A DNA stretch of 64,000 nucleotides, from NCBI GenBank assembly GCA_008080565.1, contig VIKE01000002.1:62001-126000 (forward strand), read 5' to 3'. A program made the position numbers and the translations under genes. Positions 1-64,000 of this stretch are shown piece by piece. This DNA comes from Rhodocyclaceae bacterium. Lineage in GTDB: Bacteria > Pseudomonadota > Gammaproteobacteria > Burkholderiales > Rhodocyclaceae. Under the pieces are notes generated by a model. It saw only the letters and a list, made by a program, of their open reading frames with translations, did no database searches and was not told where the DNA came from. Position 1 is the first letter of the stretch, and the number at the start of each line of letters is the position of its first letter.

Positions 1-267
1 GTTGAGGGTTTATTAATTGGGGTTATTGGCGGGTTTACCGGCGTATTAGTCGGTTATGGAATCGCCGAAGCCCTGTCGGCAATAGGTATCCCGATGCCCC
101 CCCCTCCGGGGATGGAAACTGGGTTCACCGCCCAGATTCTAGTCACTCCGTGGCTTTCCCTGGATGCGCTCGGACTAGCTATGGTTACGACACTGATTGC
201 CAGCGTAATGCCCGCTTGGAAGGCCAGTCACATGAACGTTGTAGACGCATTAAGGTGCAACCAGTGA
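1..267 (+). CDS. FtsX/MacB-like ABC transporter permease, C-terminal part (5' truncated by window edge)
   Basis: Frame 1 is open from the first base to a TGA at 265-267, so only the last 88 residues are visible. They hold one hydrophobic segment, a GIPMPPPPG stretch, another membrane segment, and an end of the type PAWKASHMNVVDALR. This is the usual C-terminus of FtsX-like permeases of the MacB/LolCE group. The next gene encodes a paralogue with the same GIPMPPPP motif and the same ending, so the two probably form a heterodimeric permease. The matching ATPase would lie to the left. The family assignment is sound; the substrate is unknown. Confidence 0.8.
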   Translation, partial: VEGLLIGVIGGFTGVLVGYGIAEALSAIGIPMPPPPGMETGFTAQILVTPWLSLDALGLAMVTTLIASVMPAWKASHMNVVDALRCNQ

Positions 268-1496
268 CGAGTCAGACATTTGGGCGACTTGCGCTGGCAC
301 AGCGAAATCTGTTTCGCCATCGTTCACGTACTGCCGCCACCTTATTTGCAATTATTCTTGGAGTAATCAGCATGATCTTGGCTGGAGGCTTCGTTCAAGA
401 CATCCTGATACAGCTTGGCGAAGCGACCATCCACTCCCAAACCGGGCACATTCAGTTGGCGACTCCTGGCTATTGGGCGAGCAGATCGCGTACGTCTGAG
501 TCACACATGATCAATGATCCGACAATTACGAAGAAAATTCTTGAGGCGCAAACTGGAGTAGAACAAGCTGTTAACAGAATCAATTTTGTTGGGATGCTAA
601 GTAATGGCAAGCGCGACTTGGCAATTATTGGCGAAGGCATCGAACCAGCCGGTGAACGAAAAATTGGCAGCTTCATTCGCTATAGCGAAGGACGACCATT
701 GGAAGAGGCAGACTCTGATGGAGTTGTTATTGGTCAAGGCATTGCGCGCTTGTTAAATTTGCACGTTGGTGATCGTGTCACGTTAATAATAAGTTTGTCT
801 CAAGGTGCAATCAATACAATGGACCTTCAGGTCATTGGCGTCTTTCAAAGTTTTTCAAAGGAGTTCGACGCTAGGGCGATACGTATTCCCCTAACTGCGA
901 CACAAGAGTTACTCGACACCAAATCTGCCCACGTTCTGGTCTTGACACTGAGTGAGACCAAAGAAACAGATCAAATCGCCAGTGCCATTCGTGATCAGGT
1001 TGAGAAGCACGGGATCAAAGTAATGACTTGGCGGGAACTTTCGGATTTTTACGAAAAAACTGTTCAACTCTATGATGCTCAATTCGGCGTCCTACGCTTG
1101 ATTATCTTTTTGATGGTTCTCCTCAGTGTCGCCAATAGCATTAATATGACCTTGTATGAGCGAACCAGGGAGTTCGGCACACTGCTTTCTCTTGGTGACA
1201 AGCCAAAAACGGTTTTTGAACTAATCATGATGGAAACCATCTTGCTGGGACTGCTCGGTGCCGGCCTTGGCATTCTCCTTGGTTGCATCTTCGCTTGGGG
1301 CATTTCTGCCATAGGCATTCCAATGCCGCCTCCACCAAATTCCAATCTCGGCTATACGGCCCTGATCCGTCTGGAGCCTTTAGCCATACTCTCAGCCGGC
1401 GCAACAGGATTCGGCGCAGCTGTTTTTGCAGCTCTATACCCAGCCTACCGTGCCACAAAGGTCAATATTGTTGACGCCTTGCGTCATGGTGTTTAG
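264..1496 (+). CDS. FtsX/MacB-like ABC transporter permease
   Basis: A 410-residue inner-membrane permease. It has one N-terminal membrane helix (in LFAIILGVISMILAGG), a large periplasmic domain of about 220 residues, and three C-terminal helices ending in PAYRATKVNIVDALRHG, which is the MacB/FtsX plan. I start it at the GTG at 264. That start overlaps the TGA of the previous permease by four bases (GTGA) and has an AAGG ribosome-binding site at 252-255. The open frame continues upstream to 150 but there it only shadows the previous gene. The two tandem permeases presumably act with an ATPase outside the window, in lipoprotein trafficking or export. A link to the exopolysaccharide locus is not shown. 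Confidence 0.82.
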   Translation: MTSQTFGRLALAQRNLFRHRSRTAATLFAIILGVISMILAGGFVQDILIQLGEATIHSQTGHIQLATPGYWASRSRTSESHMINDPTITKKILEAQTGVEQAVNRINFVGMLSNGKRDLAIIGEGIEPAGERKIGSFIRYSEGRPLEEADSDGVVIGQGIARLLNLHVGDRVTLIISLSQGAINTMDLQVIGVFQSFSKEFDARAIRIPLTATQELLDTKSAHVLVLTLSETKETDQIASAIRDQVEKHGIKVMTWRELSDFYEKTVQLYDAQFGVLRLIIFLMVLLSVANSINMTLYERTREFGTLLSLGDKPKTVFELIMMETILLGLLGAGLGILLGCIFAWGISAIGIPMPPPPNSNLGYTALIRLEPLAILSAGATGFGAAVFAALYPAYRATKVNIVDALRHGV

Positions 1497-1626
1497 ACAT
1501 TAACGTGAATTCCTTCTCGATGCAGCGTTGTCATTTTCGTTTTTTGCACCTGTTTCCGTTATGATATCGCCCTACTAAGCGCCTTCAACACTAGTTACCG
1601 CCTGCAACTTGATCGAGATAACAACC

Positions 1627-2250
1627 ATGCCCTTAAATCATTTCAACTTGGTATTTGCTACCAAATTGCTGATCGCATCACTCTTAGCATCAACGTTGAT
1701 CGGTTGTAGTAGCAATCCTCCAGCCCCTGCTTTGGCTGCCACAGCCGACTACAGCTACAAGATTGGCCCTGGCGACACGCTCAACATCGTTGTGTGGCGC
1801 AATCCTGAATTGTCAATGAGTGTACCTGTCCGCCCCGATGGCAAAATATCGGCTCCCTTGATTGATGACTTGGCTGCAATGGGGAAGGATTCAACGACCC
1901 TTGCCCGTGACATCGAAAAGGAACTGGGGAAATTCATTCGTGATCCAGTGGTCACTGTGATTGTCACTGGTTTCGTCGGTCCCTACAGCGAGCAAATTCG
2001 TGTCGTTGGCGCGGCGGCTAAGCCACAAATTCTTGCTTACAAGCAAAAAATGACAGTTCTCGATGTCATGATCGCCGTCGGTGGCATAACTGACTTCGCC
2101 GACGGTAACAGAGCGACTATCCTGCGCACCTCTGAAAACAACGCGCAGTACCGGGTACGCCTAAAAGACCTTGTCAAGAACGGCGACGTTTCCGCCAACG
2201 TGGAAATGAAACCTGGTGACGTTGTCATCATTCCACAAAGCTGGTTCTAA
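1627..2250 (+). CDS. XrtA-system polysaccharide export lipoprotein (Wza/EpsE-like, TIGR03027 type)
   Basis: A 207-residue outer-membrane lipoprotein. The N-terminus is a lipoprotein signal with lipobox LIGC followed by SSN. The mature part begins with the polysaccharide-export domain (YKIGPGDTLNIVVWRNPELS, then VRPDGKISAPLIDD), followed by an SLBB-like part (VVGAAAKPQILAYKQKMTVLDVMIAVGG) and the ending PGDVVIIPQSWF. It is shorter than Wza (about 380 residues), as is normal for the exosortase-associated form. A TTG at 1609 would add six residues; I prefer the ATG at 1627, which directly begins the signal peptide. It opens the core export operon ahead of the Wzz-like protein and tyrosine kinase, with which it should form the export channel. 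Confidence 0.88.
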   Translation: MPLNHFNLVFATKLLIASLLASTLIGCSSNPPAPALAATADYSYKIGPGDTLNIVVWRNPELSMSVPVRPDGKISAPLIDDLAAMGKDSTTLARDIEKELGKFIRDPVVTVIVTGFVGPYSEQIRVVGAAAKPQILAYKQKMTVLDVMIAVGGITDFADGNRATILRTSENNAQYRVRLKDLVKNGDVSANVEMKPGDVVIIPQSWF

Positions 2251-2267
2251 TCATCCCGGAACAACCT

Positions 2268-2295
2268 ACCGCTGCCGTGTATTCACGGTGGCGGT
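2268..2295 (+). other. Strong intergenic hairpin inside the export operon
   Basis: ACCGCTGCCGTG at 2268-2279 and CACGGTGGCGGT at 2284-2295 form a 12-base-pair stem with two G-U pairs, closed by the loop TATT. It lies 17 bases after the export lipoprotein stop and 19 bases before the chain-length gene. No T-run follows, so it is not a classical intrinsic terminator. It could protect a processed 3' end or reduce downstream expression. Confidence 0.55.
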
Positions 2296-2314
2296 TATAT
2301 CTTTGAGCTCATAG

Positions 2315-3880
2315 ATGGAAGAAATTCTTCGGCAGGCATTTACCATTCTGCGTGCGACCTGGAAACATCGGCACCTCGGGATGGTGGTCGCGTGGGTTGT
2401 CGGCGCCATAGCGGCTGGCGTGATACTACGTATTCCAAATCAATTTGAAGCCTCTGCCCGAATCTATGTCGACACGCAATCTATTTTAAGACCTTTGATG
2501 TCAGGACTCGCTGTTCAGCCAAATATTGAGCAGCAGATCATGATGCTCAGTCGCACATTGATTAGCCGGCCGAATTTGGAAAAACTAATCCGGATGGCTG
2601 ACCTTGACCTGAATGTCAAAGATAAGGCACAACAGGAAGCGCTAATCGACTCACTGTCAAGCACCCTTAAAATACAAGGGCTTGGCCGCGACAATCTCTA
2701 CACGATCTCTGCCCGCGACCCTGATCCGGCCAAGGCCCAGCGAATTGTTCAAGCGCTTGTTTCGATCTTCGTTGAGTCCAGCTTGGGCGACAAGCGGCAA
2801 GATACCGATTCAGCACGCAAATTCCTTGAAGAACAAATTCGTAACTATGAGAAGAAGCTGGAAGACGCAGAAAACCGCCTCAAGGAATTTAAATTACGCA
2901 ATATCGAACTTGCCACATCGGAAGGCAAGAGTGGCGTTGATCGCCTTAGTGAACTGACAAACCAGCTGAATAGCGCTCGTCTTGAGCTACGTGAAGCGGA
3001 GCAGTCCCGTGATGCGCTTCGCCGTCAAATCGTTGGCGAAGAACCAGTGCTGCTTCCTGAAACCTCTGGAAGTGAGTCAAGCGTGTCACTACCAGAGATT
3101 GACGGCCGAATTGATGTCCAGAAGCGGAACCTCGACACCCTGCTTCAACGCTATACAGAACAACACCCGGATGTAATCGGGACACGACGCATGATCAAGG
3201 ATCTGGAAGAGCAAAAGCGCCAAGAGCTTCTGGCCCGAAAAAAATTTGCTGCGGCCAATCCAGGCTCTTCAGTCAGCAATAATCCCGTATATCAGCAGCT
3301 CAAGGTATCGCTTGCAGAATCCGAAGCCAATACTGCCTCACTCCGAGCTCGCGTCAGTGAGTATGAAGAACGCTACAAACGTACTACGAGCGTAATGAAG
3401 AATCAGCCCCAACTCGAAGCTGAGTTTGCCCAATTAAATCGGGATTATGAACTCGACAAGAAAAACTACGAGCAACTGGTTTCGCGTCGAGACTCTGCGG
3501 AAATGTCGGGTGACCTCGATACAGCAGGCTCAATGGCTGATTTTCGATTAATCGATCCTCCTCGTGCCTCATCCACACCTGTAGCACCGAATCGTTTACT
3601 TCTCTTCCCTCTCGGCCTCGTACTTGCCATAGCAGGCGGCCTTTTTGCTGCCTTCGCAGCCAGCCAAATTCGCCCTGTGTTTTTCGATAGCAAGTCCTTG
3701 CGTGAGGCAACTGATCTTCCCGTTTTGGGCACCGTGTCGTTGATTCCAAACGAGGCGCGTCGCCTCAAGGAACGGGCCAGTCTTCGTCGCTTTTTGCTAG
3801 CCAGTGGTGGTTTGGTAGTGGCCTATGCACTTGGACTAGGGCTACTTACCATCCTTTCTCAACGTGCTGCAGGAGGTTGA
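2315..3880 (+). CDS. XrtA-system polysaccharide chain-length determinant (Wzz/GNVR, TIGR03007 type)
   Basis: A 521-residue inner-membrane co-polymerase. There is one transmembrane helix near residues 20-40 and a Wzz N-terminal domain (IPNQFEASARIYVDTQSILRP). A long periplasmic coiled coil spans about residues 160-400, rich in E, K, R and Q and including the GNVR-like part around QLNRDYELDKKNYEQLVSRR. Two C-terminal helices follow (LLFPLGLVLAIAGGLFAAF and the last 25 residues). It lacks its own kinase domain; the next gene supplies that, as in bipartite Wzc systems. Together with the Wza-like protein it sets chain length and couples polymerisation to export. Confidence 0.9.
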   Translation: MEEILRQAFTILRATWKHRHLGMVVAWVVGAIAAGVILRIPNQFEASARIYVDTQSILRPLMSGLAVQPNIEQQIMMLSRTLISRPNLEKLIRMADLDLNVKDKAQQEALIDSLSSTLKIQGLGRDNLYTISARDPDPAKAQRIVQALVSIFVESSLGDKRQDTDSARKFLEEQIRNYEKKLEDAENRLKEFKLRNIELATSEGKSGVDRLSELTNQLNSARLELREAEQSRDALRRQIVGEEPVLLPETSGSESSVSLPEIDGRIDVQKRNLDTLLQRYTEQHPDVIGTRRMIKDLEEQKRQELLARKKFAAANPGSSVSNNPVYQQLKVSLAESEANTASLRARVSEYEERYKRTTSVMKNQPQLEAEFAQLNRDYELDKKNYEQLVSRRDSAEMSGDLDTAGSMADFRLIDPPRASSTPVAPNRLLLFPLGLVLAIAGGLFAAFAASQIRPVFFDSKSLREATDLPVLGTVSLIPNEARRLKERASLRRFLLASGGLVVAYALGLGLLTILSQRAAGG

Positions 3881-3883
3881 TCG

Positions 3884-4810
3884 ATGAGTCTGATTGAGCA
3901 AGCAGCCAAGCGCCTTGAACAACTCCGCCAAGCTGGTGTTGAGCTACCGGAAGAACGGGACGAAGCACCAATTTTTAAACCGGTACCTTTCGATGGAATG
4001 CAGCATTCACAAAGTGCAGCTGATACAGTGAGCTGTTCCCCCGCGCCCCTCGGGATTCAATCTTCGAATGCAGTGGAAACCACATTGAACTTGGAAGCAA
4101 TTTCGGCTTCCGGTCTGCTGGTGCCGAATGCAGCCCGTAGCCAGCTTGCTGACGAGTTTCGCGTGATTAAGCGCCCGCTGATTGCCAATGCCATGGGTAG
4201 AGGAGCTGAGCCGATTCCCAACGGCAACTTGATCATGGTTACCAGCGCCTTGCCAGGTGAAGGCAAGAGTTTTTCGGCTATCAATCTGGCCATCAGCATC
4301 GCCATGGAACTAGATAATACCGTGATGCTGGTTGACGCCGATGTTGCTCGCCCATCAGTACTGAATATGCTTGGACTTCCGCCAAGTAAGGGCTTGCTTG
4401 ACGTGCTTCAACAAAACTCTCTCGACATCTCTGGGGTCCTGTTACGCACGAATATCGAAAAGCTCTCCATCCTTCCAAGCGGTACACCGCACCCTCGTGC
4501 CACCGAACTACTGGCGAGCGACGCGATGATACGCCTGCTAAATGACATGGCAAGTCGATACAGTGACCGTATCATCGTTTTTGACTCCCCACCTTTACTG
4601 CTGACCACCGAAGCACGTGTCCTTGCCACTCACATGGGGCAAATTGTTGTCGTTGTCAATGCCGAAAACACCGTTCAATCCGCCGTAAAGCAAGCCATTT
4701 CAACCATTGAGTCCTGCCCGATCAAGATGATGGTCCTCAACCAAATCCGGACAGTCAAGGCAGATGGGTACGGCTATGGGTACGGCTATGGGTACGGACA
4801 TGAAAAATAG
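3884..4810 (+). CDS. XrtA-associated tyrosine autokinase (CpsD/CapB-like BY-kinase, TIGR03018 type)
   Basis: A 308-residue cytoplasmic BY-kinase partner of the preceding chain-length protein. Walker A is SALPGEGKS at 121-129, Walker A' is VMLVDADVARPS near 147-158, and IIVFDSPPLLLTTEA gives the Walker B region. The C-terminus has five alternating Tyr-Gly pairs (Tyr296 to Tyr304), the expected Tyr-rich autophosphorylation cluster. A perfect AGGAGG lies just upstream of the ATG at 3884. The gene's last 11 bases overlap the start of the beta-barrel gene. A LMW phosphatase at 20142 is a candidate counter-enzyme. Confidence 0.9.
   Translation: MSLIEQAAKRLEQLRQAGVELPEERDEAPIFKPVPFDGMQHSQSAADTVSCSPAPLGIQSSNAVETTLNLEAISASGLLVPNAARSQLADEFRVIKRPLIANAMGRGAEPIPNGNLIMVTSALPGEGKSFSAINLAISIAMELDNTVMLVDADVARPSVLNMLGLPPSKGLLDVLQQNSLDISGVLLRTNIEKLSILPSGTPHPRATELLASDAMIRLLNDMASRYSDRIIVFDSPPLLLTTEARVLATHMGQIVVVVNAENTVQSAVKQAISTIESCPIKMMVLNQIRTVKADGYGYGYGYGYGHEK
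4767..4800 (+). repeat. 12-base tandem repeat encoding the Tyr-Gly tail of the kinase
   Basis: GGGTACGGCTAT is repeated about two and a half times. In the kinase frame it gives alternating Gly and Tyr. It ends at the start codon of the following beta-barrel gene. Whole-unit slippage would keep the frame and change the number of phosphorylatable tyrosines in steps of two. Confidence 0.75.
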
Positions 4811-6377
4811 CACCATCCTCCTGTCACGCACCACAGGACTAGTCATAGCGTGCCTGTGGACTAATGCAGCTATTGCCCAGGAGCCACCTGCCCTTAATTC
4901 AGGGACACAAAGTCAAGCTTTTGTTGTAGTCCCACGTTTCACTCTGACCGAGACATGGACAGATAACGTCGCGATTGGCGGCGGTCAAAACAACAAGGAA
5001 AGTGGCTTCATCACTCAACTTGCTCCCGGCATTCGTATCGACGCAAAAACGGCCCGACTGAAGGCTTACTTTGACTATGCATTGACGGGCATTTTCTACT
5101 CAACATCGTCGGCCAATAGCCAAACACAAAACGCTCTTAACACCTTTGGCACGCTTGAAGCGATATCAAACTGGATGTATCTGGACTTCAGTGGTCTTAT
5201 CGCCCAGCAGGCGATTTCTGCCTTTGGTGCACAGTCACCCAGCAACGCGAACGTCAACACGAATAGTACAGAAACATCGACCTATCGCCTCTCTCCTTAT
5301 ATCCGCGGGCAACTGGCTGGAGCTGCCGATTACTCGTTACGTTATACATGGTCGACCACTCAATCCAATGCCTCAGTCGCATCCGATATAGAGCTTTCTA
5401 GCTGGGCTGGGCAATTACGTGGAAGCACCCCATTTCAGAACCTGAAATGGTCTATCGACGGAACCCAGCAGAATGCCAGCTATAGCCGTGGGCGAGCAAC
5501 AGAGGCAGATCGATTATATGCGATTGGCACCTATACAATTGTTCCTCAATTCCGTGTCTCTCTAAGTGGTGGCCAGGAGTCAAATAACTACGCATCGCAA
5601 AACGTTGAGGGAAAGTTAACTTATGGTTATGGCTTTGACTGGACACCGACCGAGCGTACCCAGATTTCAGCCTTCAAGGAACGTCGTTTTTTTGGTGACG
5701 GGCACCGATATAGCCTCAGTCACCGTTTTCCGCTAAGCAGTATTCGTTATTCAGACACCAAGGATGTATCTGTTCTACCGGATCAATTTTCATCGGTTGG
5801 GCTTGGTACTGTTTTCGACCTTTTTCGGCAAATTTGTAGCCAGCAACTCTCCAGTATCTACACCGATCCGAATCAACTGGAACAAGCCGCCAACACTTGT
5901 GCGACAGACCTGATAACTAGGTCAGGTATTCCTGCCAATACTCAGGTTACCAGCAGTTTTCTAAGTTCTCGCGCCACCGTGCAACGCAGTCAACAACTGG
6001 CTCTGGTAGTCCAAGGAACAAGAAACACTGTTACCGTACTTTTTAACCGTAACGAGAGCCAATCAATTCTGGCTTCGACAACCGTATTTGACGACTTCAA
6101 TAATACGAACAATATTCGACAACGTGGTGTTAGCGTTAACTTGTCGCACCAACTAAGCGCAATTTCGAGTCTCAACTTTATGGCATCCCGTCAGGAAAGC
6201 ACAGGGACTGGAATTAGCACGCTAAAGGCCACGACCATGATGTACCAGGCTAGCCTCACATCGAAGCTTGGCGCCAAGACAAATGGTGGCCTCACCATCC
6301 GCCGTACGGAGTTCGATAGCACATTCAGCCCTTACACCGAACACGCAATTGTCGGCACCATTTCAGTAATTTTTTAG
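4800..6377 (+). CDS. XrtA/PEP-CTERM-associated outer-membrane beta-barrel protein (TIGR03016 type)
   Basis: A 525-residue protein with a Sec signal peptide ending near AAIAQE. It then shows a long series of alternating polar/hydrophobic strands and ends in GTISVIF, a terminal Phe typical of outer-membrane barrels. The start is the ATG at 4800, inside the end of the kinase gene; the open frame upstream only reads the repeat out of frame. The family is strictly tied to exosortase A loci and, by position between the export apparatus and the ATPase, may be an outer-membrane partner in export. That role is inferred from context only. Confidence 0.85.
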   Translation: MKNSTILLSRTTGLVIACLWTNAAIAQEPPALNSGTQSQAFVVVPRFTLTETWTDNVAIGGGQNNKESGFITQLAPGIRIDAKTARLKAYFDYALTGIFYSTSSANSQTQNALNTFGTLEAISNWMYLDFSGLIAQQAISAFGAQSPSNANVNTNSTETSTYRLSPYIRGQLAGAADYSLRYTWSTTQSNASVASDIELSSWAGQLRGSTPFQNLKWSIDGTQQNASYSRGRATEADRLYAIGTYTIVPQFRVSLSGGQESNNYASQNVEGKLTYGYGFDWTPTERTQISAFKERRFFGDGHRYSLSHRFPLSSIRYSDTKDVSVLPDQFSSVGLGTVFDLFRQICSQQLSSIYTDPNQLEQAANTCATDLITRSGIPANTQVTSSFLSSRATVQRSQQLALVVQGTRNTVTVLFNRNESQSILASTTVFDDFNNTNNIRQRGVSVNLSHQLSAISSLNFMASRQESTGTGISTLKATTMMYQASLTSKLGAKTNGGLTIRRTEFDSTFSPYTEHAIVGTISVIF

Positions 6378-6381
6378 CACC

Positions 6382-7485
6382 ATGTACAAGTCCTTCTACG
6401 GCTTGATCAGCAAGCCATTCCAGCTGAACCCTGACCCAGCCTTTTATTTTGGCAGCAAGCAACACCTCCGCGCGCAAGCCTACCTTGAGTATGGGATGCA
6501 CCAGAACGAGGGCTTTATCGTTATTACCGGCGAGGTTGGCGCGGGAAAAACCACCATTGTTCGAGGATTACTAGACAGTCTCGATCCGGAAAAGGTTGTC
6601 GCTGCGCAACTGGTCAGTACACAACTCGATGCCGACGATACGCTACGGCTTGTTGGCGCAGCATTTGGCCTGCGCACCAAAGATGTCGCCAAATCCGATG
6701 TCCTGATGTCGCTGGAGGCATTCCTGATCAGCATGACGGCCAAAGGCAAGCGCTGCCTTCTGGTTGTTGACGAAGCCCAGAATCTGACGGCCCGGGCAGT
6801 CGAAGAATTACGCATGCTCTCCAATTTTCAGTATGGCAACCAGGCCTTGCTGCAAAGTTTTCTCATTGGCCAACCGGAGTTCCGGCAAATCCTGCAAAGC
6901 CCACACATGATGCAGTTTCGCCAGCGAGTGATCGCGGCCTGCCACATTGGTCCGTTGGATGTCAGCGAAACTCAGGCCTATATCGAACACCGCCTGCATC
7001 ATGCAGGCGCAACCGATTCGCCAAGCTTCACCTCTGGTGCTTACGAAACCATTTTCAAAGCTAGTAGCGGTATCCCTCGGCGCATTAATTCCGTATGTGA
7101 TCGGCTACTTTTGTTTGGTTTTCTCAATCATCAGAAGAGCTTCGATGTCGCCGATGTAGACGAAGTTGCCCGAGAGATTTTTGAAGAAACCATTGGCGGC
7201 TCGACGCAGGTTCAGATGCAATACGCCCTGAATGATGGCAGCGGGGTTTCGGCTCAACCAAACCCCTTGGCAACTGGAACTCCTGGCGAATACGCTCGCC
7301 CTCCTCAGGAGCTGCTAGCCGTATTGAACGCCGAACATGTTGCCGAGCGCCTAGCTAGGCTGGAGTCAAGCCTGATGCAGTTGGAACGAATCAACGGCGC
7401 CACGCTACAACTTTTGCAACAAATTTTTGCTCACTCCAGCACGCAAACTACTTCTCACAACAAGAATGAAAAATCAGATGCCTAA
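6382..7485 (+). CDS. XrtA-associated AAA ATPase (ExeA/GspA-like, TIGR03015 type)
   Basis: A 367-residue ATPase. The N-terminus MYKSFYGLISKPFQLNPDP is the family signature. Walker A is GEVGAGKT at 50-57 and Walker B is LLVVDE at 126-131. Sensor and lid elements follow (SGIPRRINSVCDRLL). The region after about residue 270 is probably disordered and ends in a short coiled coil rich in Leu, Glu and Arg. It starts five bases after the beta-barrel stop. ExeA-like ATPases help place large secretion complexes in the envelope, and by analogy this one may assemble the barrel or export complex. Confidence 0.88.
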   Translation: MYKSFYGLISKPFQLNPDPAFYFGSKQHLRAQAYLEYGMHQNEGFIVITGEVGAGKTTIVRGLLDSLDPEKVVAAQLVSTQLDADDTLRLVGAAFGLRTKDVAKSDVLMSLEAFLISMTAKGKRCLLVVDEAQNLTARAVEELRMLSNFQYGNQALLQSFLIGQPEFRQILQSPHMMQFRQRVIAACHIGPLDVSETQAYIEHRLHHAGATDSPSFTSGAYETIFKASSGIPRRINSVCDRLLLFGFLNHQKSFDVADVDEVAREIFEETIGGSTQVQMQYALNDGSGVSAQPNPLATGTPGEYARPPQELLAVLNAEHVAERLARLESSLMQLERINGATLQLLQQIFAHSSTQTTSHNKNEKSDA

Positions 7486-8638
7486 CACTTGGCCTGCCGA
7501 GCTCGGCCCAGTTATATGCGTGGTCGGTGCCCGCCCCAATTTCATGAAAATGGCGCCAATTTTGCGCGCCTTCGCTGCGCATCAGCCAGCCATCCCCACC
7601 CTGCTGGTGCATACCGGACAACATTACGATCGGGACATGAACGATAAACTGTTCGAGGACTTGCGGCTCCCTCACCCTGACATCAATCTTGAGGTTGGCT
7701 CGGGTAGCCATGCCGTTCAAACAGCTGAGGTGATGCGCCGCTTTGAACCCGTTGTAGACGACAAGAAGCCTTCATGTGTGTTGGTGGTCGGCGATGTCAA
7801 TTCGACCTTGGCCTGCACGCTGGTTGCCGTCAAAAAAGGGATTCCGGTTGTTCATGTCGAAGCCGGGCTGCGCAGCTACGACCGCGCCATGCCAGAAGAA
7901 ATCAACCGCGTCCTGACTGATCAGGTCGCTGATCTTCTTTACACTACAGAACGAAGCGCTGCCGACAATCTGGCGCGTGAGGGCATCGCAGGCGACCGAA
8001 TTCGCTTTGTCGGCAACGTCATGATCGATTCGCTGTTAAGCAACCGGGAGTTTGCCCGCAAGCCTGCTGATTGCCTGCAGGCAGCATGTATTGATCCGGC
8101 CTTGATCAGTGGATCACAGGGTTTCGGCATCGTCACCATGCACCGTCCGTCCAACGTTGATCACCCGGATGTGCTGGAATCCCTGCTCAATGTGTTGCGT
8201 GAAATCTCTGAATCAATTCCATTGGTTTTTGCGCTGCATCCACGCACCAAAGCCAATATTGCACGTTTTGGTCTTGGTCAGCTGATCAATGACACGAGGA
8301 TGATCATGCTGCCCCCACAGGGCTATCTTGAAATGCTTGGTCTGATGTCCAATGCCCGCATCGTTCTCACAGACTCGGGTGGGCTGCAGGAAGAAACAAC
8401 CGCCCTTGGCGTACCTTGCCTTACCATGCGCGAAAATACCGAACGCCCCATCACCGTCGAACAAGGCACCAATACCATGGTCGGGCGTGACGTCGAGGCT
8501 ATTCGCCGTCACGCTGCAGAAGTACTGGCCGGCCGAGGTAAAAGCGGGCGCGTACCCGAATTCTGGGATGGCCATGCAGCCGAACGCATTGCTGCAGACC
8601 TGGCTGGCTGGCTGATTGAGCACCAAGGGCGACGCTAA
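7466..8638 (+). CDS. wecB: UDP-N-acetylglucosamine 2-epimerase (non-hydrolysing)
   Basis: This enzyme interconverts UDP-GlcNAc and UDP-ManNAc in the cytoplasm and supplies an amino-sugar donor. The family landmarks are present in order: GARPNFMKMAPI, HTGQHYDRDMNDKLF, VVGDVNSTLAC, HVEAGLRSYDRAMPEEINR, TMHRPSNVD, and DSGGLQEETTALGVP near the C-terminus. The start is uncertain. The ATG at 7466 overlaps the ATPase gene by 20 bases, the ATG at 7478 by 8 bases, and neither has a strong ribosome-binding site. With the UDP-sugar dehydrogenase at 57153 it could provide UDP-ManNAc or, after oxidation, a uronic acid form. Confidence 0.9.
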   Translation: MKNQMPNTWPAELGPVICVVGARPNFMKMAPILRAFAAHQPAIPTLLVHTGQHYDRDMNDKLFEDLRLPHPDINLEVGSGSHAVQTAEVMRRFEPVVDDKKPSCVLVVGDVNSTLACTLVAVKKGIPVVHVEAGLRSYDRAMPEEINRVLTDQVADLLYTTERSAADNLAREGIAGDRIRFVGNVMIDSLLSNREFARKPADCLQAACIDPALISGSQGFGIVTMHRPSNVDHPDVLESLLNVLREISESIPLVFALHPRTKANIARFGLGQLINDTRMIMLPPQGYLEMLGLMSNARIVLTDSGGLQEETTALGVPCLTMRENTERPITVEQGTNTMVGRDVEAIRRHAAEVLAGRGKSGRVPEFWDGHAAERIAADLAGWLIEHQGRR

Positions 8639-9511
8639 TTGCCAACAATGACGAAGCCAAGCGTTGCTCCGTGCAATGCGCTGACCATTGACGTCGAGGA
8701 TTACTTCCAGGTTTCGGCATTCGCCCCGCATATTCCCCGCTCCGACTGGGCCATTCGCGAATGCCGCGTTGAACGCAACGTAGACTGCATTCTTGCCATG
8801 CTCGATAGGCATGGCACGAAAGGTACTTTTTTCACACTGGGCTGGCTCGCAGAACGTTATCCGGCGGTCGTTCGGCGCATTGTCGACAGTGGCCATGAAC
8901 TGGCCAGCCATGGCTATGGCCACGAGCGAGCCAGCGATCAGACCCCGGAGAGTTTTTTTGCCGATATCAATCTTGCCAAGCTGATTCTCGAAGATCTCTC
9001 CGGCCATGAAGTGAAGGGTTATCGCGCCCCGAGCTTTTCAATCGGCGAGAAAAATTTGTGGGCCTTCGAATGTCTGGAGCGCGCTGGCTACCGCTACAGT
9101 TCAAGCATCTACCCGATTCGTCATGACCACTACGGCATGCCGAACGCGCCTCGCCACGCCCACGCCATTGGTGGCCTGGTCGAGATTCCCTGTACGACCC
9201 TACGCTTTCTCAACCGAAACTGGCCAGCCAGTGGTGGCGGCTACTTCCGGCTGATGCCCTACAGCCTGTCGCGATGGATGATCGAACGGATCAACCGGGT
9301 CGACCAGCTCCCGGCCGTGTTCTATTTTCATCCGTGGGAAGTGGACACGGGGCAACCCAGAATCCCCGGAATCAGCGCCAAGACGCGCTTCCGTCATTAC
9401 GTCAATATTCACCGGATGGAGCAACGCCTGAATCGCCTGCTTGCCGATTTCACATGGGGCCGCATGGACAAACTATTTCTCGCCCCTGTTGGTAGCACCA
9501 ATGGAGATTAA
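8639..9511 (+). CDS. XrtA-associated polysaccharide deacetylase (DUF3473, TIGR03006 type)
   Basis: A 290-residue NodB-fold enzyme likely to remove N-acetyl groups from the polymer or a precursor. Motifs seen are TIDVEDYF (catalytic and metal Asp), the His motif ELASHGYGHE, YRAPSFS, and the C-terminal HPWEVD typical of the DUF3473 extension. I keep the TTG at 8639 because AAGGG lies at 8625-8629, nine bases upstream, and the codon follows the wecB stop directly. The ATG at 8648 is the alternative but is 18 bases from that site. No signal peptide is seen, so it may act in the cytoplasm or be exported in an unusual way. Confidence 0.88.
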   Translation: MPTMTKPSVAPCNALTIDVEDYFQVSAFAPHIPRSDWAIRECRVERNVDCILAMLDRHGTKGTFFTLGWLAERYPAVVRRIVDSGHELASHGYGHERASDQTPESFFADINLAKLILEDLSGHEVKGYRAPSFSIGEKNLWAFECLERAGYRYSSSIYPIRHDHYGMPNAPRHAHAIGGLVEIPCTTLRFLNRNWPASGGGYFRLMPYSLSRWMIERINRVDQLPAVFYFHPWEVDTGQPRIPGISAKTRFRHYVNIHRMEQRLNRLLADFTWGRMDKLFLAPVGSTNGD

Positions 9512-10535
9512 GCAGCTCACTCTGACAGATACGGCAAACGCGGTGCACTGGGATGCATTCGTTCTGGCCTGTCCGGACGCCACTTTTTTCCATCGAGCCG
9601 CCTGGCAAAGCATTCTCCGCAATGTCTTCCGCCACCCGACCTATTTTCTCTATGCCGAGGAGGATGGAAAAATAGAAGGGGTGCTACCACTAGCCCATAT
9701 CAAGAGCCGGCTCTTTGGTAATTCGCTGATCGCCCTGCCTTTTGCCGTCTATGGCGGCGTTGCGGCCACCACACCGGAAGCCGCAACAGCGCTCGAGCAG
9801 GAAGCCCAGTCGCTGGCACGCAAGCTGGACGTCGATCATCTAGAATTTCGCAATATCCAACCCCGGCACGCTGATTGGCCAACCCAGGATCTCTACGTCA
9901 CTTTCCGCAAAGCAATCCTGGCTGACGTGGAGGCCAATATGCAGGCCATTCCGCGCAAGCAACGGGCGATGGTTAGAAAAGGCATCAACAATGGTCTTGT
10001 TTCCACGGTCGACCGGAAATCTGACCGATTTTTCAAACTGTTTGCCGACAACGTACACCGGCATGGTACGCCGGCCCTACCCAAGCGCTATTTCGATACC
10101 CTGCTCCGGGTCTTTGGCGACGACTGCGAAATCCTTACGGTCACCACACCTGATGGCAAACCGCTCAGTAGTGTCCTCTCCTTCTATTTCCGCGACGAAG
10201 TCCTGCCCTACTATGCCGGGGATGACGAGACGGCCCGCAACTTCGCCGCCAACGACTTCAAGTACTGGGAACTGATGCGTCGCAGTTGCGAACGCGGTTT
10301 CAAGGTTTTCGACTACGGCCGTAGCAAAGTGGGCACCGGCCCCTATTCATTCAAGAAAAACTGGGGCTTCGAGCCGCAAGCACTGCATTACGAATATTGT
10401 CTCTACAAGCGCGACAGCATTCCGCAGAACAACCCGAACAATGCCAAGTACAAACTGCTGATTGAAACCTGGCGGCGCATGCCGATTGGCTTGGCCAATC
10501 TTATCGGCCCGCACATCGTGCGTAATCTGGGCTGA
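9501..10535 (+). CDS. FemAB/GNAT-like protein, XrtA system-associated (TIGR03019 type)
   Basis: A 344-residue protein with two FemAB-like GNAT halves. Visible parts are the N-terminal FFHRAAWQSIL, the central IPRKQRAMVRKGINNGL, and the C-terminal FDYGRSKVGTGPYSFKKNWGF, which is characteristic of the family. It overlaps the deacetylase by 11 bases. FemAB-like enzymes transfer amino-acyl groups to amines, so a plausible job is to add an acyl or aminoacyl group to an amino sugar exposed by the neighbouring deacetylase. The substrate is unknown. The open frame to 9441 upstream is shadow sequence. Confidence 0.87.
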   Translation: MEIKQLTLTDTANAVHWDAFVLACPDATFFHRAAWQSILRNVFRHPTYFLYAEEDGKIEGVLPLAHIKSRLFGNSLIALPFAVYGGVAATTPEAATALEQEAQSLARKLDVDHLEFRNIQPRHADWPTQDLYVTFRKAILADVEANMQAIPRKQRAMVRKGINNGLVSTVDRKSDRFFKLFADNVHRHGTPALPKRYFDTLLRVFGDDCEILTVTTPDGKPLSSVLSFYFRDEVLPYYAGDDETARNFAANDFKYWELMRRSCERGFKVFDYGRSKVGTGPYSFKKNWGFEPQALHYEYCLYKRDSIPQNNPNNAKYKLLIETWRRMPIGLANLIGPHIVRNLG

Positions 10536-10537
10536 AC

Positions 10538-11749
10538 ATGGGGAACATTCTTTTCCTCGTCCATCGTCTGCCCTACCCCCCCAACAAAGGGGACAAAGTT
10601 CGCTCCTTTCATTTGCTCAAGCATCTGGCAGAAAGGCACCGTGTTTTCCTCGGCACCTTCGTCGATGACCCGGATGACATACAGCACATCGAGACCGTTC
10701 GCACCTATTGCAGCGATCTGTATGTAGCCCGACTGGAACCAAGGTTTGCCAAGCTGCGTAGCCTTAATGGATTACTTGCCGACGATCCGCTAACCCTTCG
10801 CTACTACCGTGATGTCAGGTTGCAGGACTGGGTCGACAACACCTGCCGACATAGAAATATCGACGCAGCGGTCATTTTTTGCTCAGCGATGGCCCAATAT
10901 ATTGAATCCATCCCCCGGCTACCGACCATCGTTGATTTTGTCGATGTCGATTCCGCCAAATGGACGCAATACGCGCCAAACCATCGCTGGCCCATGTCGT
11001 GGCTATACCGGCGAGAGGGCCAAAAACTGCTGGCTTACGAGCGCGAAGTCGCGGCCCGTGCCGCCCGATCATTTTTTGTTACAGAGGGCGAAGTCGAACT
11101 TTTCACTCGACTGGCCCCCGAGTGTGCGGTACGAGTCGAACCAGTCTGCAACGGGGTGGATGCCAATTACTTTGCCCCCGATGAAAACCGCGCCTCGCCC
11201 TTCGCTGCCAACGAGACTCCCGTGGTATTCACCGGCGCCATGGACTATCTGCCGAATATCGATGCGGTACGTTGGTTTGTCGCCGACATGTTGCCCCTGC
11301 TATGCGAACGATGGCCACAACTACGTTTCTACATCGTCGGCCGCAGTCCTACGGCGGAGGTTATGGCCCTGGGCAATGAAAGCGTCACTATCACCGGCAC
11401 GGTTCCCGATGTTCGCCCCTACCTCCAGCACGCGGCGGTAGTCGTCGCACCACTACGTATCGCCCGCGGCATCCAGAACAAGATCCTCGAAGCAATGGCC
11501 ATGGCCCGGCCCGTCGTGGCATCCAGTGAATGTGCTGGTGCGGTCGACGCCGATTTTGACCTGGAATTGAAAACTGCAACGACCCCCGCTGACTTCATCG
11601 CTGAAATCAACGCACTGTTGCAGGATCCCGAACGCTGCGCCAGCATCGGCAAGGCAGCCCGCCAAAGAGTAATTGCACGATACAGCTGGGAGGCCCATCT
11701 CGGCAGCATCGACCAATACCTTCCCGCCTCCCAGGAGGTCGCCGCATGA
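10538..11749 (+). CDS. PEP-CTERM/XrtA-associated glycosyltransferase (TIGR03087 type)
   Basis: A 403-residue GT-B fold glycosyltransferase of the GT4 type. The N-terminal FLVHRLPYPPNKGDKVRSFH binds near the acceptor. The C-terminal half has FTGAMDYLPNIDAVRWF, IVGRSPTAEV, and the donor-binding region APLRIARGIQNKILEAMAMARPVVAS. It is cytoplasmic and membrane-associated, adding a sugar to the lipid-linked repeat unit. It starts two bases after the FemAB-like gene and overlaps the exosortase gene by four bases (ATGA). Confidence 0.9.
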   Translation: MGNILFLVHRLPYPPNKGDKVRSFHLLKHLAERHRVFLGTFVDDPDDIQHIETVRTYCSDLYVARLEPRFAKLRSLNGLLADDPLTLRYYRDVRLQDWVDNTCRHRNIDAAVIFCSAMAQYIESIPRLPTIVDFVDVDSAKWTQYAPNHRWPMSWLYRREGQKLLAYEREVAARAARSFFVTEGEVELFTRLAPECAVRVEPVCNGVDANYFAPDENRASPFAANETPVVFTGAMDYLPNIDAVRWFVADMLPLLCERWPQLRFYIVGRSPTAEVMALGNESVTITGTVPDVRPYLQHAAVVVAPLRIARGIQNKILEAMAMARPVVASSECAGAVDADFDLELKTATTPADFIAEINALLQDPERCASIGKAARQRVIARYSWEAHLGSIDQYLPASQEVAA

Positions 11750-13260
11750 ACAGCCAGTCCAACTGGAAGCCGACCTTGGTCGCAATCGCACTGATCCTCC
11801 TCTGGATCGGCTATTGGTACTGGGATACTTTGGGGGCGATGGCGCAGATCTGGTGGCGCTCTGAAACCTACGCCCATGGACTCATCGTGCCACCTATTGC
11901 TCTGTGGCTCATCTGGAGAGACTGGCAGCGGCCTGCTGCGCTTTCCCCGCATCCCACCCTCTGGTTTGCCGTCCCGCTCGCCGGCTTCGTTTTCCTCTGG
12001 CTGCTGGGCGACCTAACCGCAGTCAACGCCCTGACCCAGTTTGCCGTCATTGGCATGATCGCGATCGCGATCATGGGCTTGGTTGGCAAGCCAATCAGCA
12101 AGATTCTGGCGTTCCCGCTACTCTTTCTGTTTTTTGCCGTCCCGGTCGGCGATTTCCTGCTGCCACGCCTGATGGAGTGGACCGCAGACTTTACCGTGCT
12201 GGCCCTGCGCTTGACCGGCATACCTGTTTTTCGCGAAGGTCAGAACTTCGTCATCCCCAGCGGCCACTGGTCTGTCGTCGAAGCCTGCAGCGGCGTCCGT
12301 TATCTGATCGCGTCGCTTACGGTCGGCACTCTTTACGCCTATTTAACCTATACCTCACTTAAGCGTCGCCTGATTTTCATTCTCGTTTCGCTGCTCGTTC
12401 CGATTCTGGCCAACTGGCTTCGTGCCTACATGATCGTTATGCTGGGCCACCTTTCCGGCAACAAACTCGCGGCCGGGGTAGACCATCTGATCTACGGCTG
12501 GGTCTTTTTTGGGGTGGTCATCGTCATCATGTTTGCAATTGGTGCTCGCTGGGCTGAACAACCAGTTCAGGCCGCCCAGCCCGCCACGTCGACCGCAAGC
12601 AGCGAGTACCAGAAACCGCTGCAAGCCTGGGTGACCACGCTCATTCTCACCCTCATTCTCGCCGCCGGCCCCCTCTACGAGAAGCGACTCCAGCAGGCCA
12701 ACACCGACGTAGTCATCAACCTTTCGCTACCAACCGCCGTCGGATCCTGGCACGCCGAGGCCCCCGTCACTGACTGGCAACCTCAATTCGCCAGTCCGTC
12801 GGTGGAGCGGCACTCGGCTTACATCAACCAGGGTGGCCAGGTTGGTCTCTACATCGCCTACTACCAAAACCAGAACTACGAGCGCAAGCTGGTGACCTCG
12901 ACCAACGTGCTTGTTACGTCAAATGACCCGGTCTGGCAAATCGTGGCAAATCGTCAGACAAATGCGAACTTCGGCGGCAGCGAATTGGCCGTTCGAGAGG
13001 CGGAACTGTTAAAGAAACAGGGCGTTGCTGATGAGCGCTACGTCGTCTGGAGCGTGTACTGGATCAACGGGCACCTCACCGCTAGCGACATCAAAGCAAA
13101 GTGGCTGACCGCATGGGCAATGCTCACTGGGCACGGCGACGACAGCGCCGCCATCATCTTCTACGCCCCCAAAAACTCGGCTGCCAAGGATCTGCAAGCC
13201 TTCGTCAACGAGGCTGGCGACGAAATCCTGCGCAGTCTGAACGAGGCACGGCCGAAATGA
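11746..13260 (+). CDS. xrtA: Exosortase XrtA with C-terminal EpsI domain
   Basis: A 504-residue integral membrane transpeptidase-like enzyme that recognises PEP-CTERM sorting signals. Residues 1-275 carry about eight membrane helices. The proposed catalytic triad is visible: Cys181 in VVEACSGVRYL, Arg226 in NWLRAYMIV, and His247 in GVDHLIYGW. After a linker and one more helix near 290-305, residues 310-504 form a periplasmic EpsI domain (LPTAVGSWHAE, IAYYQNQNYERKLV, VVWSVYWING), the fused arrangement usual for XrtA. It overlaps both neighbours by four bases. No PEP-CTERM substrate gene is present in this window, so substrates must lie elsewhere. Confidence 0.95.
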   Translation: MNSQSNWKPTLVAIALILLWIGYWYWDTLGAMAQIWWRSETYAHGLIVPPIALWLIWRDWQRPAALSPHPTLWFAVPLAGFVFLWLLGDLTAVNALTQFAVIGMIAIAIMGLVGKPISKILAFPLLFLFFAVPVGDFLLPRLMEWTADFTVLALRLTGIPVFREGQNFVIPSGHWSVVEACSGVRYLIASLTVGTLYAYLTYTSLKRRLIFILVSLLVPILANWLRAYMIVMLGHLSGNKLAAGVDHLIYGWVFFGVVIVIMFAIGARWAEQPVQAAQPATSTASSEYQKPLQAWVTTLILTLILAAGPLYEKRLQQANTDVVINLSLPTAVGSWHAEAPVTDWQPQFASPSVERHSAYINQGGQVGLYIAYYQNQNYERKLVTSTNVLVTSNDPVWQIVANRQTNANFGGSELAVREAELLKKQGVADERYVVWSVYWINGHLTASDIKAKWLTAWAMLTGHGDDSAAIIFYAPKNSAAKDLQAFVNEAGDEILRSLNEARPK

Positions 13261-14417
13261 GCCATGGGCGTCCCCTTATCGCCCACATCATGCACCGCTT
13301 CGACACAGGCGGTCTTGAAAACGGCGTCGTCAATCTGATCAACCATATGCCGGCCGATGCCTATCGCCATGCCGTCATCGCGCTTACCGAAGTCACCGAC
13401 TTCAAGAAGCGCATCAACCGACCTGATGTCCAGTTTTTTGCCCTGAACAAGCCCCCAGGGCATGTACTCTGGATCTATCCGCAGCTTTACCGACTATTCC
13501 GCCAACTCCAGCCCGCGATCGTGCACACCCGTAACCTGGCCGCGCTGGAAGCCACCGTGCCGGCCTGGGCAGCCCGCGTACCGGCCCGCATCCATGGCGA
13601 GCATGGCCGGGACGTTGGTGACTTCGATGGCACGAACAAGAAATGCCAATGGATTCGGCGGATTTACAGCCCGTTCGTGAAACATTACATAGCCCTGTCC
13701 CAAGATCTCGCGCACTATCTAACCAATCCCGTTGGCATTGGTGCAAAGCGCGTGACGCAAATCTATAACGGTGTGGACGCTACCCGTTTCCATCCCGCAA
13801 CTCAGCGGCAACACATTCCTGGCTCCCCGTTCAATGAAGCCGGGCTCTGGCTCATCGGCACCGCTGGCCGCATGCAGACCGTCAAGGATCAAACCAATCT
13901 GGCGCATGCCTTCGTTCAGGCCATCAAAACCGAACCTTCACTGAGTGGACGCCTGCGTCTGGTCATGGTCGGCGACGGCCCATTGCGCCTCGAATCACTG
14001 GCCATACTGGAAGCTGCCAACCTTGCCGAACTGGCATGGTTGCCCGGGGAACGCAACGATATTCCAGACATCATGCGCGGACTTGATTGTTTCGTTCTGC
14101 CTTCGCTCGGCGAAGGCATCTCCAACACCATCCTTGAAGCCATGGCCTGCGGGCTACCGGTGATCGCCACCGCTGTCGGCGGCAACCCGGAACTGGTCCA
14201 GGAGGGGCGCACTGGCCATCTGGTCCCGGCGGCGAATCCCGGCGCCCTCGCCCGAGCCATTATCGATCTGGCCCAATCCCCGGAAAAAGCCCGGGCCATG
14301 GGATATGCCGGACGCAAGCGCATTGAGGCACAATTCAGTATGACCGCCATGATAAACAGCTACCAGAAGATCTACGACCACCTGCTGGGCAGAATGCCAC
14401 GGTCAACAGGAAATTAA
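13257..14417 (+). CDS. PEP-CTERM/XrtA-associated glycosyltransferase (TIGR03088 type)
   Basis: A 386-residue GT4 glycosyltransferase. The N-terminus IAHIMHRFDTGGLENGVVNL is typical of the family. The acceptor side includes RIHGEHGRDVGDFDG, and the donor side has GRMQTVKDQTNLAHAF, LPGERNDIPDIMRGLD and PSLGEGISNTILEAMACGLP, with the Glu pair used for nucleotide-sugar binding. Start at the ATG at 13257, overlapping the exosortase stop (ATGA); the frame upstream to 13101 is shadow. Confidence 0.9.
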   Translation: MSHGRPLIAHIMHRFDTGGLENGVVNLINHMPADAYRHAVIALTEVTDFKKRINRPDVQFFALNKPPGHVLWIYPQLYRLFRQLQPAIVHTRNLAALEATVPAWAARVPARIHGEHGRDVGDFDGTNKKCQWIRRIYSPFVKHYIALSQDLAHYLTNPVGIGAKRVTQIYNGVDATRFHPATQRQHIPGSPFNEAGLWLIGTAGRMQTVKDQTNLAHAFVQAIKTEPSLSGRLRLVMVGDGPLRLESLAILEAANLAELAWLPGERNDIPDIMRGLDCFVLPSLGEGISNTILEAMACGLPVIATAVGGNPELVQEGRTGHLVPAANPGALARAIIDLAQSPEKARAMGYAGRKRIEAQFSMTAMINSYQKIYDHLLGRMPRSTGN

Positions 14418-14444
14418 CCCCAAAAACCAAATTACGAGAAACCC

Positions 14445-16352
14445 ATGTGCGGCATCACCGGCATCTTTGACACCCGAGGCAAACGCGACATCGATCGTGC
14501 GGTATTAAATCGCATGAACGAAGCGCAGTTCCATCGCGGCCCCGACGAAGGTGGTCTGCATATCGAACCCGGCGTCGGGCTCGGCCACCGGCGCCTCTCG
14601 ATTATCGACCTGTCTACTGGTCAGCAACCGCTCTACAACGAGGACAGCAGCGTCTGCGTTGTTTTCAACGGCGAAATCTACAACTATCAGGAACTCATCC
14701 CCGAACTGCAGACACTCGGCCACCACTTTCATACCCGTAGCGACACCGAAGTCATCGTGCACGCATGGGAGTCTTGGGGTGAGCGCTGCGTCGATCGCTT
14801 CCGCGGCATGTTCGCCTTCGCGCTGTGGGACCGCAATCGAGAAACGCTCTTTCTCGCTCGCGATCGCCTCGGCGTCAAACCGCTGCACTACGCTCTGCTC
14901 GATGACGGCACGTTTCTCTTCGGCTCCGAACTCAAATCGATCCTCGCCCACGGCGGCCTCAAGCGCGACATCGACCCCTGCGCCGTTGAGGAATACTTTG
15001 CCCTCGGCTACGTCGCTGAACCGCGCGCCATCTTCAAACAAGCAAAAAAGCTCCCACCTGCGTGTACTTTGCTCTTGCGTCGAGGCCAACCGGTCGGCGA
15101 ACCACGCGAATACTGGGACGTCCGCTTTACCCTCGACAACCCGATCAGCGATGCCGACGCTCGTGCCGAACTGACCCATCGCCTGGAAGAATCGATAAAA
15201 CTCCGGATGATCTCGGAAGTGCCGCTCGGCGCCTTTCTCTCCGGCGGCGTCGACTCCAGCGCCGTGGTGGCCATCATGGCCGGCCTGTCGGCCAACCCAG
15301 TCAACACCTGCTCAATCGGTTTCTCCGATCCCGCTTTCAACGAATCCGAATTCGCCAAAATGGTAGCCGACCGCTACCACACCAACCACCACCTCGACAT
15401 CGTCGAAAGCGACGACTTCGATCTCATTGACACCCTGGCCAAACTCTACGACGAACCCTACGCCGACAGTTCAGCCATCCCAACCTACCGCGTCTGCCAG
15501 CTTGCCCGTAAGCATGTCACTGTCGCGTTATCAGGCGACGGGGGAGACGAGAGCTTCGGCGGCTATCGCCGCTATCGGCTGCATATGATGGAAGAAAAGA
15601 TGCGCTCGGCCTTGCCGCTCGGCCTGCGCCGCCCACTGTTTGGCACGCTCGGCAAACTCTATCCGAAAGCCGATTGGGCACCGCGAGTCCTCCGGGCCAA
15701 GACCACTTTCGAAGGCCTGGCACGCAACTCCGTGGAAGCCTATTTCCACTCCGTGTCAATCCTGCGTGCACCGATGCGCGACCGCCTGTTCAGCGCCCAA
15801 TTCAAGTCCGAGCTAGGCGGTTATGATGCCCTCAAGGTATTTACCGATCATGCCGCCAAGGCCGACACCAGCGACCCGCTGGCGCTGATCCAATATCTTG
15901 ATCTAAAGACCTACTTGATCGGTGACATCAACACCAAGGTCGACCGCGCCAGCATGGCTCACTCGCTCGAAGTGCGCGAACCATTGATGGACCACAAGCT
16001 GATCGAATGGCTGGCCACCCTGCCCTCGACACAAAAGATCCGCGGTCAGGAAGGCAAGTATCTACTGAAGAAAAGTATGGAGCCCCTTCTGCCGAACGAC
16101 GTTCTCTACCGCCCAAAGATGGGCTTTTCGGTGCCGCTCGCACGCTGGTTCCGCGGCCCGCTCAAAGCGCGCGTACAGGAAGCCATTCTCGGGTCGCGGC
16201 TGGCCAACACCGGCTGGTTCAACCGTAGCTACCTGGAAGAATTGGTCCGCGACCACAGCAATGGTAGCCGCGACTACAGCGCATCTATCTGGACCATACT
16301 GATGTTCGAAGCCTTCCTGCGCAATGTTATGGAACAAGGTGAAGCTGCATGA
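14445..16352 (+). CDS. Asparagine-synthase-like amidotransferase 1, exosortase A-associated (TIGR03108 type)
   Basis: A 635-residue, two-domain enzyme. The N-terminal glutaminase begins MCGITGIFD with Cys2 as nucleophile and has HRGPDEGG and GHRRLSIIDLSTGQQPLYNED. The synthetase domain has the PP-loop FLSGGVDSSAVV, then LSGDGGDESFGGYRRYR and DHKLIEWLATLP. The family is fixed in exosortase A loci. It should amidate a carboxyl group, most reasonably a uronic acid of the polymer, using glutamine; the substrate is inferred. All catalytic motifs are intact, unlike the second homologue at 32882. It overlaps the next glycosyltransferase by four bases. Confidence 0.92.
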   Translation: MCGITGIFDTRGKRDIDRAVLNRMNEAQFHRGPDEGGLHIEPGVGLGHRRLSIIDLSTGQQPLYNEDSSVCVVFNGEIYNYQELIPELQTLGHHFHTRSDTEVIVHAWESWGERCVDRFRGMFAFALWDRNRETLFLARDRLGVKPLHYALLDDGTFLFGSELKSILAHGGLKRDIDPCAVEEYFALGYVAEPRAIFKQAKKLPPACTLLLRRGQPVGEPREYWDVRFTLDNPISDADARAELTHRLEESIKLRMISEVPLGAFLSGGVDSSAVVAIMAGLSANPVNTCSIGFSDPAFNESEFAKMVADRYHTNHHLDIVESDDFDLIDTLAKLYDEPYADSSAIPTYRVCQLARKHVTVALSGDGGDESFGGYRRYRLHMMEEKMRSALPLGLRRPLFGTLGKLYPKADWAPRVLRAKTTFEGLARNSVEAYFHSVSILRAPMRDRLFSAQFKSELGGYDALKVFTDHAAKADTSDPLALIQYLDLKTYLIGDINTKVDRASMAHSLEVREPLMDHKLIEWLATLPSTQKIRGQEGKYLLKKSMEPLLPNDVLYRPKMGFSVPLARWFRGPLKARVQEAILGSRLANTGWFNRSYLEELVRDHSNGSRDYSASIWTILMFEAFLRNVMEQGEAA

Positions 16353-17563
16353 TTCGCGTGCTCCACGTCCTCGACCATTCGATTCCCCTGCACAGTGGCT
16401 ACACTTTCCGCACCGCCGCGCTCTTACGCGAGCAGCGCGCCTTGGGTTGGGAAACTTTTCACCTAACCTCACCAAAGCAAGGCGAGACCTCCGCTCCCTT
16501 CGATGACGTCGATGGTCTGCGCTTCTATCGCACGCCAATAGCCAAAGGAACCTTGGCCAGAATCCCTCTGGGCAAGGAACTGGCCTTGATGAAGAAGCTG
16601 GAAGCCAGGCTGGAAGAAGTTGCACGCGAAATTCGCCCGGACATCATTCACGCCCATTCCCCTGTGCTCAATGCCCTGCCGGCAATCAAGGTCGCCCGCA
16701 AATTTGGCATCCCCGTCGTTTACGAAATCCGTGCCTTCTGGGAAGACGCCGCCGTCGACCATGGCAGTACCCACGAAGGCAGCCTGCGCTATCGGGCCAC
16801 CCGCAAGCTTGAGACCCGAGCCATCCAGAAGGTCGATCATGTCTTCACTATTTGCGAAGGTCTGCGCGCGGACATCGTGGCGCGCGGCATACCCGCCGCC
16901 AAGGTGACAGTGATTCCGAACGCTGTCGATGTCGATTCCTTCATGCTGGCGAGCCCGCCCGACCCGCAACTTCTGGAAAAATGGGGGCTGACCGGAAAAA
17001 CCGTAATCGGTTTCATCGGCTCCTTCTACGCCTACGAAGGCCTCGACCTGCTGCTCGATGCCCTGCCAGAATTGATCCGCCAGCGCCCGGAAGTACGTGT
17101 ATTACTGGTCGGCGGCGGTCCTCAGGAGGCCAATTTGCGCCAACAGGCCGAACGGCTCGGCCTCGCCAATTATGTCATCTTCACTGGCCGTGTGCCGCAC
17201 AAAGAGGTCGGGCGCTACTACGACCTAATCAACGTACTGGCCTACCCGCGCCACCCGATGCGCCTGACCGAACTGGTCACGCCACTCAAGCCACTCGAAG
17301 CCATGGCCCAAGGCCAACTATTCGTCGCTTCCGACGTCGGCGGCCACAAGGAACTGATCGAACATAACAAGACCGGCATTCTATTCGAGGCCGGCAATGG
17401 TGGCGCCCTGACCGAAGCACTGCTAGCCTTGCTCAACGACCGTCAACGGTGGCCGGAACTGAAGGCGAACGGCAGGCATTTCGTTGAAGCGGTGCGCAAC
17501 TGGCGAAATAGCGTGGCCAACTATGTCACCCCGTACCAACAACTCATCGGCCCAAAAAACTGA
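16349..17563 (+). CDS. Glycosyltransferase, exosortase A-associated (TIGR04063, Daro_2409 family)
   Basis: A 404-residue GT4 enzyme. The N-terminus MIRVLHVLDHSIPLHSGYTFRT is diagnostic for this exosortase-associated family. The middle has IHAHSPVLNALPAIKVARKF and YEIRAFWEDAAVD. The donor side has GFIGSFYAYEGLDLLLDALP, LLVGGGPQE, and LTELVTPLKPLEAMAQG with the conserved Glu. The start ATG overlaps the previous stop (ATGA) and the next gene follows immediately. Confidence 0.9.
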   Translation: MIRVLHVLDHSIPLHSGYTFRTAALLREQRALGWETFHLTSPKQGETSAPFDDVDGLRFYRTPIAKGTLARIPLGKELALMKKLEARLEEVAREIRPDIIHAHSPVLNALPAIKVARKFGIPVVYEIRAFWEDAAVDHGSTHEGSLRYRATRKLETRAIQKVDHVFTICEGLRADIVARGIPAAKVTVIPNAVDVDSFMLASPPDPQLLEKWGLTGKTVIGFIGSFYAYEGLDLLLDALPELIRQRPEVRVLLVGGGPQEANLRQQAERLGLANYVIFTGRVPHKEVGRYYDLINVLAYPRHPMRLTELVTPLKPLEAMAQGQLFVASDVGGHKELIEHNKTGILFEAGNGGALTEALLALLNDRQRWPELKANGRHFVEAVRNWRNSVANYVTPYQQLIGPKN

Positions 17564-18790
17564 ATGAGCCATCCGAAACCGCCGCACATCGTGGTTCTAT
17601 CCAGCCTTTTTCCGAGCAGTTTGCAGCCGGGAGCTGGTCTGTTCATCCGCGAGCGCATGTTTCGCGTCGCCAGACAATTGCCCATCACCGTTGTTGCACC
17701 AACCCCATGGTTCCCTCTGCAGAGGCTGATCCGCCGATTCAAGCCGCACTTCCGCCCCGGCGCCCCGGCCTATGAAAACCAGTCTGGCATCGACGTCTGG
17801 TTTCCACGCTTCCTGTCGATGCCCGGCGTATTCAAGAAACTCGACGGCCTGATGATGGCCCTGTGTACCCTTCCGCGCATGCGCCGACTAAAGAGCGCCG
17901 GCCGCTTGGATATTATTGATGCCCATTTCGCCTACCCTGACGGCTATGCTGCCAGCCTGTTAAGCCGCTGGCTGCAGGTGCCGTATACGATCACGCTGCG
18001 CGGCACCGAAACCCGGCACATTCAGGACTCCCGATTCGCCGGCCTACTTCTACAGGCCGTTAGACGTGCTGCGCTGGTATTTTCGGTATCCGAATCCCTG
18101 CGCCAGTTGCTGATCGCCCACGGGGCCAGTCCACAGCAGATCGAAGTCGTTGGCAATGGCGTGGATACTGCCCGCTTCACCCCGCGGGACAGGGCCTCGT
18201 GTCGCGATGCGCTCGGCATTTCCGCTCAGGCACAAGTCCTGGTCTCGGTAGGCGGACTGGTCCCACGCAAAGGATTCCACCGCATCATCGAATTATTGCC
18301 GCAGATCCGAGAACACTTCCCGGACTTGATCCTCCTCGTGGTCGGCGGAGCCAGTGCCGAAGGCAACAACCGCCCGCAACTCGAGCAGCAAGTAAAAACC
18401 CTCAACTTGGAAGACTGCGTCAGATTCCTTGGCCCGCGGCCACCGGACGAATTATCGGCGATCCTCTCGGCCGCTGACGTGTTTGTGCTGGCGACCAGCA
18501 ACGAAGGCTGGGCAAACGTCTTTCTGGAAGCCATGTCCTGTGGACTACCGGTGGTCACCACCGATGTCGGTGGCAACAAGGAGGTCGTCAGCGACAACAG
18601 CCTAGGAATCGTCGTCCCCTTTGGCGACAGAGAAGCCCTTCGGCTGGCGGTTGCAACCTCGCTGCAACGTGATTGGGATAAAAAGCGGATTCGCCGCTAC
18701 GCGGAACAAAATGCTTGGGATGAACGGGTGGAAAGGCTAAGCGGCCGTTTTTGGCACATCGCTAATGAAGCAAGGGGACAACATGAGTGA
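17564..18790 (+). CDS. Glycosyltransferase family 4 protein
   Basis: A 408-residue GT-B enzyme. Acceptor side: SSLFPSSLQPGAGLFIRERM, DAHFAYPDGYAAS, TLRGTETRHI. Donor side: SVGGLVPRKGFHRIIELLP, LGPRPPDELSAILSAADVFV, and NEGWANVFLEAMSCGLPVV with the conserved Glu. It lies directly after the previous glycosyltransferase and overlaps the adenylate-forming gene by eight bases. It resembles the colanic-acid WcaL-like group, but the linkage it forms cannot be read from sequence. Confidence 0.87.
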   Translation: MSHPKPPHIVVLSSLFPSSLQPGAGLFIRERMFRVARQLPITVVAPTPWFPLQRLIRRFKPHFRPGAPAYENQSGIDVWFPRFLSMPGVFKKLDGLMMALCTLPRMRRLKSAGRLDIIDAHFAYPDGYAASLLSRWLQVPYTITLRGTETRHIQDSRFAGLLLQAVRRAALVFSVSESLRQLLIAHGASPQQIEVVGNGVDTARFTPRDRASCRDALGISAQAQVLVSVGGLVPRKGFHRIIELLPQIREHFPDLILLVVGGASAEGNNRPQLEQQVKTLNLEDCVRFLGPRPPDELSAILSAADVFVLATSNEGWANVFLEAMSCGLPVVTTDVGGNKEVVSDNSLGIVVPFGDREALRLAVATSLQRDWDKKRIRRYAEQNAWDERVERLSGRFWHIANEARGQHE

Positions 18791-20138
18791 CCTTTACACA
18801 AAACTGGTGTCCGGCTTGATCTTCCCAATCCACGAACAGCTCAAGCATCACAGCACGGTTGCCGTACGTAGGCACCTCGAGGAATCTCAGTGGTGGTCGC
18901 CCGATCGTCTGGCGGCGCTACAATTGGACCGCCTGCGCCAACTACTAACCCAAGCGCAGAACCACGTTCCCTACTACCGCGAGCTTTTCGCCAAACTGAA
19001 TTTCGACATACGCACCATAGCCTCGCTGGACGACCTGCAACGTCTACCCTTCCTGACCAAGGCCATCATCCGGCAGAACCAGGAGCAGCTCAAAGCCGAT
19101 AACGCCGAACATCTTGCCCGCTTCAACACTGGTGGATCGTCCGGCGAACCATTGATCTTCTTCATCGGCAACGAGCGCATTAGCCACGATGTCGCAGCCA
19201 AATGGCGTGCGACTCGCTGGTGGGACGTAGATATCGGCGATCCCGAGATCGTGGTCTGGGGCAGCCCGATCGAACTAACCTCGCAAGATCGCGTGCGCCA
19301 GATTCGCGACCGCCTGCTGCGGACCCGCCTGCTGCCTGCATTCGAGATGAACGAGGCCAATCTCGATGGCTTCGTCGACACCATCCGCGCCACCCGACCA
19401 GTTATGCTGTTCGGCTACCCATCCTCACTGTCACTGATCGCACGCCATGCCGAAAAGCGTGGCAAGACAATGAACAAGCTAGGCATCAAGGTAGCCTTCG
19501 TCACCTCGGAACGACTCTACGACCACCAACGCGACGACATCGCTCGCGTCTTCGGCTGCCCTGTCGCCAACGGTTACGGTGGCCGCGATGCCGGCTTCAT
19601 CGCCCACCAGTGCCCGCAGGGTGGCATGCACCTGACTGCCGAAGACATCATCGTCGAAATCGTCGACAAGGACGGCAAGTCAGTACCCAAGGGTGAAGCC
19701 GGCGAAGTCGTTGTCACCCACCTGGCCACTGGTGAATTTCCCTTCATTCGCTACCGCACCGGCGACGTTGCCGTGCTCTCCGCCAAGTCTTGTGCCTGTG
19801 GCCGCGGCCTGCCGATGCTGGATGAAATCCAAGGTCGCACCACCGATTTCGTCGTCGCCGCTGACGGCACCATCATGCATGGCTTGGCCGTTGTCTATCC
19901 AATCCGTGACATTCCCGGCATCGCCTCGTTCAAGGTGGTACAGGAGACGCTGCAACGCATCGTCGTCCACATCGTACCGGGCGACAACTGCGGCCCCGAT
20001 GTCGAAGCACTGATCTCGACGGGTATAAAAGCCCGGTTGGGGAAAAGTGTCGATGTCGAGGTATTGCGCGTCGGCGATATTCCCCGGGAGAAATCGGGAA
20101 AATATCGTTATGTACAGAGCCTGGTCACCGGGAGTTAA
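18783..20138 (+). CDS. CapK-like adenylate-forming enzyme (phenylacetate-CoA ligase family)
   Basis: A 451-residue member of the phenylacetate-CoA ligase/CapK/coenzyme F390 synthetase family. It has NTGGSSGEPL (phosphate loop), VANGYGGRDAGFIAHQC, YRTGDVAVLS and the C-terminal REKSGKYRYVQSLV with the adenylation Lys. Such enzymes activate carboxylic acids as acyl-adenylates and recur in capsule loci, where they may supply a decorating acid. The ATG at 18783 has AAGGGG eight bases upstream, which decides against the frame extension to 18765. Confidence 0.87.
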   Translation: MSDLYTKLVSGLIFPIHEQLKHHSTVAVRRHLEESQWWSPDRLAALQLDRLRQLLTQAQNHVPYYRELFAKLNFDIRTIASLDDLQRLPFLTKAIIRQNQEQLKADNAEHLARFNTGGSSGEPLIFFIGNERISHDVAAKWRATRWWDVDIGDPEIVVWGSPIELTSQDRVRQIRDRLLRTRLLPAFEMNEANLDGFVDTIRATRPVMLFGYPSSLSLIARHAEKRGKTMNKLGIKVAFVTSERLYDHQRDDIARVFGCPVANGYGGRDAGFIAHQCPQGGMHLTAEDIIVEIVDKDGKSVPKGEAGEVVVTHLATGEFPFIRYRTGDVAVLSAKSCACGRGLPMLDEIQGRTTDFVVAADGTIMHGLAVVYPIRDIPGIASFKVVQETLQRIVVHIVPGDNCGPDVEALISTGIKARLGKSVDVEVLRVGDIPREKSGKYRYVQSLVTGS

Positions 20139-20141
20139 TGG

Positions 20142-20798
20142 ATGCCTCACAGCCAACTGGCCAATCCAGAATGCCCGCTCGGATCGGACTCGAGGCAAGA
20201 GGGCATTGCCAGCCCGAAACAGCGCCTGACATCGCTGATTTCAGGCAATTTTGGCACCCACCGGGGACTAGTCAGAATGCTGCTCGGCGAAACTGAATAC
20301 CTAGCTGGCCGGGTGAATCAGTTTCTCCAGCCCGATCTCGCCGCAACGCAACGGGTAGTATTCGTCTGTCTCGGCAACATCAATCGCAGCGCCTTTGCCG
20401 AAGGAGTTGCCACCTCCAACGGACTCAACACCGCTTCAATCGGTCTGTCGACCTCCACCGGCAATCCGGCCTTCCATATGGCCATCGATACCGCCCAGCA
20501 TTTCGGCATCGATCTGCAAGCGCACCGCGCTACCGACTTCACCGACTACGAATATCGACCGGGCGACCTGCTGCTTGCCATGGAAATTCGCCATGCCCAT
20601 CGCCTGACCAGCCTAGGGATACCGCAAGAGGCCATCGCCCTGCTTGGTCATTGGGCGACACCGCATCGTATTCATATTCACGATCCACACACCCTTTCCA
20701 GCGCCTACTTCCGGACCTGTTTCAGCCTGATTCATTCCGCTGTGCGGGAGCTGGCCATGGATTGCCGAAAAACGGGCAGCCCGTGTGTCGCCACATGA
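20142..20798 (+). CDS. Low-molecular-weight protein-tyrosine-phosphatase-like protein
   Basis: A 218-residue protein. Residues about 1-60 are an extension unlike ordinary phosphatases. The LMW-PTP domain follows: VVFVCLGNINRSAFAEG contains the C-x5-R-S signature, and HDPHTLSSAYF holds the Asp-Pro of the acid loop. A GGAG site seven bases ahead supports the ATG at 20142. By analogy with Wzb it may dephosphorylate the tyrosine autokinase at 3884, although the two genes are 15 kb apart. It overlaps the following gene by four bases. Confidence 0.8.
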   Translation: MPHSQLANPECPLGSDSRQEGIASPKQRLTSLISGNFGTHRGLVRMLLGETEYLAGRVNQFLQPDLAATQRVVFVCLGNINRSAFAEGVATSNGLNTASIGLSTSTGNPAFHMAIDTAQHFGIDLQAHRATDFTDYEYRPGDLLLAMEIRHAHRLTSLGIPQEAIALLGHWATPHRIHIHDPHTLSSAYFRTCFSLIHSAVRELAMDCRKTGSPCVAT

Positions 20799-21757
20799 AC
20801 GTCCACCTGACCTTCGACATCGAGGTCTGGTGCAACGGCTGGACCAATCTCGACAGTGAATTCGCCAGTTGTTACCCACGTTACGTCTACGGCCATTCGA
20901 AGCACGGCGACTATGCCCTGCCAAAAACCCTCGAAATCCTCAACCGCCACGGCTTGCGCGGCGTTTTTTTTGTCGAGCCCCTGTTCTCGGCAAGGTTCGG
21001 AGCCCGCTATCTGGAACAGATTGTCCGCCTGATCGACGATGCAGGCCAGGAAGTACAGCTTCATCTGCACCCGGAGTGGACAGACGAAATCAATCCGTCA
21101 ATTATCTCTAACGTTTCCAGCAAACGGCAACACCTCACCTACTACTCCCTAGAGGAGCAAACAGCACTGATCCACCACGCCAAGACTCTGTTGGAAAACG
21201 CCTTGGGCAAACCGGTATCGGCCTTCAGGGCTGGTAGCTATGCGATCAACGAAGACACCTTCCTGGCCTTGGCCACTAACGGGATTGCTATCGATTCCAG
21301 CATTAACCGCTGTTACGACATCAGCGCACCGGATCTTGTCTGCGAGCATGGAGCGACGGCCCCATTTGCTATCAATGGGGTTATTACTTATCCGGTGACC
21401 GTTTTCCGCGACGGCTTTGGACGGGAAAGGCCAGCCCAGATTGGCGCCTGCGGCTTCGGTGAAATGCGCCAGGCACTCGAGTCCGCCCGCGAAAAGGGAT
21501 GCGGCGACTTCGTGATCGTTTCGCATAATTTCGAAATGCTCAAGCCCGGTCGCATGGATCCAGATTTTGTGGTGGTGCGACGCTTTGAACGACTATGTCG
21601 TTTTTTGGCCGAGAACCTGAATGCAATGCCTGTCAATAGCTTCACAGGTCAAGCGAGTGCAGCATTGTCCATCGGAAGAGACCACTTGCCGCAAACTGGT
21701 ATGTCTTCCACAGCTTGGCGGCTAGCTGAGCAGGTTGCCCGGAGGATGCTCGGATGA
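20795..21757 (+). CDS. Polysaccharide deacetylase-fold protein
   Basis: A 320-residue NodB-like (CE4-fold) protein. LTFDIEVW near the N-terminus corresponds to the first catalytic motif, EVQLHLHPEW to the His-x-His region, and FRAGSYAIN to the RxxY-like motif. FVIVSHNFEML holds the late His. The order of motifs fits a deacetylase, but the wording differs from standard CE4, so another C-N hydrolase activity is possible. Start at the ATG at 20795 (ATGA overlap with the phosphatase); it again overlaps the ATP-grasp gene by four bases. Confidence 0.78.
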   Translation: MNVHLTFDIEVWCNGWTNLDSEFASCYPRYVYGHSKHGDYALPKTLEILNRHGLRGVFFVEPLFSARFGARYLEQIVRLIDDAGQEVQLHLHPEWTDEINPSIISNVSSKRQHLTYYSLEEQTALIHHAKTLLENALGKPVSAFRAGSYAINEDTFLALATNGIAIDSSINRCYDISAPDLVCEHGATAPFAINGVITYPVTVFRDGFGRERPAQIGACGFGEMRQALESAREKGCGDFVIVSHNFEMLKPGRMDPDFVVVRRFERLCRFLAENLNAMPVNSFTGQASAALSIGRDHLPQTGMSSTAWRLAEQVARRMLG

Positions 21758-22980
21758 CTGTTTCACGCTCGGATACTACGATTACTCCTTGTGTTGTTCT
21801 AGGACTAGAAACCCAAATTGGCTTGGGGATCGTTCGGGAGCTTGGACGCTCTGGCATTCCAGTCATCGGAATTGCTCAATCGGAATCTGCAATCGGACTG
21901 AGATCCCGGTATCTAATACGCGGAATTGTAGTAGATCAGCCACGGAGTGATGAATTACTACAATGCCTTCAACGATTGGGGGAGGAGTATTGTGAAGCCT
22001 CGCTCATCGCAGTATCCGAGACCAATCTAAACTGGCTATTGAGTAACCGCTCCCGTTTGGGTCGTTTACGCCCGGTATTACCAAGACTTGAGGCCTTAGA
22101 GATTGTCCTCGACAAGCAGAAGACATTAACAATCGCCAAGGAAATCGGAATTCAAGTGCCGCTTTCGGCGGAGCCGCAGTCCATTGACGATTTTGATGCT
22201 TTGGCCGAAAAATTCAGCTATCCGGTAGTGCTCAAATGGAAAGATCCCAACAGTATTGGCCCCTTGCTGTCGCAGTACAAAATTCCAATGCTCAAGGCTG
22301 AATATGCCCAGAATGCTGTTGAACTGAGGACGATCGGACAGCGCTATGCGAAGATTGGAAAATGGCCACTCGTTCAGGAATACTGCGCAGGAACAGGGCT
22401 AGGCCAGTTTTTTTACATGCATAATGGCAAAGCCTTGCGCAGATTCCAACACCTCCGTATTGCCGAATGGCCCCCCGAGGGGGGATTTTCTAGCGTCTGC
22501 GACAGCATTCCTATCACTGAGCATACCGAGCTACAAGAACAATCGATCGCTCTACTCCGTGCTATAGCCTGGGAGGGAGTGGCTATGGTCGAGTATCGTT
22601 TTGACTCGCTAAGCAAGCGTGCAGTCCTCATGGAGATCAATGGTCGTTTCTGGGGCAGTTTCCCGCTGGCGGTTCAGTGCGGAGCCGGCTTTGCTCTACT
22701 CGCACACTACATACAAGGCCAGGGAAAGGTTCCCAATCTTGGAGAGCTATCTAACCAACGCCGCTGTCGCATGGTAGGAACTGAAGTTAAGCGTCTGTTC
22801 CGCATCTTATTGCAACCTTCGAAGATTCGAGATCCATATTTCGAGAAGAATCCGATCCACGAAATATCGCGGTTTGTCATCGATTTTTTCAAACCGAACG
22901 TGTGCTATTACCTATGGTCAGCTGACGATCCAGGCCCATTCTTCAAGGATCTTCACAACATGGTATTTCGCCGCGGCTGA
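21754..22980 (+). CDS. ATP-grasp superfamily protein (probable carboxylate-amine/thiol ligase)
   Basis: A 408-residue protein. An N-terminal Rossmann-like part (LGLETQIGLGIVRELGRSGIP) is followed by an ATP-grasp fold: LDKQKTLTIAKEIGIQVP, YPVVLKWKDPNS with the nucleotide-binding Lys, and AMVEYRFDSLSKRAVLMEINGRFWGS with the metal-binding Glu and Asn. The C-terminal part after about 330 is not recognised. Similar proteins in capsule loci join an amino acid to a carboxylate, but the substrate here is unknown. From about this gene to 29.4 kb the codon use is visibly more AT-rich than the core operon, suggesting later acquisition, although it is still joined by an ATGA overlap. Confidence 0.78.
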   Translation: MTVSRSDTTITPCVVLGLETQIGLGIVRELGRSGIPVIGIAQSESAIGLRSRYLIRGIVVDQPRSDELLQCLQRLGEEYCEASLIAVSETNLNWLLSNRSRLGRLRPVLPRLEALEIVLDKQKTLTIAKEIGIQVPLSAEPQSIDDFDALAEKFSYPVVLKWKDPNSIGPLLSQYKIPMLKAEYAQNAVELRTIGQRYAKIGKWPLVQEYCAGTGLGQFFYMHNGKALRRFQHLRIAEWPPEGGFSSVCDSIPITEHTELQEQSIALLRAIAWEGVAMVEYRFDSLSKRAVLMEINGRFWGSFPLAVQCGAGFALLAHYIQGQGKVPNLGELSNQRRCRMVGTEVKRLFRILLQPSKIRDPYFEKNPIHEISRFVIDFFKPNVCYYLWSADDPGPFFKDLHNMVFRRG

Positions 22981-23058
22981 CAAACCACATTTGGGATGAC
23001 ACTCACTCAAATTTCGTCACTCTGCATCATATTGTCATGCTGAACTCGTACGTCTTTG

Positions 23059-24750
23059 ATGGCCCTATTACCAATGACTAAACCACGGTTACTGATCTTG
23101 TTGCTGGCCATTGTTTGCCTAGGTGCTCTCACCCAGTCTGTAGCGTTATACGGCCCGCAGGTCATAGATGGGCCAGACATAAAGATTCACTACAGATGGG
23201 CCCTCCAGTTCGCATCCGCTCTCTCGGAAGGGGTGTGGTATCCACGCTGGGCATCCTACAGCTATTTCGGCCTAGGAGACCCGACTTTTCTCTACATTCA
23301 TCCTCTCTTTTACTACGCCGTCGCAGCCGTAAATATCGTGATAAACGATGTTTGGCTTGCCATATTGACCATTGGGGCTATGAGTTCAGCGGTTGCAGCA
23401 GCCGCGACCTATTGGATTGCACAAAGAAATACATCGAAGGGTATGGCGCTGGTCGCGGCTTGTGCAATGGCGTTATCGCCATATGCGTTTCATCTGGCCC
23501 ACTACCAGCAGTTTCTTCCCATGCACTTTGCGATGCCGGCACTAGTTCTATTCCTTGGCGTGATCTCATCGAACAGGATGCGATATCGCGTGCCCCTTAT
23601 TGCGGTAAGCCTTGCCTTGCTTGTGATGTCCCATGTGCTGGTTGCATTCATGGCTCTGGTTTGTACTGCTGCCGTGATTCTCTGGCGAGCGCTACGGGAG
23701 CGGAATCTCGCTATCAACCAATTTCTCCAACATGCCACCGGGGTGCTTCTCGGCTTGGCATTATCAGCCATGTATCTATTCCCGGCGCTTACTACTCAGC
23801 ATCTGGTTTCCCCTGCGGGATGGTACGTGCCAATCCATCTAGACTGGCACAATGCCTTTCTCCTACAGTATTTCACGCTTCCTGACTTTGGATTCCGCTG
23901 GTTTCATCTACAGTGGTCCATCCCGCTCCTAACTGTTTTCGTATGTGGCCTTTCTGGGATTTTTCTCTGGGTAGGCCGTTCAAATATTACTGATAGTTGG
24001 CACAAGGCAGCCGAAATGCTCGTTGTCGCTATTTTTGCCCTTCTCCTGGGTTCCGAATTCTCATATTCCGTTTGGGATCATGTTGAGACTCTGCGTAGGC
24101 TGCAGTTCCCGTTGCGGTTCCTTCAGGTTGCGTGCGTTGCCTCAATTTTTGCGCTCGTCTGGTCAGCAGCCGGAATCGAAAAAGCCAGGGCAAAGATGGT
24201 TTCGGTTTCTATTACTCTCTTTCTTGTGGGAAGTTTGGCAATGCTCTTTGCCCTGGAGCGCCAATTTTCGATAGAGGCCAAACCAGCGCTAACAGTAGCG
24301 GCTCCCGGAAACGCCCAAAGAGGACAGCCAGAAATGAAACCAGCATCAGCTGGTGGTGCATGGCGGGCGTATCTCGATCAAGGTGGGTGGGAAACAGAAT
24401 GTATTACTAAAAGCGTGATTTGTAGCCGGACTGTCGAGAGAACCCATCACAAGATATGGACAGTTGAGGCGCAGGAAAATGTTCACGACATCCACCTACC
24501 GATATTCTGGTTTCCCGGCTGGGCTTTCTTGGTAAATGATCGGCTTGTGACACCAGTTGTTGATTCCGCCAATGGTCTGCCACTGTTAAAAATTGCTCCG
24601 GGACGGACCACAATCGAGGCTAGATGGACTGGCATTCCTCAAGAACGCGTGGGCGAGGCCGTATCATTGGCGGCAGTTTTAGCACTAGCAGGGCTGCTAT
24701 TCACTATCCGATGTCGTGCCAAGAATGATGGTGATCGCAATGTGGCATGA
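23059..24750 (+). CDS. PTPS-related multi-spanning membrane protein (PF10131-like)
   Basis: A 563-residue membrane protein with about ten or eleven hydrophobic segments and a short extracytoplasmic C-terminal domain before a last helix. The N-terminal DGPDIKIHYRWALQFASAL and YPRWASYSYFGLGDPTFLYIHPLFYY are typical of the so-called 6-pyruvoyl-tetrahydropterin-synthase-related membrane family, which looks like GT-C glycosyltransferases. The Asp-rich first loop fits a lipid-phosphate-sugar-using enzyme. Together with the GtrA and DPM1-like genes that follow, it could add a side sugar on the periplasmic side. No clear ribosome-binding site decides between the ATGs at 23059 and 23074. Confidence 0.72.
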   Translation: MALLPMTKPRLLILLLAIVCLGALTQSVALYGPQVIDGPDIKIHYRWALQFASALSEGVWYPRWASYSYFGLGDPTFLYIHPLFYYAVAAVNIVINDVWLAILTIGAMSSAVAAAATYWIAQRNTSKGMALVAACAMALSPYAFHLAHYQQFLPMHFAMPALVLFLGVISSNRMRYRVPLIAVSLALLVMSHVLVAFMALVCTAAVILWRALRERNLAINQFLQHATGVLLGLALSAMYLFPALTTQHLVSPAGWYVPIHLDWHNAFLLQYFTLPDFGFRWFHLQWSIPLLTVFVCGLSGIFLWVGRSNITDSWHKAAEMLVVAIFALLLGSEFSYSVWDHVETLRRLQFPLRFLQVACVASIFALVWSAAGIEKARAKMVSVSITLFLVGSLAMLFALERQFSIEAKPALTVAAPGNAQRGQPEMKPASAGGAWRAYLDQGGWETECITKSVICSRTVERTHHKIWTVEAQENVHDIHLPIFWFPGWAFLVNDRLVTPVVDSANGLPLLKIAPGRTTIEARWTGIPQERVGEAVSLAAVLALAGLLFTIRCRAKNDGDRNVA

Positions 24751-25117
24751 ATTCCTCAAATTCGCCAACAGCGGGGCAATCGGTACACTGGCTCATTATT
24801 CCGTGCTTTGGATTCTTGTGGATCTGACGGGTGCCAATCCTGTCGCGGCCTCCGCGGCGGGAGCTTTCACCGGCGCTGGAGTCAACTACTTTCTTAACTA
24901 TCACTGGACGTTCAAAAGCCGCTTGCCACACTCACGGACTATGCCGCGCTTCTTTGCAATCGCCATGTTCAGCCTCGTGTTGAATACGATTCTAATGGCG
25001 ATGCTGATCTCACTAGGAACATTGCATTACATGGTGGCTCAACTAGCTTCAACAACAATTTGTTTAGTAGTTAATTATTTTGCGAGCCGATTTTGGGCTT
25101 TTGGGGGCAATTCATGA
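24740..25117 (+). CDS. GtrA-like flippase
   Basis: A 125-residue protein with four membrane helices. The N-terminal FLKFANSGAIGTLAHYSVLW and the central GAGVNYFLNYHWTFKS are the GtrA signature. Proteins of this family move undecaprenyl- or dolichyl-phosphate-sugar across the inner membrane. It sits between the PTPS-related protein (possible periplasmic transferase) and a DPM1-like enzyme (synthesis of the lipid-linked sugar), giving the classic three-gene side-chain glycosylation set. I start at the ATG at 24740, which overlaps the previous gene by 11 bases; an ATG at 24725 is also possible. Confidence 0.85.
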   Translation: MWHEFLKFANSGAIGTLAHYSVLWILVDLTGANPVAASAAGAFTGAGVNYFLNYHWTFKSRLPHSRTMPRFFAIAMFSLVLNTILMAMLISLGTLHYMVAQLASTTICLVVNYFASRFWAFGGNS

Positions 25118-26160
25118 AGACTTCAAAATATGTTGTTGAGCGCGAGCAAAGTCCACTTTGTATATCCGTTGTTGTGCCTGCATACAACGAAGAGGAGGTG
25201 CTTCCAGAATTGCATCGCCGCTTGCAAGCGGTATTGTCGCAACTAACAACGAACTACGAAATTGTCTACGTCAATGACGGGAGCCGGGATCGGACTCTGG
25301 AGATAATGCGAGAGCTCAAAGAAGCCGACTCACACGTAGGCTACGTAAACCTAAGCAGAAATTTTGGCAAAGAGATTGCAATGACCGCTGGGCTTGACCT
25401 GGCGCGAGGTGATGCTGTGGTGGTCATTGATGCCGACTTGCAGGATCCGCCCGAACTGATTCCCAAGCTGCTTGAGGGTTGGAACGCGGGATTTGACGTC
25501 GTTTATGCACGTCGCGTAAGCAGAGCCGGTGAAACTTGGCTAAAGAAAGCCACCGCTAGAGCCTTTTACAGAATTATCCAGCGTATCGGACCAGTTAGCA
25601 TTCCTGAGGATGTCGGTGATTTTCGGCTCATGAGTCGCCGTGCGGTCGATGCGCTTAAGCAAATTCGTGAACGACATCGCTTCATGAAGGGTTTATTTGC
25701 CTGGATCGGATTTCCTCAAAAAGCAATTGATTACCAGCGCGATGCACGTTTCGCAGGAGTGACGAAATGGAACTACTGGAAACTATGGAATTTTGCGATT
25801 GAGGGCATCACATCATTCAGCATCGCCCCCTTGAAGATCTCTACCTATGCGGGGCTTCTGGTCGCAGCCCTCGCCTTCATCTATGCAATGTGGGTCATTT
25901 ATAAAACTTTGATTTTTGGCGATCCAGTTCAAGGCTATCCGTCCCTGATGGTAGTAGTTCTCTTCCTTGGAGGAGTCCAGTTGGTCGGCATCGGATTGCT
26001 TGGAGAATACCTCGGCAGAATGTTCGTCGAGACTAAGTACCGTCCGTTGTACTTATTGGACGAAGTAGTTCCCGCCCCTGCATTAATTTGCACAAATCAG
26101 AAAGGCCCGATCAAAACTGTTGAGGCTAATGCTTCCGCATTACCTTGTGACATATCGTGA
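25114..26160 (+). CDS. DPM1/GtrB-like family 2 glycosyltransferase
   Basis: A 348-residue enzyme that would make a polyprenyl-phosphate-linked sugar. The GT-A domain shows VVVPAYNEEEVLPELHRRL, YVNDGSRDRTLEIM, SRNFGKEIAMTAGLDLARGD, VIDADLQDPPELIP with the DxD-type motif, and DVGDFRLMSRRAVDAL. Two C-terminal membrane helices follow, and LLGEYLGRMFVETKYRPLY is typical of GtrB-like proteins. A GGGGGC site precedes the ATG, which overlaps the gtrA-like stop (ATGA). Confidence 0.9.
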   Translation: MKTSKYVVEREQSPLCISVVVPAYNEEEVLPELHRRLQAVLSQLTTNYEIVYVNDGSRDRTLEIMRELKEADSHVGYVNLSRNFGKEIAMTAGLDLARGDAVVVIDADLQDPPELIPKLLEGWNAGFDVVYARRVSRAGETWLKKATARAFYRIIQRIGPVSIPEDVGDFRLMSRRAVDALKQIRERHRFMKGLFAWIGFPQKAIDYQRDARFAGVTKWNYWKLWNFAIEGITSFSIAPLKISTYAGLLVAALAFIYAMWVIYKTLIFGDPVQGYPSLMVVVLFLGGVQLVGIGLLGEYLGRMFVETKYRPLYLLDEVVPAPALICTNQKGPIKTVEANASALPCDIS

Positions 26161-26164
26161 CCGC

Positions 26165-27322
26165 ATGACCAGCTTGAATATTCAGACAGAGCGGAATTTG
26201 ATGAGCCGATGGTTTTCTCTATACCTTGATATCGTTAGGCTCCTGGCAGCAGGTTTTGTGGTGTATGCCCACTCCAATGTCCGATTTCTATATCCAGAAA
26301 AACTGCCTCTCGCGGAATATGCACACTCGGCGGTAACAGTATTTTTTGTTCTTTCCGGCTATGTCGTTGCATTTGTTGTCGATCGCAGAGAGAACACGCC
26401 GATTAGCTATGCAGCCAGTCGTGCATCAAGAATTCTTTCTCTTTCCATTTTTGCGGTACTGCTTACCCCCATTATTGATTCGCTAGGACGTAGTGCCGCT
26501 CCTGAGTTGTATTCAAAACTGATTCCTTCGGATTATCTTCTCGTAAGAATTGTGGCGAGCTTGGTCTTTCTTGCCGAGCTTTGGACAATATCCATCACAA
26601 CATTCTCCAACGTTCCCTACTGGTCTTTAAACTACGAGGTTTGGTACTACGTCCTGTTTGGAATTTACTGCTTTGTAGAAACATCCCGGCGGTGGATGCT
26701 GATCGGCATCATTTGCATCATTCTCGGCCCCAAGATCGTTCTCATGGCGCCATGCTGGTTGGCCGGTGTTTTAGCATATCGCTGGAAGCTTCCGCTGAAG
26801 GCGCTAGGGACGTGGAGTGCTGTCGCCCTCTGGATTATCAGCATGCTAGCGTTCGCGGGTTATCACCATTTCGATCTGATGCGAAGTTTTAGTGATGAAA
26901 TCGTGCTCAAATACGGGGGGGAGTGGCTCCACACCCAGCTGCATTTTTCGCGCTATTTTGCCGCGGACTGGTTTTTGTCCTCAATTATCGTTGTCAACTT
27001 CATCGCTATACGCCACTTGGCTAACAGGCTACCAGAGATAGATATTGGTTATTTGGCATGGATCAACTATGTTGGAGGGCTGACCTATGCGCTATACATT
27101 ATCCATTTTCCGTTTTTCTACATGTGGGGTGCGATCCTTAACTCAATGGAACCAGGCGGCGAAAAATATGCGCTAACCGTAACCTTTGCATTACTCTCAG
27201 TTGCGGTTATCGCTGCCTTGGGCGAGTGGCTACGCCCGCGCATGCGTCGTTGGATACAATCTCTGTTTGAAAGCCAGCGCTTCGTACGTTGGTGCTCTCG
27301 TCGGATAGCCAATAATGCGTGA
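26165..27322 (+). CDS. Acyltransferase 3 family membrane protein (OafA-like)
   Basis: A 385-residue protein with about ten membrane helices. LYLDIVRLLAAGFVVYAHSNV gives the Arg and the catalytic His region of acyltransferase 3. SVPYWSLNYEVWYY-type sequence appears as FSNVPYWSLNYEVWYYVLFG, and YALYIIHFPFFY follows near the end. Members O-acetylate or otherwise acylate surface sugars. Start is probably the ATG at 26165, four bases after the glycosyltransferase stop, with an ATG at 26201 as a shorter alternative. It overlaps the O-ligase gene by eight bases. Confidence 0.87.
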   Translation: MTSLNIQTERNLMSRWFSLYLDIVRLLAAGFVVYAHSNVRFLYPEKLPLAEYAHSAVTVFFVLSGYVVAFVVDRRENTPISYAASRASRILSLSIFAVLLTPIIDSLGRSAAPELYSKLIPSDYLLVRIVASLVFLAELWTISITTFSNVPYWSLNYEVWYYVLFGIYCFVETSRRWMLIGIICIILGPKIVLMAPCWLAGVLAYRWKLPLKALGTWSAVALWIISMLAFAGYHHFDLMRSFSDEIVLKYGGEWLHTQLHFSRYFAADWFLSSIIVVNFIAIRHLANRLPEIDIGYLAWINYVGGLTYALYIIHFPFFYMWGAILNSMEPGGEKYALTVTFALLSVAVIAALGEWLRPRMRRWIQSLFESQRFVRWCSRRIANNA

Positions 27323-28634
27323 CATCCTCGTCGTTGGAATTGTTTTGGCGGGAAGTCTTTACGCACTTCGCCAACCTTGGGTTGGAGTAATACTGTGGAC
27401 TTGGGTTAGCCTGATGAATCCTCACAGCCTAACTTACGGGTTCGCGCTAAGTTTCCCTGTTGCAGCAATTGCGGCAATAGCAACCGTTATTGGATTGCTA
27501 ATGACAAAAGAAAGGGAAAACCCTTTTTCCGAGTCACCCGCCGTCTGGCTTGCTCTATTTGTAGTCTGGATCTGTATCGGCTACCCGTTTTCTTACAACG
27601 TAGACGGTAGCTGGGAAATGCTCACCAAAGTGTTGAAAATTGACATTATGGTTTTGGTGACCTTAATGATCCTCAAATCGCGCCGCCACATTGAACTATT
27701 CGTTTGGGTTGTAGTGGCGTCCCTTGGCTTTTATGGGGTGAAAGGTGGCATCTTCACGATTGCCAATGGTGGCAATTATCGTGTTTGGGGCCCAGGTGGA
27801 TTCATTGGGGGAAATAACGAACTAGCGCTAGCGCTGATCATGATCATTCCTTTCATGCGTTATCTCCAACTGCAAGCAACAAATAAATGGATCCGGCACG
27901 GACTTTCACTTGCGATGCTACTAACGGCTGCAGCCTCCCTTGGCAGCCACTCACGCGGTGCGCTTTTGGCGATTGCCGCGATGGCATTTTACCTTTGGCT
28001 AAAGAGCGCAAAAAAACTAACATTCGGAATAGCACTGGCCTGCGCAGGGATAGGCTTGATCATATTCATGCCTGAACAATGGAGTGACCGGATGAACACC
28101 ATTCAGACCTATGAGCAGGACAGTTCTGCAATGGGCAGAATCAATGCTTGGTGGGTCGCGTTCAATGTTGCTAAAGAGCACCTCACAGGCGCAGGCTTCG
28201 ACATGTACAATTTCGAGATTTTTGCCCGCTTCGCCCCTGATCCACTTGATGTCCATGCCGCTCACAGCATTTACTTTCAAGTTCTTGGAGAACATGGATT
28301 TATTGGACTTTTTCTTTTCCTCTTGATTTGGCTTTCCACATGGCGAACCGCTAGCTGGCTTATTAAAAACGGAACCGCAATACCTGAAGCGGTATGGTGT
28401 AGAGATCTCGGGGCAATGTGCCAAGTAGCTATGATCGGCTACCTCGTTGGCGGTGCGTTTTTAAGTCTTGCTTATTTCGATCTTCCTTACAATATTCTGG
28501 CCATCGCAGTTTTGGCCAAGCAATGGGTCTTAAAACATCGATTTACCGAATCAACTGAATTAAATCCAGCAAAAAGCAACCCGCTAAATACTTACCTCCC
28601 ATCGAGCGGGAAACCATCTATTTTTCGACCATAG
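27315..28634 (+). CDS. Probable O-glycosylation ligase, exosortase A-associated (TIGR03097 type)
   Basis: A 439-residue membrane protein of the Wzy/WaaL/PglL superfamily. The N-terminus MRDILVVGIVLAGSLYALRQPWVGVILWTWVSLMNPH is typical of the exosortase-linked family. The large loop has FNVAKEHLTGAGFDMYNFE and HAAHSIYFQVLGEHGFIGL, which holds the conserved His and the Wzy_C pattern. In exosortase systems it is proposed to put glycan on sorted proteins. It is the only gene of the 21.7-29.4 kb stretch that is itself exosortase-specific. Confidence 0.88.
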   Translation: MRDILVVGIVLAGSLYALRQPWVGVILWTWVSLMNPHSLTYGFALSFPVAAIAAIATVIGLLMTKERENPFSESPAVWLALFVVWICIGYPFSYNVDGSWEMLTKVLKIDIMVLVTLMILKSRRHIELFVWVVVASLGFYGVKGGIFTIANGGNYRVWGPGGFIGGNNELALALIMIIPFMRYLQLQATNKWIRHGLSLAMLLTAAASLGSHSRGALLAIAAMAFYLWLKSAKKLTFGIALACAGIGLIIFMPEQWSDRMNTIQTYEQDSSAMGRINAWWVAFNVAKEHLTGAGFDMYNFEIFARFAPDPLDVHAAHSIYFQVLGEHGFIGLFLFLLIWLSTWRTASWLIKNGTAIPEAVWCRDLGAMCQVAMIGYLVGGAFLSLAYFDLPYNILAIAVLAKQWVLKHRFTESTELNPAKSNPLNTYLPSSGKPSIFRP

Positions 28635-28702
28635 GAACATCCCTGCATGCCCTATTCAGGTTCTCTATCGATGACGCACTTCACTTTCAAGAGATTCACT
28701 TG

Positions 28703-29434
28703 ATGCCACTATCGTGCCCCTATCGTCGGAAATTTCTGCAACTTATCTTTTCGATATTTTTATCGATTATCTCCGCTAGCTCAATTGCAGCGCTAAACCA
28801 AGGCTCATACCCTGATTGGGCAACCCGTTGGCCCGCGGAGGAGCAATACGATGCTGATTGTCGCCCACTGTGGATTCCGAATAAATATGGCCCGTTTGAG
28901 TATAGAACTACTAACTCAGAGGATCGCGAATTGGTTGAAGGAGCGCACTTTTCACTAGAGTATCAAGCCTATCTAAAAGGACAGAAAAAGTCTTCTAGAC
29001 AGGCGAATGAGCTTCCTCCTGCAGCAGGTTTTGGATACACCTTATGGGCGTTTCCAAACCAACCCCTGGCACTTGCCGCAATGGAAGACCTCGGCATACG
29101 ACACAAAACGGAAAAACCTCCAGGAGCCATCCTTCGTATTCACTGTTGGTTCCAGCGAGCTGTTCGTTTTGCTCCTGACGATGAGTTGGTTCGAGCACTG
29201 TACGGGTATTACTACGCCCGTCGAGGAATGCCCTCCGAAGCAAGAGTACAACTTGAAAAGGTGGTATTCCTTGGAAGCAGTAACTCTAGTGTTTATGTCT
29301 ACAGTGCCTTTGCTTACATTGAAATCAAAGAGTACGAGAAAGCTCTAGAAGCAGCCAAGACCGCCTACCAACTCGGCTATTCGTTGCCAGGACTGCGAAA
29401 CCGCCTGAAACAGGCGGGCAAATGGCACGATTAA
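28703..29434 (+). CDS. Exported TPR-containing protein of unknown function
   Basis: A 243-residue protein with a signal peptide (hydrophobic run LIFSIFLSIISASSIAA). Residues 35-130 are not recognised but hold two Trp-rich segments near YPDWATRWP. The C-terminal 90 residues form two or three tetratricopeptide repeats (LVRALYGYYYARRGMPSEARVQLEKVV and VYSAFAYIEIKEYEKALEAAKTAYQLG). It may be a periplasmic scaffold in the export apparatus, as TPR proteins are in other exopolysaccharide systems. I could not place it in a named family. Confidence 0.6.
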   Translation: MPLSCPYRRKFLQLIFSIFLSIISASSIAALNQGSYPDWATRWPAEEQYDADCRPLWIPNKYGPFEYRTTNSEDRELVEGAHFSLEYQAYLKGQKKSSRQANELPPAAGFGYTLWAFPNQPLALAAMEDLGIRHKTEKPPGAILRIHCWFQRAVRFAPDDELVRALYGYYYARRGMPSEARVQLEKVVFLGSSNSSVYVYSAFAYIEIKEYEKALEAAKTAYQLGYSLPGLRNRLKQAGKWHD

Positions 29435-29467
29435 GAACTGACCATAGCCACCATTTTCCGAGATTCT

Positions 29468-30388
29468 ATGATTGATATTAGATCTTTGTTCCATAAAGTC
29501 TGCATAGCGATTAACCGCCGCCGTTTCGATCGAAAACTGCAAGGTATTCTTGATACGAATCCCATTCATTTGGGCAATACACCGTTAACGCTTCTGTCTA
29601 TGGTTCACCACCGGGATGTCCTGTCGTATCTGCTGGCGGCCAAGTCCTTTGCCCGATTTATCGTACCCGCCAAGGTCGTCATCGTGGCTGATCCGAGCAT
29701 TACCCCTGCCGATCGGGAATTGCTGAAGCGTCACATCCCCGAAGTCTGTTTCCGCAACGCAGCGGAATTCCATTGCCAGGAACTGCCCAAGGGTGGCACC
29801 TGGGAGAGGCTAACGGCGATTGCAGAGTACGCACAGGAACGCTTCGTCATCCAACTCGACGCAGACACGGTAGCCACCAAGGCCATGCCGGAAGTCGAGC
29901 TGGCAATTAGGGAAAATCACGCCTTCCTGCTCGGCACTGAGGATGTCCAGCAAATACAGCCCGTGGTCCAAATCGCTACCTGGGCCAAGGGCCGGCTGGC
30001 CGGTGACGACCATGTGCAACTGGTCGCCGAGTCGGTTCTGGATGGTTTGTCCGATCAATCGCGCTGGAAATACGTGCGGGCCTGTTCCGGTTTTGCCGGA
30101 TTCCCCAGAGGAGCTTTCGGCAAGGAGCAACTGGTCCGTATTTCGCAGGAAATGAGTGCTCTGCTCGGCGAACGCTGGAAGGAATGGGGAACCGAGCAGT
30201 TCACCTCAAACCTGGTTCTGGCCAGCATGGAAGGAGCCAAGCTGCTGCCCCACCCGAAGTACTGTGCGCCACACCGTGCCAACGGCGATACCGCCTTTCG
30301 GCATTTCATTGGCTATGTCCGCCACACGACGCCGCTCTACGCCATTCTGGCCGGGCAGGTGGCTGCCGAACTGCGCAGCGGAGGCTGA
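29468..30388 (+). CDS. Putative glycosyltransferase (GT-A-like), unassigned family
   Basis: A 306-residue protein without membrane segments. LLSMVHHRDVLSYLLAAKSFA followed by VVIVADPSITPADRELLKRHIP and the later RFVIQLDADTVATKAMPEV look like a GT-A fold with a DxD metal site (Asp-Ala-Asp). The C-terminal FTSNLVLASMEGAKLLPHPKYC is a plausible acceptor region. It ends one base before the deacetylase that follows. I do not recognise a named family, so the activity is an inference from the motif. Confidence 0.55.
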   Translation: MIDIRSLFHKVCIAINRRRFDRKLQGILDTNPIHLGNTPLTLLSMVHHRDVLSYLLAAKSFARFIVPAKVVIVADPSITPADRELLKRHIPEVCFRNAAEFHCQELPKGGTWERLTAIAEYAQERFVIQLDADTVATKAMPEVELAIRENHAFLLGTEDVQQIQPVVQIATWAKGRLAGDDHVQLVAESVLDGLSDQSRWKYVRACSGFAGFPRGAFGKEQLVRISQEMSALLGERWKEWGTEQFTSNLVLASMEGAKLLPHPKYCAPHRANGDTAFRHFIGYVRHTTPLYAILAGQVAAELRSGG

Positions 30389-30389
30389 G

Positions 30390-31340
30390 TTGTTCTGGCA
30401 GCTAATCAGTCGCCAGCTGGCACCGGGAGGAAGCAATGGCAAGCTCAGCATCTTCATTTTCCACCGGGTTCTCCCGGTGCCCGATCCTCTACTGCCTTTC
30501 GAGCCATCAGCCGAAGAATTCGACTGGATGGTCCGCTTCATCTCCCGTACCTTCACAGTCCTCCCTCTGGGCGAAGCCGCGAGCCGGCTCAAGGCCGGCA
30601 CCCTGCCGCCGGCTGCCGCCACAATCACCTTTGACGATGGCTATGCCGACAATCTGCTGGTCGCCTGGCCCATTCTCAAGCGCTACGGGGTTCCTGCCAC
30701 CTTCTTCATCGCTACCGCCTTCCTCGGAGGCGGCCGAATGTGGAACGATGACGTCATCGAAGCATTTCGGCTTTCACGCAAGGATGAACTGGACCTGAGC
30801 GAATTCGACCTAGGGATCCATCAACTGACCGACACCACTTCACGGTTGAACGGTTATGAGTCGGTCCTAGGCAAACTCAAGTACTTCGAGCACCGGCTAC
30901 GTAGCGAAATTTCCCGGGAAATCGCTTGCCGCTGCGAGGTTCCAGCTGTAGCAGAGCTGATGATGACGCACCCGCAATTGCGTCTCCTCCATAGCGAAGG
31001 CGCGGAAATCGGCGGACATACGCGCACCCACCCCATTCTGGAACGACTCGACGATGCCGCAGCCAAGAAGGAAATCGAATCGGGAAAGCAGGAACTCGAA
31101 ACGCTCATAGGCACGGCAGTACGTGTCTTAGCCTACCCGAACGGCGTACCTGGCCGGGATTGTTCGGCAAGACATGCAGAAATGGCCCGACAGGCCGGTT
31201 TCGATGCCGCGGTATCAACCCGGCAGGCCTGCGCAACTTCAACCTCCGATATATTCCAGTTGCCGCGCTTTACCCCCTGGGATCGCACGCCGCTCCGCTT
31301 CGCAATGCGCAGCATGATGAACCTTTACCGAGTCTCCTAA
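30390..31340 (+). CDS. Polysaccharide deacetylase family protein
   Basis: A 316-residue CE4-type enzyme. FIFHRVLPVPDPLLPFEPSA, ATITFDDGYADN (catalytic and metal Asp pair), EIGGHTRTHPIL (His-x4-His), and VLAYPNGVPGRD are in the expected order. The start is a TTG at 30390 with GGAGG six bases upstream, right after the previous stop; the open frame that reaches back to 30156 only shadows that gene. It is the third NodB-fold protein of the locus and ends the plus-strand block. A minus-strand block converges on it 41 bases later. Confidence 0.87.
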   Translation: MFWQLISRQLAPGGSNGKLSIFIFHRVLPVPDPLLPFEPSAEEFDWMVRFISRTFTVLPLGEAASRLKAGTLPPAAATITFDDGYADNLLVAWPILKRYGVPATFFIATAFLGGGRMWNDDVIEAFRLSRKDELDLSEFDLGIHQLTDTTSRLNGYESVLGKLKYFEHRLRSEISREIACRCEVPAVAELMMTHPQLRLLHSEGAEIGGHTRTHPILERLDDAAAKKEIESGKQELETLIGTAVRVLAYPNGVPGRDCSARHAEMARQAGFDAAVSTRQACATSTSDIFQLPRFTPWDRTPLRFAMRSMMNLYRVS

Positions 31341-31381
31341 ACTGCAGCGAACATTTCACCTATTTGCCTAGCGCACTCTAG

Positions 31382-32821
31382 CTAGTGCCTGCCCCGCCGC
31401 ATCAGGGCGACTCGGCTGATCTCCAGCCAAAGCTGATGTTTCGTTACCCACGCCAGGATAAGCGCACCGAGCAAGCCTCCTGTTCCTGACAACAAGGCTG
31501 GAACGAGCAATTCAGTCGACCGCCAGCCCCAGTTGAGAATGGCGATGAGCGAAGCTGCCGACGCACCAAGGGCCACCAGCATGCTTTTTACCCAGGCGAA
31601 CAGCATTTTTCCGATGGCGAAACTGATGTGCTTGCGCGCCGTATAAATCCAAATTACTGATGCGATCGCCCCGGAAACGATCAGGCACTGACTAAGTGCC
31701 AGCAAGCTAAGCTGCGTACCAATTGCTGTCGCAATCAGCGTGACGACAGTGGATAGTAAGGTCGCCTTGAGGACATCGTTGACGGCCCCAACGGCAATCA
31801 AAACTGGCGGACAAATAGCTGCTGGAATGGCGAATGCACAAGAGATCGCCAGCCAGCGTGCTGGATCCACTGCATCATCCCACTGTGGGCCGTAGAGAAT
31901 CCTGATTGCCGGATACGCCATCAAGGCTATCCCGAAGAAAAAGGCCCAGCCCAACCCTGTTACCAGTTCCATCGCCACCAAGAACGAGACACCAAGATTC
32001 CCGGACTCACGAGATTGCTTGGCGAAATACGGCAAGGCAACCGAGTTGACCGCATCCATGACCAAGCGCTGGAACATCGTCACCAGCCCCTGCCCGCGAC
32101 TGAACAGGCCGGCGTCCAGCATACTGCTCATTTTCCCCAACAACAATTCCGGTGCCCCGCCTGACAGCGTGTTCATCAGCGATGTAACGGTGAGTTTGCC
32201 ACCGAACGAGACCACGTCGCCAATGCCATGGACAATCGGCCGCCATGGCAGCGAGGGATGAGCGAAGATCCAGATCGCAATGATGCTCGCCACAGTCGTC
32301 AAGGCATTGGCCCAGGCTAGGCTGACCGGGCCGTAGCCGAGCCAGGCCATTGTGATTGCCGATGCAGCATGAACCAAGGCACCGATGAAGCGAACCCCAG
32401 CGATCGATCCGAAGCGCATTTCCCGGACCAGCCAGGCATTTGGATAAGCAAGAAAAGGCGTAATAGCGAAGTTCAACGCCAGAACCAGCATGATGTTGAA
32501 GATCTGCGGCTCGCGATAGAAATCCGCAGTGGGAACGGCCACCGCCAGCACGACCAGGGCCAGAAAAGTGCCAAGCGCTAGTTGCACGCTCCAAGTGGCA
32601 CGCATTTTCTCTTCCGATAGCTCTTTGTTTTGGACCAAATATTGGCCAGCACCTAGATCACGGAAGGTAGCAATGAAGCCCAGCAATACCATGGTCACCG
32701 AATAGATACCGATTTCCGATGGCGTCAGCAAACGGGCAATCGCCATCGATGATGCCGTATGAATCACCAACCCTGAGTAGCGGTCAAGAAACGAGAGTGC
32801 TAGGGCTTTGCGTGTCGACAC
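31382..32821 (-). CDS. Wzx-like oligosaccharide flippase (polysaccharide biosynthesis protein)
   Basis: A 479-residue membrane protein with about 12-14 helices, of the MOP superfamily. The N-terminal SFLDRYSGLVIHTASSMAIARLLTPSEIG matches the usual RLLTPxEyG pattern, and GAGQYLVQNKELSEEKMRATW follows. It would flip the lipid-linked repeat unit to the periplasm for a Wzy-like polymerase such as the one at 36372. The start is a GTG at 32821. It is the last gene of the minus-strand block. Confidence 0.88.
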   Translation of the reverse strand: MSTRKALALSFLDRYSGLVIHTASSMAIARLLTPSEIGIYSVTMVLLGFIATFRDLGAGQYLVQNKELSEEKMRATWSVQLALGTFLALVVLAVAVPTADFYREPQIFNIMLVLALNFAITPFLAYPNAWLVREMRFGSIAGVRFIGALVHAASAITMAWLGYGPVSLAWANALTTVASIIAIWIFAHPSLPWRPIVHGIGDVVSFGGKLTVTSLMNTLSGGAPELLLGKMSSMLDAGLFSRGQGLVTMFQRLVMDAVNSVALPYFAKQSRESGNLGVSFLVAMELVTGLGWAFFFGIALMAYPAIRILYGPQWDDAVDPARWLAISCAFAIPAAICPPVLIAVGAVNDVLKATLLSTVVTLIATAIGTQLSLLALSQCLIVSGAIASVIWIYTARKHISFAIGKMLFAWVKSMLVALGASAASLIAILNWGWRSTELLVPALLSGTGGLLGALILAWVTKHQLWLEISRVALMRRGRH

Positions 32822-32881
32822 AGATGGATGACTCTATGAGATGGAACGGCGGCGCGAACCGAGGGCTTCGGCTGCAGAGAA

Positions 32882-34573
32882 TCAGAGTGCGAACCTGCGT
32901 TTACTCGCCAGCAGCCACTGCGAGAGCATCATCAGTATCCAGACAAGCTCACCATAGTAGCCCGGATGTTGCGGGAGATATTCTTTTAGCAACTTATCTA
33001 GGAAGTCGGCACGCACGATCCGGCTTTCACGCAGGTAATCCAGCGAGTCAACGGCCAGCTTGCGTAGTCCCGCATGCTCCACTGCCCAAACCCCGAACGG
33101 CAAACCAAAGCCATGCTTCTTCTTGGTGATGATCTCTGGCGGCAGGAAATCCTTCAGCGCTTCCTTGAAGAACCAGCGCAGGGTCAGCCCCTTGAGCTTG
33201 AGTTCCGGGTCGAGGCGCAGCGAGAAATCGACCAGGCGGTCGTCGAGCAGGGGGAAGCCCACTTCCAGCCCCGCCAAGCTGGTAGCCCCAAGCACCTTCG
33301 GCAGATCGTTATCAGCCAGCGTGTATTTCCAGTCGTACCAGAGCATGCGATTGACCAGCGCTTGGCCGTCGCCAGCGCGGTAAGTCTCGCGCTGCTGGCG
33401 CAGGGTGTCCTGCGGGTCGACCAGCGCCAGGAACTCTGGCGTAAGCACTTCGGATAGCCCGAGCCGGGTCAGCAGGTTGTACATCTGCATGCGGTCCGGC
33501 ATCGGAACGCTGGCCTGTTCAACATAGCTGACGGCCTTCTTGATGCCCGGAATCTTTCCTGGGAGCGCGCTACCCACCAGCAAGGGTTCAAGTAGGCCGC
33601 GACGCAGCAGGCCGGGGATTTGCTCGTAGACACCGAAGACCCGCTGCTTGGCATAGCGGGTATTGCCACCGAACAGTTCGTCGCCGCCATCGCCGGCCAG
33701 GATCCGGGTCAGTCCGGCTTCGCGCGCCGCCTTGGCGCAGTAAAAGGCGGGCACGACCGAGGAATTCCCGAACGGTTGATCGTAGGAAGCAGCGACATCC
33801 GGAATGCTGCGCACCAGGTCGTCCGGCGTCACGTAATACTCGTGGTGCACGGCGCCAAAGTGGCGGGCAGCGATGCGGGCATACTCCATTTCATCATAGC
33901 CGGCCGCTTCGAAGCCGATGGAAAACGCCTTGGCAGGTTGACCGGTCACTTCTCGAAGGAGCCCGGCAACCGTCGAACTGTCGGTACCACCACTGAGGAA
34001 GCAACCGGTGGTGTCACCATCGAGCTGGTCGCGAACGGCATCGAGCAGTATCTGGCGGAATTCGGCCTTCAGTTCGCCGAGCGGTGCGCGGCGCATTTCG
34101 CTGAAATGCGGATTCCACCACGGCGCAACAGTCAGCTGGCCGTTTTTGAACAAGGCATAGTGGCCGGCCGGAAGGCGGAAAACATCCTTGTACACTGTCC
34201 GCGGCGCCGGAATCATGTGAAAGTAGAGGTAATCGTAGAGCGCCTGGGAATCGAGTTCGCAACCCGGATCGGCCAGTTCGTCAGCCCTTTCGGCCACCAA
34301 CAGCAGCCCATCCTTGACCCGGTAGCAGAGCGAGCTTGTCGCGAAACGATCTACCGCCAAATAGGTTACGCCGGGCTCGGGATTGAAGGCGACAGCAAAT
34401 CTGCCAATAGCAACCTTAGGAGCAGATGTTCCGTGTTGGCGATATGCCTCGGACCATGCTGCAATCATTGAAACGGATTCGGATATTTCGATAAAGCGAG
34501 CATCAACAAAGCAACCATCACCAGAAATCAGCAGGGGAGGTGCGAGACCATACGAAATCAATGACATTGGCAT
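32882..34573 (-). CDS. Asparagine-synthase-like protein lacking the glutaminase nucleophile
   Basis: A 563-residue homologue of AsnB. The synthetase domain looks complete: PP-loop FLSGGTDSSTVAGLL, LAGDGGDELFGGNTRY, and GFPLLDDRLVDFSLRLDP. The N-terminal domain is recognisable (GRFAVAFNPEPGVTYLAVDRFATSSLCYR) but begins MPMSLISYG, with no Cys at position 2 and no CGI motif at any possible start. It therefore cannot release ammonia from glutamine in the usual way. It may use free ammonia or an amine nucleophile, or get ammonia from another protein. The intact exosortase-associated homologue is at 14445. Confidence 0.85.
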   Translation of the reverse strand: MPMSLISYGLAPPLLISGDGCFVDARFIEISESVSMIAAWSEAYRQHGTSAPKVAIGRFAVAFNPEPGVTYLAVDRFATSSLCYRVKDGLLLVAERADELADPGCELDSQALYDYLYFHMIPAPRTVYKDVFRLPAGHYALFKNGQLTVAPWWNPHFSEMRRAPLGELKAEFRQILLDAVRDQLDGDTTGCFLSGGTDSSTVAGLLREVTGQPAKAFSIGFEAAGYDEMEYARIAARHFGAVHHEYYVTPDDLVRSIPDVAASYDQPFGNSSVVPAFYCAKAAREAGLTRILAGDGGDELFGGNTRYAKQRVFGVYEQIPGLLRRGLLEPLLVGSALPGKIPGIKKAVSYVEQASVPMPDRMQMYNLLTRLGLSEVLTPEFLALVDPQDTLRQQRETYRAGDGQALVNRMLWYDWKYTLADNDLPKVLGATSLAGLEVGFPLLDDRLVDFSLRLDPELKLKGLTLRWFFKEALKDFLPPEIITKKKHGFGLPFGVWAVEHAGLRKLAVDSLDYLRESRIVRADFLDKLLKEYLPQHPGYYGELVWILMMLSQWLLASKRRFAL

Positions 34574-34601
34574 ACCTAAGTAAGATAATTGGCAAATATG
34601 G

Positions 34602-35654
34602 TTAATCTGACTTTGTATCGTTTAGTACCTTAATGAGCTTAGCGGCCTGCTCTTCTTTTGAATAGGAGTTTGTTACAGACAATCTAGCAGCAATCCCCAT
34701 TTCTCTACGCAACCCGGGATCACGTAATTTTTCTAAACACCTAAACCAGTCAGCGGCTGAACTGGCAAATAAGCCATTCTGACCATGATTAATTACTGCC
34801 TCGTATGATGGGATGGGGGTTGCAACGACAGGCAACCCTGCCGACATTTTCATAGTTAATCTGTTTTCTGATTTTCTCTTCCAATCGGGTGGCAACCCAC
34901 CGGATTCGACATCGGCTGAATTTAATATCGGAATCACGCCAATATCCGCACTAATCATTTCCCGCCACACCGTATCGGGACTCCATGGTACACATGTGAT
35001 ATTACGGTTCATCAGAAATCGTGCATAACTCAATCGATCACTGTGACATTTTTCCCGCAATTTCCAATATATTTCACGCAACCTCTGCCAGCCAAACTGG
35101 TATCTTCCTACAATGCACACCCTCATCCATTTTGGTGGGAAATCAATTATCGGCAAACTGTCCAGGTCATGCGATGTAACAAGCACTGACCGCAACGGAT
35201 CATTATGACAACCCCAGTCAGTTTTAAAACATTCAGGGTTCTCTATTCCATCATGCACAACATATATTCTCGACTGTAGTTCTGGCGGATACAACGATTT
35301 TAGGTAATCCGAAATAACGACGGTTGCGTCAGCAACACTCGCCATTTTGACATCAACCCGATCACAAATAACGAAAATACTACGTATCCCAAATTCGGAA
35401 AGACCTTTAACCAACGCCACTGCGGACTGTCCACTAACTTTCTGCAAAATGACAACATTACAGTTTTCCGAGACCACACGCTCCAAAACCCCGGATAGAT
35501 TCGGAGCTTCGTTCGCTTCCTCTGGTTCAAAAATAATACTTGTCTTCCAGCCTGCCGATTCTAAAAATGGCAACATATTAAGAACTGCAATTCTAGTACT
35601 TGGAATTGCGTTTAAAGTATTTGAGCACAACACAAAACCGACTTTGTTGTTCAA
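34602..35654 (-). CDS. Putative glycosyltransferase (GT-B-like), AT-rich
   Basis: About 350 residues. VGFVLCSNTLNAIPSTRIAVLNML and the C-terminal NRLTMKMSAGLPVVATPIPSYEAVINHG resemble GT4-type proteins, with the last stretch as donor-site region. The gene is clearly more AT-rich than its neighbours, together with the methyltransferase. Two TTG starts are possible: 35678, which overlaps the methyltransferase gene by 28 bases, and 35654, which makes a TTGA overlap with its stop. I prefer the latter, without a strong ribosome-binding site for either. Confidence 0.68.
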   Translation of the reverse strand: MNNKVGFVLCSNTLNAIPSTRIAVLNMLPFLESAGWKTSIIFEPEEANEAPNLSGVLERVVSENCNVVILQKVSGQSAVALVKGLSEFGIRSIFVICDRVDVKMASVADATVVISDYLKSLYPPELQSRIYVVHDGIENPECFKTDWGCHNDPLRSVLVTSHDLDSLPIIDFPPKWMRVCIVGRYQFGWQRLREIYWKLREKCHSDRLSYARFLMNRNITCVPWSPDTVWREMISADIGVIPILNSADVESGGLPPDWKRKSENRLTMKMSAGLPVVATPIPSYEAVINHGQNGLFASSAADWFRCLEKLRDPGLRREMGIAARLSVTNSYSKEEQAAKLIKVLNDTKSD

Positions 35655-36352
35655 TTTCGCGTCTCTGCCCGAATGCAAATCTGGTAAGTAAAAAACTCAC
35701 GGACTGGCGCCCAATTTTTTATGCACATTGGAAGACGGTTTAAAAATCTATTGGCCACCCCCCCCCCTGCGTCGCCCCATCTTAGCGCCAGACAAGTTGC
35801 TGTTATATCGAGCCCACAATCGGTAATTAACGAATTAGAGTCTCGCACGGTAAACCAGTGCAAATGGGTTCGATCAAATATTCCGCGATCACGTTTAGGA
35901 AAGTAACCATTAAAGAAGATCGCCCAGAGAGCAGAAAAGTGTCTAACGTTTGGCAAGCTAACGATAACAGTACCACTTTTATTCAAATATTTGACAGCCA
36001 ATTCGAGGCAATTTTTTGGGTCAACCAAATGTTCTAAAATATCGGCAAATATAATGCAGTCGAATTTTTTTCCACCAAATAATTCATCCCAATCCAAAGC
36101 GTTTATATCACCGTTAAATACATAATCAAGTTTTTTGGCGGCTTCATTGGAAAAATCAGTATCAAGTTCAACCCCATAAACAATTCGCTTCGGCATATTA
36201 TTTTTAAGCGATTGGCCAAGAGCGCCATTGCTGCATCCTATATCCAATATAAACATTGCATCCATAGGAACAAGTTGAACTATGTCTGAGCGCGAGGTTG
36301 TGTACGCCGTATTGCGTTCAGCAGAAATATTATGCTCTGCAGAGTGACTCAT
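35651..36352 (-). CDS. SAM-dependent class I methyltransferase
   Basis: A 233-residue methyltransferase. Motif I is FILDIGCSNGALGQSLK, motif II region is YGVELDTDFSNEAAKKL, and FDCIIFADILEHLVDPKNCLE is motif IV of the Methyltransf_11/23 type. A GGAG site seven bases ahead supports the ATG at 36352. It is AT-rich like the downstream glycosyltransferase. In a sugar locus it probably methylates a glycan or a precursor; the substrate cannot be told. Confidence 0.85.
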   Translation of the reverse strand: MSHSAEHNISAERNTAYTTSRSDIVQLVPMDAMFILDIGCSNGALGQSLKNNMPKRIVYGVELDTDFSNEAAKKLDYVFNGDINALDWDELFGGKKFDCIIFADILEHLVDPKNCLELAVKYLNKSGTVIVSLPNVRHFSALWAIFFNGYFPKRDRGIFDRTHLHWFTVRDSNSLITDCGLDITATCLALRWGDAGGGVANRFLNRLPMCIKNWAPVREFFTYQICIRAETRN

Positions 36353-36371
36353 TGCTTTGCTCCAATCTCAA

Positions 36372-38777
36372 TCAATGCGGTAAAGGTTCGGCTAGCCTGC
36401 CTCGCGCATACCCGGCATTTGGCATTATTGCTGCAAAAATAAAAATATAGAACATTAGACTGAGCCTCGGCACATCAATGAGACTGTCAAACAGCCCGAC
36501 CGCCAGGAAACCGATGATCGCCGCAGAGGAATAGGGAGCAAATTCACGTTGCCGGGCATTGCTCAAGTTCAGGCGCCAGAGGGCTCCTCCAGTTAGCAGC
36601 AGGAACAACACTAAGCCTACGTAGCCTTGGTCGAACAAAACATTGACCAGAATATTCTTCGCATGCCACGGCATATGTTCATGGTCGCTACTGAAAAACC
36701 AGTGCTGCATATCGTTACCAAAGTCTCCGTTCATCAGCAGGCTTTCGCCCCCCGAACCAGTCAACACGATGTCGTCAATATCCGCCGAACCGCTTTGGTT
36801 GCCGATACCGAGTGAGAACATCGTGATCCGAGGCGCGTACCAAGGACTGCCGCTCAGCACTGGTCCGACAAGCTTGATCCTGGCAGATTGCCAGCCGCCC
36901 TTGCCGGCCTTCACGTTAGCTCCCCCGATGGCGCAACCACCCACGTAGAGGAGATGCTTTTCGCAGACCTCAGCATGAATGCTGACATCAGTCCTGGCCC
37001 TGACCCGGAGCGTAACTTCGAATGGCCCGGTGGCGCCGAACTTCAGCCGCTGGGAAACTCGAAAGATGTCGCCAAAACTCATCGGATGGCGAGCCCCAAC
37101 CAGTAGCAGCCAAGCCCCCTCACCTTCGCTAGCGATCTGATAGGTACCGGGAAATTTGCTGTCCGGAATCGCGAAGAAATAATTCGCCGGGTAACGCCCG
37201 AGTCCCTTCCCGAACCAGTGATCAATTGGAGTTTGCAGCATCGACAAACTTACGTTCCAGTGGTCGAAACGGCCATCAAGATCCTTGGATGAAGTCGAAA
37301 AGCGATCCCCCATGTAGCCGCCACCGATGAATACCGAGATTACCGCGCATACAGCAAATGACGTACTCATGAAGACCCCCTGCCAACGCAACCCCTCGGG
37401 CCAGACCGGTCTGGGTACAAAAACTGCGCCCATGGTGACGACAATTACAACAGCGAGCGCGGCACTCATACCCCATCTGGCATCGATCCCCCCCCAGTGA
37501 TCAGCCACATTGGCAGCCGTAACTGCCAGGGCGAAGAATCCTGCCGCAGCGAAAACAGGATGTCTTCTTCGAATCATGGCTTGCGGGCCATGCAGGAACA
37601 GTAGCATCACTCCGAAAAGGACAAAATGCAGTACATATGGCCCCTTCGGGAGGAAGCCTGCCACTAGCACCAGCAGCCCGCCAATCACCAGGCCAAGTAA
37701 GGCACCAGTCAGCAATAGAGAAAAGCCAATACTGCGCAACACCTGCGGAATCGCTAATGCCACCGCTATGACCCCCAGCAGCGCCATCAGCCCGCGATAG
37801 CCGCCGCCAGAAAAGACGAGGCCGGCCATGGTGGCGAGCAGGATCAGCGCGATGAACCAGCGCAAGGGACTCCAGGCCGGTTGTCCCATCGCCCCCGCTT
37901 TGGCACCCGTATGCATTCGCGTCTGCCAAGCCAGCAAAGGCAAGGCAACGAGTAGAGCCAGATAGACCCCACGCGAAAAAGTTGTCAGTGCGGCATAGGC
38001 TGCAAGGACGATCAGGCAGAGTGACAGCGCGTGCTGAAACCGTGTCCGGGCATGCCGCAACGCCCATATGGCAAACGGTACAGTCAGGAGCAACCAGCCG
38101 TCGAGCGCAGCACCGCCAACATGCATTTCCCAGAACATCGCGGTCGAGCGATAGTCGCTGGAAAAGTTGAGCAGATCGGTGAAGGCCAAGCGCTCCCAGA
38201 GGGCAGCCAAAGAGGCTGTACCGAGGCCAAGCGCCAAACCCCATGCCAGCATATGGTCGGCCTGATTCTCAGGATTTCGCCGCAGACGATTGATCAGCGG
38301 CATAAGGAGAAGCGCCAAGAAGAAGCTCTTGCCAATGCGTATGCTGTTCATTGGCCCGTCGTAGCCTTGATACCAGCCGAAAACGAAACCGCCAGCATCA
38401 GAAAAGCCACGTGACATCGAAATCAGGATCGATAGCGACATCAGCGTTGAAAGACCGAAAAGCAGCAAAGAATGGCGCTGAGATTTTTTCTGTGCGCAAT
38501 CGAGCCACGCCCGAGCATACCCACCGCTAGCCATGGCCAAAACGAGTAGATCGACTTCTTCAAAAGTGATCCAGCCAGTCCAAGGGGCTAAGCCGATGAT
38601 AGGCAGCGAGGCCGGGATGATAACCAGAAACCAAACTGTTCTCAGGTAGGCCAAGGCGGAGGCCGAAATGAAAAGTACCAATGCTACGAACTGTCCGAGC
38701 GGATAGTGCCACGCCAAGTAGCAACCAACGGAAAACGCGGCGAGTGCGGTCAGCAGATAGCCTGCACGGCTCAACAT
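36372..38777 (-). CDS. Wzy/O-antigen-ligase-like membrane protein with a large inserted extracytoplasmic domain
   Basis: An 801-residue protein with about 12-14 membrane helices, about twice the usual Wzy length. The Wzy_C-type region begins with ISVFIGGGYMGDRFSTSSKDLDGRFDHW and FGKGLGRYPANYFF. Then, before the expected His motif (EHMPWHAKNILVNVLFDQGYVG), comes an insertion at about residues 535-700. It is beta-rich and ends in ADIDDIVLTGSGGESLLMNGDF, the pattern of a CBM4/9-like jelly roll. The protein probably polymerises or ligates glycan in the periplasm, and the extra domain may bind the chain. Confidence 0.83.
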   Translation of the reverse strand: MLSRAGYLLTALAAFSVGCYLAWHYPLGQFVALVLFISASALAYLRTVWFLVIIPASLPIIGLAPWTGWITFEEVDLLVLAMASGGYARAWLDCAQKKSQRHSLLLFGLSTLMSLSILISMSRGFSDAGGFVFGWYQGYDGPMNSIRIGKSFFLALLLMPLINRLRRNPENQADHMLAWGLALGLGTASLAALWERLAFTDLLNFSSDYRSTAMFWEMHVGGAALDGWLLLTVPFAIWALRHARTRFQHALSLCLIVLAAYAALTTFSRGVYLALLVALPLLAWQTRMHTGAKAGAMGQPAWSPLRWFIALILLATMAGLVFSGGGYRGLMALLGVIAVALAIPQVLRSIGFSLLLTGALLGLVIGGLLVLVAGFLPKGPYVLHFVLFGVMLLFLHGPQAMIRRRHPVFAAAGFFALAVTAANVADHWGGIDARWGMSAALAVVIVVTMGAVFVPRPVWPEGLRWQGVFMSTSFAVCAVISVFIGGGYMGDRFSTSSKDLDGRFDHWNVSLSMLQTPIDHWFGKGLGRYPANYFFAIPDSKFPGTYQIASEGEGAWLLLVGARHPMSFGDIFRVSQRLKFGATGPFEVTLRVRARTDVSIHAEVCEKHLLYVGGCAIGGANVKAGKGGWQSARIKLVGPVLSGSPWYAPRITMFSLGIGNQSGSADIDDIVLTGSGGESLLMNGDFGNDMQHWFFSSDHEHMPWHAKNILVNVLFDQGYVGLVLFLLLTGGALWRLNLSNARQREFAPYSSAAIIGFLAVGLFDSLIDVPRLSLMFYIFIFAAIMPNAGYARGRLAEPLPH

Positions 38778-38835
38778 ATCCTCGCCCTAACGAAGACCGC
38801 AACAACCGCTGGCACGACGATTGCGACCATGTTGC

Positions 38836-40080
38836 TCAGCGCTTTGTTGCAGAGTCGAGCAGTTTGGCCAACTGTGCCGTCCGCCCTTCACGTGAGGCAT
38901 TTTCAACGGCCTGCCGGTGCGGCAGCGTGGCGCAGTCCTGCCGGATCGCATCGAGAAAATGTGGCAGGATTTCAGCGATTTCGGCGACCGAGTCGAGCCG
39001 AGCGATATCGGTTGCACCGGCTTGGCACAGCGTAGTAGCGGTGTCGCCCTGCGGGTCGGTCAAGGAAAGGATTGGGCGGTTGGCGCGCAGATATTCGTAG
39101 ATTTTGGCAGGAATTTGCTCGTTGCAATTTGCTGCCTGCATGACCAGCAATCCGTCGGCATTGAGCATTTCAGCCAGCGCCTCACGGTAAGAAACAGGCG
39201 GTTGGCAGTCGAGGAATTCGGCGACGTTGTAGCGATTGGCGAGTGAGTGCAGAAGGTCGTCATGCACCGAAGCACGAAATCGAACGAACAGGCTACCGGC
39301 AGCAATCGCCCCACTTGCCTTGAGTTGCCCCAGTGCTTCGAAGAATTGTGTCGGATCACGCTCGGCTGGATAGACAATACCGCTATGCAACAGGGTAATC
39401 GCCCCCGGATGAATGCTCTGCCGTACATGGCCGGAATTTTCCGCGTTGATGAAGGTCTCTTCGTCATAGCCGTTTTCCAGCACCGCCACCCGCTCATCAC
39501 AGAGAGGATAGCGCAAACGGTACGTACTAGCTGCCCCTGGCGTTGTGAAGGTGCTGTACCGCGCCGTGTGCAGCGTATGCTCCTCAATCGCCCGATAGCT
39601 TTGCCAAGTCAACGGGTCGGCCGGATAACCATCCTGGGCCATTGGATCCCGGAAGTCTGCAATCCATGGCAGGCTGCTCTTGCGCTGCAAATCGGCGCCA
39701 ATCAGGTGGGCGGTAGCGATCGGATAGGTTGACCAGATCGCCTCCGGCTTGTATTCGCGAATCATCCGCATGCCTTCACGCACGGCAGCGTATTTCCAAC
39801 TGACCCAGCGGTCGGGCCTAGCCATACCCCCGATGTAGCGACCTGCAATCGATAAATGGCGCGCGGTATCAAGTGCGAAAGGTCGGCTCACCACAGTATC
39901 CGGAGGAATATCCGCCATCAGGTCAGCGCTGGTACGCTCGTAAGCCCGCGGATCGGCCGACAACACGAGGGGCTGCCAACCAAACTTGGGCAGGTGCTGC
40001 ACAAAGCGCAGCGTACGCTGGATTCCACTGCTGCCTGCCAAGGGGGGAAAGTGGTAGGCAATCATCAGGACACGTTTCAT
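38836..40080 (-). CDS. Glycosyltransferase family 4-like protein
   Basis: A 414-residue GT-B protein. The N-terminal VLMIAYHFPPLAGSSGIQRTLRFVQ is typical of GT4 enzymes that begin with YxFPP. WIADFRDPMAQDGYP and TLLHSGIVYPAERDPTQFFEAL follow, and the donor region is ANCNEQIPAKIYEYLRANRP with the conserved Glu. I start at the ATG at 40080, preceded by GAGAAG; the open frame extends 13 residues further but lacks such a site. Confidence 0.83.
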   Translation of the reverse strand: MKRVLMIAYHFPPLAGSSGIQRTLRFVQHLPKFGWQPLVLSADPRAYERTSADLMADIPPDTVVSRPFALDTARHLSIAGRYIGGMARPDRWVSWKYAAVREGMRMIREYKPEAIWSTYPIATAHLIGADLQRKSSLPWIADFRDPMAQDGYPADPLTWQSYRAIEEHTLHTARYSTFTTPGAASTYRLRYPLCDERVAVLENGYDEETFINAENSGHVRQSIHPGAITLLHSGIVYPAERDPTQFFEALGQLKASGAIAAGSLFVRFRASVHDDLLHSLANRYNVAEFLDCQPPVSYREALAEMLNADGLLVMQAANCNEQIPAKIYEYLRANRPILSLTDPQGDTATTLCQAGATDIARLDSVAEIAEILPHFLDAIRQDCATLPHRQAVENASREGRTAQLAKLLDSATKR

Positions 40081-40130
40081 GGCTTCTCTAATTGCAAGGT
40101 AACAGCTTGTTCGGATCACTCATCACAGCC

Positions 40131-42944
40131 TCAACGCTCTGCGGTCGCCTCTTGTGTCTGAGCAGCCATTACGGCGGCGCGGCGGGCATGCAGCTTCTTT
40201 AGCCATGCCCAACGATAGGCGGTCGCATGATAAATGGTTCGGCTTTGCGATGTCCAACGGGTATGCCATTCCATGACCTTGCCGAAAAATTCGATACGGC
40301 GATACTTCTTTTCGGAGAACAATTGCTGGAACTGATCGTGGCGCATCAGCGTCGAGGGCGATACCGCCTTATAGGATTCGTCATACGCAGTTTTCAGAAT
40401 GACCAGTACCTGATCGTCATGAACGCACAGGTCCATTGCCACCACCTTCTGGCCGAACCAGTAACGATATATGCGCCCACGCCCTTGGGAACAGTAATTT
40501 TCAAGCATATGTCGGTAAAAACGCCCCTGGTGGTTATCCGAGGTAATGGCCGTACCATCGGCACCCTTCCAGCCAGAGCCTTCAAGCAAGCCGTAGTCTT
40601 CGATAGACTTGGCGACCAACTCTGGCTCAGTGATGCACTCGATCCTGGTTTCAATTCCGTCAGCCTGTAACTTATTACGTTGCTTGCGCGTGTTCTGCTT
40701 GAGATTCTTGCCGCGTGCCTCCCAATAGGCGTCAAAGTCGCCTTCAATATCAACCCACGCGGTCGCAATATAATCTTGGGTGCGAAATCGCTCGGTGTCT
40801 TCGGGCCGTTGCTGCAAGCGCGGATCCACTTGGCTCGCACCAAGTGCCAGCGTAACGCCGGGCAACTTTTGCATCAGGCGATAGCTTGCCGCCACCAAAT
40901 CAAGGTTGCCATCTGCAATCCACGCGCCAAGAGGTAACTGCGATGGCTGGAAGGTCTGCCAAATCGCCTTGCGCCCCCGCTCCATGATGGCGGCAGCGCG
41001 CAGTTGGCCGCTCTCTTGGAGCAAGCAAAGACACTCGCCGCCGGTGCCAAAAACTTCAAGCAGAGGGAGAAGGAAGGCCGATTCAAGAAAGGGCGTTCCG
41101 GGCCGTGAGCGTGCCAGCGCATCCCACTGACGTGATTTTTCAGCGAATTCCTTGATGGGAAGTATGGTCCAATCCATGATTTTTTCTCTTTGGGCATTGA
41201 GGGTATGAGCATGATCGTTAGTGACCAGGTTCTGGGAAGACATCATTGCTCGAATTGATTTTTGTGTATGCAACAGCGCTGCACCAAACCTCTGTCCGCT
41301 CGACTTGGCAACTCGGCCTGCCACTTCCTTGATCATCAGAGCACAGCCGACAATCGTTCGGGGGTTAAAGGCGATGATGCCCCAGCGTTCGCGACGGTGA
41401 CTCATCCAGATTTTCTTGTATTCGTCGTCGCCAATCAGGAAATCAACCTCCTGAACTCGGTCTTCCTCAATGACATGGCGCATGAGGTAGCTGGTTAAAA
41501 CAGTTCCAGGAGATAGCGAAGCATAGGCATGGTGATAGGCCACCTTATAAATGCTGGCCTTACCCCGCCCAACGATCCATAGCTGCGCAGCAATTGGCAG
41601 CCCCTGCAGGCGTGCGATGCCAAGTCGGAGCATGCCGTTGGTCGCCAGCATGCGGACAAGAGACGGGACGAAGTCCGGATATGGCTCAGGTTTCTTCCAA
41701 CTTGCCGAATACACCTCTTGAAAAACAGCGATTGCCGACTCAACATGCTCTGGGCCTGTCACGATTTCGAGCGTTCCACCCTCGGACAAGAATTCCCTAT
41801 TACGCCGCTTGATGCTGCTACGCAGGTTAGCGCTCCGCTTACGCAGATAATCGTCCCAACCGCCTTCGACTTTCAAAAACCAGTTGCCGAAACAGAAGAA
41901 AGGCAACGGGATCCAGCCAGTTGCGCGCAGTTCGTTGAACAGCGCAGCATAATCTGGCGAATCCGGATCCATCGGTGCAAAGCGCATCAGATGGGTGCCA
42001 CGACATTCCCGCGTTGCTTCCGACAATAGACTCCGAAGAGCCAGAAGATGGCCACCGTTGTTAACGAGTGGTGCGTAGAGCGATGTGTAGTAGTTGCTCA
42101 GGGACTCCAGTGCGCGGACCCCTCTCTGGAGCGTCCTCCGCAACGGCAGGATTACTGTCGGTCGAGCATAATCGGCGACAAAATAGTAGCGAATGTTTGG
42201 ATCCTCTGGATATACCTGCTTCTGGAGCAGGCCAAACCAATCGATCGAGTCCTCAATGCTGTTCCGCGGGGCAAACTCATTAAGCTGGAAATTGCCCTCA
42301 ATAAATTCTTCAATTCCCTCAAAAGCTCTAACCTCAACCTCTTTTGTCGAATCATCGACATTAGCGTGCGCGCGATTCGTACCGACGAGCCAACGTTTCA
42401 GCGCCTTGATTAGTTGATAAACAACGCTCATGCCCTCGTTCCTGAACAACTGGATATGCTGAAGGGTGCATTTATCTGGTGCCAACTCGGCGTTATTACC
42501 AGTCGAATCGCTCTGAGGCTCGATACTTTTCGTTGTAACGAACGAAGAAATTACTGTCGCTGTCTTGATGCAGGGAAAGACCGGAGCGTAGCGCGGGTCG
42601 ACTGCATGGAACTCAATACTCCAGGAAAACCAGGGAAGAGCCTCCAGCAACTCCTCAAGCAAAGCAACATCAGCAATCAGGATAGGCATGATCTGAGACT
42701 GCTCCGGCAGGAACGTCGCCCAGCGCCCCAATCCACATGGCTGCAGGATCAGCGCTCCGACGACGACACCCTGCTCACGGAACAGGCAAAGGCGCTCACT
42801 ACCACTAGAGAGGCGTTGGAGCAGAGGTCCGATTACACTACTGTCGAAATAAGGGGGACCTCCATAAAACTCACCGTTGAGACGATCCCAGTCCGCTGCA
42901 TAGTGCGCAAAGAGAGCCTTGGCTGGGTAAAACTCCCAACTCAC
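40131..42944 (-). CDS. Three-module GNAT/FemAB-like fusion protein
   Basis: A 937-residue protein made of three FemAB-like (Acetyltransf_6/BioF2-like) parts. Residues 1-130 (YPAKALFAHYAADWDRL, SERLCLFREQG) resemble only the first third of the last module. Residues about 200-540 form a full module (LRSSIKRRNREFLSEGGTLE, YHHAYASLSPGTVL). Residues 590-937 form another full module (NLKQNTRKQRNKLQADG, ESYKAVSPSTLMRHDQFQ). In-frame ATGs at 42431 and 41177, each with a plausible ribosome-binding site, begin modules two and three, so these may once have been separate genes. The GTG at 42944 overlaps the aminotransferase stop (GTGA) and has GGAG seven bases upstream. Acyl or aminoacyl transfer is the expected chemistry. 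Confidence 0.8.
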   Translation of the reverse strand: MSWEFYPAKALFAHYAADWDRLNGEFYGGPPYFDSSVIGPLLQRLSSGSERLCLFREQGVVVGALILQPCGLGRWATFLPEQSQIMPILIADVALLEELLEALPWFSWSIEFHAVDPRYAPVFPCIKTATVISSFVTTKSIEPQSDSTGNNAELAPDKCTLQHIQLFRNEGMSVVYQLIKALKRWLVGTNRAHANVDDSTKEVEVRAFEGIEEFIEGNFQLNEFAPRNSIEDSIDWFGLLQKQVYPEDPNIRYYFVADYARPTVILPLRRTLQRGVRALESLSNYYTSLYAPLVNNGGHLLALRSLLSEATRECRGTHLMRFAPMDPDSPDYAALFNELRATGWIPLPFFCFGNWFLKVEGGWDDYLRKRSANLRSSIKRRNREFLSEGGTLEIVTGPEHVESAIAVFQEVYSASWKKPEPYPDFVPSLVRMLATNGMLRLGIARLQGLPIAAQLWIVGRGKASIYKVAYHHAYASLSPGTVLTSYLMRHVIEEDRVQEVDFLIGDDEYKKIWMSHRRERWGIIAFNPRTIVGCALMIKEVAGRVAKSSGQRFGAALLHTQKSIRAMMSSQNLVTNDHAHTLNAQREKIMDWTILPIKEFAEKSRQWDALARSRPGTPFLESAFLLPLLEVFGTGGECLCLLQESGQLRAAAIMERGRKAIWQTFQPSQLPLGAWIADGNLDLVAASYRLMQKLPGVTLALGASQVDPRLQQRPEDTERFRTQDYIATAWVDIEGDFDAYWEARGKNLKQNTRKQRNKLQADGIETRIECITEPELVAKSIEDYGLLEGSGWKGADGTAITSDNHQGRFYRHMLENYCSQGRGRIYRYWFGQKVVAMDLCVHDDQVLVILKTAYDESYKAVSPSTLMRHDQFQQLFSEKKYRRIEFFGKVMEWHTRWTSQSRTIYHATAYRWAWLKKLHARRAAVMAAQTQEATAER

Positions 42945-44161
42945 CGGCACACTCCAACCACCGACTTACGCAGCACCATGCTCAGCGCGGCAACGAGCCA
43001 ATTCATTTCATCGTCACTCAATGACTGGTGGCAAGGAAGATGTAGCAAGTGCAGGCGATAGTCTTGTGCCACGGAACAGGTTGAAATCGCCATTTCGTCC
43101 CAGCGCCAGACTGGCACGGCGAGTTGCTTCAACCAGTAGAAACAGGGCATTGGATGCTCTATGTAAAGCGGAAACATGTAGGGAACGACGTGCTCAGGCA
43201 GTTCTGGATAGAGAGCCCGACAACTGGGCAAACCGGCAACTGCCTCTAGCCAACGCCGATAGTTTGCCTGGCGCCGCTCGATGGTGACGCAGAGCGACGA
43301 ATGATTGATCAACCAACGTGAACTACGCAACGCAGCCGTGCAGGCCGAATCAGACAGATACTGCGACGAGTGCGCGGAACGCAGGCGACGCTCGTCTTTG
43401 CCTGTTTGGGGGGCTTGATCGGCGAGAGCGCTTAGCTGACCATCGAGGTTGGCAATGTCGCCGAAAACAAGCCGCGGCTGACGTGCGCCATCTAGGCATT
43501 GCTTCATTCCTCGTAACTCAGCGAGCCAACCCGCTGGCTGTGTTTCAGCCACGGGATGAGAAGTTGAGTTCCGCGTGTACAACCAGCCGCCATCTGCGCT
43601 GGGGAAGAATTTGTAAGGACTGGATGCAATGAACTCCCCATACTGTCCTGCTCCCTTAGCCTGATAACGATCAAAAAACAGCGTATGCGAGCAATCCTCC
43701 ACAAAGGCTATTCCGCGCACATCACACCATTGTTTCAGTCGCGAAAAATCTTGGACAAAACCAAAAAAGTGAGTCGCCAGCAGTGCCTTGATCGACTTCA
43801 CCGAACAACTGACCAGTGCGTCTAGCTCCACCAGATTGGGCGCTAGGTCCGCAGTTAGCGGATAGAGCAGGACTTCTGCCCCCAATGCCAGCGCCGGGTC
43901 GAGCATGGTGACGCAATGATAGGACGGAGCCAGCAAGGCACCATCGCAACCAACGCCGGCGCGCCGATAAGCTTCACCGAGCGCATAACGGCCGCGGCTA
44001 TAGTGCGAGCCCACTCCCGTCAGCGGGGAAATGCTCTGCTGCAAACTTGCATCGTCAGCCTTGCTCAAATCAAGACCGCGTGGCAGCACCGGCACCCGTG
44101 GCCGTGGAAAACGACATTGAGATGGATCGAAAACCTGATATTCAAGAGGCATGACCGGCAT
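42941..44161 (-). CDS. DegT/DnrJ/EryC1-like PLP-dependent aminotransferase-fold protein
   Basis: A 406-residue fold-type I PLP protein. LLAPSYHCVTMLDPALALGAEVLLYPL is the usual cofactor-side region, FVEDCSHTLFFDR holds the conserved Asp, and ASSPYKFFPSADGGWLYT provides the probable PLP Lys. This group makes amino-deoxy sugars from keto sugars. The sequence around the Lys differs from textbook DegT (SFxxxK), so the substrate may be unusual. Its stop overlaps the start of the GNAT fusion gene, and it follows the hydrolase genes with eight bases between. Confidence 0.8.
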   Translation of the reverse strand: MPVMPLEYQVFDPSQCRFPRPRVPVLPRGLDLSKADDASLQQSISPLTGVGSHYSRGRYALGEAYRRAGVGCDGALLAPSYHCVTMLDPALALGAEVLLYPLTADLAPNLVELDALVSCSVKSIKALLATHFFGFVQDFSRLKQWCDVRGIAFVEDCSHTLFFDRYQAKGAGQYGEFIASSPYKFFPSADGGWLYTRNSTSHPVAETQPAGWLAELRGMKQCLDGARQPRLVFGDIANLDGQLSALADQAPQTGKDERRLRSAHSSQYLSDSACTAALRSSRWLINHSSLCVTIERRQANYRRWLEAVAGLPSCRALYPELPEHVVPYMFPLYIEHPMPCFYWLKQLAVPVWRWDEMAISTCSVAQDYRLHLLHLPCHQSLSDDEMNWLVAALSMVLRKSVVGVCR

Positions 44162-44169
44162 TTCGATAG

Positions 44170-45036
44170 TTAGGGTGCAACCGACTTCTCAAGCCAGTCA
44201 AGCGTCGCCATCTCAACTGCCCTTCGCATCACCCCGGATGAGAAAGTGTGATCTGCCTCAGGAATATCCACACGCGTAATTCGCGATTTTGCCAATGCCC
44301 GGATTGCTTGTGCATCGGTTTGGCAAGCTTCGAGAAACTCCTTGGCTGTGTAGTCGTCGCCGCTGAGAATAAGAAGTGATGATTCTGGATACTCATCGAG
44401 CGCCTGCATCATCCGCTTCTGGAAGGGTTGCGTTACATCTGCAGAATTGGCACTGGGTTTCAACGTATGTCTTGCTCGCAGCCAACTCGAGGAAAACCCC
44501 AGCAATGCGCGCCCGATACCCAGTTTTCCACTTAGCAACTTGCGCCAGAATTCGCCCTGCAGCAACCGTTGAGCATAGTAGTGCTTGATGTGAGTCCGCG
44601 CCAATGTTGATTCCGAGCGAGCCCAAGGATTTAGCAGAACTAAACCATTTATTCGGGTATCCCGCGTTCGCAACCAATAGAGAAGGTTCGCCGTAGCAGC
44701 ATCGCACAAGCCCCAAAGTACGATGCGTTCAAGCTTCGGACAATGTTGGAAAAAAGCTTCAATGGCTCGTTCGATATCGTCGTTGACTGTTTCAAAACCA
44801 CGCAGATCACCCGAGCCATCCCCCATTCCGCGATAGTCAAAACGCATAGTCGAATAACCCGCTTCGGCCAAGGCACGGGAAAGCAATAGAAACTGGCGAT
44901 GACTGCCAACTCGGTACTGAGGGCCGCCAACCACTACGAGAACTCCGGTCGCCTTGGCTAACTCGGGCACGGCAACAATACCAATTACCTGATCGCCAGC
45001 AACCTCGAAAGTGAAAGTACGTTCGGCATAGCTCAC
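44170..45036 (-). CDS. Exosortase A system-associated hydrolase 1 (TIGR03100 type)
   Basis: A 288-residue alpha/beta hydrolase. LVVVGGPQYRVGSHRQFLLLSRAL and STMRFDYRGMGDGSGDLRGFE give the oxyanion and early core. The nucleophile elbow reads LWGLCDAATANLLY, so Cys replaces the usual Ser. IPEADHTFSSG holds the catalytic His. The family is tied to exosortase A loci. It starts with a GTG that shares one base with the hydrolase 2 stop. The substrate is unknown; thioester or ester cleavage linked to the adjacent carrier protein and acyl ligase is plausible. Confidence 0.9.
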   Translation of the reverse strand: MSYAERTFTFEVAGDQVIGIVAVPELAKATGVLVVVGGPQYRVGSHRQFLLLSRALAEAGYSTMRFDYRGMGDGSGDLRGFETVNDDIERAIEAFFQHCPKLERIVLWGLCDAATANLLYWLRTRDTRINGLVLLNPWARSESTLARTHIKHYYAQRLLQGEFWRKLLSGKLGIGRALLGFSSSWLRARHTLKPSANSADVTQPFQKRMMQALDEYPESSLLILSGDDYTAKEFLEACQTDAQAIRALAKSRITRVDIPEADHTFSSGVMRRAVEMATLDWLEKSVAP

Positions 45037-45893
45037 TAGAATGCCTCCAACGCTGCCATTGTCGCCACAATCAATTCAGGTGCGTCCTCGATTTCAGTCG
45101 TTTGCCAAAAGGCAGGGCCTTGGATTGTTTCAGCCTGAACGCGGTAACCGCAAGATTGCCATTGCTCAATCCGCTTTTGTGATGCTGGAGCAAGCGTTGC
45201 GTTTTCTCTTGTCGAGAGTTCGAACCAAGCGACTGCTGGCTTTTTAGCTTCAGATATTTGCAAAATATCCGGTTGCGCAGTGATTGGAGAATTCGACAGG
45301 GATGGTGGGAGTAGTTCAGACGCTTCAATCCCTCCGGCCAACTCCGGCACAACCTCATAACCAACAATCTCAACAGACTGCCCTGAGGCAAGTCTTTGCT
45401 TCAATTGAGCGGTGACGCCTTTGGCCTGGCCGCTTGCCAACTCGCCAGCCATTTTTAGGCGCATGAATTGCTGCCAGTGCAAATTGCCAGAAACAACAGG
45501 CTGCCAAAGAATAAAATTAGTCGGCTCAGGTAGATTGACTGCGACAGTCCCTGCCAATAGACAGCCCGCACGTAACCCCCATAGGGTCAGCGCGGCATCG
45601 GTTTGCGTTCGCAGCCAGCGGTATGCGAGAAGCACGTCATCCTGCCAAGCCTGCCAACTGGCATCCGAAAAGTCACCACTGCTGTCACCGCAACCCAACA
45701 AATCGATCTGCAGCACAGAAAACCCCGCAGCTGCCATCGCTCTCGCCTGTATAGCAGCCATACGACGAGATTTATTCATCTCCTCTGCAAATGGATGCAG
45801 ATAAATGATTGCCCCTCGTGTCAATCCATTCGCTGGGTGATATAGGCAAAAACGCTGCCCGCCTTCGCCGGGTATAAAGAAGGGCAGCATCAA
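45036..45893 (-). CDS. Exosortase A system-associated hydrolase 2 (TIGR03101 type)
   Basis: A 285-residue alpha/beta-hydrolase-fold protein. FFIPGEGGQRFCLYHPANGLTRGAIIYLHPFAEEMNKSRRM is the family N-terminus, and QIDLLGCGDSSGDFSDASWQAWQDD follows. The nucleophile elbow is LWGLRAGCLLAG, with Arg where Ser or Cys is expected, so it may be non-catalytic or act with hydrolase 1 as a pair. The tight gene coupling with hydrolase 1 (one-base overlap) supports a heteromer. It is 11 bases downstream of the carrier-protein gene. Confidence 0.9.
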   Translation of the reverse strand: MMLPFFIPGEGGQRFCLYHPANGLTRGAIIYLHPFAEEMNKSRRMAAIQARAMAAAGFSVLQIDLLGCGDSSGDFSDASWQAWQDDVLLAYRWLRTQTDAALTLWGLRAGCLLAGTVAVNLPEPTNFILWQPVVSGNLHWQQFMRLKMAGELASGQAKGVTAQLKQRLASGQSVEIVGYEVVPELAGGIEASELLPPSLSNSPITAQPDILQISEAKKPAVAWFELSTRENATLAPASQKRIEQWQSCGYRVQAETIQGPAFWQTTEIEDAPELIVATMAALEAF

Positions 45894-45904
45894 GCGTAGT
45901 AGCC

Positions 45905-46177
45905 TTAATTCGCCAACTTACCTTCGACAAAATCAATCAAGGAGCCAAGTGTGGCAAAAGTGCTTCCCTCGATTTCGTCATCATCAACAGCAAAACCCAA
46001 CCGTTCTTCCATACCGGTGATCAGAGCAACAACAGCCATCGAATCTAGCTCTGGAATAGCCCCCAGCAGCGGCGTATTCCGTGAAAAGTCAGATGATCGA
46101 CCATTCAGACAAAGAATTTCATCCAGAAGGGATAGGATTTCTTTTTCAGTATTCAAGTCTTGCTCCAGAATCGTCAT
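45905..46177 (-). CDS. Acyl carrier protein
   Basis: A 90-residue four-helix carrier protein. The Ser for 4'-phosphopantetheine lies in PELDSMAVVALITGMEERLG, matching the DSL/DSM motif. An acidic stretch (AVDDDEIEGSTFATLG) follows, as usual. It is divergently placed from the AMP-dependent acyl ligase at 46252, which should load it. I start at the ATG at 46177; a TTG at 46183 is possible. It is the first gene of the minus-strand block. Confidence 0.88.
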   Translation of the reverse strand: MTILEQDLNTEKEILSLLDEILCLNGRSSDFSRNTPLLGAIPELDSMAVVALITGMEERLGFAVDDDEIEGSTFATLGSLIDFVEGKLAN

Positions 46178-46191
46178 ATTCAAGACGCCGC

Positions 46192-46197
46192 ATTATA
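46192..46197 (-). promoter_or_regulatory. Candidate -10 box in the divergent gap between carrier protein and acyl ligase
   Basis: The minus strand reads TATAAT here, 14 bases before the ATG at 46177. It is the only perfect -10 hexamer I noticed in this 74-base divergent gap. No good -35 hexamer lies at 16-18 bases, so it is only a suggestion. If real, the leader would be very short. Confidence 0.25.
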
Positions 46198-46251
46198 GAC
46201 ACAGAATGGGAATTCGACTGTGAGATACTCCTCATTGATTCACACCAATTT

Positions 46252-47874
46252 ATGCCAAAGTCCCATCCCATGTACGACTCCACTCTATTACCAGACCTAG
46301 TTTCCCACGCGGCTGATCTGACCCCTACCGCTCCCGCATTAACCTATGGCAAGACCACGCTAAGTTACGGGGAATTGCAAAGCGCAATCACCTGCTTGGT
46401 CAGTGGTTTGGTGAACTTAGGTCTTCAGCGTGGCGAGCGCGTCGGCATCTATCTCGAAAAACGCTTCGAAACTGTCATCTCCAGCTTTGCCCCTCCCGCA
46501 GCTGGCGGAGTTTTCGTGCCAATGAATCCTCTGCTCAAGCCAGAGCAAGTGGGATACATCCTCCGCGATTGCAATGTTCGCGTTTTGGTTACTTCGCAGG
46601 AACGCTTGGCTCAATTGCAAGAATCGCTTGCCGCCTGTCACGATCTGCGACACGTCATCGTGCTTGACTCCGCGGAATCACCTCCCCAAATCACGGGACT
46701 GAATACGGTTCGCTGGAGCGATGTGCTCGCTAGCCGTCCAGCAAGCGGCCACCGTTTAATCGACACTGATGTCTTAGGTATCTTGTACACGTCGGGCAGC
46801 ACAGGAAAACCCAAAGGGGTTGTTCTCTCTCATCGCAACATGGTGGCAGGCGCGAAAAGCGTTGCCAGCTATCTGGAAAATCGTGCTGACGACACGTTAC
46901 TGGCAGCCCTCCCCCTCTCCTTCGATGCTGGCTTTAGCCAGCTAACCACTGCATTCTATGCCGGCGCGCGGGTGGTACTTCTCAATTACCTCTTGCCGCG
47001 TGATGTACTCAAGGCAATTGAGCGCGAAAAGGTCACCGGACTTACAGCTGTGCCTCCGCTGTATATTCAGCTGGCTCAACTCGATTGGCCTGAATCGATC
47101 ACCGATCACCTGCGGTACTTTGCCAACACCGGGGGGCGTATGCCGCGCGAAATCCTGGATGCCTTGCGGCGAAGCCTTCCCAAGGCAAAACCGTTTCTGA
47201 TGTATGGGCTGACTGAGGCGTTCCGCTCCACCTATTTGCCGCCAAGTGAAGTCGACAAACGACCAGACTCCATCGGCAAGGCAATCCCCAATGCCGAAAT
47301 TCTGGTTTTGCGTGAAGATGGCACTCAATGTGGGCCAAACGAACCGGGGGAACTGGTGCATCGTGGCGCCCTGGTCGGCATGGGTTACTGGAACGATATA
47401 GAAAAGACTGCCGAGCGCTACAAACCGCTGCCCGTCCATGCTCCCGGCCGCGAGTCTGGCCTTGTGTTGCCAGAAATCGCCGTATTTTCCGGCGACACCG
47501 TACGTATGGACGACGAGGGATTCCTGTACTTTGTCGGCCGCCGTGACGAGATGATGAAAACCTCTGGTTACCGCGTCAGCCCAACCGAGGTGGAGGAAAT
47601 TCTCTACGCGACAAAGATGGTTGGAGAATGCGTTGCCTTTGGCGTAGATAACGATCGACTCGGCCAAGCCATTCAGGTTATTGCCACCTCCCCGGCCAAT
47701 GGCGAACTTGATGTTATGGCTCTTCTCGCCGAATGCCGTGTTCGCATGCCAGCCTACATGGTGCCTAGCGGCATTGAGGTTATCAAGGGCCCCCTGCCCC
47801 GCAACCCGAATGGGAAAATTGACCGAAAAACGCTGTCGACCATGTGGATCGAGCAAAAACAACCTCTAAGCTAG
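46252..47874 (+). CDS. Acyl-CoA ligase (AMP-forming), exosortase A system-associated (TIGR03098 type)
   Basis: A 540-residue ANL-superfamily enzyme. The phosphate loop is LYTSGSTGKPKGVVLSHRNM, the A5 motif is FLMYGLTEAFRSTYL, the A7 motif is YFVGRRDEMMKTSGYRVSP, and the C-terminal catalytic Lys lies in NPNGKIDRKTL. It activates a carboxylic acid, probably for loading onto the divergently encoded carrier protein. The start is uncertain between the ATGs at 46252 and 46270. The open frame upstream to 46081 is antisense to the carrier protein and not believed. Confidence 0.9.
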   Translation: MPKSHPMYDSTLLPDLVSHAADLTPTAPALTYGKTTLSYGELQSAITCLVSGLVNLGLQRGERVGIYLEKRFETVISSFAPPAAGGVFVPMNPLLKPEQVGYILRDCNVRVLVTSQERLAQLQESLAACHDLRHVIVLDSAESPPQITGLNTVRWSDVLASRPASGHRLIDTDVLGILYTSGSTGKPKGVVLSHRNMVAGAKSVASYLENRADDTLLAALPLSFDAGFSQLTTAFYAGARVVLLNYLLPRDVLKAIEREKVTGLTAVPPLYIQLAQLDWPESITDHLRYFANTGGRMPREILDALRRSLPKAKPFLMYGLTEAFRSTYLPPSEVDKRPDSIGKAIPNAEILVLREDGTQCGPNEPGELVHRGALVGMGYWNDIEKTAERYKPLPVHAPGRESGLVLPEIAVFSGDTVRMDDEGFLYFVGRRDEMMKTSGYRVSPTEVEEILYATKMVGECVAFGVDNDRLGQAIQVIATSPANGELDVMALLAECRVRMPAYMVPSGIEVIKGPLPRNPNGKIDRKTLSTMWIEQKQPLS

Positions 47875-47883
47875 CCGATAAGA

Positions 47884-49122
47884 ATGACTATGCCAACCGC
47901 TCCGGTCCATACGACCATGAACCAGTTTTCTACTGCCGGTAATCAATTACTGGTCGGCGGATTACCCCTAAGACATCTGGCCGAACGCGTTGGGCAGACA
48001 CCCTTTTATGCCTATGATCGCAACCTGTTGCGATCCCGAATGGCTGAATTGCGCTTGGCATTACCGGAAAACATAAAACTGCATTTTGCGATGAAGGCAA
48101 ACCCAATGCCGGCGGTTGTTGGATTTATGGCCGATATGGTTGATGGTATCGATGTCGCCTCAGCCGGGGAACTAAAAGTCGCGCTCGATGCCGGCGCCGA
48201 TCCGCATGAAATCAGTTTTGCAGGCCCAGGAAAAAGAAACACCGAACTGCGCCAAGCAGTTGCCGCGGGCGTTCTGATCAACATCGAATCGTTTCGTGAA
48301 GTGGACCTGCTGGCGAATATTTCGCTAGAGCTAGAGCTTCCGGCCAGGGTCGCCGTGCGCGTCAATCCAGACTTTGAACTCAAAGGCTCCGGCATGAAGA
48401 TGGGAGGAGGCCCCAAGCAGTTCGGCGTCGATGCCGAACTGGTGCCGGAGTTGCTTGCCAAAATTGGCGACCACAAACTGGCTTTCGAGGGCTTTCACCT
48501 GTTTGCCGGATCTCAAAATCTAAAGGCCGAATCCATTTGCGAGGCACAGCAGAAATCCTACGATCTGGCGCTTGCGCTCTCCCGTTACGCTCCTTCACCA
48601 ATCAGCTTCCTGAATCTCGGCGGAGGATTTGGCATTCCCTACTTCCCGGGTGAAATACGACTTGACTTAAAAAGCATTGGTCGGAATTTAGAGCAACTCG
48701 CAAATCGCGCCAAGGCAGACTTTCCCGGAGCATCGTTGGTCATTGAACTTGGCCGTTACCTCGTCGGCGAGGCTGGAATATATGTTTCCCGGGTAATAGA
48801 CCGCAAGGTCTCACGCGGGCAAACTTTTCTTGTTGTCGATGGCGGCCTGAACCATCATTTATCCGCATCAGGAAACTTCGGGCAAGTCATTCGAAAAAAC
48901 TATCCAGTCGCCATTGGTACTCGTATGAATGCCATTCAAACCGAAATAGCTTCCGTTGTCGGTCCGCTATGCACACCATTGGACATTCTGGCAGATCGCA
49001 TGACGTTGGCGATTGCAGAGCCGGGGGATTTAGTGGTGGTTTTCCAGTCCGGGGCTTACGGAGCCAGTGCCAGCCCACAGCGCTTTTTGGGGCATTCTGA
49101 TGTTATTGAAGTACTAGTGTAG
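47884..49122 (+). CDS. PLP-dependent decarboxylase, exosortase A system-associated (TIGR03099 type)
   Basis: A 412-residue fold-type III PLP enzyme related to diaminopimelate and ornithine decarboxylases. TPFYAYDRNLLRSRM leads the barrel, and KLHFAMKANPMPAVVGF carries the Schiff-base Lys. NLGGGFGIPYFPGE and VIELGRYLVGEAGIYVSRV bind PLP phosphate. DILADRMTLAIAEPGDLVVVFQSGAYG near the end replaces the usual CESxD motif, so Cys of that motif is not seen. It follows the acyl ligase by nine bases. The amine produced may become a decoration attached through the carrier-protein and GNAT enzymes, an inference from context. Confidence 0.9.
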   Translation: MTMPTAPVHTTMNQFSTAGNQLLVGGLPLRHLAERVGQTPFYAYDRNLLRSRMAELRLALPENIKLHFAMKANPMPAVVGFMADMVDGIDVASAGELKVALDAGADPHEISFAGPGKRNTELRQAVAAGVLINIESFREVDLLANISLELELPARVAVRVNPDFELKGSGMKMGGGPKQFGVDAELVPELLAKIGDHKLAFEGFHLFAGSQNLKAESICEAQQKSYDLALALSRYAPSPISFLNLGGGFGIPYFPGEIRLDLKSIGRNLEQLANRAKADFPGASLVIELGRYLVGEAGIYVSRVIDRKVSRGQTFLVVDGGLNHHLSASGNFGQVIRKNYPVAIGTRMNAIQTEIASVVGPLCTPLDILADRMTLAIAEPGDLVVVFQSGAYGASASPQRFLGHSDVIEVLV

Positions 49123-49553
49123 CGCCAACCAGCGCACTTCCCCGTCAAACGACCAGATCTGTTGAGCGGTAGACATATCGTGCAGATTACTCCCGCCCTT
49201 CGCTCCTTAAATTCGATACAATGTTTGGATGCATTTGGTCTAAATCCGCTCAAATACTAGGGATCATTGCTCCTTACACTGTTTGATCACAACCAAGAAC
49301 ATTAGCAACAGTCCATTTTTATACTCTCTAACACTTTTGGAACCAATCTCGTGTATTTCGGTTTTTTGCATTAACGGTGCCCATCCCAGATGAAACTTGT
49401 TGCAATGATTCGTAGTCTCTGTGAAATAGTGCACAAGCAAGATATGCCAGTGTCCATATCATTATTTTTGTGCAATGGAAGATTCCGTTGTATTCCAAGC
49501 GGGCACGAACTATTTGGCTGGACAGGAATATTTCTGGGGGACGCAGGGGCATC
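49123..49553. other. Intergenic region before the sugar transferase
   Basis: This is 431 bases without a convincing gene. It is AT-rich. Short open frames on both strands have no family features. A good -24-like GGGCACGA lies near 49500, but the matching GC element is two bases too far away. The plausible ribosome-binding site for the next gene is the G-run just before 49554. I expect a promoter here because the gene to the right starts a new unit, but I cannot place it. Confidence 0.5.
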
Positions 49554-50936
49554 ATGATCAGGCTGTTCAATCACTGGTTTACTTGGCGCAGTATCGCCGG
49601 AGTTTTGTTCGACTTTTCGTTCCTGATTGTCAGCCTCGTTATTACGCTGATGTGGATCAACAGTGGGCTTCCGGTCAACCCAGTACAAATTGTGGTTTAT
49701 GCCATCCTCTTCGGACTTGTGATGCTTGCCATCAATGCTCTGCTGGGCCTCTATCAACGCGCCTCGATTCGCCCAATTACCGAAACCAGGGCCCGCGCGG
49801 TACTTTCCATTTACCTCTCTATCCCAATCGCCTACGCTCTATATGCACTGCTTCCGATTGCTGCGGTGAATCGTGACTTAATCCACCTTTCCGCGATGTC
49901 CGCTGTTTTCGGCATGCTGGTAACCCGCGTGGGTGCGGCTCATGCACCGGCTACGAAAATGCTACGCAGGCGCATTTTAGTATTCGGTACGGGGCAGCAA
50001 GCACTGGCCGTCAAGCGCGCGCTGGATCGCTCCGATCCAGCTGCCGAAATCATTGGCTTCTTGCCTGGCAGCAATGAAGATCAGCCTCTGGTTTCTTCAA
50101 GTATGATTCTCAGCCGAGACAGATCGTTGACCGATACGGCCTGCTATCTCAAAGCTGATGAAATCGTAGTTGCCCTTAGCGAACGACGGGGCGGATCTAT
50201 GCCTATGCGCGAATTGCTTGACTGCAAGTTGCAAGGAGTCAAAGTCCTCGATCTCGCGAGCCATTTTGAACAGACTTTAGGGCAAATTCGTCTCGACTCC
50301 CTCTATGCGGGGTGGCTCATTTTTGGTGATGGGTTTTGCCAAGGCACTTTCCGCACCGTCGTCAAACGTTTGTTCGACATAGTCTGTGCCATCATACTGA
50401 TCATTTTGGCATTACCCATTATGCTATTGGCTGCCATCCTGATCGTCATGGAGGATGGGTTTCCGCTGCTTTACCGGCAAGAACGGGTCGGAGTCAACGG
50501 ACGCCTTTTCAACGTCATCAAGTTCCGCAGCATGCGACGTGATGCGGAAAAGGATGGGAAGCCGATTTGGGCACAAGCCAAGGATAACCGGGCTACCCGC
50601 GTCGGCCAGATCATCCGCAAACTTCGCATCGATGAACTCCCACAGCTATTCAGCGTCTTGAAAGGCGACATGAGTTTGGTCGGTCCTCGCCCGGAGCGCC
50701 CATTTTTTGTCGATCAGCTAACCAAGGAAATTCCTTTCTACGCTGTTCGGCACAGCGTCAAACCCGGCGTAACAGGCTGGGCACAAGTGCGATATCACTA
50801 TGGCGCGACAGTTGAAGATTCTGCAGAAAAGCTCCAGTACGATTTATATTACGTCAAGAACCACTCGCTGTTTCTAGATATGGTGGTGCTCTTCGAAACG
50901 GTAGGCGTCGTACTGACCGGCAAGGGCGCCCACTAA
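49554..50936 (+). CDS. Initiating sugar transferase, PEP-CTERM/EpsH1 system-associated (TIGR03013 type)
   Basis: A 460-residue polyisoprenyl-phosphate hexose-1-phosphate transferase. There are four or five N-terminal membrane helices, then a CoA-binding-like middle (RRRILVFGTGQQALAVKRALD). The C-terminal catalytic domain follows a further helix: LLYRQERVGVNGRLFNVIKFRSMRRDAE, RVGQIIRKLRIDELPQL, LKGDMSLVGPRPERPFFV, and VKPGVTGWAQVRYHYG. It loads the first sugar phosphate on undecaprenyl phosphate and so starts repeat-unit synthesis. Start at the ATG at 49554 after a GGGG run; the frame upstream to 49470 is not needed. Confidence 0.92.
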   Translation: MIRLFNHWFTWRSIAGVLFDFSFLIVSLVITLMWINSGLPVNPVQIVVYAILFGLVMLAINALLGLYQRASIRPITETRARAVLSIYLSIPIAYALYALLPIAAVNRDLIHLSAMSAVFGMLVTRVGAAHAPATKMLRRRILVFGTGQQALAVKRALDRSDPAAEIIGFLPGSNEDQPLVSSSMILSRDRSLTDTACYLKADEIVVALSERRGGSMPMRELLDCKLQGVKVLDLASHFEQTLGQIRLDSLYAGWLIFGDGFCQGTFRTVVKRLFDIVCAIILIILALPIMLLAAILIVMEDGFPLLYRQERVGVNGRLFNVIKFRSMRRDAEKDGKPIWAQAKDNRATRVGQIIRKLRIDELPQLFSVLKGDMSLVGPRPERPFFVDQLTKEIPFYAVRHSVKPGVTGWAQVRYHYGATVEDSAEKLQYDLYYVKNHSLFLDMVVLFETVGVVLTGKGAH

Positions 50937-50978
50937 TCTTTCATCACGCTCATCTGTGATCTGAAAAGTCCGAGTTGT

Positions 50979-52934
50979 ATGGAAATCACAAGCGCAGCCC
51001 TGTTTACCTCGAGCTTTGGACTTGCCGTTTTCGGCTATCTGGCGCTTTGGATCTACCTAATCTCATTTGGCAAGAATTGGCGATCCAGTATCCACACGAG
51101 ACGGATGGTTTGGGTTACCATTTTGTCGGCCTTGTGGGCCTCTACCGGACTGTTCTATTCCTTTAGTGGACATGCGCTGGCACTTGTTACCGCTTTACTG
51201 GCTGATGTCGCCAAATACGGTGCCTGGTACGTTTTCCTGGTGACACTGCTTGCCCCAGGCAGCCACCCTGATACCAAACCTATTCTCCCATCCTGGCTAC
51301 CTGCCATCTGCTGGGTTTTGGTCATAACCGGTATCGGTCTCCAATTTTCAGTAGTGCTTCGCTTGATATCGACCGAAGAATGGCTACGTGCGGTGATTTT
51401 TCACGGTCTGGCAGAAGCCGTAATCGGACTGGTTCTTGTCGAGCAACTGTTTCGCACCGTCTCCGAGGATTCGCGCTGGAATGTCAAGCCGCTATGCCTA
51501 GCCCTGCTCTTCCAGTTTTCATTTGACGTCTATCTGTTTTCCGACGCGATGATGTTCAGCCGCATAGATGGAGATGCACTGATTGTCAGAGGTTTTGTGC
51601 ACGCTATCACTATCCCTTTGCTTATGTTGGCGACCGATCGAGCCAGGGACTGGACATCAAAGATTCACCTTTCACAGAAGGCAGCCTTCCATTCGGCCAC
51701 ACTCCTTCTTGCTGGACTCTACCTGCTTTTTACAGCAGCCGTCGGCTATTACGTCCGCTATTTCGGAGGAGAATGGGGACGCGCATTCCAGTTGGCCCTA
51801 ATTTTTGCCGGACTGCTTCTTTTGGGCGTACTGCTGGTTTCCGGATCGATGCGCGCCAGAATGAAAGTTCTGGTTGGCAAACATTTTTTCCGCTACCGCT
51901 ACGACTATCGTGAAGAGTGGCTACGGTTTACGCACGCGCTTACCGTACAGGACTCACCGCAGACCATGGGACAACAGGTTATTCGCGGTCTGGCCAACAT
52001 GGTTGAAAGCCCTGCCGGCACGTTATGGCTTCGAGAAACAAGCCATCTGACTTTCAGACAAAGTGCTCGCTGGAATCTCCCGGAGTGCCTCGCCGAAGAG
52101 CGGCAAGACTCATCTCTCTGCCGATTCCTCCTCGCCAGCGGCTGGGTCATTAATCTCGAAGAATATCGATGCTACCCGGCTCGCTACGGCGATCTTGAGA
52201 TTCCAGAATGGCTTTCCGACCAGATGAACGCCTGGCTGATAATCCCTTTGATGACCGGTAGCGATATGCAGGGCTTCGTCATTTTGTCCAGTTCTCGCAC
52301 ACCAATTAATGTTAATTGGGAAGTCAACGATCTGTTACGCGCCGCAGGCTGCCAGGCTGCAAGCTTTCTGACCCGTATGCAGGCAACCGAGGCTTTGCTT
52401 GAGGTCCGCAAGTTTGACGCATTTAACAAGATGTCCGCCTTTGTTGTTCATGACCTGAAAAACATTGTGACGCAACTTTCACTGATGCTTAAAAACGCAG
52501 AACGCCACAGCGACAATCCAGAATTCCAAAAGGATATGCTGATGACAGTAAATCATGCCGTCGAGCGCATGCGTCAATTGATGATGCAGTTGCGTGAAGG
52601 TGCTACTCCCCCTGGAGGCATCTGCGGTGTTAATCTTGCTGATGTCATTCAGCGTATTCAAAAGGACAAAATGAGTCAGGGAAGATCGATCGAAGTTCAC
52701 GTTCAGGATCGATTAATAGCACGTGGACACGAAGAACGCCTGGAAAGGGTCATTGGCCATCTTGTCCAAAACGCCATTGATGCATCACTCCCCGGCGATC
52801 GCGTCTGGACATCGCTCGAACGCCGCAACGACAAGGCTGCAATTCTGGTAGGCGATAACGGACATGGCATGACGCAGGAATTTATCCGGGACAGACTATT
52901 CAAGCCATTCCAAAGCACCAAAGATGCCGCGTGA
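50979..52934 (+). CDS. prsK: PEP-CTERM system histidine kinase PrsK, C-terminally truncated by a frameshifting deletion
   Basis: A 651-residue membrane kinase. About eight N-terminal helices (residues 5-300) are followed by a GAF-like domain around 330-470. The phospho-acceptor His491 lies in FVVHDLKNIVTQL. The ATPase domain has the N box HLVQNAIDAS, G1 VGDNGHGM and F box LFKPFQSTK, then stops after three residues (DAA). The G2 box (GxGxG) and last strands are missing. Another reading frame right after the break (52921-52993) reads RVTLPLFVIRTESDLRAQEAA and stops in ATGA at the prsR start, which is the expected natural end. So roughly 30 codons were lost. An assembly error is possible. Confidence 0.88.
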   Translation: MEITSAALFTSSFGLAVFGYLALWIYLISFGKNWRSSIHTRRMVWVTILSALWASTGLFYSFSGHALALVTALLADVAKYGAWYVFLVTLLAPGSHPDTKPILPSWLPAICWVLVITGIGLQFSVVLRLISTEEWLRAVIFHGLAEAVIGLVLVEQLFRTVSEDSRWNVKPLCLALLFQFSFDVYLFSDAMMFSRIDGDALIVRGFVHAITIPLLMLATDRARDWTSKIHLSQKAAFHSATLLLAGLYLLFTAAVGYYVRYFGGEWGRAFQLALIFAGLLLLGVLLVSGSMRARMKVLVGKHFFRYRYDYREEWLRFTHALTVQDSPQTMGQQVIRGLANMVESPAGTLWLRETSHLTFRQSARWNLPECLAEERQDSSLCRFLLASGWVINLEEYRCYPARYGDLEIPEWLSDQMNAWLIIPLMTGSDMQGFVILSSSRTPINVNWEVNDLLRAAGCQAASFLTRMQATEALLEVRKFDAFNKMSAFVVHDLKNIVTQLSLMLKNAERHSDNPEFQKDMLMTVNHAVERMRQLMMQLREGATPPGGICGVNLADVIQRIQKDKMSQGRSIEVHVQDRLIARGHEERLERVIGHLVQNAIDASLPGDRVWTSLERRNDKAAILVGDNGHGMTQEFIRDRLFKPFQSTKDAA

Positions 52935-52993
52935 CACTTCCGCTATTCGTCATTCGTACCGAATCCGATCTGCGCGCGCAGGAAGCCGCATGA
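52921..52993 (+). pseudogene. Out-of-frame remnant of the PrsK C-terminus
   Basis: Read one frame away from the truncated kinase, this stretch gives RVTLPLFVIRTESDLRAQEAA and a stop. RVTLPL is what normally follows the G2 box in histidine kinases of this type, and the stop overlaps the prsR ATG (ATGA), the usual coupling. The bases between the F box and here have been lost. Confidence 0.72.
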
Positions 52994-54309
52994 GTACAGA
53001 AAAACCCCGCGCCCTGCTGATTGTCGAAGACGATCTCGCACTGCAAAAGCAACTTCGGTGGTCCTTTGACCAATTTGAGACGTTGACCGCTGCTGACCGT
53101 GAAAGCGCCCTTGCGCAAATACACCGTCACTGCCCAGCAGTTGTCACGATGGATCTTGGCCTTCCTCCCGATGCTGACTCAGTTTCCGAGGGATTCAGAT
53201 TGTTGGAGCAAATCCTGGCATCGGCCCCCGACACAAAGGTAATCGTTCTCACAGGTCAGAATGACAGAGCCAACGCACTACGGGCGATTGCCCTCGGCGC
53301 TTATGATTTTTTTGCCAAGCCGTTCGAGCCGGAAATGCTTGCGCTGACGATTGATCGAGCTTTTCGACTCCATGACCTGCAGCAGGAAAATCGTCGACTT
53401 CTGGCATCCCAACATCCGCCAGCACTTGCTGGCCTGCTGACGCGTGATGCAGGCATGCAAAAAATATGTCGGACCATAGAAAAAGTTGCCAGCAGCAGCG
53501 CGACAGTACTTCTCTTGGTGCACGAATCATCGCCCCGCTGTAACGAGCGCTTCGTGGCCATCAATTGTGCAGCCATTCCGGAGAACCTGCTGGAAAGTGA
53601 ATTGTTTGGCTATGAGAAGGGTGCGTTTACCGGTGCCGTAAAAACGACCCCCGGGAAAATCGAAACTGCCAACGGTGGCACGTTAATGCTTGATGAAATC
53701 GGCGATCTGCCCCTTCCTCTGCAGGCGAAATTACTGCGCTTTCTTCAGGAACGCGTCATTGAGCGCCTAGGGGGACGTTCGGAAATTCCTGTGGACGTTC
53801 GTATCGTCTGTGCCACACATCAGGACTTAAAAACAAATATCAGCAATGGCAGCTTTCGCGAGGACTTGTATTATCGACTTGCCGAAATTGTGGTCCAGAT
53901 CCCTCCATTGCGTGAACGTAGGGGGGACCCTGCATTGATGGCCCATGCTTTTGTGCACCGATTCGCAAACGAGCAGAAGCGTGGCAGTATGACCCTTTGC
54001 GAAGAAGCTATTCGAGCAATAGAGGCAAATCGATGGCCCGGCAATGTCCGGGAACTGGAAAACTGCATCAAGCGCGCAGTAATCATGGCCGACGGTTCCC
54101 GTATTACCCGTGAAGATATTGGTTTGGAGAACGAAGCCTCAAGCGAGATCGAATTCATCGATCTACGCAAAGTACGTGACGAGGCTGAACGGCAAGCTAT
54201 TGTTACCGCATTGGGACGTGCCAATGGCAATCTTTTGCGTACATCCGAAATATTAGGTATCAGCCGGCCGACGTTGTACGACCTGATGCATCGCCTTGGC
54301 CTGAAGTAA
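52990..54309 (+). CDS. prsR: PEP-CTERM-box response regulator PrsR lacking its Walker A motif
   Basis: A 439-residue NtrC-type enhancer-binding protein. The receiver domain has the acidic pair in LLIVEDD, phospho-acceptor Asp55 in VTMDLGLPP and the Lys of FAKPFEP. The sigma-54 AAA domain has LFGYEKGAFTGA, GGTLMLDEIGDLPLPLQAKLL, and the arginine-finger region, and a Fis-type HTH ends the protein (TSEILGISRPTLYDLMHRLGLK). Around 53512-53525, where GESGTGKE and about six more residues should follow LLL, the sequence goes straight to VHESSPR. About 13-14 codons are gone in frame, so ATP binding should be lost. Start ATG at 52990. Confidence 0.88.
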   Translation: MSTEKPRALLIVEDDLALQKQLRWSFDQFETLTAADRESALAQIHRHCPAVVTMDLGLPPDADSVSEGFRLLEQILASAPDTKVIVLTGQNDRANALRAIALGAYDFFAKPFEPEMLALTIDRAFRLHDLQQENRRLLASQHPPALAGLLTRDAGMQKICRTIEKVASSSATVLLLVHESSPRCNERFVAINCAAIPENLLESELFGYEKGAFTGAVKTTPGKIETANGGTLMLDEIGDLPLPLQAKLLRFLQERVIERLGGRSEIPVDVRIVCATHQDLKTNISNGSFREDLYYRLAEIVVQIPPLRERRGDPALMAHAFVHRFANEQKRGSMTLCEEAIRAIEANRWPGNVRELENCIKRAVIMADGSRITREDIGLENEASSEIEFIDLRKVRDEAERQAIVTALGRANGNLLRTSEILGISRPTLYDLMHRLGLK

Positions 54310-54334
54310 CCCCTCTCCTGTGAAGAAGACAATC

Positions 54335-57109
54335 ATGAAAATGTCGCGTTCGCTTGTACCGACCGTAATCTCTACGGCCCTTCTGACGATGATGCTGGGC
54401 GCCTGTGGTGGCGACTCGCCAGAAAGCCTCATCTTGTCCAGCAAGGACTATCTAGCCAAAAACGATGCCAAGGCCGCCGTTATCCAGTTGAAAAATGCGC
54501 TGCAGAAAAACCCCAACCTTGCCGAAGCCCGCTTCCTGCTCGGTTCGGCGCTACTTGAAAGCGGTGACGTTGCGGGCGCAGAGGTTGAACTGCGCAAGGC
54601 GCTGGAACTCAAACACTCTCCGGATGCCACTATCCCTCTGCTGGCTCGCGCCATGTTGGCAGGCGGCAAGGCAAAAAAATTGGCCGATGAGTTTGGCCAG
54701 ACCAGATTAACTAACGGGGAACCTTTAGCATCCCTAAACACGACCCTAAGCGCGGCGTATGCATCTCTAGGCAAGCGCGACGTTGCCAGAGCGCTTCTTG
54801 CCGAAGCCCTTTCCTCAAGCCCAAATTATGTTCCTGCGCGATTAGCTGACATTTTGGAAACTGCCGCAAACAATGACCTCGCTGGGGCTCGCTCAAAGCT
54901 TGATGCACTATTGAACCAAAACCCGAACAATCCCGAAGCGCTTCTGATCAAGGGCAACCTTCTCGACTTCGATGGTGACACGGCTGGAGCTCTGGCCCAC
55001 TATCAGAAAGCCATAGACGCAAAACCCAGCTTTCTGAATGCTCATTCAGCAGCCATTGGAACTCTCCTCAAGGCAGGCAAGATCGATGAAGCGGCCAAGA
55101 AACTCGATGTCTTGAAGAAAATCTCCCCCAAACACCCGCAAGTCTACTTACTTGATGCTCAAATCAACTATCAACGTAAAGACTACAAAACTGCTCGTGA
55201 GTCCGTCCAGCAATTGCTGAAGATATCTCCCAACAACCCGGGCAACCTCCAGATTGCTGGTGCCATAGAATACCAATTGGGCTCCTACATACAGGCAGAA
55301 GCCTATCTGGCCAAGGCTCTGCAGTTAGCACCGGGGCTCCCGCTGGCCAGGCGCATTCTGGTAGCCAGTCACTTGCGTACAGGCCAATCGGGCAAGGCAC
55401 TGGAAACCCTTCAACCTGTGCTGGGTCGCATTGATCAAGACTCCGCTCTACTCGCTCTTGCCGGCGAAGCCTATTTGCAACAGGGAGACCCCAATAGGGC
55501 TGCCGAATACTTTGCCAAAGCCAGCAAATTGGAACCGGAGAATGCTGCAAACAAGACATCCCTCGCCTTGGCACATATGGCCCAAGGCAGCTCCGAAATC
55601 GCATTTCAGGAGCTGGAACAAATATCTGTTTCTGACAAAGGCATATCTGCCGATCTGGCGTTGATCGCCGCCCTCCTACGCAGTAATCAACTGGACAAAG
55701 CCTTAAAGGCTCTTGATGGCCTAGAGAAGAAACAGCCGAATAATCCGGCAACATATAACCTGCGTGCCCGCACTATGCTGGCCAAGAAGGACACGGCGGG
55801 AGCCCGCCAAAGCTTCGAAAAAGCCCTTTCGATCGACCCAATGTTTTTCCCTGCTGTAGCCAGTCTGGCCACGCTGGATTTGCTCGACAAGAAGCCGGAA
55901 GATGCTCGCAGGCGCTTTGAGGCAGTGATCAGTGCCGACCCCAAGAATATGCAGGCACTACTCGCTTTGGCTGAACTCAAGGCAGCCAACGGCGGCATGT
56001 CAGACGAAGTCTCCTCGCTGATCAGCAAAGCAATCAGCGCAGCCCCCAGCGAACCGGCTCCCCGACTCGCGCTAATTCAATACTATCTCAAGCTCAAGGA
56101 AAACAAGAAGGCGTTGACCGCTGCCAATGAAGCTACTAGCGCCATCCTGGACAAACCGGAACTGCTTGATGCACTGGGTCGTACCCAACAACTTGCTGGT
56201 GATTTCAATCAGGCACAGACCACCTACGGAAAACTTGCTTCCCTTCAACCAGCCTCACCATTGCCATTGCTACGCATGGCAGAAATCCAGTTCGCAAATA
56301 AAAACAAGGAAGAAGGCATCAAGAACCTCAAGAAAGCCCTTGAAATCAAGCCAGATATCGTGGAAGCACAGCGCTCACTGATCTTGCTAGCCATGGAAGG
56401 CAAGAATACGAAAAGCGCAATCGACATCGCCCGGATGGTACAAAAGCAGCGACCAAAGGAACCCGTCGGCTATGTGCTGGAAGGCGACATTCACGCATTT
56501 GGCAAAGCTTGGCCCGAGGCGATCACTGTTTTTCGAAGTGGTCTGAAAGTGGTTGCAGCCCCGGAACTCGCCATCAAGCTTCACGGCTCCTTGCTTGCTT
56601 CTGGAAACACAGCAGAGGCAGATAAGACAGCTGGCGCGTGGCTAAAAGACCATCCAAAAGATGTCGCCTTCCGGATGTATTTGGGTGACCGTGCTTCAGC
56701 ACAAACGAATTTTGCCCAAGCCGTGAATCATTACCAGGCAGCATTGGAACTCCAGCCAGATAATGCACTGATACTTAACAATATCGCTTGGGCATCAGGC
56801 CGAGTGAAGTCTCCAAAAGCGCTCGAATATGCAGAAAAGGCCAATCAGCTTGCCCCCAATCAACCTGCATTCATGGACACTCTGGCCATGTTGCTCGCCG
56901 ACAAGGGAGAAACAGCCAAAGCTGTTGAGCTACTCCGCAAAGCGCTAGCATCAGCACCTCAGGCTAGTGCGATTCAGCTAAATCTGGCCAAAGTCCTGAT
57001 TGCATCAGGCAAGAAGGATGAAGCGCGCAAGGAGCTGGATGCGCTGGCAACAATGGGCGAAAAATTCCCGAACCAGACCGAAGTCAGCCAGTTGCTCAAA
57101 TCCCTTTGA
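54335..57109 (+). CDS. prsT: PEP-CTERM system TPR-repeat lipoprotein PrsT (TIGR02917 type)
   Basis: A 924-residue lipoprotein. The signal peptide ends with lipobox LGAC followed by GGDSPES. The rest is a long solenoid of about 24 tetratricopeptide repeats (for example AAVIQLKNALQKNPNLAEARFLLGSALLES near the N-terminus). The family is fixed behind prsK and prsR and is thought to serve the exosortase or exopolysaccharide export system, probably as a periplasmic scaffold at the outer membrane. I use the ATG at 54335, which has GAAGAAG ahead; a GTG at 54320 would add five residues. The gene looks complete, unlike its two regulators. Confidence 0.92.
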   Translation: MKMSRSLVPTVISTALLTMMLGACGGDSPESLILSSKDYLAKNDAKAAVIQLKNALQKNPNLAEARFLLGSALLESGDVAGAEVELRKALELKHSPDATIPLLARAMLAGGKAKKLADEFGQTRLTNGEPLASLNTTLSAAYASLGKRDVARALLAEALSSSPNYVPARLADILETAANNDLAGARSKLDALLNQNPNNPEALLIKGNLLDFDGDTAGALAHYQKAIDAKPSFLNAHSAAIGTLLKAGKIDEAAKKLDVLKKISPKHPQVYLLDAQINYQRKDYKTARESVQQLLKISPNNPGNLQIAGAIEYQLGSYIQAEAYLAKALQLAPGLPLARRILVASHLRTGQSGKALETLQPVLGRIDQDSALLALAGEAYLQQGDPNRAAEYFAKASKLEPENAANKTSLALAHMAQGSSEIAFQELEQISVSDKGISADLALIAALLRSNQLDKALKALDGLEKKQPNNPATYNLRARTMLAKKDTAGARQSFEKALSIDPMFFPAVASLATLDLLDKKPEDARRRFEAVISADPKNMQALLALAELKAANGGMSDEVSSLISKAISAAPSEPAPRLALIQYYLKLKENKKALTAANEATSAILDKPELLDALGRTQQLAGDFNQAQTTYGKLASLQPASPLPLLRMAEIQFANKNKEEGIKNLKKALEIKPDIVEAQRSLILLAMEGKNTKSAIDIARMVQKQRPKEPVGYVLEGDIHAFGKAWPEAITVFRSGLKVVAAPELAIKLHGSLLASGNTAEADKTAGAWLKDHPKDVAFRMYLGDRASAQTNFAQAVNHYQAALELQPDNALILNNIAWASGRVKSPKALEYAEKANQLAPNQPAFMDTLAMLLADKGETAKAVELLRKALASAPQASAIQLNLAKVLIASGKKDEARKELDALATMGEKFPNQTEVSQLLKSL

Positions 57110-57152
57110 TATTGATTTTCGGAATTTTTTTTAGATAGATACAGGATTCATC

Positions 57153-58433
57153 ATGACAACAATTGCTGTAGTAGGTCTGGGATATGTCGGGTTGCCGCTG
57201 GCAGTGGAATTCGGTAAGAAATTCCGGACGATCGGCTTTGACCTCTCACAAGCAAAAATTGACAGCTACAAACACTACATCGACCCAACGGGCGAAGTTA
57301 GCACCGAAGACCTCAAGTCGGCGACTCAGCTAACAGTCTCCACCGATGCAAGCACCCTGCGCGAGGCAGATTTCGTCATCGTAGCTGTACCTACGCCGGT
57401 AGACGATGCACATCAGCCAGATTTCAGCCCGCTCGTCGGCTCTTCAACGACAGTTGGCCGCAACCTTAAACAGGGTGCCATCGTGGTGTATGAATCGACA
57501 GTCTACCCTGGAGCAACCGAAGAGGTCTGCATCCCGATTCTCGAAAGAGAGTCCGGCAAGACCTGGAAAACTGATTTCTTCGTCGGCTATTCGCCCGAAC
57601 GTATCAATCCGGGTGACAAGGAGCGCACTGTCACCAAGATCGTCAAGGTGGTGTCTGGAGACACGCCAGCCACGCTTGATAAGGTCAAAGAGATCTACGG
57701 TAGCGTAATCACAGCGGGGGTCTACGCAGCGTCCAATATCAAGGTTGCTGAAGCAGCCAAAGTCATCGAAAATACCCAGCGAGACCTCAACATTGCACTG
57801 ATGAACGAACTGGCGATCATTTTCGACAAGATCGGCATCGACACGCTTGAAGTGCTCCAAGCAGCCGGCACCAAGTGGAATTTTCTACCGTTCCGTCCCG
57901 GCCTGGTTGGTGGCCATTGCATAGGCGTAGACCCCTACTATCTGACGCACAAGGCCCAGAAGCTTGGTTATCATCCGGAAGTCATCCTGGCCGGGCGGCG
58001 CATTAATGATGGCATGGGCAAGTTCGTCGCCGAGCAGACTATCAAGATGCTTGTCGGTGCCGGCCACCCGATCAAGGATCAGCCGATCATCGTGCTAGGC
58101 CTGACCTTCAAGGAAGACTGTCCCGACCTTCGCAATTCCCGAGTTATCGATGTAATTCGAGAACTTCAATCCTACGGTGCCACGGTAGTAGTACATGACC
58201 CGGTTGCTGATACTGCTGAGGCCCATCATGAATATGGCGTTGACCTTGTCAATTGGGAAAGTCTGCCCAAGGCTTCCGCTATTGTTGTTGCGGTCAATCA
58301 CAAACAGTACAAGGCCCTTACAACCGGTCAATTCACAGCTAAACTGAAACCGAATGGCGTGATTACCGACGTCAAGAGTATGTTGGACTACAACGCTTTC
58401 GTGGGTACCGGTGTAACGGTCTGGCGTTTGTAA
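57153..58433 (+). CDS. UDP-sugar 6-dehydrogenase (TviB/VipA-like nucleotide sugar dehydrogenase)
   Basis: A 426-residue NAD-dependent enzyme that oxidises the C6 hydroxyl of a UDP-HexNAc to a uronic acid. It has the Rossmann motif AVVGLGYVGLPLAVEF, VVYESTVYPGATEEVC, YSPERINPGD, KVIENTQRDLNIALMNELA, and the catalytic Cys in VGGHCIGVDPYYLTHKA. The sequence is closest in pattern to the TviB/WbpA group. Such acids are natural substrates for the amidotransferases at 14445 and 32882. It follows prsT by 43 bases that contain an eight-T run without a hairpin. Confidence 0.9.
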   Translation: MTTIAVVGLGYVGLPLAVEFGKKFRTIGFDLSQAKIDSYKHYIDPTGEVSTEDLKSATQLTVSTDASTLREADFVIVAVPTPVDDAHQPDFSPLVGSSTTVGRNLKQGAIVVYESTVYPGATEEVCIPILERESGKTWKTDFFVGYSPERINPGDKERTVTKIVKVVSGDTPATLDKVKEIYGSVITAGVYAASNIKVAEAAKVIENTQRDLNIALMNELAIIFDKIGIDTLEVLQAAGTKWNFLPFRPGLVGGHCIGVDPYYLTHKAQKLGYHPEVILAGRRINDGMGKFVAEQTIKMLVGAGHPIKDQPIIVLGLTFKEDCPDLRNSRVIDVIRELQSYGATVVVHDPVADTAEAHHEYGVDLVNWESLPKASAIVVAVNHKQYKALTTGQFTAKLKPNGVITDVKSMLDYNAFVGTGVTVWRL

Positions 58434-58443
58434 GGGGAAGTTG

Positions 58444-59352
58444 ATGAAGCACTCAAGGATTACTACCGCTGCACCTTTCCCTTGGGCGCTTTGCGCACTG
58501 ATTGTTGCCAGCATGTTTTACAAGCCAGCTATCGCCGACACCAAAGCAATCAAAGAACAGGCGATGGCGTTGCGCAATGAAGCGAAATCATTTGAACATG
58601 GTGATGGCACCCCACGAAACCCTGCAAAGGCAGTCGAGCTTTATTGTGAGGCAGCACGACTCGGCGACGTTGAGGCGCAGTACAACCTTGGTTGGATGTA
58701 CGCTATGGGTCGTGGCATAGAACGTGACGATGCAACAGCGGCTCTCTTCTTCACGATGGCGGCCCAACAAGGCGATATGCTCGCTGAGCGTATGCTTCGC
58801 CAGGTCGGCACACCGATCACCAAAGCTCCAGCCTGCCTCTCGGATCCAGAGCTGAACGACACTGACGGTGATGACATCGTCGCCAAGGCAACACCGGAAC
58901 ATCGCAAGGTGATGGATCTTGTTCAGAAGTTAGCTCCCGAATACGGTGTTTATCCGCGCTTGGCCATGGCCATCATTCGCGCTGAGTCGAATTTCAACCC
59001 AGAAGCCATCTCGCCCAAGAATGCCCAGGGCCTGATGCAATTGATTCCCGAAACCGCAGAACGCTTCAACGTCAAAAAGCCCTTTGATCCCGAGCAAAAT
59101 ATTCGCGGAGGACTCGCCTATCTGCGATGGCTGCTGGCCTATTTCGAGGGCAATATCCCATTGGTAGCCGCAGCCTATAATGCAGGTGAGGGCGCAGTAA
59201 ACCGCTACGCTGGTGTTCCACCCTACGCAGAGACCAAAGGCTACGTGAAGCGCATCCGCGAGATATTCAAACGCGAGGATCATCCATTTGATCCTGGCGT
59301 GACGAGCCCCTCACCAGAATTACCCAAAATTATCTCACGCAGGTTGATGTGA
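58444..59352 (+). CDS. Lytic transglycosylase with Sel1-like repeats
   Basis: A 302-residue exported enzyme. The signal peptide ends near KPAIADT. Two Sel1-like repeats (YCEAARLGDVEAQYNLGWMY and FTMAAQQGDMLAERML) come first. The Slt-type domain has Glu181 in AIIRAESNFNPEAIS, then AQGLMQLIPETAERFNV and VAAAYNAGEGAVNRY. It cuts peptidoglycan glycan strands and may open space for the export complex. Transglycosylases recur at this place in exosortase loci. ATG at 58444 with GGGGAAG ahead. Confidence 0.9.
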   Translation: MKHSRITTAAPFPWALCALIVASMFYKPAIADTKAIKEQAMALRNEAKSFEHGDGTPRNPAKAVELYCEAARLGDVEAQYNLGWMYAMGRGIERDDATAALFFTMAAQQGDMLAERMLRQVGTPITKAPACLSDPELNDTDGDDIVAKATPEHRKVMDLVQKLAPEYGVYPRLAMAIIRAESNFNPEAISPKNAQGLMQLIPETAERFNVKKPFDPEQNIRGGLAYLRWLLAYFEGNIPLVAAAYNAGEGAVNRYAGVPPYAETKGYVKRIREIFKREDHPFDPGVTSPSPELPKIISRRLM

Positions 59353-60113
59353 GGTGGTTGGCCGGAATTTGCCGATGTTTATTGGCCGGTCAGGCTATTC
59401 TTGGGACAATCGCATCTGCAGCCGATCTTACCGACACCATTGAGCGGATCAAACCGTCAATCGTCGTCGTGGGTACCTACAAAAATACTAGCAGTCCCCA
59501 GTTTGTCATGCGTGGTACCGGATTCGTGGTTGGCTACGGAAATCTGGTAGCTACCAACGCACATGTGCTAACAGAAATCAATGGCCCAGACGCGCCCGCC
59601 TTGGTAATCCGGGCGCGGACCGCGAATGGTGAGCCGCAGATTCGGCGAGCTTTGCTGGCTAGTCTGGACAAAGAGCACGATCTCGCTGTTTTACGCATAG
59701 AAGGATCTGCCTTGCCGGCAATGAAACTCGGAAACTCTGATCAGGTGCGCGAGGGGCAGTCCATTGCTTTTACTGGCTTTCCACTTGGAGGTGCCCTAGG
59801 CTTTTCTCCTGTTACCCACCGCGGCATTGTGTCGTCAGTAACCCCAATTGCACTGCCCGGTGGAAATGCCCAGCAGATCAACGAAAAGCTGATCCGCAAG
59901 ATCAGAAGCGGAACGTTCAACATCTTGCAGCTTGATGCTACAGCCTATCCAGGCAATAGTGGTAGCCCAGTCTACGATACCGAGACAGGCGAAACTCTCG
60001 GTGTCATTAACATGGTATTCATAAAAGGCACGCGCGAGGCGGCGTTGAATCAGCCATCGGGAATCAGCTATGCAATCCCGGTGAACTACCTCCTGGAGTT
60101 GCTAAAACAATAA
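59349..60113 (+). CDS. Exported trypsin-like serine protease
   Basis: A 254-residue protein with an N-terminal signal peptide ending near TIASAAD. The catalytic triad is His72 in LVATNAHVLTEI, Asp in DKEHDLAVLRIEG, and Ser204 in AYPGNSGSPVYDTETG. No PDZ domain follows, so it is a short DegP-like protease of the trypsin_2 type. It starts with a GTG overlapping the transglycosylase stop (GTGA), so the two are probably cotranscribed. Target unknown. Confidence 0.87.
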   Translation: MRWLAGICRCLLAGQAILGTIASAADLTDTIERIKPSIVVVGTYKNTSSPQFVMRGTGFVVGYGNLVATNAHVLTEINGPDAPALVIRARTANGEPQIRRALLASLDKEHDLAVLRIEGSALPAMKLGNSDQVREGQSIAFTGFPLGGALGFSPVTHRGIVSSVTPIALPGGNAQQINEKLIRKIRSGTFNILQLDATAYPGNSGSPVYDTETGETLGVINMVFIKGTREAALNQPSGISYAIPVNYLLELLKQ

Positions 60114-60257
60114 GGTATCCGTAGCCCAATCAGACCTACAACCGTCCCTCCTGTTTTGCACACCAAAGGCTGGCTTTCTGAGAAGTATTTCCTCACCGCT
60201 ATTGCATATGCACTTTAGACTTCAAACAATACAGTCGTTTATTCCTACGTAACTTAT

Positions 60258-60276
60258 GTGTCGGAAAATTTTACAC
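60258..60276. promoter_or_regulatory. Candidate upstream activator site 1
   Basis: GTGTCGGAAAATTTTACAC has GTGT and ACAC ends around an AAAATTTT core. It lies about 95 bases upstream of the -24/-12 promoter at 60360, the right distance for an enhancer-binding protein such as PrsR. A related half appears on the other strand orientation at 60304-60319. Confidence 0.4.
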
Positions 60277-60303
60277 GCCCACTGACGAGAGGCTGTTCTA
60301 TCC

Positions 60304-60319
60304 TGTAAATATTCGTAGA
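60304..60319. promoter_or_regulatory. Candidate upstream activator site 2
   Basis: TGTAAATATTCGTAGA resembles the reverse complement of site 1 (TGTAAAATTTTCCGACA) in its TGTAAA start and TT-C-G middle. Centre-to-centre distance to site 1 is about 43 bases, near four helical turns. Paired sites are common for NtrC-type regulators. Confidence 0.3.
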
Positions 60320-60359
60320 ATACCGCGCCAATACTGGGTCCATAGCCAAAACATAAAAG

Positions 60360-60376
60360 CCGGCTTGAATTTTGCT
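60360..60376 (+). promoter_or_regulatory. Sigma-54 (-24/-12) promoter
   Basis: CCGGCTTGAATTTTGCT has GG and GC separated by exactly ten bases. Against YTGGCACGrNNNTTGCW it matches both invariant pairs, the G-purine after the CAC position, and the whole TTGCW. The start of transcription would be near 60387, about 60 bases before the ATG at 60447. It would place the following four-gene cassette under RpoN and an activator such as PrsR. Confidence 0.6.
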
Positions 60377-60446
60377 TTTTAGTTATGCATATAAACCTAT
60401 GACCCAGAACACCTAGGTCATCAGCAAAAGTAATATGGAGCAAAAA

Positions 60447-61199
60447 ATGCTGCAAGATAAAAATACCGGGTCACACGAGCCCAATATGCAAAACGATTCA
60501 GACAGCGCCTCCAGCGTAGAGGCCGTTAGGTCACGTCGGAAATTCGTTGTTAGTGCAACAGCTGCCCCCGTCCTCATGACGGTTGCGGGAAGGTCCGCAT
60601 TGGCGTGCCAAACGGTCCCCAAAGGGCTTTCATTTGCCGCTTGGTGCTCGGTAAACCCAAAAGGGAAGAGTACTCAGAGCACATGCGTTTCCCATACCGT
60701 TTCTGGTCACACACCATGCAAACCGCCATACGCTTGGACCCCAAAGAAAACGGGAACGTGCTTTGAAGTGGCTTGGCCGGACCATCCGGAATGCAAGCCC
60801 TTTACATCTTGCAAGCAACGCTATACCGATAGAAGAGGCAAAACCGCCTATCGGGATAAATCATGGGCAGGACCTAGCGGAACCTACCAAGACATGTGCC
60901 ATCACTTCACCGAAACTTCGCTCACAGATGCCGGTTGGAATACAGGAACAAAGCTCTCTTGGCTTGATGGCAGTCGCTCGATTGCCAAGATTTTGATTGA
61001 CGAATCACGGGTTCCTGGAAGCACTGGTAATAAAGCCGAGTTTTGTGCGGCTTGGCTCAATGCTCACAAATACCCCGGAACCTATGCACTCAAGCCAGAA
61101 CATGTCCGAGAGTTGTGCGCCACTGGGAAAATCGGAACAGGTGGTTATGTTTTAACCCCTGAGGAATGCAAAGCGTTCTTGGAACAGACCCGCGCCTAA
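60447..61199 (+). CDS. Tat-signal, Cys-rich exported protein of unknown function
   Basis: A 250-residue protein. Residues 1-30 are polar. SRRKFVVSATAAP matches the twin-arginine pattern, and the signal should end at RSALA before Cys. The mature part has 11 Cys residues spread through it (among them ALAC, AAWCS, TPCK, PECK, DMCHH, EECK) and Trp-rich segments, and no recognised fold. It ends in EQTRA without a PEP-CTERM signal. GGAG six bases ahead of the ATG at 60447 decides the start over the ATG at 60435. As first gene of the sigma-54 cassette it could be the substrate of the PqqD-like and HprK-related proteins; that is an inference. Confidence 0.68.
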   Translation: MLQDKNTGSHEPNMQNDSDSASSVEAVRSRRKFVVSATAAPVLMTVAGRSALACQTVPKGLSFAAWCSVNPKGKSTQSTCVSHTVSGHTPCKPPYAWTPKKTGTCFEVAWPDHPECKPFTSCKQRYTDRRGKTAYRDKSWAGPSGTYQDMCHHFTETSLTDAGWNTGTKLSWLDGSRSIAKILIDESRVPGSTGNKAEFCAAWLNAHKYPGTYALKPEHVRELCATGKIGTGGYVLTPEECKAFLEQTRA

Positions 61200-61200
61200 A

Positions 61201-61452
61201 TTGAGCCAAGAGCAGTTGGCCCCCAGGCTTTCGGGACGAGCAGACTGCTTAGCCGTCACGTTTGACAGCGAGGCCGAGACAGTTCTCCTTCTGCCAAACT
61301 CAGGAGAGGTATTGCTTTGTGCCACTCAAGCCTGGGAGGAGGTAGTCAACTCCGGTATTTTTTCAAATAGCTCAGCAGAAGGGTTGGAGTTATCTGCTGA
61401 TGCCGAAAATCTGCTGGCTACGCTTGATCGCTTAGGTATTGATCTCGGGTAA
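61201..61452 (+). CDS. Small PqqD-like protein, HPr-rel-A system type
   Basis: An 83-residue protein starting with a TTG one base after the previous stop. LLLPNSGEVLLCATQAWEEVVNSGIF, followed by a predicted helix (DAENLLATLDRLGIDL), resembles the peptide-binding PqqD/RRE fold that precedes HprK-related kinase A in other genomes (TIGR04353 type). In peptide-modification systems such proteins bind the leader of a precursor. The short length and divergence make the assignment tentative, but the gene order supports it. Confidence 0.6.
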   Translation: MSQEQLAPRLSGRADCLAVTFDSEAETVLLLPNSGEVLLCATQAWEEVVNSGIFSNSSAEGLELSADAENLLATLDRLGIDLG

Positions 61453-61490
61453 TTCTTTTCGAGACCGCGTTTTCTGGTCACAATGCACTC

Positions 61491-62405
61491 ATGCCATCTA
61501 ATTTACTGAGTGCATTCACACTCGATTCGATCACCGACGCTCTATCTCAAGAAGGCTTGGTGCTAGACGTCACTTCATATCGCTGCCGAATCCGTTCAGA
61601 TCTCGCAGCAGCCTTAGCTAAACCGCTCCTATTGCTTTACCAGGACTACCCCGCCTACCTCGAGCATTCGGGGTTCATTGACTTTGACATCGAACTCAAT
61701 AGCAAGCGTACAGGGTGGCTTGAGAAAAATGTCGAGTTTAGTTGGGACGGACAGACCCCTTTTCCGGCCCTGCCCTTGAATCAGGTTCATCCCCTCTTTG
61801 AGTGGGGATTGAATTGGTGCATATCGACACTCGCCGGTGAAGATATCGTCATTCACGCGGCCGTTCTGGAGCGAAACGGAGGAGCTCTAGTGCTCCCGGG
61901 CGACCCAGGCTCCGGAAAAAGCACGCTATGCGCTGCACTCTGTCTTTCCGGATGGCGCCTGCTCTCAGATGAACTAACGATCATTTCACCAATAACTGGC
62001 CAGGTCCGGCCCATGCCTCGCCCAATCAGCCTCAAGGACGCATCAATTGGCATTATTCAATCGCGTTTTCCGGATGCGACGATCACTACACCAATTGGCG
62101 ACACACGCAAGGGTGACATCGCTTACGTGCGCCCGCCAGTAGCGGCTATCCACCGGTGGTCGGATGAAGTTCCCATTCGACACGTCATTTTTCCGCGATA
62201 TTCTGCCGCGTCCCCTCTCGACTCTTTCGTACTTACGAAGGCCAGAATGCTTTCAAAACTTCTGGACAATACATTCAATATCGGAGTTTTCGGAACATCC
62301 GGTTTTGCCGCACTTGCTGAAGCTGTCGTCGACTCGATAGGTTACGAGGTCAAATATGGCGACTTGTCGGAAGTCGCAGGATGGATAGATACGACATGCC
62401 GGTAA
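61491..62405 (+). CDS. HprK-related kinase A (TIGR04352 type)
   Basis: A 304-residue kinase related to HPr kinase/phosphorylase and to lasso-peptide-tailoring kinases. The P-loop is LVLPGDPGSGKSTLCAALCLSG (Gly137-Thr145), and SDELTIISPITGQVRPMPRPISLKD follows as in HprK. YVRPPVAAIHRW and IRHVIFPRYSAAS are further family stretches. No HPr (PtsH) gene is nearby, so HPr is unlikely to be the substrate. A protein in the cassette, such as the Cys-rich one, or a small molecule is more likely. It overlaps the nucleotidyltransferase gene by 25 bases. Confidence 0.85.
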   Translation: MPSNLLSAFTLDSITDALSQEGLVLDVTSYRCRIRSDLAAALAKPLLLLYQDYPAYLEHSGFIDFDIELNSKRTGWLEKNVEFSWDGQTPFPALPLNQVHPLFEWGLNWCISTLAGEDIVIHAAVLERNGGALVLPGDPGSGKSTLCAALCLSGWRLLSDELTIISPITGQVRPMPRPISLKDASIGIIQSRFPDATITTPIGDTRKGDIAYVRPPVAAIHRWSDEVPIRHVIFPRYSAASPLDSFVLTKARMLSKLLDNTFNIGVFGTSGFAALAEAVVDSIGYEVKYGDLSEVAGWIDTTCR

Positions 62406-63436
62406 GCCGCTTGCCAACCATATTGGGAAACCCAACTGGGATTAGCCGCATCAGTGGAGAGCAATGGAACGCAATCCTTCTACATTCAAGAAAAACTCAA
62501 AGTTTGGGACAACTGGCCTCGCGACTAGACTCAGCGGGTTTTCTCAACGAGGTTCCGCCAGCAGTACTCAGGCACCTTAATCTGGCGAGAACGACAGCCC
62601 AACGTCGTGCTGATGCAGCCCGTTGGGAAATTGATGTCATTCGCCGAGCGATACACCCCGGCACGCCGGTCATACTTCTTAAAGGCTGCGCCTATCTGGT
62701 GGCCAATGACCCGAATGCAGACGGACGTCTTTTTTCTGACATTGACATTCTTGTGCCTCGCGCATCTCTGGGAAAAGCAGAGGCTGCCCTGACTGCTGCA
62801 GGCTGGATGCCCAGTACCGTCGATGCCTACGACCAGCACTACTATCGCGATTGGTCACACGAGGTTCCACCCATGGAGCATGTCCGTAGACATACCGTTG
62901 TGGACCTTCACCACGCGATTAATCCCCCCATATCGCGCTATAGCATCCCCACTGAGTCACTACTGGAGCACCTGGAAGAGATTGCCCCTGGAATACACAT
63001 TCTGGGCTCAGCAGATCGCGTAATTCACTGTGCGATCCACTTGCTTCAGGAGGGGGAAGCAAGCAAGGTTTTCAGAGATCTCTATGACCTCTTCCTTCTT
63101 ATTGAAACCAACTACCCCAAGGGGACCAAACGAGATGAGTTGTATGCTCGCGCCGAAACGCTTGGACTTCGTCGACTAGTTTCCGCGGCTATCAACGCAG
63201 CTGAAGTAGTTTTCCAAACGGAGACTACTTCTTCCCCCTCCACGTGGCTTGCGAAGATACTCATTGCGGTAGCATCCGGGAGCTCACCACAAACGGGGAA
63301 CTCTTACTCTATTCAAATCAGCCGTTTTGCCCTGCTCGCTCAATCGCACTGGATGAAAATGCCGCTGGGCATACTAATTCCGCATCTGTTAAGAAAAACA
63401 CTTCTGGCGTTCATTCCGAATCGTGACCCCAGTTAG
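62381..63436 (+). CDS. Nucleotidyltransferase family protein (PF14907-like)
   Basis: A 351-residue protein of the uncharacterised nucleotidyltransferase family. VILLKGCAYLVANDPNADGRLFSDIDILVPR holds the catalytic Gly-x-Asp-x-Asp type motif (SDIDIL). Partner carboxylates probably lie in HTVVDLHHAI, and RDLYDLFLLIE follows. Members sit next to HprK-related kinases in lasso-peptide and similar clusters. The ATG at 62381 has GGAAG eight bases ahead; an ATG at 62396 is the alternative. Likely activity is transfer of a nucleotide to a substrate already handled by the kinase; unproven. Confidence 0.82.
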   Translation: MDRYDMPVSRLPTILGNPTGISRISGEQWNAILLHSRKTQSLGQLASRLDSAGFLNEVPPAVLRHLNLARTTAQRRADAARWEIDVIRRAIHPGTPVILLKGCAYLVANDPNADGRLFSDIDILVPRASLGKAEAALTAAGWMPSTVDAYDQHYYRDWSHEVPPMEHVRRHTVVDLHHAINPPISRYSIPTESLLEHLEEIAPGIHILGSADRVIHCAIHLLQEGEASKVFRDLYDLFLLIETNYPKGTKRDELYARAETLGLRRLVSAAINAAEVVFQTETTSSPSTWLAKILIAVASGSSPQTGNSYSIQISRFALLAQSHWMKMPLGILIPHLLRKTLLAFIPNRDPS

Positions 63437-63595
63437 GTAAAAGAAAGAACTTGGGCACATGCCAACGAAACGGAGTGATTTCCGCTCACCGAATTCCTTG
63501 TCGACCAGGTAGTGCACCTGCTCACGTCGTGATGGTGCACTCACCACATTTTTCGCAAGACCGAAAAAATTGACCAAGGACTTGGTATTTATCAT
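63389..63595 (-). CDS. Possible small protein, antisense-overlapping the nucleotidyltransferase end
   Basis: A 68-residue open frame with AAGGA eight bases ahead of the ATG at 63595. It begins MINTKSLVNFFGLAKNVV and is basic (RREQVHYLVDKEFGERKSLR). Its last 48 bases overlap the end of the gene on the other strand. No family recognised. The good ribosome-binding site is the main reason to list it. Confidence 0.3.
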   Translation of the reverse strand: MINTKSLVNFFGLAKNVVSAPSRREQVHYLVDKEFGERKSLRFVGMCPSSFFYLTGVTIRNERQKCFS

Positions 63596-63725
63596 TTTCA
63601 CATTCCTTTTTCGAATGTTACTGCTCAATAAAGTCGATTGAGCTGCAAAAGAACCCAACGTAACGTAATTCCTCAGTCCGGCAACTCCTACCCTCCGGGA
63701 TATCAGCCGAATTTTGGGGAATATC

Positions 63726-64000
63726 ATGATCATCCAGTGTGAACATCTCCGCGTTACATTGAAGCGTGGTTCGACGTTTGAATTCGCCGGCGCTTGCGGA
63801 AATAAACTGATTTGTGTGACCGGCACGATCTGGGTCACTCAGCATCACCTAAGTAACGACTGGGTGCTGCAGTCCGGTGAGTTTCTGACCATCGAAAACC
63901 CCGGCAAAGTTGTCATTTCAGCATGCAGCAATGACAGCGCCACATTTTCCGCGCGGCAACGCTTGAATGAGCACGGAAAGAGTTGCATCAATCAAGTCCG
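63726..64000 (+). CDS. DUF2917-like protein (3' end cut by window edge)
   Basis: The frame is open from the ATG at 63726 to the last base (91 codons visible), with GGGGA six bases ahead. LRVTLKRGSTFEFAG, LICVTGTIWVTQ and DWVLQSGEFLTIE match the small beta-barrel family DUF2917, common in Betaproteobacteria. The role is unknown. It seems unrelated to the cassette upstream and has its own leader of about 290 bases. Confidence 0.72.
   Translation, partial: MIIQCEHLRVTLKRGSTFEFAGACGNKLICVTGTIWVTQHHLSNDWVLQSGEFLTIENPGKVVISACSNDSATFSARQRLNEHGKSCINQV

Follow-up and report, generated by a model that had tools for sequence, protein, structure and literature searches.

Gene content of the cassette

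Four open reading frames (ORFs) were confirmed on the forward strand of the 64,000-nt stretch of DNA analyzed here (the window), the last two of them overlapping (Table 1). Their coordinates and shared strand are as first described in an earlier note on this DNA, and its assignments of the third product to the HprK-related kinases and of the last to the nucleotidyltransferases were borne out by scores above the cut-offs of the respective models. The cassette lies next to a gene cluster for a bacterial slime coat. The window carries an exosortase A polysaccharide locus, with PrsK, PrsR, and PrsT just upstream of the cassette. The start at 60447 has a GGAG at 60437 to 60440, six bases upstream, and a second in-frame ATG for this gene lies at 60435.

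Table 1. Positions of the cassette features in the window
Feature	Position	Strand	Basis or remark
Sigma-54-like -24/-12 site CGGCTTGAATTTTGCT	60361..60376	+	Score 18 of 21.5, weak alone
Leader-protein gene (twin-arginine leader, then mature domain; 11 Cys)	60447..61199	+	ORF; proposed substrate
Twin-arginine leader, residues 30 to 53, ending at presumed cleavage site	60534..60605	+	Cleavage site by eye
Codon of Ser68, proposed acceptor	60648..60650	+	Matched to the family's invariant Ser column
Small PqqD-position protein gene	61201..61452	+	ORF, TTG start; proposed leader-binding helper
HprK-related kinase A gene	61491..62405	+	TIGR04352, 299.3 bits, cut-off 200
Nucleotidyltransferase gene	62381..63436	+	PF14907, 151.8 bits, cut-off 31.2

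The translation of the first gene (250 residues) bears out both the Tat-type leader and the 11 Cys described earlier. It contains SRRKFVVSATAAPVLMTVAGRSALA, by eye a twin-arginine-type leader with the features of a Tat substrate (twin Arg, hydrophobic stretch, and small-residue cleavage site). Read directly, its C-terminus is CKAFLEQTRA, with no PEP-CTERM sorting signal (Pro-Glu-Pro, membrane stretch, and basic tail). Scans of this copy and of other leader proteins found no family in Pfam or NCBIfam. A family profile built without the window copy and its nearest relative gave 56.8 bits on the whole protein and 20.0 bits on its mature part; the best of 1,000 shuffles reached 8.8. Cysteine content, pointed out in the earlier note, was rejected as a hallmark of the family, since the 57 proteins of relatives have a median of 3 Cys and the 79 named proteins a median of 4, counted from the twin Arg on. 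The 11 Cys of the window copy are the highest number among the 57, and 11 or 12 are also found in four named copies (L145, L146, L152, and L194), so that this value is at the high end and not unique.

The product of the second gene matched no NCBIfam model, TIGR04353 missing it at E values of up to 1 and up to 10, and its single Pfam match (FakA-like_C, E 0.17) was at chance level. Three of the four other proteins scanned from the same operon position passed the TIGR04353 cut-off. With the window copy excluded, a profile made from related PqqD-like proteins scored it at 11.7 bits versus 10.0 for the best of 1,000 shuffles, and the gene occupies the operon place of the relatives' TIGR04353 proteins. 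The earlier description of this protein as PqqD-like is thus weakly supported, mainly from operon position, and does not amount to a secure identity.

Sigma-54-type sites upstream of leader-protein genes

The cassette had been described as led by sigma-54. Scored with what we take to be the consensus, the window site does not qualify as self-evident: it has three mismatches to TGGCAC-N5-TTGCW, and matches with two mismatches or fewer, among which it does not fall, occur in the window at chance level (40 versus 42.3 expected). Across the family, sigma-54-type sites are enriched before leader-protein genes. Of the 118 upstream regions, 47 reached a score of ≥19 of 21.5, compared with none on the reverse strand and 2.05 in shuffles, and 71 reached ≥18, the level of the window site, compared with 5 and 8.8, respectively. 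We accept the window site because of this enrichment, so that this part of the description stands through the family and not through the site, which is weak alone. According to PMC9850573, pepA of Aquincola depends on RpoN1, with TGGCAC and CTGCTT as putative elements. The window has PrsK and PrsR, like the RpoN-dependent PEP-CTERM genes, and PrsR may control the cassette; however, PEP-CTERM proteins carry the C-terminal sorting signal that the leader protein lacks.

Distribution of the cassette

A neighborhood survey for co-occurrence with the kinase had been set beforehand as the test that could overturn the idea of a single cassette, and the idea survived it. The leader-protein profile, built from genomes within the tested set and scored on no more than 16 candidates in each genome, so that orphan copies may have escaped it, matched 59 of the 62 kinase-positive genomes versus 2 of the 137 others, both marginally. 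The gene was also found in 77 of the 80 named loci, these being the best 80 of 183 relatives among the matches listed; two of the three exceptions stop at a contig edge. A Duganella is among the carriers of the cassette. In L197 the three enzyme genes are present and no leader protein was seen. A phylum-wide sample, from which 10 of the 61 over-cut-off genomes were left out, was less complete, with a leader protein in 38 of 46 loci. The two collections overlap and are not independent, L158 and L201 apparently being the same contigs as G133:C50 and G083:C4, and the sub-cut-off loci L125 to L127 were left out of the analysis. The leader protein is an unannotated family and the constant partner of HprK-related kinase A, and the nucleotidyltransferase gene directly follows the kinase gene in every locus counted (63 of 63 and 80 of 80). 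One genome with two kinase loci has two leader proteins. As expected of substrates, two leader-protein genes accompany a single enzyme set in L157, L159, and L184, and in L157, L159, and L189 leader-protein genes sit after the nucleotidyltransferase.

Exosortase A was over its cut-off in 60 of the 62 kinase-positive genomes versus 16 of the 137 others, and the four genes (leader protein, PqqD-position protein, kinase, and nucleotidyltransferase) are conserved together as a unit whose distribution follows that of the exosortase A polysaccharide system. This association, and the location of the window cassette in such a locus, would also suit a kinase and nucleotidyltransferase whose target is a sugar or a lipid-linked intermediate of that polysaccharide, with the leader protein as a co-regulated exported partner. 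We consider this unlikely, since leader-protein genes occur in extra copies and at changed places in the cassette, their mature bodies vary while the leader stays, and 16 genomes have exosortase A without the cassette. Besides, PqqD-like proteins are generally known to point to a peptide substrate.

Conservation of the leader, the Ser motif, and the enzymes

Within a nonredundant set of 114 leader proteins, the two positions of the twin hold Arg in 112 of 113 and 112 of 112 filled rows. Mean pairwise identity was 0.41 in the leader and 0.45 in a conserved motif that follows it, compared with 0.23 to 0.27 in the region after the motif; the leader without the twin Arg still had 0.35 (0.11 when shuffled), and the shuffled value for the motif was 0.12. 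All 125 well-aligned proteins have Ser as the third key residue of this motif, 15 of the 140 leader-protein rows having been removed beforehand for <120 filled columns; in the 114-row set this residue is Ser in 104 of 105, the remaining one being Thr. Ser68 of the window copy falls in this column in alignments A2 (38/38 Ser) and A3 (61/61 Ser) and in the profile, while alignment A4 places Ala64 there (48 Ser, 1 Ala), so that its register in this copy is not certain. The Asn-x-Ser within the motif was considered as an N-glycosylation sequon, and this was rejected: Asn is found in 69 of 140 rows and the window copy has no sequon there.

On reading, the leader proteins have three kinds of mature body, with only the leader common to them. 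Class 2 proteins are clustered on the kinase tree: 5 changes account for their nine rows, compared with a mean of 8.8 after shuffling, and none of 500 shuffles came as low. We attach little weight to this, because L098, L187, L203, and L205 look class 2 or odd and were counted as class 1 by the automatic rule. The two leader proteins encoded in tandem in L157 also resemble each other fairly well in their C-terminal part (22/44).

Class 2 and class 3 proteins do not have the motif of class 1, but the enzymes beside them are the same. This would be expected if the leader protein were the substrate and were modified at a different position (a class-specific site, a different Ser or Thr, or a site in the C-terminal segment), with a structural role for the invariant Ser. 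A Ser of the same motif, four residues before the invariant one, is nearly as constant in the family (100/105), and several of the class 1 proteins have a C-terminal segment of the Tyr-Leu-x-x-Thr type. However, the earlier Ser is missing from the window copy in the register of alignment A2, and the best Ser/Thr column outside the motif, Ser49 in the leader, reaches 74 of 112 versus 104 of 105 for the motif Ser, for which reasons another site seems improbable to us.

The enzymes are invariant at key positions. Kinase residues His122, P-loop Lys143, Asp160, Glu161, and Lys182 are identical in 143 of 143 kinases, and Lys207 in 142; Lys101, Gly102, Asp120, Asp122, and Asp175 are identical in all 141 aligned nucleotidyltransferases. 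In the open-access papers searched, we found no function in print for HprK-related kinase A. A regulatory switch, in which the kinase would govern the output of polysaccharide by phosphorylating an HPr-like protein or another cytoplasmic one, with its neighbors as accessories, draws on a distant likeness to HPr kinase/phosphatase (TIGR00679, 17.9 bits, far under the cut-off of 240) and is very unlikely, as it accounts neither for the constant leader-protein gene nor for the nucleotidyltransferase beside the kinase in all of the 63 and 80 loci.

Relation to known systems

By kinase and gene order the window copy is HPr-rel-A-like, as the earlier note had it: the HPr-rel-A system (TIGR04352 kinase and TIGR04353 PqqD family protein) has the same kinase family and order, with an adjacent nucleotidyltransferase. 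In contrast, its models cover no leader protein, which the window cassette has, and TIGR04353 does not match the window's helper protein. Taken as a whole, the first interpretation is upheld in the co-occurrence and the HPr-rel-A order and falls short in the Cys hallmark and in a secure PqqD identity for this copy. An HprK-like and PqqD-like pair is also found in the SynChlorMet cassette (ScmC kinase-like and ScmD PqqD-like), although the window kinase scored 28.1 bits with the ScmC model, below its cut-off of 125.

Paeninodin and pseudomycoidin tailoring (PadeK, PsmK, PsmN, and PadeB1) shares an HprK-like kinase and a nucleotidyltransferase-like protein and has a PqqD-like leader binder, as is proposed here for the helper (PMC9266682 and PMC5067487). 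The analogy drawn earlier with lasso peptides is in print in the former, where the kinase PsmK and then the nucleotidyltransferase-like PsmN appear to act in turn on one Ser of pseudomycoidin; in the latter, PadeB1 binds its own leader with nanomolar strength. Lasso-peptide precursors are short peptides, whereas the proposed precursor here is a 250-residue protein with a twin-arginine leader. Between 54320 and 63998 the annotated genes include neither a lasso-type B2 protease nor an asparagine-synthetase-like cyclase, and for these genes the earlier statement of no cyclase or leader protease holds. Among plasmids, the window nucleotidyltransferase had one lasso-annotated match, a weak one (Deinococcus, E 2e-4), and PsmN is likened to it by description only. 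Tat chaperones hold cofactor proteins until these are loaded, and the cassette may resemble them in maturing a protein in the cytoplasm ahead of Tat export, here with a putative PqqD-like helper.

A proposed tagging mechanism

We propose, giving it about an even chance, that the cassette makes and tags one exported protein through leader-guided Ser phosphorylation, capping by the nucleotidyltransferase, and Tat export. The PqqD-like protein would bind the twin-arginine leader and keep the new protein in the cytoplasm. There the kinase would phosphorylate the invariant Ser, which lies a short way beyond the leader, and a nucleotidyl or sugar group might then be put on the Ser phosphate by the nucleotidyltransferase, as PsmN appears to do after PsmK. 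The folded, tagged protein would leave via Tat, lose its leader, and probably function in the exopolysaccharide layer. Tat export fits this scheme because phosphorylation needs ATP and so must precede export.

Co-occurrence, the doubled and moved leader genes, conservation concentrated in the leader and Ser motif, the invariant active-site residues, and three mature bodies with only the leader in common argue for this tagging, together with the PsmK/PsmN and PadeB1 precedents. Against it, the invariance of the Ser might have a structural cause, classes 2 and 3 fall outside a rule based on a single Ser, the window helper is barely PqqD-like, Ala64 takes the Ser column in one of three alignments, and the leader protein was not seen in L197 and was found in only part of the phylum-wide loci.

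A broader version of the tagging reading is offered tentatively, as a possibility that we rather doubt: leader-directed tagging of Tat-exported proteins in which a RiPP-type recognition protein would read the twin-arginine leader, the HprK-like kinase and the PF14907 nucleotidyltransferase would equip a fixed Ser with a nucleotide or sugar linked through phosphate, and the resulting phosphoglycoprotein would, once exported, anchor or prime the exosortase A exopolysaccharide. The same kind of enzyme set would then tag at least three mature domains, because only the leader is common to them. Naming this constant partner, which has a leader and a Ser conserved almost without exception, lets two orphan enzymes, the kinase and the nucleotidyltransferase, be treated as a single reaction open to testing. 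If true, RiPP-style leader recognition would be joined to Tat export, and the exosortase A matrix, tied to floc formation in activated sludge (PMC9850573), would gain a covalently tagged protein component.

The cassette and its surroundings

The window is an exosortase A polysaccharide locus, with PrsK, PrsR, PrsT, a nucleotide-sugar dehydrogenase, a transglycosylase-type protein and a trypsin/HtrA-type protease encoded upstream of the four-gene cassette described in the earlier note. The kinase and the nucleotidyltransferase named there were confirmed by family profiles, both above their cut-offs (see the table below). The first gene encodes a protein with a twin-arginine leader and a mature domain, here called the leader protein.

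Features of the cassette and its locus within the window
Feature	Position	Strand or place	Family matches
Leader protein gene	60447-61199	same strand as the other three	no Pfam or NCBIfam match
PqqD-position gene	61201-61452	same strand	no NCBIfam match; one chance-level Pfam match
HprK-related kinase A	61491-62405	same strand	TIGR04352, 299.3 bits (cut-off 200)
Nucleotidyltransferase	62381-63436	same strand	PF14907, 151.8 bits (cut-off 31.2)
Exosortase A	11746-13260	in the window	
Trypsin/HtrA-type protease gene	59349-60113	upstream of the cassette	
ORF cut by the window end	63714-63998	just downstream of the cassette	no NCBIfam match

The second product had been called PqqD-like. Its operon position agrees with this, but TIGR04353, above cut-off in three of the four other PqqD-position proteins scanned, did not match it, and our own profile gave 11.7 bits (best shuffle, 10.0). 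When this protein and its closest relative were compared by profile with 22 others, the probability was 10% (E 0.003). We treat it, by position only, as a degenerate PqqD-like member. The sole PF05402 match found in this genome (L001, G000:C39:11153-11341) is on a different contig, so a canonical PqqD-family protein is present elsewhere in the genome.

Distribution of the leader-protein gene

The earlier note had proposed a neighborhood survey of whether the first gene accompanies the other three, and it does. Among 199 related genomes, the window's own included, TIGR04352 was above cut-off in 62, at 63 places, all of which were looked at. The leader-protein gene lay directly 5' of the PqqD-position gene in 60 of the 63 loci (51 by rule and 9 by reading); in the remaining three, the copy was interrupted (L088), placed after the nucleotidyltransferase (L118), or the locus ended at a contig edge (L080). 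The nucleotidyltransferase directly followed the kinase in 63/63, and a PqqD-like candidate was present in 60/63, two of these below 10 bits. A profile of 38 leader proteins matched 59/62 kinase-positive versus 2/137 kinase-negative genomes (Fisher p 3e-44, with kinship ignored and the profile built from the same genome set), both kinase-negative matches being marginal (E 5e-4 and 8e-4). No strong orphan copy appeared among up to 16 scored candidates per genome across the 199. We have very little doubt that the four genes belong together as one unit, its leader protein being unannotated.

Among the best 80 of 183 named relatives (one genome per species; titles mostly Beta- or Gammaproteobacteria, with one Phycisphaeraceae assembly), the nucleotidyltransferase was found in 80, a PqqD-like protein in 79, and a leader protein in 77, some of them matching across the leader only. 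Two of the three loci lacking it end at a contig edge (L162 and L202); the third, L197 from Phycisphaeraceae, has the kinase, PqqD-like protein and nucleotidyltransferase, with no leader protein seen within 12.9 kb. Copies also vary in number and place: two leader-protein genes follow the nucleotidyltransferase in L157 and L159 and one does in L189, while L184 has two in front.

In a phylum-wide draw, TIGR04352 was above cut-off in 61 of 398 genomes, and 46 loci were taken from the 56 genomes absent from the first set. The leader-protein gene was recognized in 38 of these by leader pattern or profile, with output read by eye. Of the other eight, L225 carries it on the opposite strand, L248 and L250 were ambiguous, and none was seen in L227, L228, L234, L239 and L254. 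The cassette is also plasmid-borne, as in Vibrio alfacsensis pVa1 (L208), where a PqqD-like gene was neither annotated nor detected by profile. In two annotated plasmid records the leader-protein gene is labeled hypothetical; both proteins have the leader, with a Ser-Gly-Asn-Ala-Ser motif in the one from Vibrio and a different body in the one from Sphingomonas.

A constant leader with varying bodies

Across 114 non-redundant rows, the twin Arg was kept in 112/113 and 112/112 filled rows, followed by residues spaced by four: Cys (102/108), Ser (100/105), Ser (104/105, the single exception being Thr in a class 2-looking row) and Ser (79/102). The third of these motif residues was Ser in 125/125 rows, those of 140 with at least 120 columns filled. 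In the window's copy, this column is occupied by Ser68 according to two alignments (A2 and A3) and by Ala64 according to a third (A4). The leader had a mean identity of 0.41 and the motif one of 0.45, versus 0.12 before the leader and 0.23 to 0.27 after the motif. Leader and motif stand out between tandem copies too: identities were 16/23 and 9/12 in L157 (17/77 over columns 71 to 150, despite 22/44 in the last part), 15/22 and 10/12 in L159 (versus 19/72 and 16/44), and 21/25 and 8/13 in L184 (versus 31/71 and 13/29).

Three kinds of body were recognized: class 1, the family profiled here; class 2 (e.g., L107, L118 and L218); and class 3 (e.g., L244 to L247), the latter two sharing with class 1 the leader and not the body, on reading. 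A constant leader, a varying cargo, and cargo genes that duplicate and move are what leader-guided modification predicts. The class 3 proteins of L244 to L247, L249, L251 and L252, from one family of the same phylum, have a Cys-(Glu/Gln)-Ile-Pro-Val segment after the leader. Cys counts of 11 or 12 also occur in the leader proteins of the distant loci L145, L146, L152 and L194, so high cysteine content arose in separate parts of the set. The mature domain of a relative had a predicted fold of good confidence that matched no solved structure in the searches run, which is not proof of a new fold.

Putative modification pathway

Judging from conserved residues, both enzymes look active: kinase His122, Lys143, Asp160, Glu161 and Lys182 are identical in 143/143 loci, and nucleotidyltransferase Lys101, Gly102, Asp120, Asp122 and Asp175 in all 141 alignable sequences (two of the 143 were too short). 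In the lasso peptide pseudomycoidin, PsmK and then PsmN modify the same Ser (PMC9266682). PadeB1, of the paeninodin lasso-peptide system and a group annotated PqqD-like, has a Kd of ~5 nM for its leader (PMC5067487). Following such precedents, the motif Ser would be phosphorylated first, capping would come after phosphorylation, and Tat export would be last, an order to which we give even chances. That the leader protein anchors or primes the polysaccharide is speculation, and the entire reading, leader-directed tagging of Tat-exported proteins including that role, we consider rather unlikely. Searches of an open-access collection, with subscription papers largely outside its scope, yielded nothing on the cassette system.

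Expression and genomic context

Sigma-54-type sites scoring at least 19 were present in 47 of 118 upstream regions (2.05 expected) and in none on the reverse strand. Such sites are enriched across the family; the window's own site (score 18) was not significant alone. By analogy, PrsR control is plausible, because RpoN1 controls pepA in Aquincola (PMC9850573). Exosortase A was above cut-off in 60/62 kinase-positive versus 16/137 kinase-negative genomes. Within the stretches covered around 143 loci, neighbors included the family of the window's trypsin/HtrA-type protease (55), which could process the exported leader protein, PrsT (54), the transglycosylase-type protein (38) and the dehydrogenase (29).
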